Shown: positions 1 through 39,608 of the stretch, in pieces
Layout: each line of letters begins with the position of its first letter
Numbering within the stretch: position 1 is the stretch's first letter
DNA from: Chloroflexota bacterium
Lineage (GTDB): Bacteria; Chloroflexota; Anaerolineae; UBA1429
Length of the DNA: 39,608 nt
Direction of reading: 5' to 3'
Assembly (NCBI GenBank): GCA_012841405.1
Contig: DUUT01000203.1
Span: forward strand, 1 to 39,608
Translations under genes and position numbers: made by a program
The notes under the pieces: generated by a model
Database searches by the model: none
Told to the model about the DNA's origin: nothing
What the model saw: the letters and a program-made list of their open reading frames with translations, nothing else

Positions 1-238
1 CCCCGGTGGCCCACGCCGCCTGACGCGCCAGCAGGTCACTCTCCAGCCGGGCCACGAAGGCGGGATCGGGCTGCGGGCCCCGTCCGGCTCCCAGCGCCAG
101 CAGCGTGGCCACGCGCACGGCGGCGATATCGGCATCGCCTGTGCCGCGCAAGGGAACGCCATCGGGGGCCCGGCTCCCGCGCATCGCCTCGATGGCGGCA
201 TCGATCAGCTCGAGCGAATCACCTCTCATGGTCGTCAT
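1..238 (-). CDS. Possible sigma-factor partner protein, C-terminus beyond window
   Basis: An open minus-strand frame starts at ATG 238 (second ATG at 229) and runs off the left edge, giving 79 residues. The start lies inside the last codons of the sigma factor gene, overlapping it by 20 bases, as is common for a sigma factor and its co-transcribed regulator. The visible part is an amphipathic N-terminus (MTTMRGDSLELIDAAIEAMR) followed by a DPAFVARLESDLLARQA segment, a helical pattern often seen at the start of proteins encoded just after ECF sigma genes. No membrane segment or zinc-binding anti-sigma motif is visible in this part. The role as anti-sigma or regulator is inferred only from position. 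Confidence 0.6.
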   Translation of the reverse strand, partial: MTTMRGDSLELIDAAIEAMRGSRAPDGVPLRGTGDADIAAVRVATLLALGAGRGPQPDPAFVARLESDLLARQAAWATG

Positions 239-715
239 TCCTTTTCTGCGCGTCCTCCCGCACCACCGCAGTGGCGCGACGGAGGGCGCGGTGTTGTAGC
301 ACCTTGACATAATTGGCTGTTATGCCCATGATCTCGGCGGTATCCGCCACGGAACGCCCCTCCAGGATGCGCAGCTCCAGGACGCGCCGGTACTGGTGGG
401 GCAGGGCGCTCAGCAGCGATAGCGCCCAGGCGCTGAGGCGCCCATCGCCAGCCGCAGCCTCGTGCTCCGACGGCGCCTGTGTCGCCAGCAAGAAGTCCAG
501 GGGTAGCTCGAGGGCATCGAGGCATCGTACTGCGGCAGCGACTCGACGACGCGGGTGAACACCTCGGCGGTGAGGTCCTCGGCGTGTTGGCGGGTACCTG
601 TGCGCGCCAGGGCGAAGCGGTAGATCGCGTCGCAATGGCGCCGGTAGAGCGCGCTGAGTGCGGTGGGGTCACCGCGTCGCGCCGCCCGCGCCAGAGCCTC
701 GTCGGAATCTGACAT
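219..715 (-). pseudogene. ECF-type sigma-70 factor gene, frameshifted and missing region 2.3-2.4
   Basis: The N-terminal half starts at ATG 715 and reads a normal sigma region 2 (ALYRRHCDAIYRFALART, then AEDLTAEVFTRVVESLPQYD). Near 505-520 the frame is lost. The C-terminal half continues in another frame with a clear region 4 helix-turn-helix (LPHQYRRVLELRILEGRSVA, IMGITANYVKVLQHRALRRA). Between them the usual aromatic-rich segment of regions 2.3 and 2.4, which melts and reads the -10 element, is absent: about 30 residues appear deleted in addition to the shift. Both halves are recognisable, so this was a sigma factor, but as written it cannot yield a working one. A sequencing or assembly error could explain the shift but less easily the missing segment. 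Confidence 0.75.
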
Positions 716-814
716 GGGGCCGTCTCTCGCTGGTATGGTAAGTGGACAGGATCGATCCGTCACTATGATATTCGTCGGGGGGTTACAGACACGCGAGCCG
801 CAAAGCCATGTCGC

Positions 815-843
815 TTGACAGCAGTACGTGGGGTTGCTATAAT
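815..843 (+). promoter_or_regulatory. Perfect consensus sigma-A promoter for the split flavoprotein gene
   Basis: TTGACA at 815-820 and TATAAT at 838-843 are separated by exactly 17 bases, a 12 of 12 match to the consensus. Transcription should start near 850, about 65 bases before the ATG at 917. It is striking that the best promoter in the window serves a broken gene. Confidence 0.85.
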
Positions 844-916
844 CGTCTTGTATGTAAAGAGTATCCAAATAGCGCTCAGGAGTGTAAAATACAGCTCTCA
901 GCCCAGGGGGTGCGCT

Positions 917-1462
917 ATGAAGGTCGTCGCGATGCTCGGGAGCCCTCGCGCCCAAGGCGTCTCATCCACCGTCGCGCGGCGCGTGCTCGACGGCGCCCGC
1001 GCCGCCGGACACGAGGTGGTCGTCTATGAGCTGAACGCTATGAACGTGCGCGGCTGCCAGGGATGCCGTTTCTGTAAGGACCATGACGTCGATTGTCGCC
1101 TCGATGATGACCTCCAGCCATACTGGAAGGATCTCCATGAATGCGGAGCGCTCGTGGTCAGCGCGCCGAACTACTGCTCGCAGGTGTGCGGGCCCATGAT
1201 CACGTAAATGAACCGACACTACTGTCTCATCGGGGCCGACCGCAAGCCGCGCATCCATCCTGGCATCAAGTTGGTGGGTGTCTTCTCCCAGGGCGCTCCG
1301 ACGGTCAACGAGACGAGCCAGCGCAACTATGCGTGGTTCCTGGCTGACTTTGAGAATCGTGGCATGGTGCTTGTCGACACGCTCGTGGCCACTGGCGGCA
1401 CGTCGCTCGCCGAGGATAGCGCGATCATGCGGCGGGCCTACGATGTGGGCGCGGCGCTCTAG
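917..1462 (+). pseudogene. NADPH-dependent FMN reductase / iron-sulfur flavoprotein family gene split by an in-frame TAA
   Basis: The first part (ATG 917 to TAA 1205-1207, 96 residues) opens with the flavodoxin-fold motif MKVVAMLGSPRAQGVSSTVA and carries a CQGCRFCK cysteine cluster followed by DVDC. The second part resumes in the same frame with ATG at 1208 directly after the stop (MNRHYCLIG onward, to TAG 1460-1462). Relatives read a phosphate/flavin-loop segment of the type GxM-K-x-F-x-DRHY across this point, so the TAA replaces one ordinary codon, for example TAC or TAT for Tyr. The remainder is intact, so a single substitution explains the break. Two separate half-proteins by restart at the adjacent ATG are possible but unproven. 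The intact relative in this window is at 38095-38655. Confidence 0.75.
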
Positions 1463-1579
1463 ATGGTGGCGCCCTCGAGCGACCAGAAACGGTGCTGGAG
1501 CAGTGTTATGTCCTTCTACACCGTATGTGATTTATTCATCATTAAATAACATACTCATACCTACACATGGAGCCCATCG

Positions 1580-2713
1580 TTGGACCACAACACGATCGCA
1601 CCCCACGAGCCCCCCTCCTCTGCCGATGGCAAGGCGCTAGACATCGATACCGTCAATGACGCCGCCGAGGCCATGTTGGCCGATCTCGAGCTCAGCCCGT
1701 TGACCAAGACGACCTACCGGCATGGGCTGCACGCTCTGGTGCGCTACTTCCATTTGACCTGCGACGCCTATGACGAGGCCGATGCCCTAGCCCCCTGCCC
1801 CATCGAGCGCATTGACGAGGAGACACTGGCGGGGTTTGCGCGCTATCTCCGCGAGGCCTATCCGGACCCTCGCGCACGGCCCGGCGAGGACCAGGGCCCC
1901 ACGCGCACGGCGCGCACCTATATGGTGGCCGCGCGCCGATTGATGAACTGGCTTGACCTCCGCAACCTGCTCCCGGAGGGTGTGTCCTTCGAACGCATGG
2001 TGCGGCGCATCGACGCAGGCCGTGGCCATCGACGCCAAGGTTACCCCCAGCGACGCGTCGATCCGGAGGTGATGCGCGTCTTGACGCATTACATGCGGCA
2101 GAAGCTTCCCGAACGCGGTGCACGACGTCTCGTGATCCTGAGGAACCGGGTCCTGATGGCTCTGCTCTATGATACGGGCATGCGCATCAGCGAGGCTTTG
2201 GCCCTGTCACGCGAGGATGTCTTGGATGGGCGCGCGCACAAGGTACGCCTCACACGCACCAAGAACGGCAAGCCACGCACCGTCTTTCTCGGTGAGGAAA
2301 CGCGCCGCCTCATCGCGGCATACGTCCAGGAGCGCGAGCGCGCAGACGCCCGTGACGACGTCTTTGCCCCGCTCTTTGTTTCGCATGGACGGGGAAGGGC
2401 CAGCGGTGAGCGCGGAATGTCACCCATTACGCCGGCCCACGCCTGGCGCATCGTCAAGAGTGCCGCCCAAGCGGAAGGGCTGTACGACAATACGTCGCCG
2501 CACTCGCTGCGCCATCGGCGCGCCCAGGATCTTCTCGATGAGGGGATGCCGCTCGAATGGGTCGCTGCTCTCCTGGGGCACGAGCACCCCGACACGACGC
2601 GCGTCGTGTATGCCTGGGAGACGGATGAGGATCGCCTGGCGGATATGGTGGCCACTTTTGGCAGAAAGCCGACGGAAGCGGCCTCGGGCACGGGTCCTTC
2701 GGGCTCTGCGTAA
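1580..2713 (+). CDS. Tyrosine recombinase / phage-type integrase (XerC/D-like)
   Basis: Predicted site-specific recombinase of 377 residues from a TTG start at 1580; ATG 1673 (residue 32) is an alternative that would remove only a poorly conserved leader. The N-terminal third has the SAM-like core-binding domain (TKTTYRHGLHALVRYF). The catalytic domain shows Arg202 in TGMRISEAL, the Lys of RTKNGKPRTV, His308-x-x-Arg311 in SPHSLRHRR, His334 in LGHEH and the nucleophile Tyr344 in RVVYAW, so all active-site residues are present. Together with the two damaged genes on its left it suggests a site of past insertion or deletion. Chromosome-dimer resolution (Xer) versus mobile-element integrase cannot be decided: the long N-terminus and isolated position lean to the latter. 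No att repeats were recognised. Confidence 0.88.
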   Translation: MDHNTIAPHEPPSSADGKALDIDTVNDAAEAMLADLELSPLTKTTYRHGLHALVRYFHLTCDAYDEADALAPCPIERIDEETLAGFARYLREAYPDPRARPGEDQGPTRTARTYMVAARRLMNWLDLRNLLPEGVSFERMVRRIDAGRGHRRQGYPQRRVDPEVMRVLTHYMRQKLPERGARRLVILRNRVLMALLYDTGMRISEALALSREDVLDGRAHKVRLTRTKNGKPRTVFLGEETRRLIAAYVQERERADARDDVFAPLFVSHGRGRASGERGMSPITPAHAWRIVKSAAQAEGLYDNTSPHSLRHRRAQDLLDEGMPLEWVAALLGHEHPDTTRVVYAWETDEDRLADMVATFGRKPTEAASGTGPSGSA

Positions 2714-2726
2714 CGGCTGGCGAGGC

Positions 2727-3452
2727 TCACGCGCCGTTGGCCGCTGCCGCCAGCGGCTCTACCCAGATGTGCGCCGCCACGGCCAGTCCGAGCACGACCT
2801 CGCGGTCGGCGGCGTGCACGGTAACTGTCTCGTTATAGGGCAACACTTCTATCACGATGACCTCGGCACCGGGCACTACACAGTGTTCCTCGAGGAAGGC
2901 CATCATCCGCGGGTTACGCTCGATCTCTTCATGCACCCGTGCAAGGAGATAGCGCTGGCCCGGCGCGGCACTCAGTAGCGGGATGAGTTCCTCTGTGAGG
3001 GCCTCGTGGCCCGGCAAGGGATTCCCGTGAGGACACACCGTGCTCTCGTTGACCACCTCGGCAACGCGAGCGGCGGTTTCAGTCGTGAGGTTGTGCTCGA
3101 GCTTGTGGGCCTCTTCATGCACCCGGGACCAGGGCACCCCGAGCACACGAGCCAGGAGCAGCTCGGTGAGCATGTGTCGGCGGACAACGGAGGCAGCAGC
3201 CCGACGGCCGGCCTCGGTTAGGTGAATGGTCTTATCCTCCGCCATGGTGACCCAGCCATCGCGCACCATGCGCTGCACGGTGGCCGTCACGGTGGGTGGC
3301 GAGACCTCCATCCAGTCGGCGAGCTTGCGCCCAAAAACCGACTCGCCGTCGCGAGCAAGCACATAGATGACGCCAAGATAGTCTTCGACGGTTGGTGTCG
3401 GGCGCAGCTCCTCCGGGTACTCCGGGAGGCGATCACGTTCAGCTGGTACCAT
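2727..3452 (-). CDS. DtxR/MntR-family metal-dependent transcriptional regulator
   Basis: A 241-residue regulator from ATG 3452, which has a GGAAG sequence seven bases upstream; a TTG at 3473 would add seven residues. The N-terminal winged helix (TVEDYLGVIYVL, then VSPPTVTATVQRMVRDGWV and the wing TIHLTEAGRRAA) and the dimerisation/metal domain (LLARVLGVPWSRVHEEAHKLEH, and VCPHGNPLPG) are typical of the DtxR family. A C-terminal SH3-like FeoA-type domain (VPGAEVIVIEVLPYNETVTV) completes the long form of the family. Such proteins bind Fe or Mn and repress uptake genes. No transporter gene is adjacent, so the metal and regulon are unknown. It converges with the recombinase gene, 13 bases apart. 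Confidence 0.9.
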   Translation of the reverse strand: MVPAERDRLPEYPEELRPTPTVEDYLGVIYVLARDGESVFGRKLADWMEVSPPTVTATVQRMVRDGWVTMAEDKTIHLTEAGRRAAASVVRRHMLTELLLARVLGVPWSRVHEEAHKLEHNLTTETAARVAEVVNESTVCPHGNPLPGHEALTEELIPLLSAAPGQRYLLARVHEEIERNPRMMAFLEEHCVVPGAEVIVIEVLPYNETVTVHAADREVVLGLAVAAHIWVEPLAAAANGA

Positions 3453-3522
3453 CTGTTCACTTCCATGGTGCAACCGAGGGCAGAGGCCGCCGGGAGGTCA
3501 CCCCTTACACATTGCCACCTCG

Positions 3523-3551
3523 ATTCTACCACCGCATCCGGCGCGGCGCAA
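3523..3551 (-). promoter_or_regulatory. Probable promoter of the DtxR-family gene
   Basis: On the minus strand TTGCGC (3551-3546) and TAGAAT (3528-3523) are spaced by 17 bases. The -10 matches 5 of 6 bases, the -35 only 3 of 6. Transcription would start near 3516, upstream of both candidate starts. Confidence 0.5.
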
Positions 3552-3939
3552 CATGCCCCCTACCCCGGAACGCCTCGGCATCTGCTGTAGGGTAAGGCCG
3601 TCCGACGACGGTCGGGGATGCTGGCAGGATGCTGCAAGCCGTACTACTGTTATGTCGCGTCTAGCACCGCATCCCGGATCAGCATCACGCCGTGTGCCAG
3701 CATCGTGTGGGCAACGTTCGTGCATCCTTGTGCGTCGTGCCGCGCAACGCGCGAAAGCACCTTGCGTGCCAGACGCGATTGTTGTACTCTGGTGATGCTG
3801 AGGATGGTCTATTCCACGTCGGCGCAGCAAGCTACTCGCAGCGCTCGACATCGTCTCGGGTGCCGGGGAGGTTGTGGCGATACGCGAGGCGTCCGGCGTC
3901 ACGTCGCAATGCTCTCGGGAGGACTGTGGAGGAGCTCGG
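3552..3939. other. Non-coding gap between the divergent DtxR-family and hybrid kinase genes
   Basis: No convincing gene is seen. Open frames here have no recognisable protein and are shadows of the GC bias. Only a weak plus-strand promoter-like pair (TTGCGT 3762-3767, TGTACT 3783-3788, spacer 15) precedes the kinase gene. A good ribosome binding site GGAGGAG lies at 3928-3934. Confidence 0.4.
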
Positions 3940-6900
3940 GTGGCCGATCGGCCTGCGCATGATGGCATGCAACTGCACACGGACGTAATCGCGTCGCAAG
4001 ACGATAGCGGAACTCGGTCGGAGGGCGGTAGCGGCCCGCAGTGGCGCCAGGCGGGCATCCGCGAGCGCCTCCTCCAGCTGGGCCCCTATCTTCGTAAGCG
4101 TGCACTGATCGGGGCCCTCGTGACGCTGCTCGTCCTCCTCCCCTTCTATCTGCAGCTCACGTTGCGCGCCCAGGAGTGGCTCCTCGGCGAGGCACGTGTT
4201 GAGGTATCCACCAAGCTCGATTCCCACGGGAATGCTCTCGCCTCCGCGCTCTATCGGCGCCTCGCGCTACTCCAGAGCCTGCGCGCCTATGTGCGCTCCG
4301 ACCTCGACGCGGTGTCCCGTGCGCTCGACCCAGAGTCTTCCGCCAGCCTGGATAGCTGGGCCAGCGGTTTGAGTGTCGGCACCACCGGGGTTACCTACTT
4401 TTCCATCGCTCCCAGTGGGCGGCTGCGGTACGTCTATCCGCTCGCCACCAACGAGGACCTGCTGGATACCGACCTGCTCCGCGATGCCTGTCCCGATCTG
4501 CGCGCGAACGCACTGCGCGCCATTGCCACCCACGAGACGGCGGTGGGATGGCTGCGCGAGGGGTGCCGCGACAGCCAGCGCCTGTGCGCCCACCTGGCGG
4601 TGCTCGATGAGCAAGACCTCTGGGGCCTCGTGGGCATGGTCCTCGATCTGAGCCCCATCCTCTACGAGGCCGGCATTCAGGCGCAGCCCTCGGACCTCGA
4701 TCTCGCACTGCGTGATCACACGGGGATGGTGCTCGTCGGCCCCAGCGCTGTCTTTTCCTCGCAGCCGGCGATCCACCGCATCGAGCTTCCCGATGGCTAC
4801 TGGGAGCTCGCCGGCGTCCCCGCCGGCGGCTGGTCCGCATCGATTCGCGGCACGCTGGCCGCGTTCCAGGCCGCCGGCTTGGCCATCATGGCACTCGTGG
4901 TGGTTCTCGTGGGCGTCATTGTCACGCGGCAGGACTACCTGGCGCAGATGGTTCGCGATCGTACCACCGAGCTCGAATCGGTGAACCACGAGCTGCAGGT
5001 TGAACTCGCCGAGCGCCAACGCATCGAAACGGCCCTCCGTGACTCTGAAGAGCTGTACAAAACCCTCGTCGAGACCTCGCCGGATGCAGTCGTTATGACG
5101 GACGTGCAGGGCCAGATCCTGAGCGTCTCACGGCGGATGGTCGAATGGCATGGGTACGCTGAGCCAGATGCCCTGGTCGGCTTGAACACGATGGACCTCG
5201 TGACGCCCGCTGACCGCACCCGTGCCCGCGAGCATCTGCAGGCCACGCTACGAAGCGACGAGCCCAGCGCGGCAGAGTACACCCTGATGCGGCGCGATGG
5301 CACCTCATTTGTGGGCGAAATCCGATCTAGTCCCATCAACGATGCCGAGGGACGGCCGCGTGCCATCGTCAGCACGATCCGCGATATCACCCAGCGCCGC
5401 CGCGATGAGGAGGCGCTACAAGAGCTTGCCGCCAACCTCGAGGATCGCGTCCGGCAGCGCACCTTCGAGGTACAGGTGCTCTACGAGCTGTCTCAGCAGA
5501 TCGGTTTTGAGCTCCGCGATGACGAGTTGCTGGGGCTGACGCTGCAACATGCCCAGCGCGTGGTGCCCTATGACGCGGCAGCGGTACTCCTGCTCTTGGG
5601 GGACGACTACACCATCTATATACGCTCTGCGCGTGAGCTCTCGACCCACAGCGAACGCCAGTTGGTGAACTGCCTCATCGCGAACTATGGGTACGTCAGC
5701 GGCCGAGCGCTGGATGCTGATCGCGCACGCGTGACGTATCTGCACCAAGCGCCCATGGATGCCGACAAGGCCACCGTGCCAGTGTTGGGCTCGGTGTTCC
5801 AGGTTCCTCTCGTCTTCTCTCGGCGCCTGAGGCCGAACGAAGCCACCCTCGGCGCCATGGAACAAGGCCCGGCCTCACAGATACCGCTGGGAAGGGCTGA
5901 GAAACGAGAGGTCGTGGGGTTACTGGTGGTGGCCGCCGAGGAGATAGGGGCCTTTAGCGAGGACCAGATGCGCCTCGTGTACACCATGGCGAACCAGACG
6001 GCATCGGCGCTGCAGCGCATGCGCGCCCTCCTGGCAGCCCAGCAGGAGCGTCTCGAGAGCCTCGTCGAAAACCTCCCCGAGGGCGTCCTGCTGCTCGATG
6101 GTGATTTCCGGCCTCTCGTCGTCAATCCCGCGGCACGCCACTACCTGGTTGCCCTGGGGAGCGTCGTGCAGGATGGAGTGTTGTCTCAGCTTGGGGGTAA
6201 GGCACTGGGCACCATCCTGCGCTGGGCCGATGGCCACCAGCCTTACGAGCTGGTCACGGAGGGGCCGCCGCGACGCACCTACGAGGTGCTGGCGCGTCCA
6301 CTACTCGATGATGACCAGGACGGTAGCGAGCATCGCCTCATCCGTAGCTGGGTGCTCGTCCTCCGCGACGTCACGGAGGAACGATCCGTCCAGGCGCGGA
6401 TGCAGCAGCAGGCGCGCCTGGCGGCCGTGGGGCAACTCGCGGCCGGCATTGCACACGACTTTAACAATCTCCTCACGTCGATCCTCGGCTACGCCGAGCT
6501 TGCCGCGACCGATCCTGATCTTCCCGACGCATTCCGAGACGATATGGACATCATCGCCCGGCAAGGACGGCGTGCCGCCGATCTCGTGCGCCAGATCCTC
6601 GACTTTTCGCGCAAGTCGATCAGCCGGCAACAGACGCTCGATCTCGCCCCCTTTATGCGCGAGACGGTCAAGCTGCTGCAGCGCACGTTGCCGGAGCCTG
6701 TGGCCATCGTTCTCGAGGCAAGCCGCGATGAGGACTATACCGTGCGCGCCGACATCACGCAGATGCAGCAGGCGATTACCAACCTGGCGATCAATGCCCG
6801 TGATGCCATGCCAGAGGGCGGCACGCTGAGCTTTGGGCTCTCGCGCTTCTACCTGGGTGCCGACGAGGAACCTCCTGTTCCATGGATGCCTCCCGGTCAC

Positions 6901-7623
6901 TGGGTGCGGCTCACCGTCACGGACACGGGGGTGGGGATCCCCGATCAGGTGATGCCGCACGTGTTCGAGCCCTTTTTCACCACCAAGGGGCCCACAGAGG
7001 GCACCGGTCTGGGTCTCTCTCAGGTCTATGGCATCGTCAGGCAGCACAACGGTTTCATCGGCGTGGAGAGCGAGCCGGGCGCGGGCGCCACTGTCACCAT
7101 GTACTTCCCGGCACAGGTCTCACCGCAGCTCGACACGACAGCCCCTGAGCGGCGCCGCGACGAGCTGCCGCGCGGCAGCGACGACACCACCATCCTCGTT
7201 GTCGAGGATGAGGACGCCGTTCGGCAGGTCAGCGCACGCACCCTGGAGAGGCTGGGGTACCATGTGCTCTCATCACGGGACGGCGTCGAGGCACTGGGGC
7301 TGTATGACCGCTATGCCGGCAGCATCGATTTGGTGCTGATGGATCTCGTCATGCCCAAGATGGGAGGGCGCGAGCTGCTGCTGGCGCTGCGTGAGCGCGA
7401 CCCCAATGTGAAGGTGATCGTGATGAGCGGCTACCCCCTTGATGTGGAAGTCGAGGACATCCTCGTTGGGGAGCACATCGCGTGGTTGCCAAAGCCCCTG
7501 CGCCTCGGAGATCTCGCCGCACGCGTTCGCGCCATGCTCGACCGGAATGGCTCTGGCGCTCTCCCCAGCGCCCAGGACACCCCGGACGATGCGCAGAGCC
7601 TCCATAAAGCGCCCGGGGCGTGA
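3940..7623 (+). CDS. Membrane hybrid histidine kinase: CHASE-PAS-GAF-PAS-HisKA-HATPase-receiver
   Basis: The GTG at 3940 is preferred because GGAGGAG (3928-3934) precedes it by five bases; GTG 3874 and ATG 3967 are alternatives in the same frame. From 3940 the protein has 1227 residues: transmembrane helix about 55-75, an extracytoplasmic CHASE-type sensor (GRLRYVYPLATNEDLLDTDL), a second helix about 308-331, a short coiled coil, PAS (about 372-485), GAF (about 513-687), a second PAS (about 705-817), HisKA with phospho-acceptor His839 in GIAHDFNNLL, HATPase with NLAINARDAMPEGG, DTGVGIP and GTGLGLS boxes, and a receiver whose Asp1135 lies in LVLMDLVMPK. All catalytic residues are present. No partner response regulator or phosphotransfer gene is adjacent, so the ligand and output are unknown; the HDFNNLL box is the class typical of hybrid kinases. 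Confidence 0.93.
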   Translation: MADRPAHDGMQLHTDVIASQDDSGTRSEGGSGPQWRQAGIRERLLQLGPYLRKRALIGALVTLLVLLPFYLQLTLRAQEWLLGEARVEVSTKLDSHGNALASALYRRLALLQSLRAYVRSDLDAVSRALDPESSASLDSWASGLSVGTTGVTYFSIAPSGRLRYVYPLATNEDLLDTDLLRDACPDLRANALRAIATHETAVGWLREGCRDSQRLCAHLAVLDEQDLWGLVGMVLDLSPILYEAGIQAQPSDLDLALRDHTGMVLVGPSAVFSSQPAIHRIELPDGYWELAGVPAGGWSASIRGTLAAFQAAGLAIMALVVVLVGVIVTRQDYLAQMVRDRTTELESVNHELQVELAERQRIETALRDSEELYKTLVETSPDAVVMTDVQGQILSVSRRMVEWHGYAEPDALVGLNTMDLVTPADRTRAREHLQATLRSDEPSAAEYTLMRRDGTSFVGEIRSSPINDAEGRPRAIVSTIRDITQRRRDEEALQELAANLEDRVRQRTFEVQVLYELSQQIGFELRDDELLGLTLQHAQRVVPYDAAAVLLLLGDDYTIYIRSARELSTHSERQLVNCLIANYGYVSGRALDADRARVTYLHQAPMDADKATVPVLGSVFQVPLVFSRRLRPNEATLGAMEQGPASQIPLGRAEKREVVGLLVVAAEEIGAFSEDQMRLVYTMANQTASALQRMRALLAAQQERLESLVENLPEGVLLLDGDFRPLVVNPAARHYLVALGSVVQDGVLSQLGGKALGTILRWADGHQPYELVTEGPPRRTYEVLARPLLDDDQDGSEHRLIRSWVLVLRDVTEERSVQARMQQQARLAAVGQLAAGIAHDFNNLLTSILGYAELAATDPDLPDAFRDDMDIIARQGRRAADLVRQILDFSRKSISRQQTLDLAPFMRETVKLLQRTLPEPVAIVLEASRDEDYTVRADITQMQQAITNLAINARDAMPEGGTLSFGLSRFYLGADEEPPVPWMPPGHWVRLTVTDTGVGIPDQVMPHVFEPFFTTKGPTEGTGLGLSQVYGIVRQHNGFIGVESEPGAGATVTMYFPAQVSPQLDTTAPERRRDELPRGSDDTTILVVEDEDAVRQVSARTLERLGYHVLSSRDGVEALGLYDRYAGSIDLVLMDLVMPKMGGRELLLALRERDPNVKVIVMSGYPLDVEVEDILVGEHIAWLPKPLRLGDLAARVRAMLDRNGSGALPSAQDTPDDAQSLHKAPGA

Positions 7624-7733
7624 CAGGCGCTGCACTGCCTTACAGGGCGCTCTCCACATGGACCTCGGGTATCGGTTCGCGCTTGCGCGCCCGCGTCGGC
7701 TGGCCATTCCAGCTCCTAGCCCTACAAGATCGC

Positions 7734-7762
7734 TTGGCGCTCCTTACGCGGAATGCTATAAT
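7734..7762 (+). promoter_or_regulatory. Promoter of the S41 protease gene (and smpB)
   Basis: TTGGCG (7734-7739) and a perfect TATAAT (7757-7762) are spaced by 17 bases. The predicted start near 7769 gives a leader of about 70 bases before ATG 7838. It lies in the 214-base gap after the kinase gene, so the protease is not part of the kinase transcript alone. Confidence 0.75.
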
Positions 7763-7837
7763 CCGTTCTTGACTCTAGTGTTCAAGATTTGTCCAGGCGA
7801 TTGTACCAGTGCGTCGCCTGCTGAAGGACTGTGAGCC

Positions 7838-9097
7838 ATGGCGAACGATAGGTTCGAGGAGCTAATCCCAAGGCCGCCCCGGGGCCTCCGTATCTCCTCG
7901 TTGGTGCTTGGGGCCATCCTGCTCCTCATCCTCGGCTTTGGGGCTGGCGTAGCCACCATGTTATTCGCCGGCGCCGATCTGCAGCGTGCCGTGTCCACAC
8001 TCGCGCCGGGCGCCCCCGCTGTTGCTGCCCCACCCGAGGAAGGCTTCAAGCTGCTAGATGAGGTGTGGACCATTCTGCAAGAGGAGTACGTCGATCCGGA
8101 GGCACTCGACAACCAAGAGCTGATCCATGGCGCTGCGTCCGGCATGGCGGGCGCCGTCGGCGATCCGCATACCGTCTTTGTGGAGCCCCTTCCGGCCGCG
8201 ATTATGGAACAAGACATGCAGGGATCGTTCGAGGGTATCGGCGCATCCGTGGACATGATCGACGGTCGGATCGTCATCGTGCACCCTCTGCCAAACAGCC
8301 CGGCGCTGGCCGTCGGCCTCCAGGAGGGTGACGTCATTCTCGCGGCGGATGGCGAGTCCCTCGAGGGCAAGACGCTGACCGAAGCGATCACCCTGATCCG
8401 CGGATCGCAGGGGACCGTGGTGCATTTGCTCATCGAACGCGAGGGGGTGGCCGAGCCATTCGTTGTGTCGGTGACGCGCGACAAGATCGAGTTGATGACC
8501 GTCGAATATACGATGCGTGACGATGGCATCGCTTATGTTCGCCTGACCGAGTTTAACGCCATCGCACGGGATCGGCTGCGCGAGGCCCTCGAGGAGCTAA
8601 TGCGCCAGGATCCGAAGGGGCTGATCCTTGACCTGCGGAGTAATCCTGGTGGGTACCTCGATATGGCCGTGGACGTCGCGGGCGAGTTCCTGCCGAGGGG
8701 GACGCTGGTACTCACAGAGAGCGAGCGTGATCGCGAGCCCAAGGAGCACCGCGTTCGCGGTCGCGGCCTGGCGACCGAGATCCCACTGGTCGTCCTGGTC
8801 AATAGAGGCAGCGCCAGTGCCTCCGAGATCGTTGCCGGTGCCATTCGCGATCACGACCGTGGCGTGCTCATCGGTGAAACGACCTACGGCAAGGGCTCGG
8901 TGCAGAACCCCCACCGCCTCACCGATGGATCCAGTCTTCGGGTGACCATCGCACGCTGGTACCTGCCAAACGGTGATCATCTCGATGGAAACGGCATCGT
9001 GCCGGACATCGAGGTCACCCCCTCACCGGAGGAGAGCCTTGCAGGGGCGGACCCTCAACTGGACCGGGCGGTCGCTTTTCTCATCAACGGGGAGTAG
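7838..9097 (+). CDS. S41-family carboxyl-terminal processing protease (Ctp)
   Basis: A 419-residue envelope protease anchored by one N-terminal helix (about residues 19-45, LVLGAILLLILGFGAGVATM). It then shows the usual Ctp order: N-terminal helical domain (LLDEVWTILQEEYVDPEAL), PDZ domain that presents substrate C-termini (GSFEGIGASVDMIDGRIVIV to about LLIEREG), and the catalytic core. The Ser-Lys dyad is visible as Ser327 in GSASASEIVAGA and Lys352 in TYGKGSVQ, 25 residues apart as in plant D1 processing protease. The length is normal. smpB follows after six bases, so the two are probably co-transcribed. This is an interesting pairing, because both Ctp-like tail proteases and trans-translation deal with C-terminal tags, but a functional link is speculative. 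Confidence 0.93.
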   Translation: MANDRFEELIPRPPRGLRISSLVLGAILLLILGFGAGVATMLFAGADLQRAVSTLAPGAPAVAAPPEEGFKLLDEVWTILQEEYVDPEALDNQELIHGAASGMAGAVGDPHTVFVEPLPAAIMEQDMQGSFEGIGASVDMIDGRIVIVHPLPNSPALAVGLQEGDVILAADGESLEGKTLTEAITLIRGSQGTVVHLLIEREGVAEPFVVSVTRDKIELMTVEYTMRDDGIAYVRLTEFNAIARDRLREALEELMRQDPKGLILDLRSNPGGYLDMAVDVAGEFLPRGTLVLTESERDREPKEHRVRGRGLATEIPLVVLVNRGSASASEIVAGAIRDHDRGVLIGETTYGKGSVQNPHRLTDGSSLRVTIARWYLPNGDHLDGNGIVPDIEVTPSPEESLAGADPQLDRAVAFLINGE

Positions 9098-9103
9098 GAC
9101 ATC

Positions 9104-9601
<498 letters not shown>

Positions 9602-9622
9602 GGTGAATGCCTCTCGCTCCCC

Positions 9623-10492
9623 CTACGTCAGATACTTGCCCACTATCAGTCGCAGTTCCTCGATTCGTTCCGGCGGTATGGCATCGCGTTGCGTGATAAA
9701 GGCATCGGCGAGGGCGCTGTCGCAAGCACATTCCTGCGCCAGCGCAGCGATACGCGGGATCGCCGTCCTCAGGATCGCCTTGGATGTGCCCACGTTGGCC
9801 TGCATGTTCGCCACCACCATATCAACCGTCACACACTCCTCTGTCTCGCGCCAGCAGTCATAGTCCGTTACCATAGCGACGGTGCAGTAGTGCATCTCTG
9901 CCTCGCGAGCGAGTTTGGCCTCGGGGAGCGCCGTCATGCCGATGAGATCGCCACCGATCTGCCGGTAAAAGTTGGATTCGGCGCGCGTGGAGAACTGGGG
10001 CCCCTCCATCACGACCATGGTGCCCCCATCATGGACAGTAGCGCCCGCCTCGGTGGCAGCCTGAACCATCACGCGCCGCAGCTCTGGGCAATAGGGCTCG
10101 GCAAAAGCGATGTGCACCACGATGTCATTACCGAAGAAGGACGCCGGCCGCACTCCCTTGGTCCGGTCTAGGAGCTGGTCCGGTATCACGACGTGACGGG
10201 GTTCGAGCTCTTCGCGCAAGCTCCCCACGGCGCTGACGGAGATCAGGTGCGTCACCCCCAGTGATTTCATCGCCCACACGTTCGCTTGTGACGGCAGCTC
10301 GCTCGGGCTGATACGGTGCCCCTTGCCGTGCCGTGGGAGGAACGCCACCCGCACACCATCGAGCGTCCCCACGGTAATCGTGTCGCTGGGGCTGCCAAAG
10401 GGGGTATCGATAGCCACCGACTCGATGTCCGTCAATGCTTCGATATCGTAGAGTCCACTGCCACCGATGACGCCGACGCTGGCCTCTGGCAT
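9623..10492 (-). CDS. mtnP: S-methyl-5'-thioadenosine phosphorylase
   Basis: A purine nucleoside phosphorylase-family enzyme of 289 residues that splits methylthioadenosine into adenine and methylthioribose-1-phosphate for methionine salvage. Seen motifs are the N-terminal VGVIGGSGLY, the phosphate-binding LPRHGKGHRISPSELPSQAN, SVSAVGSLREEL, and the family segment MVVMEGPQFSTRAES with NFYRQIGGDLIGMTALPEAK. ATG 10492 has AAGGAG seven bases upstream and its own promoter at 10530-10558. No other methionine-salvage gene is adjacent, but the released adenine could feed Apt at 21109-21621. It converges with smpB with a 21-base gap and no clear terminator. Confidence 0.95.
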   Translation of the reverse strand: MPEASVGVIGGSGLYDIEALTDIESVAIDTPFGSPSDTITVGTLDGVRVAFLPRHGKGHRISPSELPSQANVWAMKSLGVTHLISVSAVGSLREELEPRHVVIPDQLLDRTKGVRPASFFGNDIVVHIAFAEPYCPELRRVMVQAATEAGATVHDGGTMVVMEGPQFSTRAESNFYRQIGGDLIGMTALPEAKLAREAEMHYCTVAMVTDYDCWRETEECVTVDMVVANMQANVGTSKAILRTAIPRIAALAQECACDSALADAFITQRDAIPPERIEELRLIVGKYLT

Positions 10493-10529
10493 CGTCCTAC
10501 TCCTTCACTCGTGTAGTGTCGTCGTGTCG

Positions 10530-10558
10530 ATTATAGATGTCCGTCAGTCCGCTGACAA
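10530..10558 (-). promoter_or_regulatory. Promoter of mtnP
   Basis: On the minus strand TTGTCA (10558-10553) and a perfect TATAAT (10535-10530) are spaced by 17 bases. The predicted start near 10523 leaves a leader of about 30 bases before ATG 10492. Confidence 0.8.
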
Positions 10559-10614
10559 GGGATGCGCGCAACTACAGGGGAGCGCCTGGTGGGCACCGCT
10601 GATCCCTCACCCCT

Positions 10615-10650
10615 TCCCCTCTTCCCGCCGCATGCGGCGGGGAGAGGGGA
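10615..10650. repeat. Palindromic intergenic repeat unit with 18-base arms
   Basis: The 18-base left arm (10615-10632) and right arm (10633-10650) are complementary with one T-G wobble and no loop, centred on GCATGC. The flanking CCCTCACCCCTT and GGGGATCGTGACG are rich in C and G runs. Its make-up resembles the pyrimidine/purine-rich palindromes scattered through many Chloroflexota and proteobacterial genomes (REP/MITE-like), but only one copy is seen in this window, so its repeated nature is inferred. Confidence 0.5.
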
Positions 10651-10892
10651 TCGTGACGCCGCAGCGTTTCCTGTCGCGGCAGAGGCCCGGCGCTAGGAGC
10701 GCCACCCCAATCTGCGCGGACGTGTACTGCAAGGCAGGCTTGGCAGGCGCAAGAGGCGTATCTCTGAGCCGGTGGAGCGCGGTTAGCGCCACGATCCGGG
10801 TTTGGGATCGGCACCTCGGCCTGCGGCACACCAGAGCGCGTTCACCCGGCTGAACGTCTGGAATCCTGGACACACCCAGTCCCGTTCTTGTC

Positions 10893-10922
10893 CTGGCAAT
10901 TTCCGTAGGAGTGTGGTATAAT
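10893..10922 (+). promoter_or_regulatory. Promoter of ssrA
   Basis: A perfect TATAAT (10917-10922) with CTGGCA (10893-10898) 18 bases upstream. It lies 10 bases before the mature 5' end of tmRNA, consistent with a short leader removed by RNase P. Confidence 0.7.
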
Positions 10923-10932
10923 ACCGTCGCCT

Positions 10933-11322
10933 GGGGATGACAGGCTTCGACAGGGAGGGCTGATCAGCGATTGCAGGCCGAGGTGCCTCACCCTCGTTAA
11001 TCAGGGGCAACACGATAAGTGCCAACAACACTTACGCTCCGGCTTATGCAATGGCCGCGTAAGCGGTCACTCTAAGCCACCGGTCGACAGAGTCGACCGC
11101 GTCCGCCTCCTGGCTTTGCCCGAGAGCCGGAGAACGGGCGTCGACTAATTCGGGATCCGGGGCGCGCGACGCCGATACCGCCGCCTCAAAGATGCATCGG
11201 CTGGTAGCCCGAGGACTCGGTCGGTCGAGGACCGGGCTATAAGAAAACAATGACCGACTATGCCTGTAGTATATCTCTGGTCGAACTTTCTGGACGCGGG
11301 TTCGATTCCCGCCATCTCCACC
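10933..11322 (+). ncRNA. ssrA: Transfer-messenger RNA (tmRNA)
   Basis: The 5' end GGGGATGACAGGCTTCGACA and the 3' end GGGTTCGATTCCCGCC followed by ATCTCC are the hallmark ends of a one-piece tmRNA. The acceptor stem pairs 10933-10939 (GGGGATG) with 11313-11319 (CATCTCC) with one G-U pair; the T-arm loop TTCGATT is at 11301-11307. Position 11320 is the discriminator A; the genome then reads CCT, so the final A of CCA must be added after transcription. The tag reading frame begins at GCC 11021. The middle contains several GC-rich pairing segments expected for the pseudoknots, for example 11086-11101. tmRNA rescues stalled ribosomes with SmpB. Confidence 0.97.
11021..11062 (+). other. tmRNA proteolysis-tag reading frame
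   Basis: From the resume codon GCC at 11021 the frame reads A-N-N-T-Y-A-P-A-Y-A-M-A-A and stops at TAA 11060-11062. The ending AMAA resembles the usual ALAA/AVAA degradation signal. The preceding CGATAAGT is the expected type of upstream positioning sequence. Confidence 0.88.
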
Positions 11323-11343
11323 TAGGGCGCACAGCGCCGACGT

Positions 11344-11373
11344 GACGCGACTCCCGATGAGCGGAGTCGCGTC
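11344..11373 (+). terminator. Terminator-like hairpin after ssrA
   Basis: GACGCGACTCC (11344-11354) pairs perfectly with GGAGTCGCGTC (11363-11373), an 11-base-pair stem with an 8-base loop. It starts 21 bases after the mature tmRNA end. The tail GTGCTTTCG is only weakly T-rich. Confidence 0.75.
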
Positions 11374-11481
11374 GTGCTTTCGCCCCCTTCCCTCCTCGCC
11401 TACTTCGTGCCGGGCCTTCGCGTGGTTTGTCCGATGTGCTGGGGTGTGTCCAACATATCGCGACGTGCACCACAGGCGTAC

Positions 11482-11511
11482 TTGACTCTGACGCTGCCCG
11501 ACGGCTATGAT
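11482..11511 (+). promoter_or_regulatory. Promoter of the MtaA-like gene
   Basis: TTGACT (11482-11487) and TATGAT (11506-11511), spacer 18. It lies in the 300-base gap after ssrA; the remaining sequence there (11374-11480) shows nothing recognisable. Transcription would begin near 11518, before ATG 11626. Confidence 0.6.
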
Positions 11512-11625
11512 GCCCCTCGCTGATGTGCCTTCGCAGGCAACGGGATGCGCAATCCCCGGGATCTGTCGGCGAGCGTGGGCCTGCGCTATCGTATCAAGCG
11601 ACCGGCGAAAGGGTGTAGAGCCACC

Positions 11626-12660
11626 ATGTCTATCGTTATGTCATCACGGCGACGCTTCTTGGCGTCGCTGCTTCGGGGCCCCGTGGATCGCCCGGCGGTT
11701 GCGAGTCCAACCTCCGTTGCCACCGTGGAACAGATGGAGCAGACGGGAGCATTCTTCCCCGATGTCCATCGCGATGGCGCAGCGATGGCACGGCTGGCCG
11801 CAGCTGCCGTGGACACTCTCGGCTATGACGCCATCATGCCCGTGTTCAGCGTCGTGCAAGAGGCCGCTGCGCTGGGCTGCCCGGTGGACTGGGGAAGCGT
11901 GGACACGATGCCCACCGTACGCGCACCCCTCTGGACCGGGCCGGATCAGGTACAGATTCCAGCCGCCTTTCTCGAGGGGCCTCCGATTCGTACAGTACTC
12001 GACGCCATACGCGTCCTACGCGCCACGTACGGCCACCGCGTAGCGATCATTGGCAAAGTGATGGGGCCGTGGACCCTCGCCTATCACGTCTATGGCCTCC
12101 AGGAGTTCCTCACCGATACCCTGCTGGCGCCCAAGCGCGTGCGCGAGTTCCTCGAGGCGCTCTCGGCCGTAACGCTCGCCTTTGGGCGCGCGCAGCTCGC
12201 CGCTGGCGCCGACGCCCTCTGCCTGGCCGACCATGCGACGGGTGATCTGGTGCGCGGTACGATGTACCGCGACCTACTGCAGCCTATCCACCGGCGCCTT
12301 GTGCGCGATGTGGGTGGGCCGACGGTACTCCATATCTGCGGCAACACCCTCGATCGCCTCGGCTACATCGCCGATGCCGGCTTTGACGCCTTTCACTTTG
12401 ACTCCAAGGTGGATGCCTTCGATGCTGTGAACGCCGTCGGTGACCGTCTGGCCCTCGTGGGGAACGTCAACAACCCAGAGACCCTGTTGCGCGGGACGCC
12501 CGAGGAGGTAGCGGCGCAGGCTCGCAGGGCCATCAACGCGGGGGTGCGCATCATCGGCCCCGAGTGCGCCGTGCCACTACGCACCCCGCTGGAGAACCTC
12601 ATCGCCATCCGCCACGCCGTCGAGGAGGCCGCACGGAGAAAAGGCGGTCACCGCGAGTGA
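11626..12660 (+). CDS. Uroporphyrinogen decarboxylase-family corrinoid methyltransferase (MtaA/CmuA-like)
   Basis: A 344-residue TIM-barrel protein of the UroD superfamily; ATG 11626 fits the family N-terminus (SSRRRFLASLLRGPVDRPAV) better than the upstream 11545 start. The N-terminal SPTSVATVEQMEQTGAFFPD is typical of the MtaA/CmuA branch rather than of haem-pathway HemE. It has the zinc-site pattern of methylcobamide:thiol methyltransferases, His236-x-Cys238 in HICGNT and Cys314 in GPECAVP. Such enzymes move methyl groups between a corrinoid protein and a thiol. No corrinoid protein (MtaC type) or substrate methyltransferase (MtaB type) is nearby, so the donor and acceptor are unknown. Many bacteria without methanogenesis carry such lone copies. 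Confidence 0.88.
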   Translation: MSIVMSSRRRFLASLLRGPVDRPAVASPTSVATVEQMEQTGAFFPDVHRDGAAMARLAAAAVDTLGYDAIMPVFSVVQEAAALGCPVDWGSVDTMPTVRAPLWTGPDQVQIPAAFLEGPPIRTVLDAIRVLRATYGHRVAIIGKVMGPWTLAYHVYGLQEFLTDTLLAPKRVREFLEALSAVTLAFGRAQLAAGADALCLADHATGDLVRGTMYRDLLQPIHRRLVRDVGGPTVLHICGNTLDRLGYIADAGFDAFHFDSKVDAFDAVNAVGDRLALVGNVNNPETLLRGTPEEVAAQARRAINAGVRIIGPECAVPLRTPLENLIAIRHAVEEAARRKGGHRE

Positions 12661-12674
12661 TAGGAGCCAAACCT

Positions 12675-12725
12675 GCGCCGAGACCGCAGAGCAGCATGCA
12701 TTGCCATGATTCGCGGTCTCGGCGC
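12675..12725. terminator. Bidirectional terminator-like hairpin
   Basis: Perfect 13-base arms GCGCCGAGACCGC (12675-12687) and GCGGTCTCGGCGC (12713-12725) around a 25-base loop, placed between the convergent MtaA-like gene and the minus-strand gene ending at 12752. T-tracts are poor on both sides. Confidence 0.6.
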
Positions 12726-12751
12726 TTCGGGGTACAGCTCGCGATACAGCC

Positions 12752-13324
12752 TCACCCACTGCGGGGCTTGGCCAGGATCTCGCGGATCTCGAGGTCGAGG
12801 AACGTGTGCGCATAGGCTGGCTTGACCACGATGGCCGTGTCCGCGCCGGTGCTCGAGCCAGCAATCGCGATTGCTTCCTCGTTCACATCGATCTCTCCCG
12901 CTTCCGCGGCCATCACCACGCACTCGACGGCCACCTTCATCCCTTGGCAGAAGCAGTACAGCGTGTCCCGCACGATCTCGTCAGCGGACCTCCCCCCGTG
13001 CTTGGAGGTGAACGCCGACGCCACGCCATCCCCCAGGGCGTGGATGCCTGTCACGACGGCAATCCCCTCAGCGCGCAGCGCGGCCTTGGTCTCGCTGTCC
13101 ATGCACCATCCCTTCTCGTCCCAGCCGTACCCGATGGTCACCGCCACAACACGAATGCCAAGCGGAACACACAGCGCCTGGGCACGACGAGCCGTATCGC
13201 CATGGGATGACGCCACGACCATCTGGCGGATGCCGAGGGCGCGGGCGCGCTCTACGGAGACCCGCAGTGTTTCGTCGGTGTTCTCAGGTCCAGGGCGCTC
13301 AAAACAGAGTGTGACGAGTTCCAT
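12752..13324 (-). CDS. Pyruvate kinase alpha/beta domain-like protein (COG1751 type)
   Basis: A 190-residue protein from ATG 13324, with AGGAGG six bases upstream. It resembles the stand-alone proteins related to the C-terminal allosteric domain of pyruvate kinase: NTDETLRVSVERARALGIRQ, MVVASSHGDTARRA, RVVAVTIGYGWDEKG, a TGIHALGDGVASAF loop, and a C-terminal AIAIAGSSTGADTAIVVKPA. The catalytic barrel of pyruvate kinase is absent, so it is not a kinase. The molecular function of this family is not established; the GSSTGADT loop suggests a bound phosphate or small ligand. It is last in a run of five minus-strand genes, 49 bases after the subtilase gene. Confidence 0.8.
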   Translation of the reverse strand: MELVTLCFERPGPENTDETLRVSVERARALGIRQMVVASSHGDTARRAQALCVPLGIRVVAVTIGYGWDEKGWCMDSETKAALRAEGIAVVTGIHALGDGVASAFTSKHGGRSADEIVRDTLYCFCQGMKVAVECVVMAAEAGEIDVNEEAIAIAGSSTGADTAIVVKPAYAHTFLDLEIREILAKPRSG

Positions 13325-13373
13325 AGTGTCCCTCCTGCTGATAGCTGTGATGTCGGCTGCCCTGGCGCCGCCA

Positions 13374-16300
13374 TCAGGGCAGCGCGGCAGCGTTTGCTAC
13401 GAGCGTGAACCACGTGCGGAGCAGCACGCGGGTGCGTACGATGCGCTCATAGGTCTGCGAACCTGCGGTGTAGCGCCCCGTGGCCGCGATCACCGTTCCC
13501 GGCGCGACATCGTCGTTGATGCGCACCACCAGACGTACCTCGACAGACGTATTCGGAGCCAGCTCTGCGCTGAACGCCAGGGTGTTTGTCCCTGCATCGA
13601 ACGAGACACCCGCCCCGCTATGGGACACGTAGGTAGTGCCGGCCGGCACTGCCAGGGTCAAGCTCACTGTCGTCGCGGCGTCACCGGTGTTCTGAAGAAC
13701 CGTGCGATACTCCAGGGTATCACCGGGCAGGGCCTCCGTTCGATCCACCGCGAGCGTCGAGCCCCCGCCGGGCACGGCAGTGACGACATCCTCGGTCACA
13801 GCCGTATGCCCCAGCGCGTCCCTCGCCTCCACCGTGACGGTGTACTCACCGGCCTCCGGGAAGGCAAAGTGGATGACCGGCGCCGAGCTGCTCGTCTCGA
13901 GTAGCACCTCTTCTCCGCGAGCGATGCGCCAACGATAGCCCGTGATACGCGCGCCGACGGATGACGTCGCACTGGCCTCCAGGCGCGAGAGGTCAACGAG
14001 GCCAGCTGCTGTCGGCACCAGCATAACAGTGACCTCATCATTCAGCCAGTCGAGGGCGCGCGCGAGCAGCTGCGCGCGGCTGGTCAGCCCGTCGCGGTTG
14101 TTCACACCCTCTACACCGAAGGAGAGATACGCGCTGCGATAGACGATGTCCTGCACTCGATCCTCGAGGGTGGGATCGTCCCACTTGATGACGCCCACAT
14201 ACCCCGCTTCGATGGGCCGTGCGTCCACAGCCTGCAAAATCGGCGCCACGAGGTCGAGATCCGAGCCATCCGGGACGCCCCCGGGCGCAATCTCATCGAT
14301 GGTCGTCTGGTTACCCTCGCCGTCGCCCTCAAGCCCCAAGTCGAGGGCGACCTGGCGCATCGGCGAATCGCCCAACCCTACGACGGCGATCTCGCTCGAT
14401 CGGGGCCGCATGGCGGCGTCATTTGGCGCAAAGACGTTCCCCTGCAACCACCGGGCACCCAGGTAAAAGTGATAGAGATCGGCGCGACCAAACACCGGGT
14501 CGGGGTTGGGGTTCACGTCACTCGCCTGGGCAAGGTTCTGGCCAATGGCCAGCAGTCGTCCGCCGCCATCGAGATAGTCGGCCAACAGCTGCAGATCAAT
14601 GGGAGTGAGCGGGGTGTCCACCACAAACGTCCCAAAGGGGCTCTTGTTGTCACCGGTAAGCCAGATAATGGTGCCGTAGCGTTGCAGCGTCGGCAGATCG
14701 GGAATCGTCTGCGGATTGTCAAAGCGCACATCGGCGTCCCAATAGGAGTAGCTGTAGGGCAGCGCCTCCAGGACGGGGGTGATAACGCGTGCATAGTCGG
14801 TGAACGTGTCAAAGTTAGAAAAGTCGTTGTCGATGAGCAGGATATCGGCCGCCTCTACGGCCGGCTCTATGTGTGCCCACAGCGGCACGTGGACGGCCCC
14901 GCTGGCACTCGACAACACGAGATCTGCCGTCGCATCCCCTGCGCCGGCCGCGGTGCTAACGGTCACTCGCACAGGTGCCGTTACCGTCGCGCCAGGCGTG
15001 ACTCGAACGTCGCCCGGCATCTCCACTGAGATCATCCCCTCCACACTGGCGGATAGCGTATAGGCGATCTCTGCGCCGGATGTACGCGTATCCGTCACCG
15101 TGAGGGGCACCGTAACGGCTTGCCCCGCCTGGATCTCTGCCAACGCGATGCTGGGCGGATCCACCAACAGGGGCGCCGCTGTGGCCGCCGCAGCGTCCAG
15201 CAGCCCGGCACCTCGTGCCAATACGCCTGCGGGCTCTGTCGCCTCGGCATCCACCCACAGGTTCGCGGTATCAGCGGTGCCCATCAGCGCTGCCTTGACC
15301 TCGGCGTGCCCCCAGTCGGGATGTGCCTGCAGCACGAGTGCGGCCGCACCCGCCACATGCGCCGCGGCAACACTCGTACCCGACATCTGCTCGTACCGCA
15401 TCGGCGTTCGCGAGGCGGAGAGCACCGAGACGCCGGGGGCTACCAGATCGGGCTTGAGGTACCGCATGAACGCGGGGCCGCGGGCGCTATTCTCCCATAC
15501 CACCCCCGGGGTTACCTCGGTGATGCGCGCTCGTGGGTCGAGCTGGAGGGTGGCATTGGGGTACAGCGTGCGCCACGACGCGATGCGCTCCCCCGCACTC
15601 TGTGAGACCATAACGGCGGGGATGCCGATCCTGCCCGGCGCGCAGAACTCGCCAGAACAGGCGAAATCCATCACCGCCTCCTCCGTGTTCAGGATGACAA
15701 CGGCGACGGCTCCGGCCTGCTGGGCGTAGAATACCTTGTCAGCAAAGGGGCATTCCCCACGCTCGATGAGGGCGATCTGCCCCTCGAGGATGCCCGCCGG
15801 CAACGGTTCACAGGCGAGCCGAAACGCGCCACCGCCAATCTCGCCCACGGTGATGAACGTCGTCGGCCCAAAGACATCCTCCAGGGGAGCGCCAAACAGC
15901 GCCACCCCCAATGGAAGGTTCTGCAGAAAAGCCGGCACGTCGCCGGGACTTGTCACGTCGAGATGGTTGCGGGCCAGGATGGGCGTCTTGGTCACGGCGC
16001 CTACGGATATCGTGGGGTCATAGCCCCCCAGGAGGGTGCTGGCTGAGCCATAGGCGGGCCCCTGGTTGCCCGCCGCCGACACCACCACGATTCCCGCATC
16101 GATCGCGGCCTGCACTGCGGACGCCTCGGCGGTTACGAACGGCAGCCGTGGCGAAGCGCTCTCCCAGCTGCTGAGGATCACATCGGCGCCGTCGGCGATG
16201 GCGTCGTCCAGCGCCTTGAGCACTTCGGTGGAGCGCGCCTCTTCAACGCCGGTGCGCTCGCCGCGGTAAAAGATGCGATAGTTCATCAGCTGCGCGCCCG

Positions 16301-17192
16301 GCGCCACGCCGGACAACGCGAGTGAGAGGCCGTTCACCGTGGCGGTCACGGGAATGCCGGCCGCTACGGCCGCCACATGGGTGCCGTGCGGCGCCGAGTC
16401 GGGGCCCGGTGCCGGCGTGCCCTCGCCCTCGAGGGGTGGATCCGTCGGGCGAAAGTAGACGCGTGCGGCAATCACCTTGGGCGTGGTAAAGCGCTCATCG
16501 CCCAACGGAAAGCCGGCTGGGTAGGAGAACGCGTTCGGAGCCAGCATGGGGTGGGTTATGTCGATGCCATTGTCCAGCACCGCGATACGTACGCCGGCAC
16601 CGGCCTGCGCTTGCCCTCCCAGCGCCGACCAGGCTGCAGGCGCACCAACCATTGCGAGGCTCGAAAACAGCGCTGGGCGATAGGTGATCTCGTCGAATAC
16701 GGCGCGCACGCCGGGGATCTCGGCCAGCGCGGCAACTGCCGCCTCGTCATCGTCCGGCAGGCGCACGGCCAGGCCATTGAACGCCCACTGGTACCGCTCC
16801 ACGACCTCTGCTCCGGCCACCGTCGATGCCACGGCAACGCTGGCTGCCTCTTGCTCTGCCTCAAGGTCCATACGGTAGGCACTCGCCTCAGCCTGCAGTG
16901 CAAGACCTTGTTCGGCGTCCTGTCCTGGGCCGAATGCCTGTGCCACTGCGGGCGCCTCGAGCTGCACGATGACACGGCGTTCTTCAGCATCCTGCATGGT
17001 GATGGATGCGCTGCGTGCACGCGGCGTGGACGCCGCCACGTGTGTGTTGAGCTCGAGGATCAGAGGCGAAAAAAGACAGGCGAGCGCGGCGAGGCAGCGC
17101 ACGAGGGAAACATGCCTACGGCGTCGCGCCGGGATGGGCGTGGCGGCCTGTGGAACAGGCGACATTCGCCGATCGAGGGGTACCGGCACCAT
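13374..17192 (-). CDS. Large secreted subtilisin-like (S8) protease with PA, amidotransferase-like, PKD and DUF11-like domains
   Basis: A 1272-residue extracellular protease from ATG 17192, with GGAGG seven bases upstream. A hydrophobic secretion segment lies at about 28-48, after an unusually long basic N-terminus. The propeptide (about 70-170) precedes the S8 domain with Asp207 (VLDNGID), His269 (HGTHVAAVAAG), oxyanion Asn376 (AAGNQGP) and Ser607 (GTSVAAAHVAG). A PA domain is inserted at about 440-545 (ALIERGECPFADKVFYAQQAG). Downstream lie a beta domain (about 670-780), a Rossmann-like segment (about 782-1052, ILLIDNDFSNFDTF and YLDGGGRLLAIGQN) that looks like a class I amidotransferase-like fold, a PKD-like domain (about 1055-1140) and a DUF11-type domain (about 1145-1258). 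The active site is complete. It probably degrades proteins outside the cell. Confidence 0.93.
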   Translation of the reverse strand: MVPVPLDRRMSPVPQAATPIPARRRRHVSLVRCLAALACLFSPLILELNTHVAASTPRARSASITMQDAEERRVIVQLEAPAVAQAFGPGQDAEQGLALQAEASAYRMDLEAEQEAASVAVASTVAGAEVVERYQWAFNGLAVRLPDDDEAAVAALAEIPGVRAVFDEITYRPALFSSLAMVGAPAAWSALGGQAQAGAGVRIAVLDNGIDITHPMLAPNAFSYPAGFPLGDERFTTPKVIAARVYFRPTDPPLEGEGTPAPGPDSAPHGTHVAAVAAGIPVTATVNGLSLALSGVAPGAQLMNYRIFYRGERTGVEEARSTEVLKALDDAIADGADVILSSWESASPRLPFVTAEASAVQAAIDAGIVVVSAAGNQGPAYGSASTLLGGYDPTISVGAVTKTPILARNHLDVTSPGDVPAFLQNLPLGVALFGAPLEDVFGPTTFITVGEIGGGAFRLACEPLPAGILEGQIALIERGECPFADKVFYAQQAGAVAVVILNTEEAVMDFACSGEFCAPGRIGIPAVMVSQSAGERIASWRTLYPNATLQLDPRARITEVTPGVVWENSARGPAFMRYLKPDLVAPGVSVLSASRTPMRYEQMSGTSVAAAHVAGAAALVLQAHPDWGHAEVKAALMGTADTANLWVDAEATEPAGVLARGAGLLDAAAATAAPLLVDPPSIALAEIQAGQAVTVPLTVTDTRTSGAEIAYTLSASVEGMISVEMPGDVRVTPGATVTAPVRVTVSTAAGAGDATADLVLSSASGAVHVPLWAHIEPAVEAADILLIDNDFSNFDTFTDYARVITPVLEALPYSYSYWDADVRFDNPQTIPDLPTLQRYGTIIWLTGDNKSPFGTFVVDTPLTPIDLQLLADYLDGGGRLLAIGQNLAQASDVNPNPDPVFGRADLYHFYLGARWLQGNVFAPNDAAMRPRSSEIAVVGLGDSPMRQVALDLGLEGDGEGNQTTIDEIAPGGVPDGSDLDLVAPILQAVDARPIEAGYVGVIKWDDPTLEDRVQDIVYRSAYLSFGVEGVNNRDGLTSRAQLLARALDWLNDEVTVMLVPTAAGLVDLSRLEASATSSVGARITGYRWRIARGEEVLLETSSSAPVIHFAFPEAGEYTVTVEARDALGHTAVTEDVVTAVPGGGSTLAVDRTEALPGDTLEYRTVLQNTGDAATTVSLTLAVPAGTTYVSHSGAGVSFDAGTNTLAFSAELAPNTSVEVRLVVRINDDVAPGTVIAATGRYTAGSQTYERIVRTRVLLRTWFTLVANAAALP

Positions 17193-17241
17193 GGCTCATC
17201 CTCCAGGGTAAGGAGCGGCGCCGACAGGGGATGGCCCGCCC

Positions 17242-18051
17242 CTAGAACTCGGTCCCGCCTTGTATCGTCACGGAGAGATCGATCGTTAGGGGGCACACGG
17301 ATATGACACGATCAACGAGGAGCGCCTTGGCATCACTGTCGGGTTCCAGCGTGGCGGCGGTTACGTGGCGGTGGTAACCGCGGAGGCGAGGCGACCCGTC
17401 GGGGCCCTCAACGACTGTGGGCTCATAATACCGCTGGCGCGTCAGCCGCGTCAACCGCCAGGGCGTCTCTGGCGTCGCATCGCTGGGTACGTCCACCTTG
17501 AGGATGTCCGCCCCCGGTGGAAAGGGGCGAGCGAGTGCGTACTGCGCGAGGCGTCGCGCAAAGGCAGCGGCTGCCGCAAAGTCGACAGCCTCGCTGTGGG
17601 AAAAGTGGTGCGCAGTGTCGGTCTCGAGGGAGATGGCGATGGAGGGAATCCCAAAGCTAGCGGCCTCGATGGCACAACCGACCGTCCCCGAGGCCGTCAC
17701 GCCGATCCCCACGTTTTCGCCATAGTTGATCCCGGCGATCAACAGTGTCACCGGCCGCTGCGCTGCCAGGAGTACACCCGCCCGAACCGCAGAGGCTGGG
17801 GTCGCCTCCACCGAGTATGCGGTGACAAGGTGGCCATCCGTCGGTATCCTCTCGGGCCGCAAGGGCCCGATGGGCCCCAAGGCGCGTCCCGTCGACGACT
17901 GCTGGTGCCGCGGCGCTACGACGATGACGTCTCCGAGATCGGCGACGGCTCTCGCCAAGGCGTGCAGCCCTGGCGAGGCGATACCATCGTCGTTTGTCAG
18001 GAGGATAAGCGGCCGCGTGCCCTGCTCCCGTGAGGTCGACCAGCGGCTCAT
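17242..18051 (-). CDS. surE: 5'/3'-nucleotidase SurE
   Basis: A 269-residue metal-dependent phosphatase that removes phosphate from nucleoside monophosphates and related small phosphates. ATG 18051 is chosen because it overlaps the stop of the glycosyltransferase gene in an ATGA arrangement; an upstream start at 18102 lies further inside that gene. The SurE signature LLTNDDGIASPGLHALA is present with both metal-site Asp residues, then VVAPRHQQSSTGRA, the Asn of AGINYGENVG, and TASGTVGCAIEAASFGIPSIAIS. Coupled translation with the glycosyltransferase suggests that the phosphatase may act on its phosphorylated product, but SurE is also a general housekeeping enzyme, so this is only an inference. 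Confidence 0.95.
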   Translation of the reverse strand: MSRWSTSREQGTRPLILLTNDDGIASPGLHALARAVADLGDVIVVAPRHQQSSTGRALGPIGPLRPERIPTDGHLVTAYSVEATPASAVRAGVLLAAQRPVTLLIAGINYGENVGIGVTASGTVGCAIEAASFGIPSIAISLETDTAHHFSHSEAVDFAAAAAFARRLAQYALARPFPPGADILKVDVPSDATPETPWRLTRLTRQRYYEPTVVEGPDGSPRLRGYHRHVTAATLEPDSDAKALLVDRVISVCPLTIDLSVTIQGGTEF

Positions 18052-19355
18052 AACCCCAAGCCGTATCCGAGGGGATCGACCCAGGGCTGATAGTCGCCCC
18101 ACTGCTCCAGGAAGTAGGGTTTGACCCTCTGGAATGCCTCCACAATCTGACGCACCACTGCCTCGCGTTGCACCACGGTCATGCTCTCGGTCTCGCGGAC
18201 ATAGGAGCCTGCCCGCCCGTAGTACAGCGGTAACAGCGCATCGCTCACCTTGTCTGGATCGCCGTCGCCCTTGTTGTAGCTCAGGCTAAAGTCAGCGACG
18301 ACCCGAGCCCAGAGGTCAATTGGAAAGCTAAAGGTCTCGATGGGCTGGTCAAAGAGCGCGTTCACCGCCGCCAGTGCCTGGGGTGATAGGGATCGTTGCC
18401 ACTCGGGCATGTAGGCCTCACGCGCAGCGAACATCGCCTCGATGAGCGCGGTGGCGCAGTCACTGCACGGCACGGACACGTCGGGGCTCCGGTCTCCATG
18501 GAATGTGGGGTGCCGTGGCGGCAGGTTGCGCTGCCAGACGCGTCGGTGGACCATAAGCGTCCGGAAGAGCGTGCCCACCATATGACCGAAGCGCGCATCG
18601 CCGGGGGCGCCGGGCTCGCCGCTCCCCTCACCGCGATAGCCCAGGTCTGCCTGGGCGATGCGGCGCTCCTCAACGAGGCCCTGCACGGTGAGCCAGATGT
18701 TGATGCCGAACCGGGCCACATCTGTCTCCCATACGTCGCGATTCGCCAGGTCGCCGGCGAGCGTGCCCGAGAGGGCAAACTCGCTGGCCAGCGGCTCGCG
18801 GACATCGGCATTGAAAAAGGTACGGAGAAAGGGATAGGCCAGGTTATCCGTCAGCGCCGCGGCGTAGGCGCTTCGGCGGTAGCATCCCAAGACGATATCG
18901 TTGCCGCTCATGATCGGATTCACCAGGGCGGGAATCCATTCAGGGACGATTCCTGGCGCGCGCGCCTCAACCACGACGCACGCCTTGGCATCCAGATGGG
19001 CCGCTGCCTCGAAAATGGAGCGGATCGCTATGCCCTTGCCCATACCACCTTCGTACACGGTGATGAGGCGCTCCACGTTGTCACCGACGGTGGCCTCGGC
19101 CAGGTAGCGTGAGGTATTATCGGAGGAGCCGCCATCGGCGTTCATCAGCACGACACGCTGATTGGACAGGTATACCGTGACCCCCTCGGCCACGGCGCGC
19201 ACAACCTCACCGATGGTACGGGCGTTGCGATGGCTGGGTATACCCACCACCACATCGGCACTGCCGATCTCCCTCAACCGACGCCGAGCATCATCACCCA
19301 GCGCGCTCTCATACATGAGGATACCTTTGCGTCCCTCTGACATAGTCTCCTTCAC
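18048..19355 (-). CDS. GT-A glycosyltransferase related to glucosyl-3-phosphoglycerate synthase (GpgS/GT81-like), altered metal site
   Basis: A 435-residue cytosolic protein. GTG 19355 overlaps the stop of the upstream gene as GTGA; ATG 19343 lies close behind AAGGAG. The fold signature VVVGIPSHRNARTIGEVVRA, LMNADGGSSDNT and GMGKGIAIRSIF are typical of the GpgS-like group, as is DVWETDVARFGINIW at about 207-221. In that group the metal-binding DxD lies in a VVDSDLRSITPEW-type segment; here it reads VVVEARAPGIVPEW, so Asp-x-Asp is Glu130-x-Arg132. A second site usually GGDFGFSG reads ASEFALSG (190-197). Other core residues persist, so activity may be changed rather than lost. Substrate unknown. 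Confidence 0.82.
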   Translation of the reverse strand: MKETMSEGRKGILMYESALGDDARRRLREIGSADVVVGIPSHRNARTIGEVVRAVAEGVTVYLSNQRVVLMNADGGSSDNTSRYLAEATVGDNVERLITVYEGGMGKGIAIRSIFEAAAHLDAKACVVVEARAPGIVPEWIPALVNPIMSGNDIVLGCYRRSAYAAALTDNLAYPFLRTFFNADVREPLASEFALSGTLAGDLANRDVWETDVARFGINIWLTVQGLVEERRIAQADLGYRGEGSGEPGAPGDARFGHMVGTLFRTLMVHRRVWQRNLPPRHPTFHGDRSPDVSVPCSDCATALIEAMFAAREAYMPEWQRSLSPQALAAVNALFDQPIETFSFPIDLWARVVADFSLSYNKGDGDPDKVSDALLPLYYGRAGSYVRETESMTVVQREAVVRQIVEAFQRVKPYFLEQWGDYQPWVDPLGYGLGL

Positions 19356-20737
19356 CTTAGACGCATCACTGAGGCTGCCGCCGTGATTGCCGCGCGCTCG
19401 GGCGTGGCCAGTCCATCCAGCACATCCTCAATGGCGCGCACCACGGCGGCCTGTATCGCCCCATAGTCTTTGAGCCTTGGGTAAGGCCGAGCTTGCTCCA
19501 TCTGGTCGCCCAGGAAGCGGCGGTACGGCGCATCCTCAATCACGGCGGGTAGCACCTCCCGCTGTGTCGGCACGTAGCCCGTTGCCGTAGCCCATGCGGC
19601 TACCCGCTCAGCCTCCAGGGCTGTGGTAATGTACTCCACGGCAAGATCGCGCTTGGTGGGGTCACGGGTCGTCACCCCCCACGCCCATGACCGCGCCACG
19701 GTGGCCATCTCGGTTCCCATTGTTGGCAGCGGCGCATAGCCGATGCCGGCCGCCAGAGCTTGATCTTGGTGATAGAGGCGTGCCGTCGTGCCCGCAAGAG
19801 ACGCCCCCCCATCCAGAAACGCACCCCAGCAATCCTCCCGCGTGCGCAAGCGCCGTACCGCTTCGGGCACGATTCCGGCATCCATCGCACTGCGATAGCT
19901 ACGCAGAATGCGTGCGGCGATCCCCGAATCGAGGAAGGGCCGGCCATTTTCCTCCGTCAGCCGGCCACCGAGGGCAAGGTAGTGCACCATGAACGCATCG
20001 GCTGCCGAGCCATCGCTGCCTGTCGCGGGAAAGATCAAGGTCGGCGGCTGCTCGTCCTCCTGGCGCATCGTCAGCAGAGCATCCCAGGTCTCTGGAGGCT
20101 CTGGCACCATGTCGCGATCGTAGGCCAACACATCCACATCGGCGTGATAGGGCACCCCCAGCCGCTGACCATCCAGAGTCACGGCGTCTACGGCAAAGGG
20201 GTACATTCCTTGCCAGAGGCTCGCCGGCAGAGCATCGTCCAAAGGTTGCAGCACGCCGGCCTCGGCGAGACGCGGCAGCTCGGCGGTGTCGAACACGATC
20301 ACGTCCGGCAAGCGTGCCGGCACCACCGGCTGGGTCGCCAGCACCATGCTCACGATGCCGCCCGGTCCGTAAGCAGCCTTTGGAACCAGATTGAGGCGCA
20401 CCCGCGAGTGAGCGGCCAGGTAGTGGGCGTTCCACGCGCGCACGATTGGGCTTCCCGGGCTCTCCTCCTCAGAGAGGACCATCTCGGGCGGCAGCCATAG
20501 CGTGAGGGTGATCGGTGCGTTCGGATCCACCCGCGTGGGGAGTGGTTGCGGGGTATTGCTTGGCGTGGGCTCGGGCGAGCGCGTAGCCGTCGGCACGACC
20601 GCGGCGTTGGAGGGCTCGGGCGTGAGATACGCACACCCCCCTAGCAAGAGGAGCAGCACGAACGCCGCAGCCAAGGGGCCGAACTCCCGTCCCTCGCGTC
20701 TTCTCGTCTGCGACGCACGCTCTACGTCCGAGTACAC
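19352..20737 (-). CDS. Extracellular solute-binding lipoprotein (ABC sugar-type)
   Basis: A 461-residue binding protein. GTG 20737 is preferred: GGAGG lies five bases upstream and it leads directly into a lipoprotein signal peptide (basic RRREGREFG, then LLLLLGGC) with lipid-attachment Cys35; further upstream frame (to 21052) lacks coding character. A Pro/Thr-rich linker follows. The mature protein has the type-1 solute-binding fold pattern (ITLTLWLPPEM, VIVFDTAELPRLAEAGVLQPLD, GVPYHADVDVLAYDRDMV, and a C-terminal KRDLAVEYITTALEAE). No permease or ATPase gene is adjacent, so it is an orphan or serves a distant transporter. Its stop overlaps the glycosyltransferase start by four bases. Confidence 0.88.
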   Translation of the reverse strand: MYSDVERASQTRRREGREFGPLAAAFVLLLLLGGCAYLTPEPSNAAVVPTATRSPEPTPSNTPQPLPTRVDPNAPITLTLWLPPEMVLSEEESPGSPIVRAWNAHYLAAHSRVRLNLVPKAAYGPGGIVSMVLATQPVVPARLPDVIVFDTAELPRLAEAGVLQPLDDALPASLWQGMYPFAVDAVTLDGQRLGVPYHADVDVLAYDRDMVPEPPETWDALLTMRQEDEQPPTLIFPATGSDGSAADAFMVHYLALGGRLTEENGRPFLDSGIAARILRSYRSAMDAGIVPEAVRRLRTREDCWGAFLDGGASLAGTTARLYHQDQALAAGIGYAPLPTMGTEMATVARSWAWGVTTRDPTKRDLAVEYITTALEAERVAAWATATGYVPTQREVLPAVIEDAPYRRFLGDQMEQARPYPRLKDYGAIQAAVVRAIEDVLDGLATPERAAITAAASVMRLR

Positions 20738-20819
20738 ATCGCCCTCCGCCCTGATACGCCCAGAAGCGGTGCACGACGAACTGGCGCCACGAGCACCGGC
20801 ATGGCATGAACCGTGGCCT

Positions 20820-20828
20820 ATTATAGCA
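20820..20828 (-). promoter_or_regulatory. Extended -10 promoter of the lipoprotein-glycosyltransferase-surE operon
   Basis: On the minus strand TGC followed by a perfect TATAAT (20825-20820) forms an extended -10 element. No good -35 is seen, which is usual for this class. It lies about 80 bases before GTG 20737, and supports that start over those located upstream. Confidence 0.6.
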
Positions 20829-20951
20829 CACAATGCCCGTATCGGTAGAAAACCGTGATCCATCGATACGCGTGCCCGCCCTTCCGGTGCCATCGTAGAC
20901 GCCGTCTGTGCAGACACAGCGAGAGTGTGCCATCTGAATCGAGTGAGAAAC

Positions 20952-20980
20952 TTGACATTTGCATAAAGAGGTGCTACACT
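20952..20980 (+). promoter_or_regulatory. Promoter of apt
   Basis: TTGACA (20952-20957) and TACACT (20975-20980) with a 17-base spacer. Transcription should start near 20987, which excludes a translation start upstream and leaves ATG 21109 as the gene start. Confidence 0.8.
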
Positions 20981-21108
20981 GGCCTGACGAAAGGCGGCCT
21001 GTGGTACGCGACACTGCATCCGTTGCGCGCTGCGGCCGGTTTTGGTGTACATGGGGCTCGTGCCGCTCGACGCACTCTCATCACGCAGAACAAGGAGAAC
21101 TGCCCACC

Positions 21109-21621
21109 ATGGACCTTGCCAACCTGGTACGCGATGTTCCGGATTTCCCGGTGGAGGGCGTTCTCTTTAAGGACATTACGACGCTGCTTCGGCGCCCTGA
21201 TGCGTTCCGTGAGGCTGTCGACGCCCTGGCGGCTCGCTTTGCGGATAAGCGCATCGACCAGGTTGTGGCAATCGAGTCCCGTGGGTTTGTGTTTGGAGCG
21301 CCATTGGCGTACAAGCTGGGGGCCGGGTTCGTGCCTGTGCGTAAGCCGGGCAAGCTGCCTGCCAAGACGATCTCGAGGGAGTACAGCCTCGAGTACGGGA
21401 CGAACACGCTGGAAATGCATGTCGATGCGATCGATCCCGGGCAGAGGGTCCTCCTCGTCGATGACCTCCTGGCAACCGGAGGCTCTGCGCGAGCCGCGGT
21501 TGACCTCGTGGAGCGGCTCGGAGGCGTCGTCGTTGGAGCGGCCTTTCTCATAGAGCTCGAGTTTCTGCAGGGCGCCAAGAAGCTTGAAGGCTACGACGTG
21601 TTTTCGCTGATCCGATTCTGA
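21109..21621 (+). CDS. apt: Adenine phosphoribosyltransferase
   Basis: A 170-residue type I phosphoribosyltransferase that makes AMP from adenine and PRPP. ATG 21109 follows AAGGAG by 11 bases and fits the family N-terminus (VRDVPDFPVEGVLFKDITTL). It has the PRPP-binding motif VLLVDDLLATGGSARAAVDL, the conserved VVAIESRGFVFGAPLA loop and VPVRKPGKLPAKTISREYSL. The length is standard. The gene is monocistronic by appearance, with its own promoter and a strong hairpin after it. It would recycle adenine, including that released by MtnP. Confidence 0.96.
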   Translation: MDLANLVRDVPDFPVEGVLFKDITTLLRRPDAFREAVDALAARFADKRIDQVVAIESRGFVFGAPLAYKLGAGFVPVRKPGKLPAKTISREYSLEYGTNTLEMHVDAIDPGQRVLLVDDLLATGGSARAAVDLVERLGGVVVGAAFLIELEFLQGAKKLEGYDVFSLIRF

Positions 21622-21636
21622 GGCACGACCAACATT

Positions 21637-21667
21637 GCGATGGGTCGCGCCCAGCGCGACCCATCGC
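21637..21667 (+). terminator. Hairpin after apt
   Basis: GCGATGGGTCGCGC (21637-21650) pairs perfectly with 21654-21667, a 14-base-pair stem with a 3-base loop, 15 bases after the apt stop. No T-tract follows, so it may act with another factor or only protect the 3' end. Confidence 0.6.
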
Positions 21668-21770
21668 GGCGCGTTGGGCGTGTCGCTGCCTCAAGTAACA
21701 CGGCCCCACGAGCACCTGCCTGATGCGGTGTAGGGCGGGTTGGTCCATGGGGCAGCTAGGAGACAGAAAG

Positions 21771-22214
21771 ATGATAGATCAGGACGCCAAGTTGGAGGAG
21801 CTGCAGCGCCTGCGTACTCGTACCCTCAGTGACATCGCACGGCTCAGGGATGAGCTTCACGCTGAAATCGAACCTGCCTCAGCGACTGATGATGATTCTG
21901 CCGACGTCGCTGCGGACATCTATGAGCGGAGCAAGATCATCTCCCTCATCCAGAGCATGGAAGCCAAGCTCCACGCCGTAGATCACGCCATTAGCGTTGC
22001 TGCCAAGGGTCGCTACGGTATCTGTGAAGTGTGTGGCGTCGAGATCCCGGCTGAGCGACTGGAGATCATGCCAGAGACAACGCTGTGTGTGAACTGCGCC
22101 AGCAAACTGGAGCAGGGTATCCGTCGTCACCAGATTCTCGCCAGCACGCCCCAGACCGTCGATTTCTATGAGGATTTCGAGGAAGAGGCCGACGACGCGG
22201 ATGATGACATTTGA
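21771..22214 (+). CDS. DksA/TraR-family zinc-finger protein
   Basis: A 147-residue protein from ATG 21771 (AGGAGA at 21758-21763, spacer 7). It has an N-terminal helical coiled-coil-like part (residues about 1-75, KLEELQRLRTRTLSDIARLR) and a C4 zinc finger with CEVCGVEIPAERLEIMPETT followed by CVNC, as in DksA/TraR and YteA-like proteins. The tail is very acidic (EDFEEEADDADDDI). Such proteins bind RNA polymerase through the secondary channel and alter transcription. The acidic DxxDxA tip of true DksA is not obvious, so a role like stringent-response DksA should not be assumed. No clear promoter is seen, but an excellent terminator follows. Confidence 0.85.
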   Translation: MIDQDAKLEELQRLRTRTLSDIARLRDELHAEIEPASATDDDSADVAADIYERSKIISLIQSMEAKLHAVDHAISVAAKGRYGICEVCGVEIPAERLEIMPETTLCVNCASKLEQGIRRHQILASTPQTVDFYEDFEEEADDADDDI

Positions 22215-22267
22215 CGTGGGTCGGATGGCTCGCGTCGGCGCGCCGACGCAGGGCTCATGACAGGTAC

Positions 22268-22302
22268 AGCAGCCCCCTTTTGACAAGGGGGCTGCTTCGT
22301 TC
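22268..22302 (+). terminator. Rho-independent terminator of the DksA/TraR-family gene
   Basis: AGCAGCCCCCTT (22268-22279) pairs perfectly with AAGGGGGCTGCT (22285-22296), a 12-base-pair stem with a 5-base loop, followed by TCGTTC. It is the clearest intrinsic terminator in the window. Confidence 0.85.
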
Positions 22303-22308
22303 TAATAT
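22280..22308 (+). promoter_or_regulatory. Probable promoter of porGDAB, nested in the preceding terminator
   Basis: TTGACA at 22280-22285 starts in the terminator loop and is followed, after 17 bases, by TAATAT (22303-22308). The -35 is perfect, the -10 matches four of six. The spacer is the 3' arm of the terminator stem. No other good promoter is seen before porG. Confidence 0.55.
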
Positions 22309-22607
22309 ACACGAGTTTGAAGCCCAGTGTCACACGGGGGCGTTCCTTTGTCGTGTCCCGATGGCGGCGCAGCATTGCCGATCGGTTCCCTCGACAGGCC
22401 CTTCACCGTACACGAAAGGGACGGTACCGGCGATGACGCCCCGCCTATGAGAGGCCTCGACGAACGCTCACGAGAGCGCTTGCCAGAGCTTGTGACGCGC
22501 GCCACGTGCGCCCGGCCTGGCGTTTTTGCTGCCTCGCTACCCTGGGTGCCATCGTCGGTGCCGTATACCCAACCCATCGTGTGTTATTCCAACCAGGAGG
22601 TACAGGG
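22309..22607 (+). other. Long untranslated leader / gap before porG
   Basis: About 295 bases without a supported gene. A frame from 22327 to 22611 (94 codons) exists but has low-complexity, shadow-like content and overlaps the porG start. A short stretch at 22416-22432 (AAGGGACGGTACCGGCG) vaguely resembles a T-box core but does not fit it. AGGAGG at 22595-22600 is the porG ribosome binding site. Confidence 0.45.
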
Positions 22608-23186
22608 ATGAGCCACATGACCGAAATTCGCTGGCACGGTCGCGCCGGTCAAGGCGTGGTGACCGCAGGCGAGCTGTTGGCCGAGGCGGCCATGGAGGAG
22701 GGCAAGTATTTCCAGGCCTTCCCAGAGTATGGTTCTGAGCGTATGGGCGCTCCGATCAAGTCGTATACCCGGATTAGTGATACCCCCATCGAGTTCCACT
22801 GCCCCATCCTCGAGCCCGATGTGGTCATCGTGGTCAATCCGAACCTCCTCAGTGTGCCGGATCTTGACCTGACCGAGGGACTCACGACGGACGGCACCAT
22901 TATTATCAATACGCCTCAGACCCCAGCGGAGATCCGCCAGCGGCTCAAGCGTACCACGGGCAGCGTCTGGTGCGTCGATGCCACCAAGATCGCCATCGAG
23001 GAGTTCAAGCGCGATATTCCCAGCACGATGATGCTGGCGGTGGTCGCGCGCGCCACGGGCGTCATCAACCTGGATGCCGCCATCAACCTCACGCGCGAAA
23101 AGCTCAGTGGCAGGCTCCGCCCCGAGGTCGTTGAAGCCAATGTGCGTTCGCTGCAACGCGCCTACGACGAGTGCGTCGAAGGATAG
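22608..23186 (+). CDS. porG: Pyruvate:ferredoxin oxidoreductase, gamma subunit
   Basis: A 192-residue subunit of the four-subunit, archaeal-type oxidoreductase that converts pyruvate and CoA to acetyl-CoA and CO2 with ferredoxin. ATG 22608 has AGGAGG seven bases upstream. The N-terminal WHGRAGQGVVTAGELLAEAA and FPEYGSERMGAPIKSYTRI are typical of the gamma domain that helps bind CoA, followed by EPDVVIVVNPNLL and INLDAAINLTREKLSGRL. It is the first gene of a porG-porD-porA-porB set on one strand, the subunit order of many hyperthermophile and anaerobe clusters. A related 2-oxoacid (2-ketoisovalerate) specificity cannot be excluded from sequence. Confidence 0.93.
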   Translation: MSHMTEIRWHGRAGQGVVTAGELLAEAAMEEGKYFQAFPEYGSERMGAPIKSYTRISDTPIEFHCPILEPDVVIVVNPNLLSVPDLDLTEGLTTDGTIIINTPQTPAEIRQRLKRTTGSVWCVDATKIAIEEFKRDIPSTMMLAVVARATGVINLDAAINLTREKLSGRLRPEVVEANVRSLQRAYDECVEG

Positions 23187-23276
23187 CCCAGCTCTTGGTT
23201 GTTCGTTACCCTGCCCGCCTCTCTTGGGCACCCCGAGCAGCCGTTGACGAGTAACTGACAGCATCGGAGGACATTC

Positions 23277-23630
23277 ATGAGCGAGAAACGCGAGGCTCCT
23301 CGGCTTGACCTGCCCTGGACCGAAGTAAGCCCCGGCGGCGTGGTCACCGATCCGGGAAACTCGGTTACTTATATTACCGGGACGTGGCGCACGATGCGCC
23401 CCGTGCGTGACATGGAGCAGTGCACTCAGTGTCTCATCTGCTGGATCATGTGCCCCGATTCGGCCATCACGGTGGAGGATGGCAAGGTGGCGGGGTTTGA
23501 CTATGACCACTGCAAGGGCTGTGGCATCTGCGCCGATCAGTGCCCGGTCAACATCAAGAAGCCGCACGCTGAGACGGGCCAGATGGGTAAGGCAATCCAG
23601 ATGGTCCCCGAGAACGAGGCGGACGATTAG
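23277..23630 (+). CDS. porD: Pyruvate:ferredoxin oxidoreductase, delta (ferredoxin) subunit
   Basis: A 117-residue ferredoxin-like subunit from ATG 23277 (GGAGG six bases upstream). Two complete four-cysteine motifs, CTQCLICWIMCP and CKGCGICADQCP, bind two [4Fe-4S] clusters that carry electrons from the TPP site to soluble ferredoxin. The N-terminal 40 residues (GNSVTYITGTWRTMRPV) match the non-ferredoxin extension of PorD proteins. It lies 90 bases after porG and 104 bases before porA, a somewhat loose spacing for subunits of one complex, but each has its own strong ribosome binding site. Confidence 0.94.
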   Translation: MSEKREAPRLDLPWTEVSPGGVVTDPGNSVTYITGTWRTMRPVRDMEQCTQCLICWIMCPDSAITVEDGKVAGFDYDHCKGCGICADQCPVNIKKPHAETGQMGKAIQMVPENEADD

Positions 23631-23734
23631 GCTGAGGCACCCGGCAGGCCGTCAGGCGCGCGGGGTTGACCGCCGATCGCACGATTGCGGTTCCCCAGGC
23701 TGCCGGCCCCCTATTCCAGCAGGAGGACTCTACA

Positions 23735-24934
23735 ATGGTTCCAAGCAAGTACATGCCTCTTGACGGTGCCAACGCCGTCTCGCAGGCCATGCGTCAGATC
23801 GACCCCGACGTCGTCGCGGCATATCCCATCACGCCGCAGACGGCCGTCGTTCAGAATTTCTCTCAGTACGTCGCGGATGGCATCGTGCACACCGAGTTCG
23901 TGCCCGTGGAGAGCGAGCACGCTGCCATGAGCGCCTGCGTCGGCGCTTCAGCCGCTGGGGCGCGCGTCATGACGGCCACGAGCGCCAATGGCCTCGCGCT
24001 CATGTGGGAGATGCTGTACATCGCATCCGGAATGCGGCTGCCCATCGTGCTGACGGTCGTGAACCGCGCCCTGTCCAGCCCGTTGAACATCCACTGCGAC
24101 CACTCGGACTCGATGGGTGCACGCGACTCTGGCTGGATCCAGCTCTACGCCGAGACCGGCCAGGAAGCCTATGACAACACAGTCCAGGCCATCCGCATCG
24201 CGGAGCACGCCGATCTGCTCACGCCGGTCATGAGTTGCCAGGATGGCTTTATTACCGGCCATGGCGTCGAGCGCGTCGGCTTACTGCCGGATGACGCCGT
24301 GCGCGAGTTCGTCGGGGCCTACAAGCCCAGGGCTGCACTGCTGGACCTTGACAACCCGACGACCATGGGCGCCTGGGACTTTACCGACTATTACTTTGAG
24401 CACAAGCGCCAGCAGAGTGAGGCGATCAATGGCGCCCTGCCCATCATCGAGGCGGTGGGCGAGGAGTATGCCAAGCTCTCCGGGCGTCCACAGCCGATCC
24501 TCGACATGTGGGGGATGGACGACGCCGAGTACGTGATCGTCGTCGTCAGCTCGACCGCTGGAACCGCCCGCGCCGTCGCGCGCGAGTTGCGCGACCAGGG
24601 GAAAAAGGTCGGCGTGCTCAAGCCGCGCGTCTTCCGTCCCTTCCCCTCGACCCTGATCGCCGAGGCACTTAAGGGCCGCAAGGCCGTTGCGGTGCTCGAT
24701 CGGGCCATCTCCCTCGGCGCCCCGCAGGGCATGGGCCCCCTCTTTACGGACATCACCTCGGCGCTGTACAACGAGGGCGTCAACGGGCTCAACATCGTCA
24801 ACTATATCTACGGCCTTGGCGGACGGGACACGCTCCCCGCGCACATCGAGTCGGTGTACTCCGACCTGGAGCAGGTCAGTGATGCGGGCGACGGTGGTCG
24901 CAAGGTTCGCTACCTTGGTCTGCGTGACGCCTAG
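23735..24934 (+). CDS. porA: Pyruvate:ferredoxin oxidoreductase, alpha subunit
   Basis: A 399-residue subunit starting at ATG 23735 with AGGAGG eight bases upstream; an earlier in-frame start at 23666 lacks such a site. It has the pyrimidine-binding motif YPITPQT, the VESEHAAMSACVGASAAGAR segment, and TSANGLALMWEMLYIASGMR, all typical of the alpha domain. The C-terminal domain contains VVVSSTAGTARAVARELRDQ and VGVLKPRVFRPFPSTLI. Together with porB it builds the TPP site. The acid for TPP activation is probably the Glu of VPVESEHA. Gene order and lengths match the four-subunit enzyme. Confidence 0.95.
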   Translation: MVPSKYMPLDGANAVSQAMRQIDPDVVAAYPITPQTAVVQNFSQYVADGIVHTEFVPVESEHAAMSACVGASAAGARVMTATSANGLALMWEMLYIASGMRLPIVLTVVNRALSSPLNIHCDHSDSMGARDSGWIQLYAETGQEAYDNTVQAIRIAEHADLLTPVMSCQDGFITGHGVERVGLLPDDAVREFVGAYKPRAALLDLDNPTTMGAWDFTDYYFEHKRQQSEAINGALPIIEAVGEEYAKLSGRPQPILDMWGMDDAEYVIVVVSSTAGTARAVARELRDQGKKVGVLKPRVFRPFPSTLIAEALKGRKAVAVLDRAISLGAPQGMGPLFTDITSALYNEGVNGLNIVNYIYGLGGRDTLPAHIESVYSDLEQVSDAGDGGRKVRYLGLRDA

Positions 24935-24961
24935 GGCGGCTGATAAGGAGAACACACCACA

Positions 24962-25909
24962 ATGGCTGAACGAATTCGCGTCAACCTTCGCGACATTATC
25001 AACAACGAGGATCGCCTCGCGCCCGGCCACCGCCTGTGTGCGGGCTGTGCAGAGCCTACGGTGATTCGGCAGATCCTGCACGCCGTCGAGGAGCCCGTGG
25101 TGATCGCCACGGCGACCGGCTGCATGGAGGTTTCGACGACCGTCTATCCCTTTACCGCGTGGCGCACCCCCTGGATCCACAGCGCCTTTGAGAACGCTGC
25201 GACGACCATCTCTGGTGTCGAGGCCGCCTACAAGGCCCTGCAGCGCGCCGGCAAGATTCCCGAGGACCAGGTCATCAAGTTCATGGCTATCGGCGGTGAC
25301 GGTGCCAGCTATGATATCGGCTTCCAGTTCATCTCCGGTGCCCTCGAGCGCGGCCACAAGTTCGTGTACGTCTGCCTCAACAACGAGGCCTACATGAACA
25401 CAGGTATCCAGCGCTCTGGCGCCACGCCGCGCGGCGCCAATACGACGACCTCGCCGGTCGGTGAGGTCATCCAGGGCAAGACCCAGTGGCGCAAGCCCTT
25501 TACCAAGATCATGGCCGCCCACGACATCCCCTACGTGGCGCAGGCGTCGCCGCACAACTATCGCGACCTCATGATCAAGGCCAAGAAGGCCTTTGCCGCC
25601 GATGGGCCTGCGGTGCTGAACATTCTGGCTCCCTGCCCGCGCGGTTGGCGCCATTCGAGCGAGGAGACCATGTCGGTAGCCAAGCTCGCCGCGGACACCT
25701 GCTACTGGCCACTGTACGAGGTGGATAACGGCAAGACGACGGTCACCTACAAGCCTCGTGAGAAGCTGCCCGTGGCCGAGTGGTTCAAGCGGCAGGGACG
25801 CTTCCGCCATCTCTTCCGCCCAGCGAATACAGAGCTACTGGAAGAGATCCAGGCCAAGATCGATCAGGAGTGGGAACTGCTCCTGAAAGCCGAGGCACAA
25901 TCGGCATAA
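24962..25909 (+). CDS. porB: Pyruvate:ferredoxin oxidoreductase, beta subunit (TPP-binding)
   Basis: A 315-residue TPP-binding subunit from ATG 24962, with AAGGAG upstream. The TPP/magnesium motif is GGDGASYDIG followed by LNNEAYMNTGIQRSGATP. Four cysteines expected to hold the proximal [4Fe-4S] cluster are present: Cys26 and Cys29 (CAGC), Cys54 (TGCMEV) and Cys225 (APCPRGW). With PorA, PorG and PorD it forms a complete enzyme, suggesting ferredoxin-dependent, low-oxygen metabolism or at least a ferredoxin pool. It is 27 bases after porA. A large hairpin follows before upp. Confidence 0.95.
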   Translation: MAERIRVNLRDIINNEDRLAPGHRLCAGCAEPTVIRQILHAVEEPVVIATATGCMEVSTTVYPFTAWRTPWIHSAFENAATTISGVEAAYKALQRAGKIPEDQVIKFMAIGGDGASYDIGFQFISGALERGHKFVYVCLNNEAYMNTGIQRSGATPRGANTTTSPVGEVIQGKTQWRKPFTKIMAAHDIPYVAQASPHNYRDLMIKAKKAFAADGPAVLNILAPCPRGWRHSSEETMSVAKLAADTCYWPLYEVDNGKTTVTYKPREKLPVAEWFKRQGRFRHLFRPANTELLEEIQAKIDQEWELLLKAEAQSA

Positions 25910-25923
25910 GTGGGTAGCAGTGC

Positions 25924-25987
25924 CTGGTGATCGGCTGCTGGCGTCTACCCATCGCGGGACCAACGAACGCTAGCGGCCGATCACCGG
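25924..25987 (+). terminator. Long hairpin between porB and upp
   Basis: Positions 25924-25944 pair with 25967-25987 as RNA over 21 base pairs (18 Watson-Crick, 3 G-U) around a 22-base loop. It starts 14 bases after the porB stop and ends 51 bases before upp. There is no T-tract, so it may be a processing or attenuating element in the upp leader rather than a simple terminator. Confidence 0.55.
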
Positions 25988-26038
25988 CGCTCCGCACCGT
26001 GCCGCAGCCCCACGACCGATTGCCACAGGAGAACCGCT

Positions 26039-26701
26039 ATGGATGCTCACCCACGCGTACATGTCTCTGGACACCCGCTCATCCAACACAAGCTCACGCT
26101 GCTGCGCGACGTCAACACTGAGCCCAAAAAGTTCAGAGAGTTGGTGCGCGAGGTGGCAATGCTCCTGGCGTACGAGGCTACCGCCGATCTCGCGGTTTCT
26201 CCGCGCTCGGTGACCACGCCTCTCGCCACGGTCGAGGGAAGTCAGCTGCGTGAAAAGATCGGCTTGGTCCCGATCCTTCGCGCAGGCCTCGGCATGGTCG
26301 AGGGGATTTGGGATCTCATGCCTGGCGCCGAAGTGTGGCACATTGGGCTCTATCGCGATGACAAGACGCTCAAGCCCGTGCAGTACTATAACAAGCTACC
26401 CGTCACCCCTACGGTGCAGGTATGTCTCGTCCTTGACCCCATGCTCGCGACGGGTGGATCCGCCGCAGCGACGGTCGGCATCCTCAAGGAATGGGGCGCC
26501 CAGCGCATCAAGTTTGTGGGCATCATCGCTGCCCCTGAGGGGATCAAGGTCCTGTCCGAGGCACACCCCGACGTCGACATCTATGTGGCTGCTGTCGATA
26601 AACGCCTTACGCCACCACCGAGTGGCCCTGGTGACCCTCCCGAGGGGTACATCGTGCCTGGCCTGGGCGACGCGGGCGACCGTCAGTTCGGTACCGGCTG
26701 A
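26039..26701 (+). CDS. upp: Uracil phosphoribosyltransferase
   Basis: A 220-residue type I phosphoribosyltransferase that makes UMP from uracil and PRPP. ATG 26039 has AGGAG upstream (26027-26031). Typical segments are [41 protein letters not shown], the [19 protein letters not shown] loop, the PRPP site [20 protein letters not shown] and the C-terminal [16 protein letters not shown] that binds uracil. About ten residues longer than usual because of [11 protein letters not shown] near 202-212. It follows the por genes after a long hairpin and may share their transcript. Confidence 0.96.
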
Positions 26702-26735
26702 GATCGGTAATCAGTGGCCAGAGTGCAGTCAGAAA

Positions 26736-26776
26736 GGCCTTTGTCAGCTCCTAGTCGATAGCAGGAGCGACAGGCC
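26736..26776 (+). terminator. Imperfect hairpin after upp
   Basis: GGCCTTTGTCAGCTCCT (26736-26752) pairs with AGGAGCGACAGGCC (26763-26776) with a few bulges. No T-tract is present. The rest of this 127-base gap is a low-information stretch of CTGA-like words and holds no gene. Confidence 0.4.
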
Positions 26777-26828
26777 GTTCACTGAGAGCTGGCTGCTGAA
26801 CACGGACCACTGAATACTGAGCGCTCTT

Positions 26829-27863
26829 ATGCCTACGACGCACGCGATCCTCGTCTTGTTGTTGTCTGCCGGGCTTACGTATGTGCTCACTCCCCTAGCC
26901 ATCCGTCTCGGCCTTCGGCACAACCTTGTGGATGTGCCCGGTGGCCGCCGGAAGCATAGGGGTAGCCTCGTGCGCATCGGCAGCCTGGGCATCTACCCAG
27001 CGTTCGCTATTGCCGTCCTATTCACCCTCGGCTTGCCGCGCCGAGACCCCCTCGAGGTCACGCGCATTGCCGGTGTCCTTCTCTCCTTGGGCGTGGTGTG
27101 GGTGTACGGTCTCCTCGATGACCGCTATCGCTTGCCCGCATGGCTCCACCTCGTGGTGTTGACAACGGCGTCGCTGATTGCCATCGCGTTCAAGGTGTTC
27201 GTCGAGATGTTTAACAACCCCTTCACCGACATGCAGGTGAAGGTAGACTGGTACCTGATGACGCCCCTCACCATCGCCTGGCTGGTGGGCATGGCCACAA
27301 CGGTCAACGAGGTAGACGGCATCGATGGTCTGGCTACGGGAGTGACGGCAATCGCCGCGCTGATCCTGTGCATCCACATGGTACGGCTCGAGCAGCATAC
27401 CGTTGCCCTCCTCCCCTTGGCCCTCTTTGGGTGCTGCCTCGGGTTTCTGCCCTACAACTTTTACAACGCCCGCATCATCCTCGGCGGAGGCGCCTTTGTG
27501 CTCGGCTATGCCCTCGGCACGCTGTCCATCGTGGCAGGGGCCAAGGTTGCCACCGCCCTACTCGTCGTCTGGATGCCGATCCTCGACTTTGTCTGGCAGC
27601 TGTACTGTCGCTGGCGTCGGGGGCAGAGTATGAGCCTCGGCGATCGCGGCCACCTCCATTTCCGCCTCCAGGACCTTGGTTGGTCCTCGCAGCAAATTGT
27701 TCTCCTCTACTACGTCATCACCGCCGCGCTCGGGTCGGCGGCGCTGCTCATCTCTTCCCGCCTACTCAAGCTCGGCGTCATGGTGGTGGGCGGTCTCCTC
27801 ATCATGACGTTGCTTGTTGCTCTCCGCCGCCATACCGGCGACGCAACGCCGACGGGTCACTAA
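26829..27863 (+). CDS. WecA/TagO-like polyprenyl-phosphate sugar-1-phosphate transferase, divergent catalytic loop
   Basis: A 344-residue polytopic membrane protein with about ten hydrophobic segments. The family normally moves GlcNAc-1-phosphate or a similar sugar phosphate from a UDP-sugar to undecaprenyl phosphate, the first step in wall or surface polymer synthesis. Motifs kept are DVPGGRRKHRG, Asp97-Asp98 in LLDDRYRLP, Asn160-E-V-Asp163-G-I-Asp166-G, and the cytosolic HLHFRL (His275, His277). The otherwise near-universal GDxGS-type loop after NF-x-x-A-R/K-I is here LGGGAFVLG (Gly219-Gly221): the Asp is gone and the loop is one residue shorter. It may be inactive or use another chemistry. 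It is not in a polysaccharide cluster. Confidence 0.88.
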   Translation: MPTTHAILVLLLSAGLTYVLTPLAIRLGLRHNLVDVPGGRRKHRGSLVRIGSLGIYPAFAIAVLFTLGLPRRDPLEVTRIAGVLLSLGVVWVYGLLDDRYRLPAWLHLVVLTTASLIAIAFKVFVEMFNNPFTDMQVKVDWYLMTPLTIAWLVGMATTVNEVDGIDGLATGVTAIAALILCIHMVRLEQHTVALLPLALFGCCLGFLPYNFYNARIILGGGAFVLGYALGTLSIVAGAKVATALLVVWMPILDFVWQLYCRWRRGQSMSLGDRGHLHFRLQDLGWSSQQIVLLYYVITAALGSAALLISSRLLKLGVMVVGGLLIMTLLVALRRHTGDATPTGH

Positions 27864-28028
27864 CCACCGCCCACCATTGCTACGGCCCCCTCCGGTACGT
27901 CACTCCGCCCCACTTCGCATGGCCTAGCATGCCCTACAGGCACGGTGCTTGGGAGTGAGAGGTTGCAGCACATACGACTATGCGAAGTCGCTACACTTCA
28001 AGCCCGGCGCCCATGTCCGATTTACACA

Positions 28029-28063
28029 CAGGCCACGGTGCCTGCGTGTAGGACTGTGGCCTG
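28029..28063. terminator. Hairpin between the WecA-like gene and mobB
   Basis: CAGGCCACGGT (28029-28039) pairs with 28053-28063 (one G-U) over 11 base pairs with a 13-base loop. It lies in the 271-base gap between convergent genes, which otherwise holds nothing recognisable. T-tracts are absent. Confidence 0.4.
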
Positions 28064-28134
28064 CACTGTGACGATGATGGGGCGCACGTCCTAGGCTTTA
28101 CCTGTTGCAAAGCGCCCCGTGGGCATTCGACAGG

Positions 28135-28689
28135 TCACTCCCCTGCGGTTGGGGAGATGATGCCGAGCTCCTCCAACAGTGTCAGCACGCCCTCGACGTC
28201 ATTCCGCCGAAAGAGAGGGGCCTCTGCTGCATCCGCCTCCAGATCATCCGAGACGAGGGCCAGGAGCTGCCCCTCCGGCGTAATGCGTCCGTCGGCGGTC
28301 CACGCTTGGCGCGTCGTTACCTCGATCTTGGGCCCACGATGGCGCTTGAACCCCTCGATGATGGCAAGATCCATCCCCGCCGGCAGACGCGCGAGAAGCT
28401 CCTCAAGCTCTGCGTCATCGTCCCGTTCCTCGATCATGGCCACACGGCCCGGCGCCGAGATCATGACGACGCTGCTGCCAGCATGCCGGTAGCGCCAGGT
28501 GTCGGTACCCTCGCGATCGATGTCAAACTCGGAACGCGCGTGCTTGATGGTGGCCACCCGCATGCCACGCCGCTTGAGCACCTCGAGGAGCCGCTCAACA
28601 AACGCTGTCTTGCCGACGTTGTGCCAGCCCACCACCGAGATGGTGGTTATCCCTCCATTACCTGGCGCTGTCGAACTCTTGGTGTGCAA
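28135..28689 (-). CDS. mobB: Molybdopterin-guanine dinucleotide biosynthesis adaptor MobB
   Basis: A 184-residue P-loop GTP-binding protein that assists attachment of GMP to molybdopterin. The start is TTG 28689 with GGAGG nine bases upstream, inside the 3' end of the HPr-EI gene (32-base overlap). Motifs are the P-loop VVGWHNVGKTAFVERLL, ATIKHARSEFDIDREGTDTW, the RYRHAGSSVVMISAPGR segment and DLAIIEGFKRHRGPKIEV. It is the last gene of the phosphotransferase operon. No other molybdenum-cofactor gene is in the window, so its place behind a sugar transport system is unexpected. Confidence 0.93.
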   Translation of the reverse strand: MHTKSSTAPGNGGITTISVVGWHNVGKTAFVERLLEVLKRRGMRVATIKHARSEFDIDREGTDTWRYRHAGSSVVMISAPGRVAMIEERDDDAELEELLARLPAGMDLAIIEGFKRHRGPKIEVTTRQAWTADGRITPEGQLLALVSDDLEADAAEAPLFRRNDVEGVLTLLEELGIISPTAGE

Positions 28690-30682
28690 TGCTGCGTCCC
28701 TCCCAGCCCTCGGGCCAGTCTTTTATGGTGATGTCGCGCGATGCGAGATCCCGTCGCCAGCGCTCCAAACGCGCCAAGACCTCCCGCACATCCCTCATCC
28801 CTACCACGTCTCGTGCCACCCGGCGTACCTCGGCCCCATCCACCGCCTCCAAGGCCTGCCTCACGATCGGCACCCGATCCGGTGCGATGCTCAGACCATC
28901 CACGCCGATTCCCCACAGCAGCAGCGCGTCAGGAAGCTGCCCCGCTGCCTCACCGCACACCGTCACCGGCACGCCAGCGTCCCGCGCACGGCGCGTAACG
29001 TCTGCCACCAGGCGCAGAGCCACGGGCTGCAGCGTCGGCAGCACTACCACACTCCCACGTTCGCGGTTCCCACCAAACAAGAGCACCGCTAGATCGTTCG
29101 CGCCGATGGCAACCTCATTGGCGCCGGGCAGCAGTTCGGCGATATCCAGCGCCGCGGATGGCGTTTCCACCAACAAGCTCACACGCGTGGCGACGCCCAA
29201 CGCCCCCGCCACCTCGTGCCAGTGCCCCAGAATCGCTTCCCAATCAGCGCGCGTGGCGACCATGGGGACCATGATGGTCACCTCGCTCGCGACAGTGCTC
29301 GCCACGCGCGCCAGAGCACGCAGGTGGGGCACCGCCAGCGCTGGATACCGCGCGAGCAACCCCGCTCCGCGCCACCTTTGGCTGTCGATGCCGAACAGCG
29401 GCACGAGGTAGGGTGGCACCTTGTCGCCGCCGAGATCCGCCAGGCGCAGGGTCAGGCGCCGCCCACCACAGGCCATCGCCAGCTCGCGAAACGCCTGGTA
29501 CTGCTCTTCCTCATCCGGCGGCACATCGCGGCCCAAAAAGAGCCGTTCCGTACGGGTCAGGCCGATTCCTTTGGCCCCAGCATCCAGGGCGCGACGCACC
29601 TCATCCGGGGTGTCGGCGTTGGCCCACAGGATCGGGCCCTTCGCCTCGACGCGAGAGGGAGCTCGCCAACGCTCCACAGCCGCGTCCGTCACCTCCTCCA
29701 GGGCATCTGGGTCGATCACGAGCTGCCCACGCCCGCCATCGACGCGCACCAGCAGCCCCTCATCGACCTCTGCCGCCACCGTCGCCAGCATCTCTGCGTC
29801 AATGCCCACCACCATCGGCACGCGCAGGGCACGTGCAACCACTGTCGCGTGCGACTGCGCGCTGCCCAGGACCGTCGCCACTCCTGCGAGCTGCTCGCGC
29901 GGCCACTCGAGGAGCTCAGAGGGTGACACCTGGTAGCCGACGAGGACGATCGGGCCCTCGTATGGCGACTCCAGAGCATCCGGCTGGCGGTGCGTCAAGA
30001 TTCTGCCGACGCGGGTGCCAACATCCCGGAGCACCTCGCGCAACCCCTCGGTGGGACCATCCCCCGCAGTGGAGGGTAGCACCGGGCCGGGTTGCCGACT
30101 CGCCGCCCATACGGCAGCCTCGGCGCTCAGCCCTTGGTTACGGATACTGTCTTCCAGGAGTTCGACCCAGACGGCATTATCAAGGAGCGCGCGCTCGGCA
30201 TAGAGAACGCTACTCGCTTGGCCGATGGCGCGCGCTGCCCACACTTCCAGAGCCTCCAGCTGCGCCCGTGCCTCCGCCAGGGCCTGGTGGAGCCGGCGAA
30301 TCTCTGCCGCGTGATCCAGCCAGCCTCGCGTGACCAGCATCTCGCCGACATCGACGGCGATGACGCCCCGCCCGATGCCCACACCGGGCGCCACGCCCCT
30401 ACCACGATAGATCCTCTGCTGTCGCGAGGCGGTAAGCAGCGCCCGTACCTGCTCGAGCGCCGCCTCGGCCTCGTCGCCCTCCACCACGACGCGCACCCGG
30501 CCCCCGACACTCACACCCAGCCCAAGCAGCGAGACGAGACTCGTCGCATCGGCAGCACGATCACCATGGGTGATGGTGACACGTGCCCCCAGGCGCCGCA
30601 CTGCCTGGACGATGCGAGCCGCTGTGCGCGCATGAAGCCCGCCAGGTGCCGACACGGTGACCCATCGCTCCACCACGCTCAT
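28658..30682 (-). CDS. ptsI: HPr-Enzyme I fusion of the phosphotransferase system
   Basis: A 674-residue fusion of both general PTS proteins. Residues 1 to about 88 are an HPr domain with phospho-acceptor His17 in GGLHARTAARIV and a Ser48 at the position of regulatory Ser46. Residues about 92-660 are Enzyme I: N-terminal GVAPGVGIGRGV, phospho-His278 in GSAQSHATVVARAL, the PEP-binding LTRTERLFLGRDVPPDEEEQ and LADLGGDKVPPYL, VETPSAALDIAELLPG and the active-site Cys576 in VTVCGEAAG. In the dimer region the usual GTNDLxQYTxAxDR reads GANDLAVLLFGGNRER, a departure. It would take phosphate from PEP and pass it to IIA. It follows the IIC-IID gene by 12 bases. Confidence 0.94.
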   Translation of the reverse strand: MSVVERWVTVSAPGGLHARTAARIVQAVRRLGARVTITHGDRAADATSLVSLLGLGVSVGGRVRVVVEGDEAEAALEQVRALLTASRQQRIYRGRGVAPGVGIGRGVIAVDVGEMLVTRGWLDHAAEIRRLHQALAEARAQLEALEVWAARAIGQASSVLYAERALLDNAVWVELLEDSIRNQGLSAEAAVWAASRQPGPVLPSTAGDGPTEGLREVLRDVGTRVGRILTHRQPDALESPYEGPIVLVGYQVSPSELLEWPREQLAGVATVLGSAQSHATVVARALRVPMVVGIDAEMLATVAAEVDEGLLVRVDGGRGQLVIDPDALEEVTDAAVERWRAPSRVEAKGPILWANADTPDEVRRALDAGAKGIGLTRTERLFLGRDVPPDEEEQYQAFRELAMACGGRRLTLRLADLGGDKVPPYLVPLFGIDSQRWRGAGLLARYPALAVPHLRALARVASTVASEVTIMVPMVATRADWEAILGHWHEVAGALGVATRVSLLVETPSAALDIAELLPGANEVAIGANDLAVLLFGGNRERGSVVVLPTLQPVALRLVADVTRRARDAGVPVTVCGEAAGQLPDALLLWGIGVDGLSIAPDRVPIVRQALEAVDGAEVRRVARDVVGMRDVREVLARLERWRRDLASRDITIKDWPEGWEGRSIAHQEFDSAR

Positions 30683-30694
30683 TCGCCCCTTCGC

Positions 30695-32395
30695 TCACCA
30701 CCAGGGCCACAGCGCCCGCCACAGCGCCACAGCGAGGCCAATCCCATAGGCGGCGAGCGTGATCCGTCTCTGGCGCCCGCCCCAGTGCCGTAACGCCAAC
30801 AGCACCAGCACCAGTGCCACCGCCGGCAAGCCATACAGCGCCTGGTCTAAGAGGGAGGCTGTCGCCACCGCGTCGCCAGCTGTTACTGGTAGCAGCAATC
30901 CCGCCACGGGCCCCACCGTCAGAACGCCCAACACAATGGCACTGGCGCACTCGGCGCCCACTACCAGGCGTCGCCAGCCGGCACCACGCAGTACATCGAG
31001 CACCCCCGCAAGCCCACCGTGGTAGCCTCGCTGAAATGCCCACCCACTGACACCCCAAACCACAACCGCCATGACGAGGCAGTACGCGATGACACTGCGT
31101 CCTCCTACCACCGGGGCCGCCGCCACCGCCAGGGCCACAGCGAGCGTCCCTATCGCACCATGGATCACCGTGTCCCCGACGCCCGAGACCGGCCCTGTCA
31201 GCCGCGTACGCACTGCCTCTGTAGCGCTCGGCGTGCTGTTCTGTCGACGTGCCTCCTGGCGCGCCAGCACGCCAACAACCGCGGCGCCGAGGTTCGGCTC
31301 GACATTAAAGGGCGCGAGGTAGCGAACCAGCGCGCTCGCCAACTCGGAGCGGGTCGTATAGACGCGACGCAGCACCGGCGCGAGCGCATGCGCCAACGCG
31401 ACACCCTGCAAGCGTTCCTCGCTATAGCTGGCGTGGGAAAAGAACATCCAGGTGAGGAGACTCGCCCGGCGGTCTGCCGGACGTACGGCGCCGCTTTCCA
31501 CGGGCTCGCCGATTCTCTCGACGCGGCGAGCCCCCGCGGTAGGCGCTTCCCTTGTGATCCACGGCAGCACCATCGCCACCAGCGCTCCGAGCCCGCCGCC
31601 GAGGACCGCCATCTCGCGTCCCGTCGCGGTCAGAGCCGCGCCCGCCGCCACGAGGTAGCATGCCGCCGTTCGCCGCGTCCACACGAGAGCCAATCCGTTG
31701 GCTACTCCCATGGCCACAAGGAGCCGCCCCGTCAGGTCGAGGCCGGCGATGGCCCACTCTGGTGCCATGGCCGGTACGCCGCGAGCCGCCTGCGGAGCCA
31801 GATAGGCTACCGTCAGTGCCGGCACCCAAGCGAGCAGCACCAGCATCGCTTGAGGGATGAGCACGTTGCAGCGGGCAATCCCCCGCACATCGCCCCGCCG
31901 CGCATAGCGCATCGCTCGCCGCGCAGGAAGATTGCTCCAGCGCAGCCGCACACGGTATAGCCCGTATCCCAGCAGCCCAAGCGGAAGGCTCACCGCCAGT
32001 GACGCCGTGGAGCTCATGCCCGTCGTCAGAGCGATTGTCGTGCCCGCATAGCCTACGAGCGCCATATCCGTCGGCAGCGCTCCACCCGTGCCCAGGAACC
32101 CCAGAAAGGCGAGGTTCAGCACCGCTCCGACGCGTACACCCGCCTGCGGATCGCCCAGGATGACGCCAACGAGTGCCCCAGCGACGAGGGGGCGGTACAG
32201 CGTCCAGTACCCCAGCCCGGCTAACCACGCGCTCTGCGAGAGGTAGTAGCAGAGCCCGATGAGCGCCGCCGTCCCGAGGCTAACGAGGGGTCCGCCTCTG
32301 ATGGGAGTCGGTACGCTCTCTCTTGTGCTCAACAGCAGCAGGGCGATGATCAGGCCCAGCCCAATCGCCGCCCCCAACCAATCTAGTCTGCCCAC
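30695..32395 (-). CDS. PTS mannose-family IIC-IID fusion permease
   Basis: A 566-residue membrane protein from GTG 32395, which overlaps the end of the IIB gene by 13 bases; the frame is open to 32500, inside IIB. The N-terminal part (about 1-255) is a IIC domain with several hydrophobic helices (GPLVSLGTAALIGLCYYLSQ, GDPQAGVRVGAVLNLAFLGF). After a linker, residues about 300-566 are IID: FFSHASYSEERLQGVALAHA, YLAPFNVEPNLGAAVVGVLA and the family-defining GPVSGVGDTVIHGAIG. IIC and IID are usually separate proteins, so one fused chain is unusual. It would form the sugar channel. Substrate is not readable. Confidence 0.88.
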   Translation of the reverse strand: MGRLDWLGAAIGLGLIIALLLLSTRESVPTPIRGGPLVSLGTAALIGLCYYLSQSAWLAGLGYWTLYRPLVAGALVGVILGDPQAGVRVGAVLNLAFLGFLGTGGALPTDMALVGYAGTTIALTTGMSSTASLAVSLPLGLLGYGLYRVRLRWSNLPARRAMRYARRGDVRGIARCNVLIPQAMLVLLAWVPALTVAYLAPQAARGVPAMAPEWAIAGLDLTGRLLVAMGVANGLALVWTRRTAACYLVAAGAALTATGREMAVLGGGLGALVAMVLPWITREAPTAGARRVERIGEPVESGAVRPADRRASLLTWMFFSHASYSEERLQGVALAHALAPVLRRVYTTRSELASALVRYLAPFNVEPNLGAAVVGVLARQEARRQNSTPSATEAVRTRLTGPVSGVGDTVIHGAIGTLAVALAVAAAPVVGGRSVIAYCLVMAVVVWGVSGWAFQRGYHGGLAGVLDVLRGAGWRRLVVGAECASAIVLGVLTVGPVAGLLLPVTAGDAVATASLLDQALYGLPAVALVLVLLALRHWGGRQRRITLAAYGIGLAVALWRALWPWW

Positions 32396-32925
32396 TCGCG
32401 AGGCTGGCGCACCTTTGCCAGCGTCACGGCGCCGTCCGACGGCAGGGCCTGCAGTTCCACGTCCACTCCTGCCCGCTCCAGATATCGCAGCGCCTCCCAT
32501 TCTATCCGGCTCACACTCACCTGCTGGCCGATACGCGCACGATCCGGCGCCCCGCCCACGGCCCCCACATTCAGGCGTTCGTACTGAATTCCGCTATCGA
32601 ACAGCCGCCGTGCGCTCTGCGGATCGCGGACGAGCACGATGGTGCCATCGAGCGGCAGACGTCCATCCAGAAACGCCGACGCCGCCTCTCCGACGGCACC
32701 GACCCATATGTCGATCCCTGGCGGCTGAGCCGCTCGCAGGGCCGCTCTGCCGAGCTCGTCTCCAGCCAAGGTATCATCGGCGATAACAATGCGCTGTGGC
32801 CGTAACGCCCTCGCCCAGTTGAGGGTGACCTGCCCATGGAGAAAGCGGTCATCGACCCGCACCAGCGCGAGGCGCTCCCAGCGCAGCTCGGTATCCTCGT
32901 CCTCAGTTGGCATCGCTGTAACCAC
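32383..32925 (-). CDS. PTS mannose-family IIB component
   Basis: A 180-residue cytosolic phosphocarrier. GTG 32925 shares its first base with the stop of the IIA gene; ATG 32913 is an alternative. The phospho-acceptor His30 lies in the defining motif VRVDDRFLHGQVTLNWA, followed by RIVIADDTLAGDELGRAALR and LVRDPQSARRLFDSGIQYER and LNVGAVGGAPDRARIG. The C-terminal domain (EWEALRYLERAGVDVELQAL) matches the family. It passes phosphate from IIA to the sugar at the IIC-IID channel. The tight overlaps at both ends show that it is translated with its partners. Confidence 0.93.
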   Translation of the reverse strand: MVTAMPTEDEDTELRWERLALVRVDDRFLHGQVTLNWARALRPQRIVIADDTLAGDELGRAALRAAQPPGIDIWVGAVGEAASAFLDGRLPLDGTIVLVRDPQSARRLFDSGIQYERLNVGAVGGAPDRARIGQQVSVSRIEWEALRYLERAGVDVELQALPSDGAVTLAKVRQPREWAD

Positions 32926-33338
32926 TACAAGTCGTCACGCACGCTTTCCCGTACCTGTTGCAGGCCCACGGAGGCCACGTGGAGTGCCAGGTCCCTCGCG
33001 GTTGTATGGCCCTCACACGACAGCAACGCGTCGACGACCATCGCCAGGTTCACGCCGCTCACCACGACACATGCCTTTGGCCGCGGCAGCTCTTCGCTCA
33101 GCATTGAGGCCACACGGTGGGGTGTTCCTCCGAGGAGGTCTGTCAGCACCAGCCACTCGGCCGGAGCATCGTCTCCCGTCGTGAGCGAACTGAGGAGGCG
33201 CTCTCTGAACGCCTCCGGAGCCTCGTCGGTCCCCAGTTCGAGCGCATGGGCGTTGGGGCAGGCTCCGGCGATCAGTTCCGCCGTACTGAGTAGCGCGCTA
33301 GCAAGGTTTCCGTGTGAGACTACCACCACACCAACCAC
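32925..33338 (-). CDS. PTS mannose-family IIA component
   Basis: A 137-residue cytosolic phosphocarrier, first gene of the operon, starting at GTG 33338 with GGGAGG six bases upstream. His9 in VVVVSHGNLASALL is the phospho-acceptor. The family pattern continues with ELIAGACPNAHALEL, the TDLLGGTPHRVASMLS segment and VVVSGVNLAMVVDALL. It should receive phosphate from the HPr domain encoded two genes downstream and pass it to IIB. A DhaM-like role in dihydroxyacetone phosphorylation is less likely because IIB and IIC-IID genes are attached. Confidence 0.93.
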   Translation of the reverse strand: MVGVVVVSHGNLASALLSTAELIAGACPNAHALELGTDEAPEAFRERLLSSLTTGDDAPAEWLVLTDLLGGTPHRVASMLSEELPRPKACVVVSGVNLAMVVDALLSCEGHTTARDLALHVASVGLQQVRESVRDDL

Positions 33339-33382
33339 TGCGGACCTCCCTCACGATGCTCCGTCAGTCGTCACCACAATCG

Positions 33383-33411
33383 AGTATATGTGCGCCCTCA
33401 GAGGGTGTCAA
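33383..33411 (-). promoter_or_regulatory. Promoter of the PTS-mobB operon
   Basis: On the minus strand a perfect TTGACA (33411-33406) and TATACT (33388-33383) are spaced by 17 bases. Transcription should start near 33376, leaving a leader of about 38 bases before GTG 33338. Confidence 0.85.
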
Positions 33412-33479
33412 CGTATGGTCCCTGCTGTGATCGGGGCTCCTACGCTATGCGCCCCCGGTGCCGCCCCTCCCCGCACCGT

Positions 33480-33508
33480 TTGACCACGTACCAGGCATAC
33501 ACTATCAT
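33480..33508 (+). promoter_or_regulatory. Promoter of the lar operon
   Basis: TTGACC (33480-33485) and TATCAT (33503-33508) with a 17-base spacer. Start near 33515; this rules out earlier in-frame starts at 33458 and fixes larE at ATG 33602. The PTS promoter points the other way with its -35 only 69 bases off. Confidence 0.75.
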
Positions 33509-33601
33509 TACGCAATGACCGGCGCCCGCCGCGGACCGTTACGTAGCGCTGGTCGCTCGTCCACGCCGATGCCGCCCTTTGGGCGAGAACGTGAGCAGGT
33601 G

Positions 33602-34474
33602 ATGTCCAGCACCTCTGGGATTGATAGACAAACGACGCTTGACCAGCGTGAACAGCGCCTCCACGAGATCCTCGCACGCCTCGGGCGCGTGGCGGTCGCC
33701 TTCAGTGGCGGTGTCGATAGCAGCTATCTCTTGGCCGCCGCCGTCGACACCCTCGGCCGCGACCACGTCATCGCCCTGACGGCCGACTCGCCGCTGGTGC
33801 CCAACAGCGAGAGAGACACCGCAGTGGCGGTTGCCCGCCAGCTTGGGGCCGAGCATCGCCTCGTCCCTTTTGACGAGTTGGCCATCCCCGGAGTCGTCGA
33901 GAACTCGCCGCAACGCTGCTACTACTGCAAGCGGGCTCGCTTTGAGGCCCTGTACGCTCTGCTGCGCGACGCCGCATCGGATGGCGATGCCACCGAGGCC
34001 GTCCTCGTACACGGAGAGAATGTGGATGATGGCGATGACTTTCGGCCGGGCGCGGTGGCCGCGAGGGAGCTCGGCGTTCGTGCCCCCCTCGCAGAAGCGG
34101 GCTTGACCAAGGCCGACATCCGCACCCTCTCCCGGCGGCGCGGCCTGCCCACCTGGGACCATCCGGCGGCAGCGTGCCTCGCGTCGCGCTTTCCCTATGG
34201 CACGCCCATCACGCGCCAGGGTCTGGAGCGCGTCGAACGAGCCGAGAGCACTTTGCAGGCGCTGACAGGCTTGCGCCAGGTGCGGGTACGTGATCACTAT
34301 CCCGTTGCCCGCATCGAGGCGCCGCCCGATGCCATTGCCCGTCTGGCCGAGGACAACCTCCGGCGCCGTATCCATGACGCGCTGGTGGCAGCGGGCTATC
34401 GTTACATCACCCTGGACCTGCTTGGATACCGTATGGGGAGCCTCAATGAAGCAATCGAAGAGCCTGACCGATAG
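33602..34474 (+). CDS. larE: LarE-type ATP-dependent sulfur transferase (nickel-pincer cofactor synthesis)
   Basis: A 290-residue PP-loop enzyme. ATG 33602 lies downstream of the mapped promoter and fits the family length. The ATP pyrophosphatase motif FSGGVDSS (34-41) is intact, with TADSPLVPNSE, then ENSPQRCYYCKRARFEALY (Cys106, Cys109) and HPAAACLASRFPYGTPIT (Cys192). LarE adenylates the carboxylates of the pyridinium mononucleotide and replaces them with thio groups. In the lactobacillus enzyme one Cys in the ACLASR-type segment is sacrificed; here three conserved cysteines are present, as reported for iron-sulfur LarE proteins that can turn over. That assignment is inferred. larB follows with a 29-base overlap. 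Confidence 0.92.
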   Translation: MSSTSGIDRQTTLDQREQRLHEILARLGRVAVAFSGGVDSSYLLAAAVDTLGRDHVIALTADSPLVPNSERDTAVAVARQLGAEHRLVPFDELAIPGVVENSPQRCYYCKRARFEALYALLRDAASDGDATEAVLVHGENVDDGDDFRPGAVAARELGVRAPLAEAGLTKADIRTLSRRRGLPTWDHPAAACLASRFPYGTPITRQGLERVERAESTLQALTGLRQVRVRDHYPVARIEAPPDAIARLAEDNLRRRIHDALVAAGYRYITLDLLGYRMGSLNEAIEEPDR

Positions 34475-35177
34475 TCGCCACAGTGCCACCCCCTTTGCTC
34501 GGCCCGACTTTGGCCGGCAGCAGCGCAAGGGAGTGCCCGAGGTTATCCTGACGAACAGCAAGACCGCAGAGCAGTCGCTGGCCATTGCGCGTTCGTTTCT
34601 CGAGCGCACAGGTCGGGCGATTCTCAGCCGTGTCTCACCCGAGCTCGAGCAGGCTCTGTGCGAGGAGTATGGCCGCGACGGTTTCGAGTGGTACCCCGTC
34701 GCGCGTATGGCCATCATCCGCAGCAATGGCGCCGAGCCTACCGCCACCGACGGCCGCGTCGGTGTCATGACGGCGGGCACATCGGATCAGGCCATCGCTG
34801 AGGAAGCCGCCATCATCTGTCGCGAGATGGGCTGTACGGTGTACCCGGTGTACGATGTGGGCGTTGCCGGGCTTCACCGCCTGTTCGAGCCGCTGGAGGA
34901 ATACCTGGAGGCCTGCGTCGACGTAATCATTGTCGCCGCAGGTATGGATGGCGCCCTTCCATCGGTGGTCTCTGGGCTCGTCGACATCCCTGTCATCGGT
35001 CTCCCCACCTCCGTGGGCTACGGCATGGGCGGCCAAGGACAGGCGGCGCTCCTCTCCATGCTACAGACGTGCTCCCCGGGCCTGGCAGTGGTCAACATCG
35101 ACAACGGCGTGGGTGCCGCCGCCATCGCGGGCCTTATTGCCAACCGTGCGGCCCGCGCGCGCCGTGGAGAGAGGTAG
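34446..35177 (+). CDS. larB: LarB, pyridinium-3,5-biscarboxylic acid mononucleotide synthase
   Basis: A 243-residue enzyme that carboxylates and hydrolyses nicotinic acid adenine dinucleotide in the first step of nickel-pincer cofactor synthesis. ATG 34446 is within the end of larE. The N-terminal part (FARPDFGRQQRKGVPEVILT, LSRVSPELEQAL) and the PurE-like carboxylase domain (VGVMTAGTSDQAIAEEAAII, YDVGVAGLHRLFE, VAAGMDGALPSVVSGLVDIP, LPTSVGYGMGGQGQAALLSM and VVNIDNGVGAAAIAGLI) are clear. The length is normal. It is followed after one base by the larC fragment gene, so the three form one operon. Confidence 0.94.
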   Translation: MKQSKSLTDSRHSATPFARPDFGRQQRKGVPEVILTNSKTAEQSLAIARSFLERTGRAILSRVSPELEQALCEEYGRDGFEWYPVARMAIIRSNGAEPTATDGRVGVMTAGTSDQAIAEEAAIICREMGCTVYPVYDVGVAGLHRLFEPLEEYLEACVDVIIVAAGMDGALPSVVSGLVDIPVIGLPTSVGYGMGGQGQAALLSMLQTCSPGLAVVNIDNGVGAAAIAGLIANRAARARRGER

Positions 35178-35178
35178 C

Positions 35179-35652
35179 ATGCCTGCCGACGCTGGCCGCG
35201 AGAGCGCGCCCCAAGAGGTCGCCCTCCTGGAATGCAACCTCGATGACATGACCGGCGAGGCGCTCGCCTATGCGCTCGAGCGCCTGCTGGAGGCCGGGGC
35301 CCTCGATGCCTGGTTCACGCCCATCATCATGAAGAAGGGGCGCCCCGCCGTCACGCTCTCCGTTCTCTGCCGCACGCAGGACGCGCCGATGTTGCGCTGC
35401 CTCATCCTGCGCGAGACGAGCACCCTCGGCGTGCGTTGGCGCCTGATGCAGCGTGAGGTCGCCGAAAGAAGCACCGATCGTGTCGACACGCCCTGGGGGC
35501 CGGTACGCCGCAAACTCAAACACGTGGGTGGGCAGGTCGTGAGTGTCAAGCCGGAATATGAGGACTGCGCCCGCCTCGCGCGCGAGTTCGACGTCCCGCT
35601 GCAGGACGTCATCGATCACGCACGCGCCGTGCCCATCGACGCTGCCACCTGA
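35179..35652 (+). CDS. larC: LarC C-terminal half (LarC2-like) as a stand-alone protein
   Basis: A 157-residue protein from ATG 35179, one base after larB. It matches only the C-terminal domain of LarC, which inserts nickel into the pincer cofactor with CTP: LLECNLDDMTGEALAYALER, LLEAGALDAWFTPIIMKKGR, LILRETSTLGVRW, DTPWGPVRRKLKHVGG and VKPEYEDCARLAREFDVPLQ. Full LarC has about 400 residues; the N-terminal domain (LarC1), which carries a His-rich nickel-binding region, is missing and no frame upstream can supply it because larB fills that space. In Lactiplantibacillus LarC1 and LarC2 are joined by a ribosomal frameshift, so a split is precedented, but loss of LarC1 is not. LarC1 could be encoded elsewhere. 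Confidence 0.88.
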   Translation: MPADAGRESAPQEVALLECNLDDMTGEALAYALERLLEAGALDAWFTPIIMKKGRPAVTLSVLCRTQDAPMLRCLILRETSTLGVRWRLMQREVAERSTDRVDTPWGPVRRKLKHVGGQVVSVKPEYEDCARLAREFDVPLQDVIDHARAVPIDAAT

Positions 35653-35715
35653 CGTTCGTCACGATCCACACGCCGCAGGCCCCCTCAGAAAAGCGCGACG
35701 GAGAAAGGGAGTGCC

Positions 35716-36648
35716 GTGAGCTCCGATAATCGCGAGCACCCGCCGCACTGGCCGGGGCTGCCCTCCTGGATCGTACGCCGCCTGAACCGCCACCCACCGT
35801 TAGCATACCTCATCGCCACGACGGCCATCGACAGCTTTTCGGCGAGCCGCGGCGCTCAGGTCGCCGCCAGCCTCGCATACTATGCGCTCTTTTCCATGTT
35901 TCCCCTGCTCCTCTTCGTCATCAGCGCCCTAGGCTTTGTCTTGCAGGCCGAGTTCGTGCGCACGCAGATTGAGGAGCTGGTCATCCAGTTCTTCCCAACC
36001 TCGCAGGATCTCATCATCGAGAACCTCGAGATGGTGCTCCAGCTCCGTGGGCCGGCCACGGCCATCGCCGCCCTGAGCCTCCTCTGGTCGGGGTCCGGGT
36101 TCTTTACCGTGCTGGCACACTATATCAACGACGCCTGGCCCGGCGCCGAGGTTCGCGGCCCCATCCACGGGCGGATTGTGGCCGTCAGCATGGTGGGCAT
36201 CCTCGTGATGGTGCTTCTCATCCTGGCGGTCTATAACACGCTCCTACAGATCATTGCCTCGATCAGCCAGCCTTTGGCCAACCTCATCGCCTTCTACGGC
36301 CCCTTGGTGGACGCGCTCCTCTCCCAGATCATCCCCTGGATAGTGACCTTTGGCCTGTTCCTGACGCTCTATCGCCTCGTACCGCGCGTTCGCGTGCGCT
36401 GGCGCGAAGCACTGATCGCCTCCCTGGTGACCACTGTGCTGATGCGCATCACCACGGCCGCGTTTGGTTTTTACCTGCGCAGCGGCCTCTCGCGCTATCA
36501 AATCGTCTATGGGTCGCTCGGCTCCGTCGTCGCCCTCCTCTTCTGGATCTATCTCGCCGGCTGGATTACGCTGTTCGGCGCGCATCTGAGCGCCGCCATC
36601 GGCCACTGCTGTCGGCCCACTCCCCCCGGATCCAGCAAAGGCCCGTGA
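35716..36648 (+). CDS. YihY/UPF0761-family inner membrane protein
   Basis: A 310-residue membrane protein from GTG 35716 (AAAGGGAG upstream). It has about six hydrophobic segments and the family signature AASLAYYALFSMFPLLLFVI near residues 50-75, followed by IATALxLLWSGSGFFTVLAH-like sequence and the C-terminal YQIVYGSLGSVVALLFWIYL. These proteins were once called ribonuclease BN but are now thought not to be nucleases; the true role, perhaps transport or envelope integrity, is unknown. It follows larC by 63 bases and could be on the same transcript, but no functional link is evident. Confidence 0.9.
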   Translation: MSSDNREHPPHWPGLPSWIVRRLNRHPPLAYLIATTAIDSFSASRGAQVAASLAYYALFSMFPLLLFVISALGFVLQAEFVRTQIEELVIQFFPTSQDLIIENLEMVLQLRGPATAIAALSLLWSGSGFFTVLAHYINDAWPGAEVRGPIHGRIVAVSMVGILVMVLLILAVYNTLLQIIASISQPLANLIAFYGPLVDALLSQIIPWIVTFGLFLTLYRLVPRVRVRWREALIASLVTTVLMRITTAAFGFYLRSGLSRYQIVYGSLGSVVALLFWIYLAGWITLFGAHLSAAIGHCCRPTPPGSSKGP

Positions 36649-36709
36649 CGCCTGCGCTGCGCCATCTGTCCCCGCGACGGTAACGCCCCGAGAGGTGCCT
36701 TGCGCCCCG

Positions 36710-36738
36710 TTGACCCCATCCCTCTCGCGTGATAGACT
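36710..36738 (+). promoter_or_regulatory. Promoter of the sugar dehydrogenase gene
   Basis: TTGACC (36710-36715) and TAGACT (36733-36738) with a 17-base spacer, in the 156-base gap before ATG 36805. The predicted start is near 36745. Confidence 0.7.
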
Positions 36739-36804
36739 AGGATAGCTTCTCTCCTTTACTGATACCTTTACTACAGATACCTCTGCCCAGATCGGAGGTG
36801 TCCC

Positions 36805-38040
36805 ATGCTGCGCCAGGCCCTATCAGTGCTCTGTGTCACCGCATTCCTCCTCGCCTTCGCCGCCCCTCCGGCCGTTGCCCAGAGCCCCCTTACCCCGGCG
36901 CCGCGCTTGCAGCGCGTTGTCACCGGCCTCGACCGCCCCACCCACGTAACGCACGCCGCCGATGGCAGCGACCGCCTCTTTATCACCGAGAAACCGGGTA
37001 CCATCCGCGTCCTGCAGAATGACATCCTCCTGCCTGTGCCCTTTCTCGACATCTCTGACCGGGTCCTCTCGTCGGGCTCGGAGCAAGGGCTGTTCAGCGT
37101 CGCCTTTCCTCCGGCTGGTGCCGATGCTGGCCACGTTTACGTCAACTACACGGGCCTTCCCGATGGAGAGACCGTCGTATCACGCTTTGCCATCTCACCC
37201 GATGACGCCAACGCCGCGGACGCCGCCTCGGAGGAGCGCATCCTTATCATCGAGCAGCCGTTTGCCAACCACAATGGCGGGCAGCTCACCTTTGGTCCCG
37301 ATGGCTACCTCTATATTGGCACCGGTGACGGCGGCTCCGGGGGAGACCCACAGGGCAACGCCCAGAATGGGAGCGCGCTCCTCGGCAAGATACTACGCAT
37401 CGACGTCGAGTCGGCCCCCGCGGGTGAGCCCTATGGCATACCCGCCACCAACCCGTTTGTCGACACGGCGGGCTTTCGCCCCGAGGTCTGGGCGCTCGGG
37501 TTGCGCAACCCGTGGCGCTTTTCGTTCGATCGCGCCACCGGCGACCTGTACATCGCCGATGTCGGCCAGAGCACCCGAGAGGAGGTCAACTACCAGCCCT
37601 CTGGCGGTGGCGGTGAGAATTACGGGTGGAACATCATGGAGGGCTCGACCTGCTTTCAGGCCCAGTCGTGTGACACCGAGGGCTTGACGCTACCGGTGGC
37701 CGAGTACGGCCGTGACCTAGGCACCAGCATCACCGGTGGTCACGTCTATCGCGCCACAGCTCCCGCCGCCTGGGGCGGAATCTACTTTTACGGTGACTTT
37801 GGCTCTGGGCGCATTTGGGCTCTCGAGCGCTTGAATGATGGCTGGCGGAACACGCTTGTGCTCGATACCGAGCTTTCCATCGCGTCCTTCGGCGAGGATG
37901 AGGCAGGGCACTTGTACGTCGTCGATCTTGGCGGCTCCGTCTATGCCCTGGCTACCGCAACGTATCTGCCGATCTTTGGCGCTTGGACACGCATTGACAT
38001 GCCATCTTCATCCGCTATACTTATGTATGCTGCGCACTGA
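36805..38040 (+). CDS. Secreted PQQ-dependent sugar dehydrogenase (glucose/sorbosone dehydrogenase family)
   Basis: A 411-residue protein from ATG 36805 with GGAGG upstream. A signal peptide (about 1-27, ending AVAQS) is followed by the six-bladed beta-propeller of the soluble aldose dehydrogenase family: TGLDRPTHVTHAADGSDRLF, EQGLFSVAFPP, NHNGGQLTFGPDGYLYIGTG, DGGSGGDPQGNAQNGSALLG, VWALGLRNPWRFSFDRATGD and YFYGDFGSGRIWAL. The His of NHNGG and the GLRNPWR loop are usual PQQ-site elements. It probably oxidises sugars outside the cell with PQQ. The tail after the fold (TYLPIFGAWTRIDMPSSS onward) is unusual: YLPIF resembles a short C-terminal motif of secreted Chloroflexota proteins, and the last 20 codons contain a promoter for the next gene. 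Confidence 0.92.
   Translation: MLRQALSVLCVTAFLLAFAAPPAVAQSPLTPAPRLQRVVTGLDRPTHVTHAADGSDRLFITEKPGTIRVLQNDILLPVPFLDISDRVLSSGSEQGLFSVAFPPAGADAGHVYVNYTGLPDGETVVSRFAISPDDANAADAASEERILIIEQPFANHNGGQLTFGPDGYLYIGTGDGGSGGDPQGNAQNGSALLGKILRIDVESAPAGEPYGIPATNPFVDTAGFRPEVWALGLRNPWRFSFDRATGDLYIADVGQSTREEVNYQPSGGGGENYGWNIMEGSTCFQAQSCDTEGLTLPVAEYGRDLGTSITGGHVYRATAPAAWGGIYFYGDFGSGRIWALERLNDGWRNTLVLDTELSIASFGEDEAGHLYVVDLGGSVYALATATYLPIFGAWTRIDMPSSSAILMYAAH
37994..38021 (+). promoter_or_regulatory. Promoter of the flavoprotein gene, inside the dehydrogenase coding end
   Basis: TTGACA (37994-37999) and TATACT (38016-38021) with a 16-base spacer, in the last 50 bases of the dehydrogenase gene. The predicted start near 38028 leaves a 65-base leader before ATG 38095. 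Confidence 0.7.
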
Positions 38041-38094
38041 CGAACCGTCCGGTACCAGCGCCGGAATGGCGCCTCACCGTGAGAGGAGGGCACC

Positions 38095-38655
38095 ATGTCC
38101 GTTCTGATCCTCAATGCCAGCCCCCATCCGCACGGCTCCTGTGCCGCCATCCTGCACGCCATCGAATCGGGTGCCGGCGGTGATCGGCCTGTCGAATGGG
38201 TGGATGTGCACAGCCTCGACATCGCTCCTTGCCAGGGGTGCAAGCACTGCCGTACGGACGGCATCTGCGTGCAGGAAGAAGATGATGCCCAGCGCATCGG
38301 ACGCCGTATCGAGGCTGCGGAGAGTCTCGTCATCGGCACGCCCACCTATTGGGGCAACGTGCCCGGCCCCCTGAAGCTCCTCTTTGACCGCACCGCGGCC
38401 GTCTTCCTGCGCCGATCCGAGGCACGTCCACAGCCGCCGCAACAGACGGCCGCCATCGTTACCACCTGTGACTCTGCCTGGCCGACCAGTCACCTGCCCA
38501 CCCAGGGGCGTGGCGCCATCCAAGCCGTGCGCAACGTGCTGGCATCCGGCGGATACCGCATCGTTGGCACCATGATCTATCCAAGCGCAAGCGCACGCCG
38601 CAACGTCCCCCCGTCGGTTCTGAGGCGTGCGGTGGCGCTCGGTCGCCGGCTCTAG
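38095..38655 (+). CDS. Iron-sulfur flavoprotein / NADPH-dependent FMN reductase family
   Basis: A 186-residue flavodoxin-fold protein from ATG 38095 with AGGAGG upstream. It has the FMN phosphate loop NASPHPHGSCAAIL, the cysteine cluster CQGCKHCRTDGIC (as in ISF-type flavoproteins), VIGTPTYWGNVPGPLKLLFD for flavin contact and the TTCDSAWPTSHLPTQGRGAI segment. Such proteins move electrons between ferredoxin, NAD(P)H and small acceptors. It is an intact relative of the split gene at 917-1462. The gene appears monocistronic. Confidence 0.9.
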   Translation: MSVLILNASPHPHGSCAAILHAIESGAGGDRPVEWVDVHSLDIAPCQGCKHCRTDGICVQEEDDAQRIGRRIEAAESLVIGTPTYWGNVPGPLKLLFDRTAAVFLRRSEARPQPPQQTAAIVTTCDSAWPTSHLPTQGRGAIQAVRNVLASGGYRIVGTMIYPSASARRNVPPSVLRRAVALGRRL

Positions 38656-38747
38656 TGTGTCGTCGGTCACGATCGGTGTTCGCTTCCGAACCATGGCGAA
38701 GCATCCACAGGCCATGGCCCGATGTCCACACAGTGGAGGTGTTTCCT

Positions 38748-39560
38748 ATGCGTGCACGTCAGTTGAGCATCATGATGCTCCTGGCTCTGGTCATCCTTGG
38801 CAGTGCTCCCGCCGTCGCGCTGGCGCGTAGTGCGGATCCGGACAACCCCGAGCTGCTGCGACCGAATGAAGCGCGCACCGGGGGCCTGCCAGGCGCGCCG
38901 GCGGGCTCCTTTGCCTTCTTTGCCGTTGACTATCCCGGCGGCGAGCAAGAGCTCGTCCTGCGGATGACGCCCAGACCCGCCGACCCGTCCGTCGCCAACC
39001 AGATTGCCTTCAATGTCTACGGGCCCGATGGCCCCATTGGTTCGTCGCGCACGCCGGACGAGGGGGATCCCAGCGTCCGCGAGTTCCGCTACACGGCGTC
39101 CAGCCCTGCCCGGCTCTTGATCCAGGTCTACAACTATACCCTGAATACGACCATCGATTACACCATCGTCGCCAGCGGTATCGCGGCAGCGGCTCCAGGA
39201 CCGGCCGAGACGCCGCCGCCTTCCCAGGAGCCGCAGGTCCTTCCAGAGACCGGTCCGCCTACGAGCGGGACGATCGTCGGCTCGCTGGGCGGCGCCTTTG
39301 CTACCATCACCATTCCTTACCCCGGTGATGGCTCGAGCGTGACGGTGGAGGCCACTATCGCGCCGGATGATCCCGTCCTGGAAAAAGCCGTAGGCTTGAA
39401 CGTCTACACACCTGACGGCCACCTCATTGCCCAGGCGACATCGCGCTCGACGCCGGGCCGGCGCCAGGCGACGTTCTCCTCCGACGTGGGAGGGAGCTAT
39501 ACGGTACAGATCTATAACTATACCGACGGCACACCCGTGAGCTATACGGTATCCTGGTAG
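38748..39560 (+). CDS. Secreted protein made of two beta-type repeat domains, function unknown
   Basis: A 270-residue protein from ATG 38748 with GGAGG eight bases upstream. A signal peptide (about 1-27, ending AVALARS) precedes two copies of one domain: repeat 1 at about 43-142 and repeat 2 at about 172-269, linked by a Pro-rich stretch (145-171). Shared elements are GSFAFFAVDYPGG versus GAFATITIPYPGD, FNVYGPDG versus LNVYTPDG, and IQVYNYTLNTTIDYTI versus VQIYNYTDGTPVSYTV. The pattern resembles bacterial pre-peptidase C-terminal-like beta-sandwich domains that stick to matrices or keep proteins soluble. No enzyme domain is seen. A short CACCC/GGGTG hairpin (39571-39586) follows. Confidence 0.85.
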   Translation: MRARQLSIMMLLALVILGSAPAVALARSADPDNPELLRPNEARTGGLPGAPAGSFAFFAVDYPGGEQELVLRMTPRPADPSVANQIAFNVYGPDGPIGSSRTPDEGDPSVREFRYTASSPARLLIQVYNYTLNTTIDYTIVASGIAAAAPGPAETPPPSQEPQVLPETGPPTSGTIVGSLGGAFATITIPYPGDGSSVTVEATIAPDDPVLEKAVGLNVYTPDGHLIAQATSRSTPGRRQATFSSDVGGSYTVQIYNYTDGTPVSYTVSW

Positions 39561-39608
39561 GCACTCGTCTCACCCTTGGTTGGGTGCTCGCGCGGCGCGT
39601 GGCGCGCC

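Follow-up and report, generated by a model that had tools for sequence, protein, structure and literature searches.

The window (the whole 39,608-nucleotide stretch that was analysed, from a bacterium related to the class Anaerolineae of the Chloroflexota) encodes on its minus strand, in this order, IIA, IIB, a IIC-IID fusion, an HPr-EI fusion and MobB, with a promoter-like site upstream (Table 1). All five genes were confirmed at these positions with open reading frames, and the operon is real and intact. The six usual parts of a mannose-type PTS are carried by four proteins, encoded by four tightly packed genes. The initial annotation had proposed that all PTS parts from PEP to sugar lie in one operon, each with its phospho-site histidine intact; Pfam matches to IIA, IIB, IIC-IID and HPr-EI bear this out, and His9, His30, His17 and His278 were all found as placed. 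The reported spacing (overlaps of 1 and 13 bases, a 12-base gap and a 32-base overlap) fits the coordinates but is not certain, because IIB, IIC-IID and MobB have alternative starts; MobB overlaps the 3' end of HPr-EI if the TTG start at 28689 is used. The promoter-like site TTGACA-17-TATACT starts at 33411, the position originally reported as the operon end, and the scanned region holds three such sites (shuffle mean 0.6).

Table 1. Predicted features of the operon (positions in the window)
Feature	Positions	Strand	Basis or remark
Sigma-70-type promoter-like site TTGACA-17-TATACT, upstream of IIA	33383..33411	-	11/12 consensus matches; predicted
IIA, mannose-type phosphocarrier (EIIA-man), GTG start	32925..33338	-	Pfam PF03610, E 5e-18
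IIA His9 codon, predicted phospho-acceptor	33312..33314	-	sequence
IIB, sorbose/mannose-type	32383..32925	-	start 32925 or 32913; Pfam PF03830 (PTSIIB_sorb), E 4e-36
IIB His30 codon in VDDRFLHGQ, predicted phospho-acceptor	32836..32838	-	sequence
IIC-IID fusion permease, 566 aa	30695..32395	-	start 32395 or 32377; PF03609 + PF03613
IIC half, residues about 40-280	31556..32278	-	Pfam domains, structure model
IID half, residues about 306-562	30710..31480	-	Pfam domains, structure model
HPr-EI fusion, 674 aa	28658..30682	-	PF00381, PF05524, PF00391, PF02896 in one ORF
HPr His17 codon (GGLHAR), predicted phospho-acceptor	30632..30634	-	conserved in HPr-EI clade
EI His278 codon, predicted phospho-acceptor	29849..29851	-	identical in 22/22 rows
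EI Cys576 codon (VCGEAAG)	28955..28957	-	identical in 22/22 rows
MobB	28135..28689	-	start TTG 28689 or 28635; PF03205, E 2e-38

The EIIA-man, sorbose-type IIB, EII-Sor IIC and EIID-AGA IID matches all exceed Pfam gathering scores, and IIA and IIB carry the phospho-histidines of the mannose family (TC 4.A.6); IIA His9 we take to be the acceptor from family knowledge. The IIB histidine and its motif are also kept in the IIB proteins of five other loci (L014, L015, L016, L017 and L080). The NCBIfam scores are below cut-off (TIGR00824, 47.8 of 98.35 bits; TIGR00854, 98.0 of 163.6; TIGR00822, 82.1 of 339.85; TIGR00828, 69.4 of 292.75), as is that of EI (TIGR01417, 216 bits, cut-off 341.7). Since all mannose-family subunits and EI score below the curated cut-offs, the proteins are divergent. 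The operon would be a divergent member of the mannose family, filed there by predicted fold and Pfam only. None of the operon's proteins reached the curated NCBIfam cut-offs for ManX, ManZ, AgaF, AgaW or AgaE, which is why the operon is not assigned to the mannose or GalNAc transporters.

The permease is a single open reading frame matching EII-Sor (E 2e-40) and EIID-AGA (E 8e-33). Its structure model (pLDDT 89.3, pTM 0.89) matches the ManY and ManZ chains (6k1h_C, TMt 0.69; 6k1h_B, TMt 0.68), giving a predicted ManYZ-type fold. Six fused relatives occur in metagenomes (P0002-P0007, 62-70% identity). All proteins listed in this search were fused; candidates were 0.55-1.75 times the query length (7999 scored), a range in which separate IIC or IID proteins could not be listed. 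IIC and IID are fused in 53 of the 62 loci read in the host's class (gene calls by a simple caller of our own). Of the 70 IID match rows obtained across 396 genomes, 58 fall within open frames of at least 500 aa. IIC and IID had been described as normally separate; in this class fusion is the rule, and we rejected the idea that it is rare there. Among 43 named loci, 13 are fused, five of which are class loci already counted; others are Coriobacteriales, Erysipelotrichales, Lachnospiraceae and Clostridium records. Searches of open-licence PubMed Central turned up no paper that names a IIC-IID fusion. In a midpoint-rooted FastTree phylogeny of 112 IIC-IID sequences, the window's clade adjoins sequences of family f4 (support 0.96), a placement not relied on because both sit on long branches.

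As a separate observation, eleven genomes of another family in the class (nine from one genus) have an IID or IIC-IID match and no detectable IIB or HPr. Such loci would make a phosphorylation-free function of a PTS permease testable.

Could the fusions be sequencing or assembly errors, or the contig a contaminant? The bin's own contamination estimate is 7.46%. However, both fusions recur in other assemblies, most class loci carry the fused permease, and sequence identity places a conserved neighbour gene in the host family. This gene has strong matches of 76-85% identity in 13 of the 14 other family genomes (G002 gave a weak match only) and at most 72% identity in other families, so we assign the contig to the host family. 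The search for the fusion in relatives, suggested in the initial annotation as a check, thus found it and ruled out an assembly join; error or contamination is negligibly probable and was rejected. Conserved homologues of both fused proteins suggest that the arrangement is more than chance.

The HPr domain (Pfam E 2e-20) and all three EI domains lie in one open reading frame. The domains (HPr, EI-N, phosphohistidine and PEP-binding) and catalytic residues are those of a multiphosphoryl transfer protein. EI structures are the best structural matches of the model (pLDDT 81.5), with TMt of 0.47 to full-length EI, up to 0.86 to the PEP-binding domain and 0.93 to HPr. EI residues H278, R377, R413, E506, N529, D530, R540 and C576 (the last presumably the catalytic cysteine) are invariant across all 22 aligned proteins, and HPr His17 is present in all seven HPr-EI clade rows (alignment A4). 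Metagenomic homologues of the fusion (P0024-P0027) share 57-61% identity. Replacement of the EI motif GTNDLxQYT by GANDLAVLLFGG was correctly reported. It is mostly a clade trait that leaves the checked catalytic residues untouched, and these residues give no support to the idea that it inactivates EI, which we rejected. Inactive HPr or EI sites had been named as grounds for refutation; all checked active-site residues are present.

We also considered that the system is decaying in a lineage that is losing it. The IIC-IID permease occurs in only four of 15 host-family genomes, several of them incomplete, and HPr in the same four only. EI is altered in two relatives (G001 lacks Lys421, and G009 a stretch including Lys421 and Arg438), and in a third (G007) the HPr-EI gene was called as two pieces. 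Set against these are the window's five open frames, its checked EI residues, phospho-histidines and promoter-like site, and the conservation of both fusions in metagenome proteins. We regard decay as quite improbable.

HPr and EI genes were said rarely to share an operon with a sugar-specific system. This is not borne out in that form, as the pairing recurs: HPr/EI and a mannose-type permease share a strand and are no more than four genes apart in nine of 62 class loci (four from the host family) and in nine of 43 named loci (three being the same host-family loci).

Some members of the clade share the MobB tail noted at the outset, but the MobB protein is an ordinary one, at 125.9 bits against an equivalog cut-off of 76.2 (TIGR00176). 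Of the 62 loci, six have a Mob gene somewhere in the surrounding stretch that was read; these six belong to two families (4/4 and 2/2) that are not sister in the IIC-IID tree, and the Mob genes lie on differing sides; in two loci (L015 and L016) the Mob gene lies beyond two divergent genes. Given this distribution, and with no mechanism found, we rejected a functional partnership between MobB and the PTS. The EI tail of one metagenomic homologue (P0025) is readable in the MobB frame at 28 of 33 positions (highest of 200 shuffles, 15, with shuffles run at the best start only), and for P0024, P0026 and P0027 the tails did not exceed shuffles against the MobB frame.

The window's genome has one HPr match, one EIIA-man match and two PEP-utilizers_C matches, one of which is the operon's EI. 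This is likely the cell's only mannose-type PTS. Hpr_kinase_C has no match in the genome assembly, on which ground we rejected control of this PTS by an HPr kinase.

Lacking from the operon is any sugar-processing gene, which supports the initial annotation in leaving the substrate open. Neighbours in relatives are the source of one weak guess, a galactose-type sugar: the operon's fifth gene in G001 and G009 is a fusion of GlmU-like and galactokinase-like parts (below NCBIfam cut-offs), and two weakly matching GH42-like genes are divergent to the operon in G007. No such galactokinase/GlmU fusion was present among the six compared of seven NTP_transf_3 matches in the window's genome; one of the matches is a MobA homologue. 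NCBIfam hints are mixed and all below cut-off: IIA and IIC are nearest AgaF (79 against 130) and AgaW (99 against 300), and mannose-type models score above Aga models for IIB and IID.

In IID, all seven sequences of the window's clade share N325S, H359Y, Q412H and P417T at positions otherwise conserved, which could reflect altered specificity or lost transport. These changes are compatible with a regulatory or sensory PTS, in which the phosphate chain would report PEP or sugar status via IIA/IIB and transport would be secondary or lost; so are the lack of catabolic genes and of an HPr kinase match. In two other families the IIC-IID fusion lies beside histidine-kinase genes (a PAS/GAF kinase in L017 and a HisKA_3 kinase in L018 by Pfam; a kinase in L080 by sequence look only). 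However, no kinase or regulator gene lies within the operon, and the 566-aa permease is complete, with a confidently predicted ManYZ fold and six relatives at 61-70% identity. We therefore consider a regulatory role unlikely.

We think it rather probable that the operon encodes a dedicated, self-sufficient mannose-family PTS that takes phosphate from PEP and delivers it to a single incoming sugar; the assembly shows no other HPr. PEP would phosphorylate EI His278, and the phosphate would move to His17 of the tethered HPr, in the same chain or within a dimer, and on to IIA His9 and IIB His30. The IIC-IID permease, predicted to be a ManYZ-type elevator, would import the sugar, which IIB would phosphorylate. 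The fusions would fix subunits at 1:1, and one small locus would supply the whole PTS. Less probably, this four-polypeptide relay (with HPr-EI and IIC-IID) may be a reduced, plug-in PTS that works unaided from PEP to sugar in otherwise PTS-less lineages, outside HPr-kinase control. It might serve one dedicated purpose, e.g., provision of galactose-type sugar to the synthesis of nucleotide sugars or of the envelope, and not general growth on sugars.

A mannose-type PTS would thus be reducible to four proteins from one short locus with tethered relay partners, and a cell may have no other apparent PTS than a locus of this kind. It offers a compact object for testing whether HPr-EI tethering insulates a PTS from cross-talk.

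In E. coli, EI and HPr are encoded away from the ManXYZ genes. E. coli ManXYZ (TC 4.A.6.1.1; ManYZ structures 6k1h and 7dyr) has the IIC/IID folds, IIA/IIB families and phospho-histidines in common with the window's system. Its IIA and IIB are fused and its IIC and IID separate (PMC6872149), whereas in the window IIA and IIB are separate, IIC and IID are fused and HPr-EI lies within the operon. The Aga (N-acetylgalactosamine/galactosamine) PTS provides the best NCBIfam matches of IIA and IIC, but scores are far below cut-offs, mannose-type models are the better fit for IIB and IID, and Aga catabolic genes are absent from the operon. In Mesorhizobium loti, a 2008 report (PMC2405797) describes an HPr-EI fusion that, like the window's, is without a IIA domain and shares its operon with a sugar-specific PTS transporter; that transporter is of the glucitol class, and the window's is of the mannose class. 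Mannose-type operons of the class and of clostridia (e.g., L075-L092, L143, L154, L157, L160, L161, L163) share the order IIA, IIB, IIC, IID, fused or not, and some include HPr and EI, although as separate genes. A DeoC/LacD-family aldolase and a zinc dehydrogenase accompany some of them (checked with Pfam in L075 and L080); the window's operon has neither. A PTS operon with an HPr-EI fusion has a published precedent, mannose-type permeases with HPr/EI nearby recur, and IIC-IID fusion prevails in the class; unusual here are the combination of features, the distinct HPr-EI clade and the four IID changes shared by the window's clade.

The PTS genes lie in a single array with MobB (table), as the initial annotation had described, and the gene overlaps it reported are reproduced by the starts used here, although alternative plausible starts exist for IIB, IIC-IID and MobB, one for each. 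Divergent from the operon are genes for nickel pincer cofactor synthesis, and a tmRNA gene with the tag ANNTYAPAYAMAA lies elsewhere on the contig. The host genome comprises 238 contigs (96% complete and 7.5% contaminated, by the assembly's own estimate), of which the window is the whole of C141. Because a conserved gene on this contig is 76-85% identical to strong matches in 13 of the 14 other family genomes (two of them partial), with only a weak match in family genome G002, and reaches no more than 72% identity outside the family, the contig can be assigned to this family.

Coordinates of the PTS operon and of other features in the window and in compared loci
Feature	Location	Strand	Remarks
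Promoter-like site and five genes	33411 to 28135	minus	
IIA	33338-32925	minus	
IIB	32925-32383	minus	second plausible start
IIC-IID fusion	32395-30695	minus	second plausible start
Additional hydrophobic helix of IIC	32324-32392	minus	residues 2-24
HPr-EI fusion	30682-28658	minus	
MobB	28689-28135	minus	second plausible start
LarE, LarB, LarC2	33569-35652	plus	
tmRNA gene	10933-11322	plus	
GlmU-like + galactokinase-like large protein	L015 4058-6709; L016 4669-7140		fifth PTS operon gene, G001 and G009
Aldehyde ferredoxin oxidoreductase	L021 12773-14578; L022 5743-7560		
IIB + IIC-IID	L121 6374-11047; also L122		L121 by Pfam and NCBIfam, L122 by similar gene sizes
Apparently uncoupled IIC-IID	L102, L106-L111, L114, L117, L119		family f4

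Both fusions are real, judging from homologous proteins. IIC-IID is not an assembly artefact, as both domains occur in all 22 listed homologues; one is the window's own protein, and a further six share 62-70% identity with it. Single-domain IIC or IID proteins are too short to be listed by this search, which therefore bears on the reality of the fusion and not on its frequency. HPr-EI homologues at 57-61% identity have the same domains, and a tree of 135 EI sequences unites the family HPr-EI proteins and P0112 in one clade of eight (support 0.998), apart from other EIs of the class.

The phospho-acceptor histidines, claimed to be intact, all sit in the expected motifs. In a 22-protein alignment the window EI matches the consensus at H278, R377, R413, K421, R438, E506, N529, D530, R540 and C576, positions we presume to be functional from family knowledge. 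The reported replacement of the EI motif GTNDLxQYT by GANDLAVLLFGG is present but is mostly a trait of the clade: the metagenome proteins P0024-P0027 have GTNDL followed by a hydrophobic run similar to the window's, and the T-to-A change itself is peculiar to the window in its HPr-EI clade. Structural prediction gave a confident fold for IIC-IID (pLDDT 89.3, pTM 0.89), whose modelled halves match the ManY and ManZ structures. The HPr-EI model (pLDDT 81.5, pTM 0.67) matches EI, scoring 0.47 against full-length EI, up to 0.86 for the PEP-binding domain and 0.93 for HPr. The additional helix at the IIC N-terminus has low model confidence; several relatives have similar extensions, with none in loci L018 and L019.

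The analysis establishes sequence, domains, predicted folds and conservation; phosphotransfer, transport, transcription as an operon and the substrate are inferences. Phosphate is predicted to pass from PEP to His278 of EI, then to His17 of the tethered HPr, His9 of IIA, His30 of IIB and finally the sugar in IIC-IID. The genome has one HPr domain, one EIIA-man domain and two PEP-utilizers_C matches (this EI, and another within a 1023-aa frame); a genome search for HPr kinase gave no match. Within the host family (15 genomes, 77 to 99% complete), IIC-IID occurs in four genomes and HPr in exactly those four. Outside the family, 52 genomes of the class have an IID match, and HPr is present in 36 of them.

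The G007 operon encodes IIA, IIB, IIC-IID, HPr-EI (called as two pieces) and MobB, with two GH42-like genes (weak matches) divergent to it. In G001 and G009 the operon begins with the same four kinds of gene, and the fifth combines a GlmU-like nucleotidyltransferase with a galactokinase-like domain. Their EIs lack Lys421, and in G009 another stretch, Arg438 among it, is also missing; these losses count against full activity there. These neighbours, and the best hits of IIA and IIC, which are sub-threshold matches to Aga models, hint weakly at a galactose-type substrate; for IIB and IID the mannose-type models outscore the Aga ones. All seven IIC-IID proteins of the window clade have the IID changes N325S, H359Y, Q412H and P417T, at positions largely kept in the other 19 rows (H359 in 19/19, N325 in 18/19, Q412 in 17/19, P417 in 18/19). 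Being shared, fixed and at otherwise conserved positions, they look more like altered specificity than decay.

In both the window and G007, MobB comes after HPr-EI, and the window protein scores as a true MobB. Its role is likely the ordinary one, since elsewhere the genome holds two matches to Molydop_binding as well as a MobA homologue. A frame-overlap test places MobB after HPr-EI in P0025 too (28 of 33 positions, a figure that none of 200 shuffles approached beyond 15), but was negative for P0024, P0026 and P0027. Loci L021 and L022 have aldehyde ferredoxin oxidoreductase genes near mannose-type PTS genes; as two other families have MobA/MobB close to the PTS, genes for pterin cofactors are a recurrent feature around such loci.

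IID matches occur in 56 of 396 class genomes, and 58 of 70 match rows (some being pieces of one gene) lie in open frames of at least 500 aa. That IIC and IID are normally separate does not hold for the class: under our own gene calls for 62 loci (leaving out seven rows and one second piece of a gene already included), 53 are fused, eight separate or partial, and one without call. The 43 named loci comprise 13 with the fusion, 29 lacking it and one that gave no call. For family f4, the same-strand genes up to four positions away include IIA at none of 30 loci and IIB at eight. In nine genomes from a single genus (G054, G129, G147, G212, G230, G257, G265, G322, G347) and in two further f4 genomes (G164, G191), an IID match is present although neither HPr nor IIB gave a match anywhere; the G230 assembly consists of one 4.7 Mb contig, the copy in G147 is interrupted, and the reading of surroundings excludes G322. 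These f4 proteins may be PTS permeases uncoupled from phosphorylation. Pfam searches of three f4 loci (L019, L098, L107) identified a metallo-beta-lactamase-fold gene next to IIC-IID in each. In L121 and L122, IIB and IIC-IID lie downstream of inositol-3-phosphate synthase and CDP-alcohol phosphatidyltransferase, which suggests an inositol-lipid link.

Each element of the window operon has precedent; for the combination, literature searches confined to open-licence PubMed Central gave no report. In the textbook mannose PTS of four proteins, IIC and IID are distinct chains (PMC6872149); the fusion is widespread in class relatives, as in the window. The initial annotation described general HPr and EI genes as rarely sharing an operon with a sugar-specific system, but they adjoin mannose-type permeases in clostridia, as they do here. 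Mesorhizobium loti offers a further case, in which, according to PMC2405797, an HPr-EI fusion shares an operon with a PTS transporter of the glucitol class.
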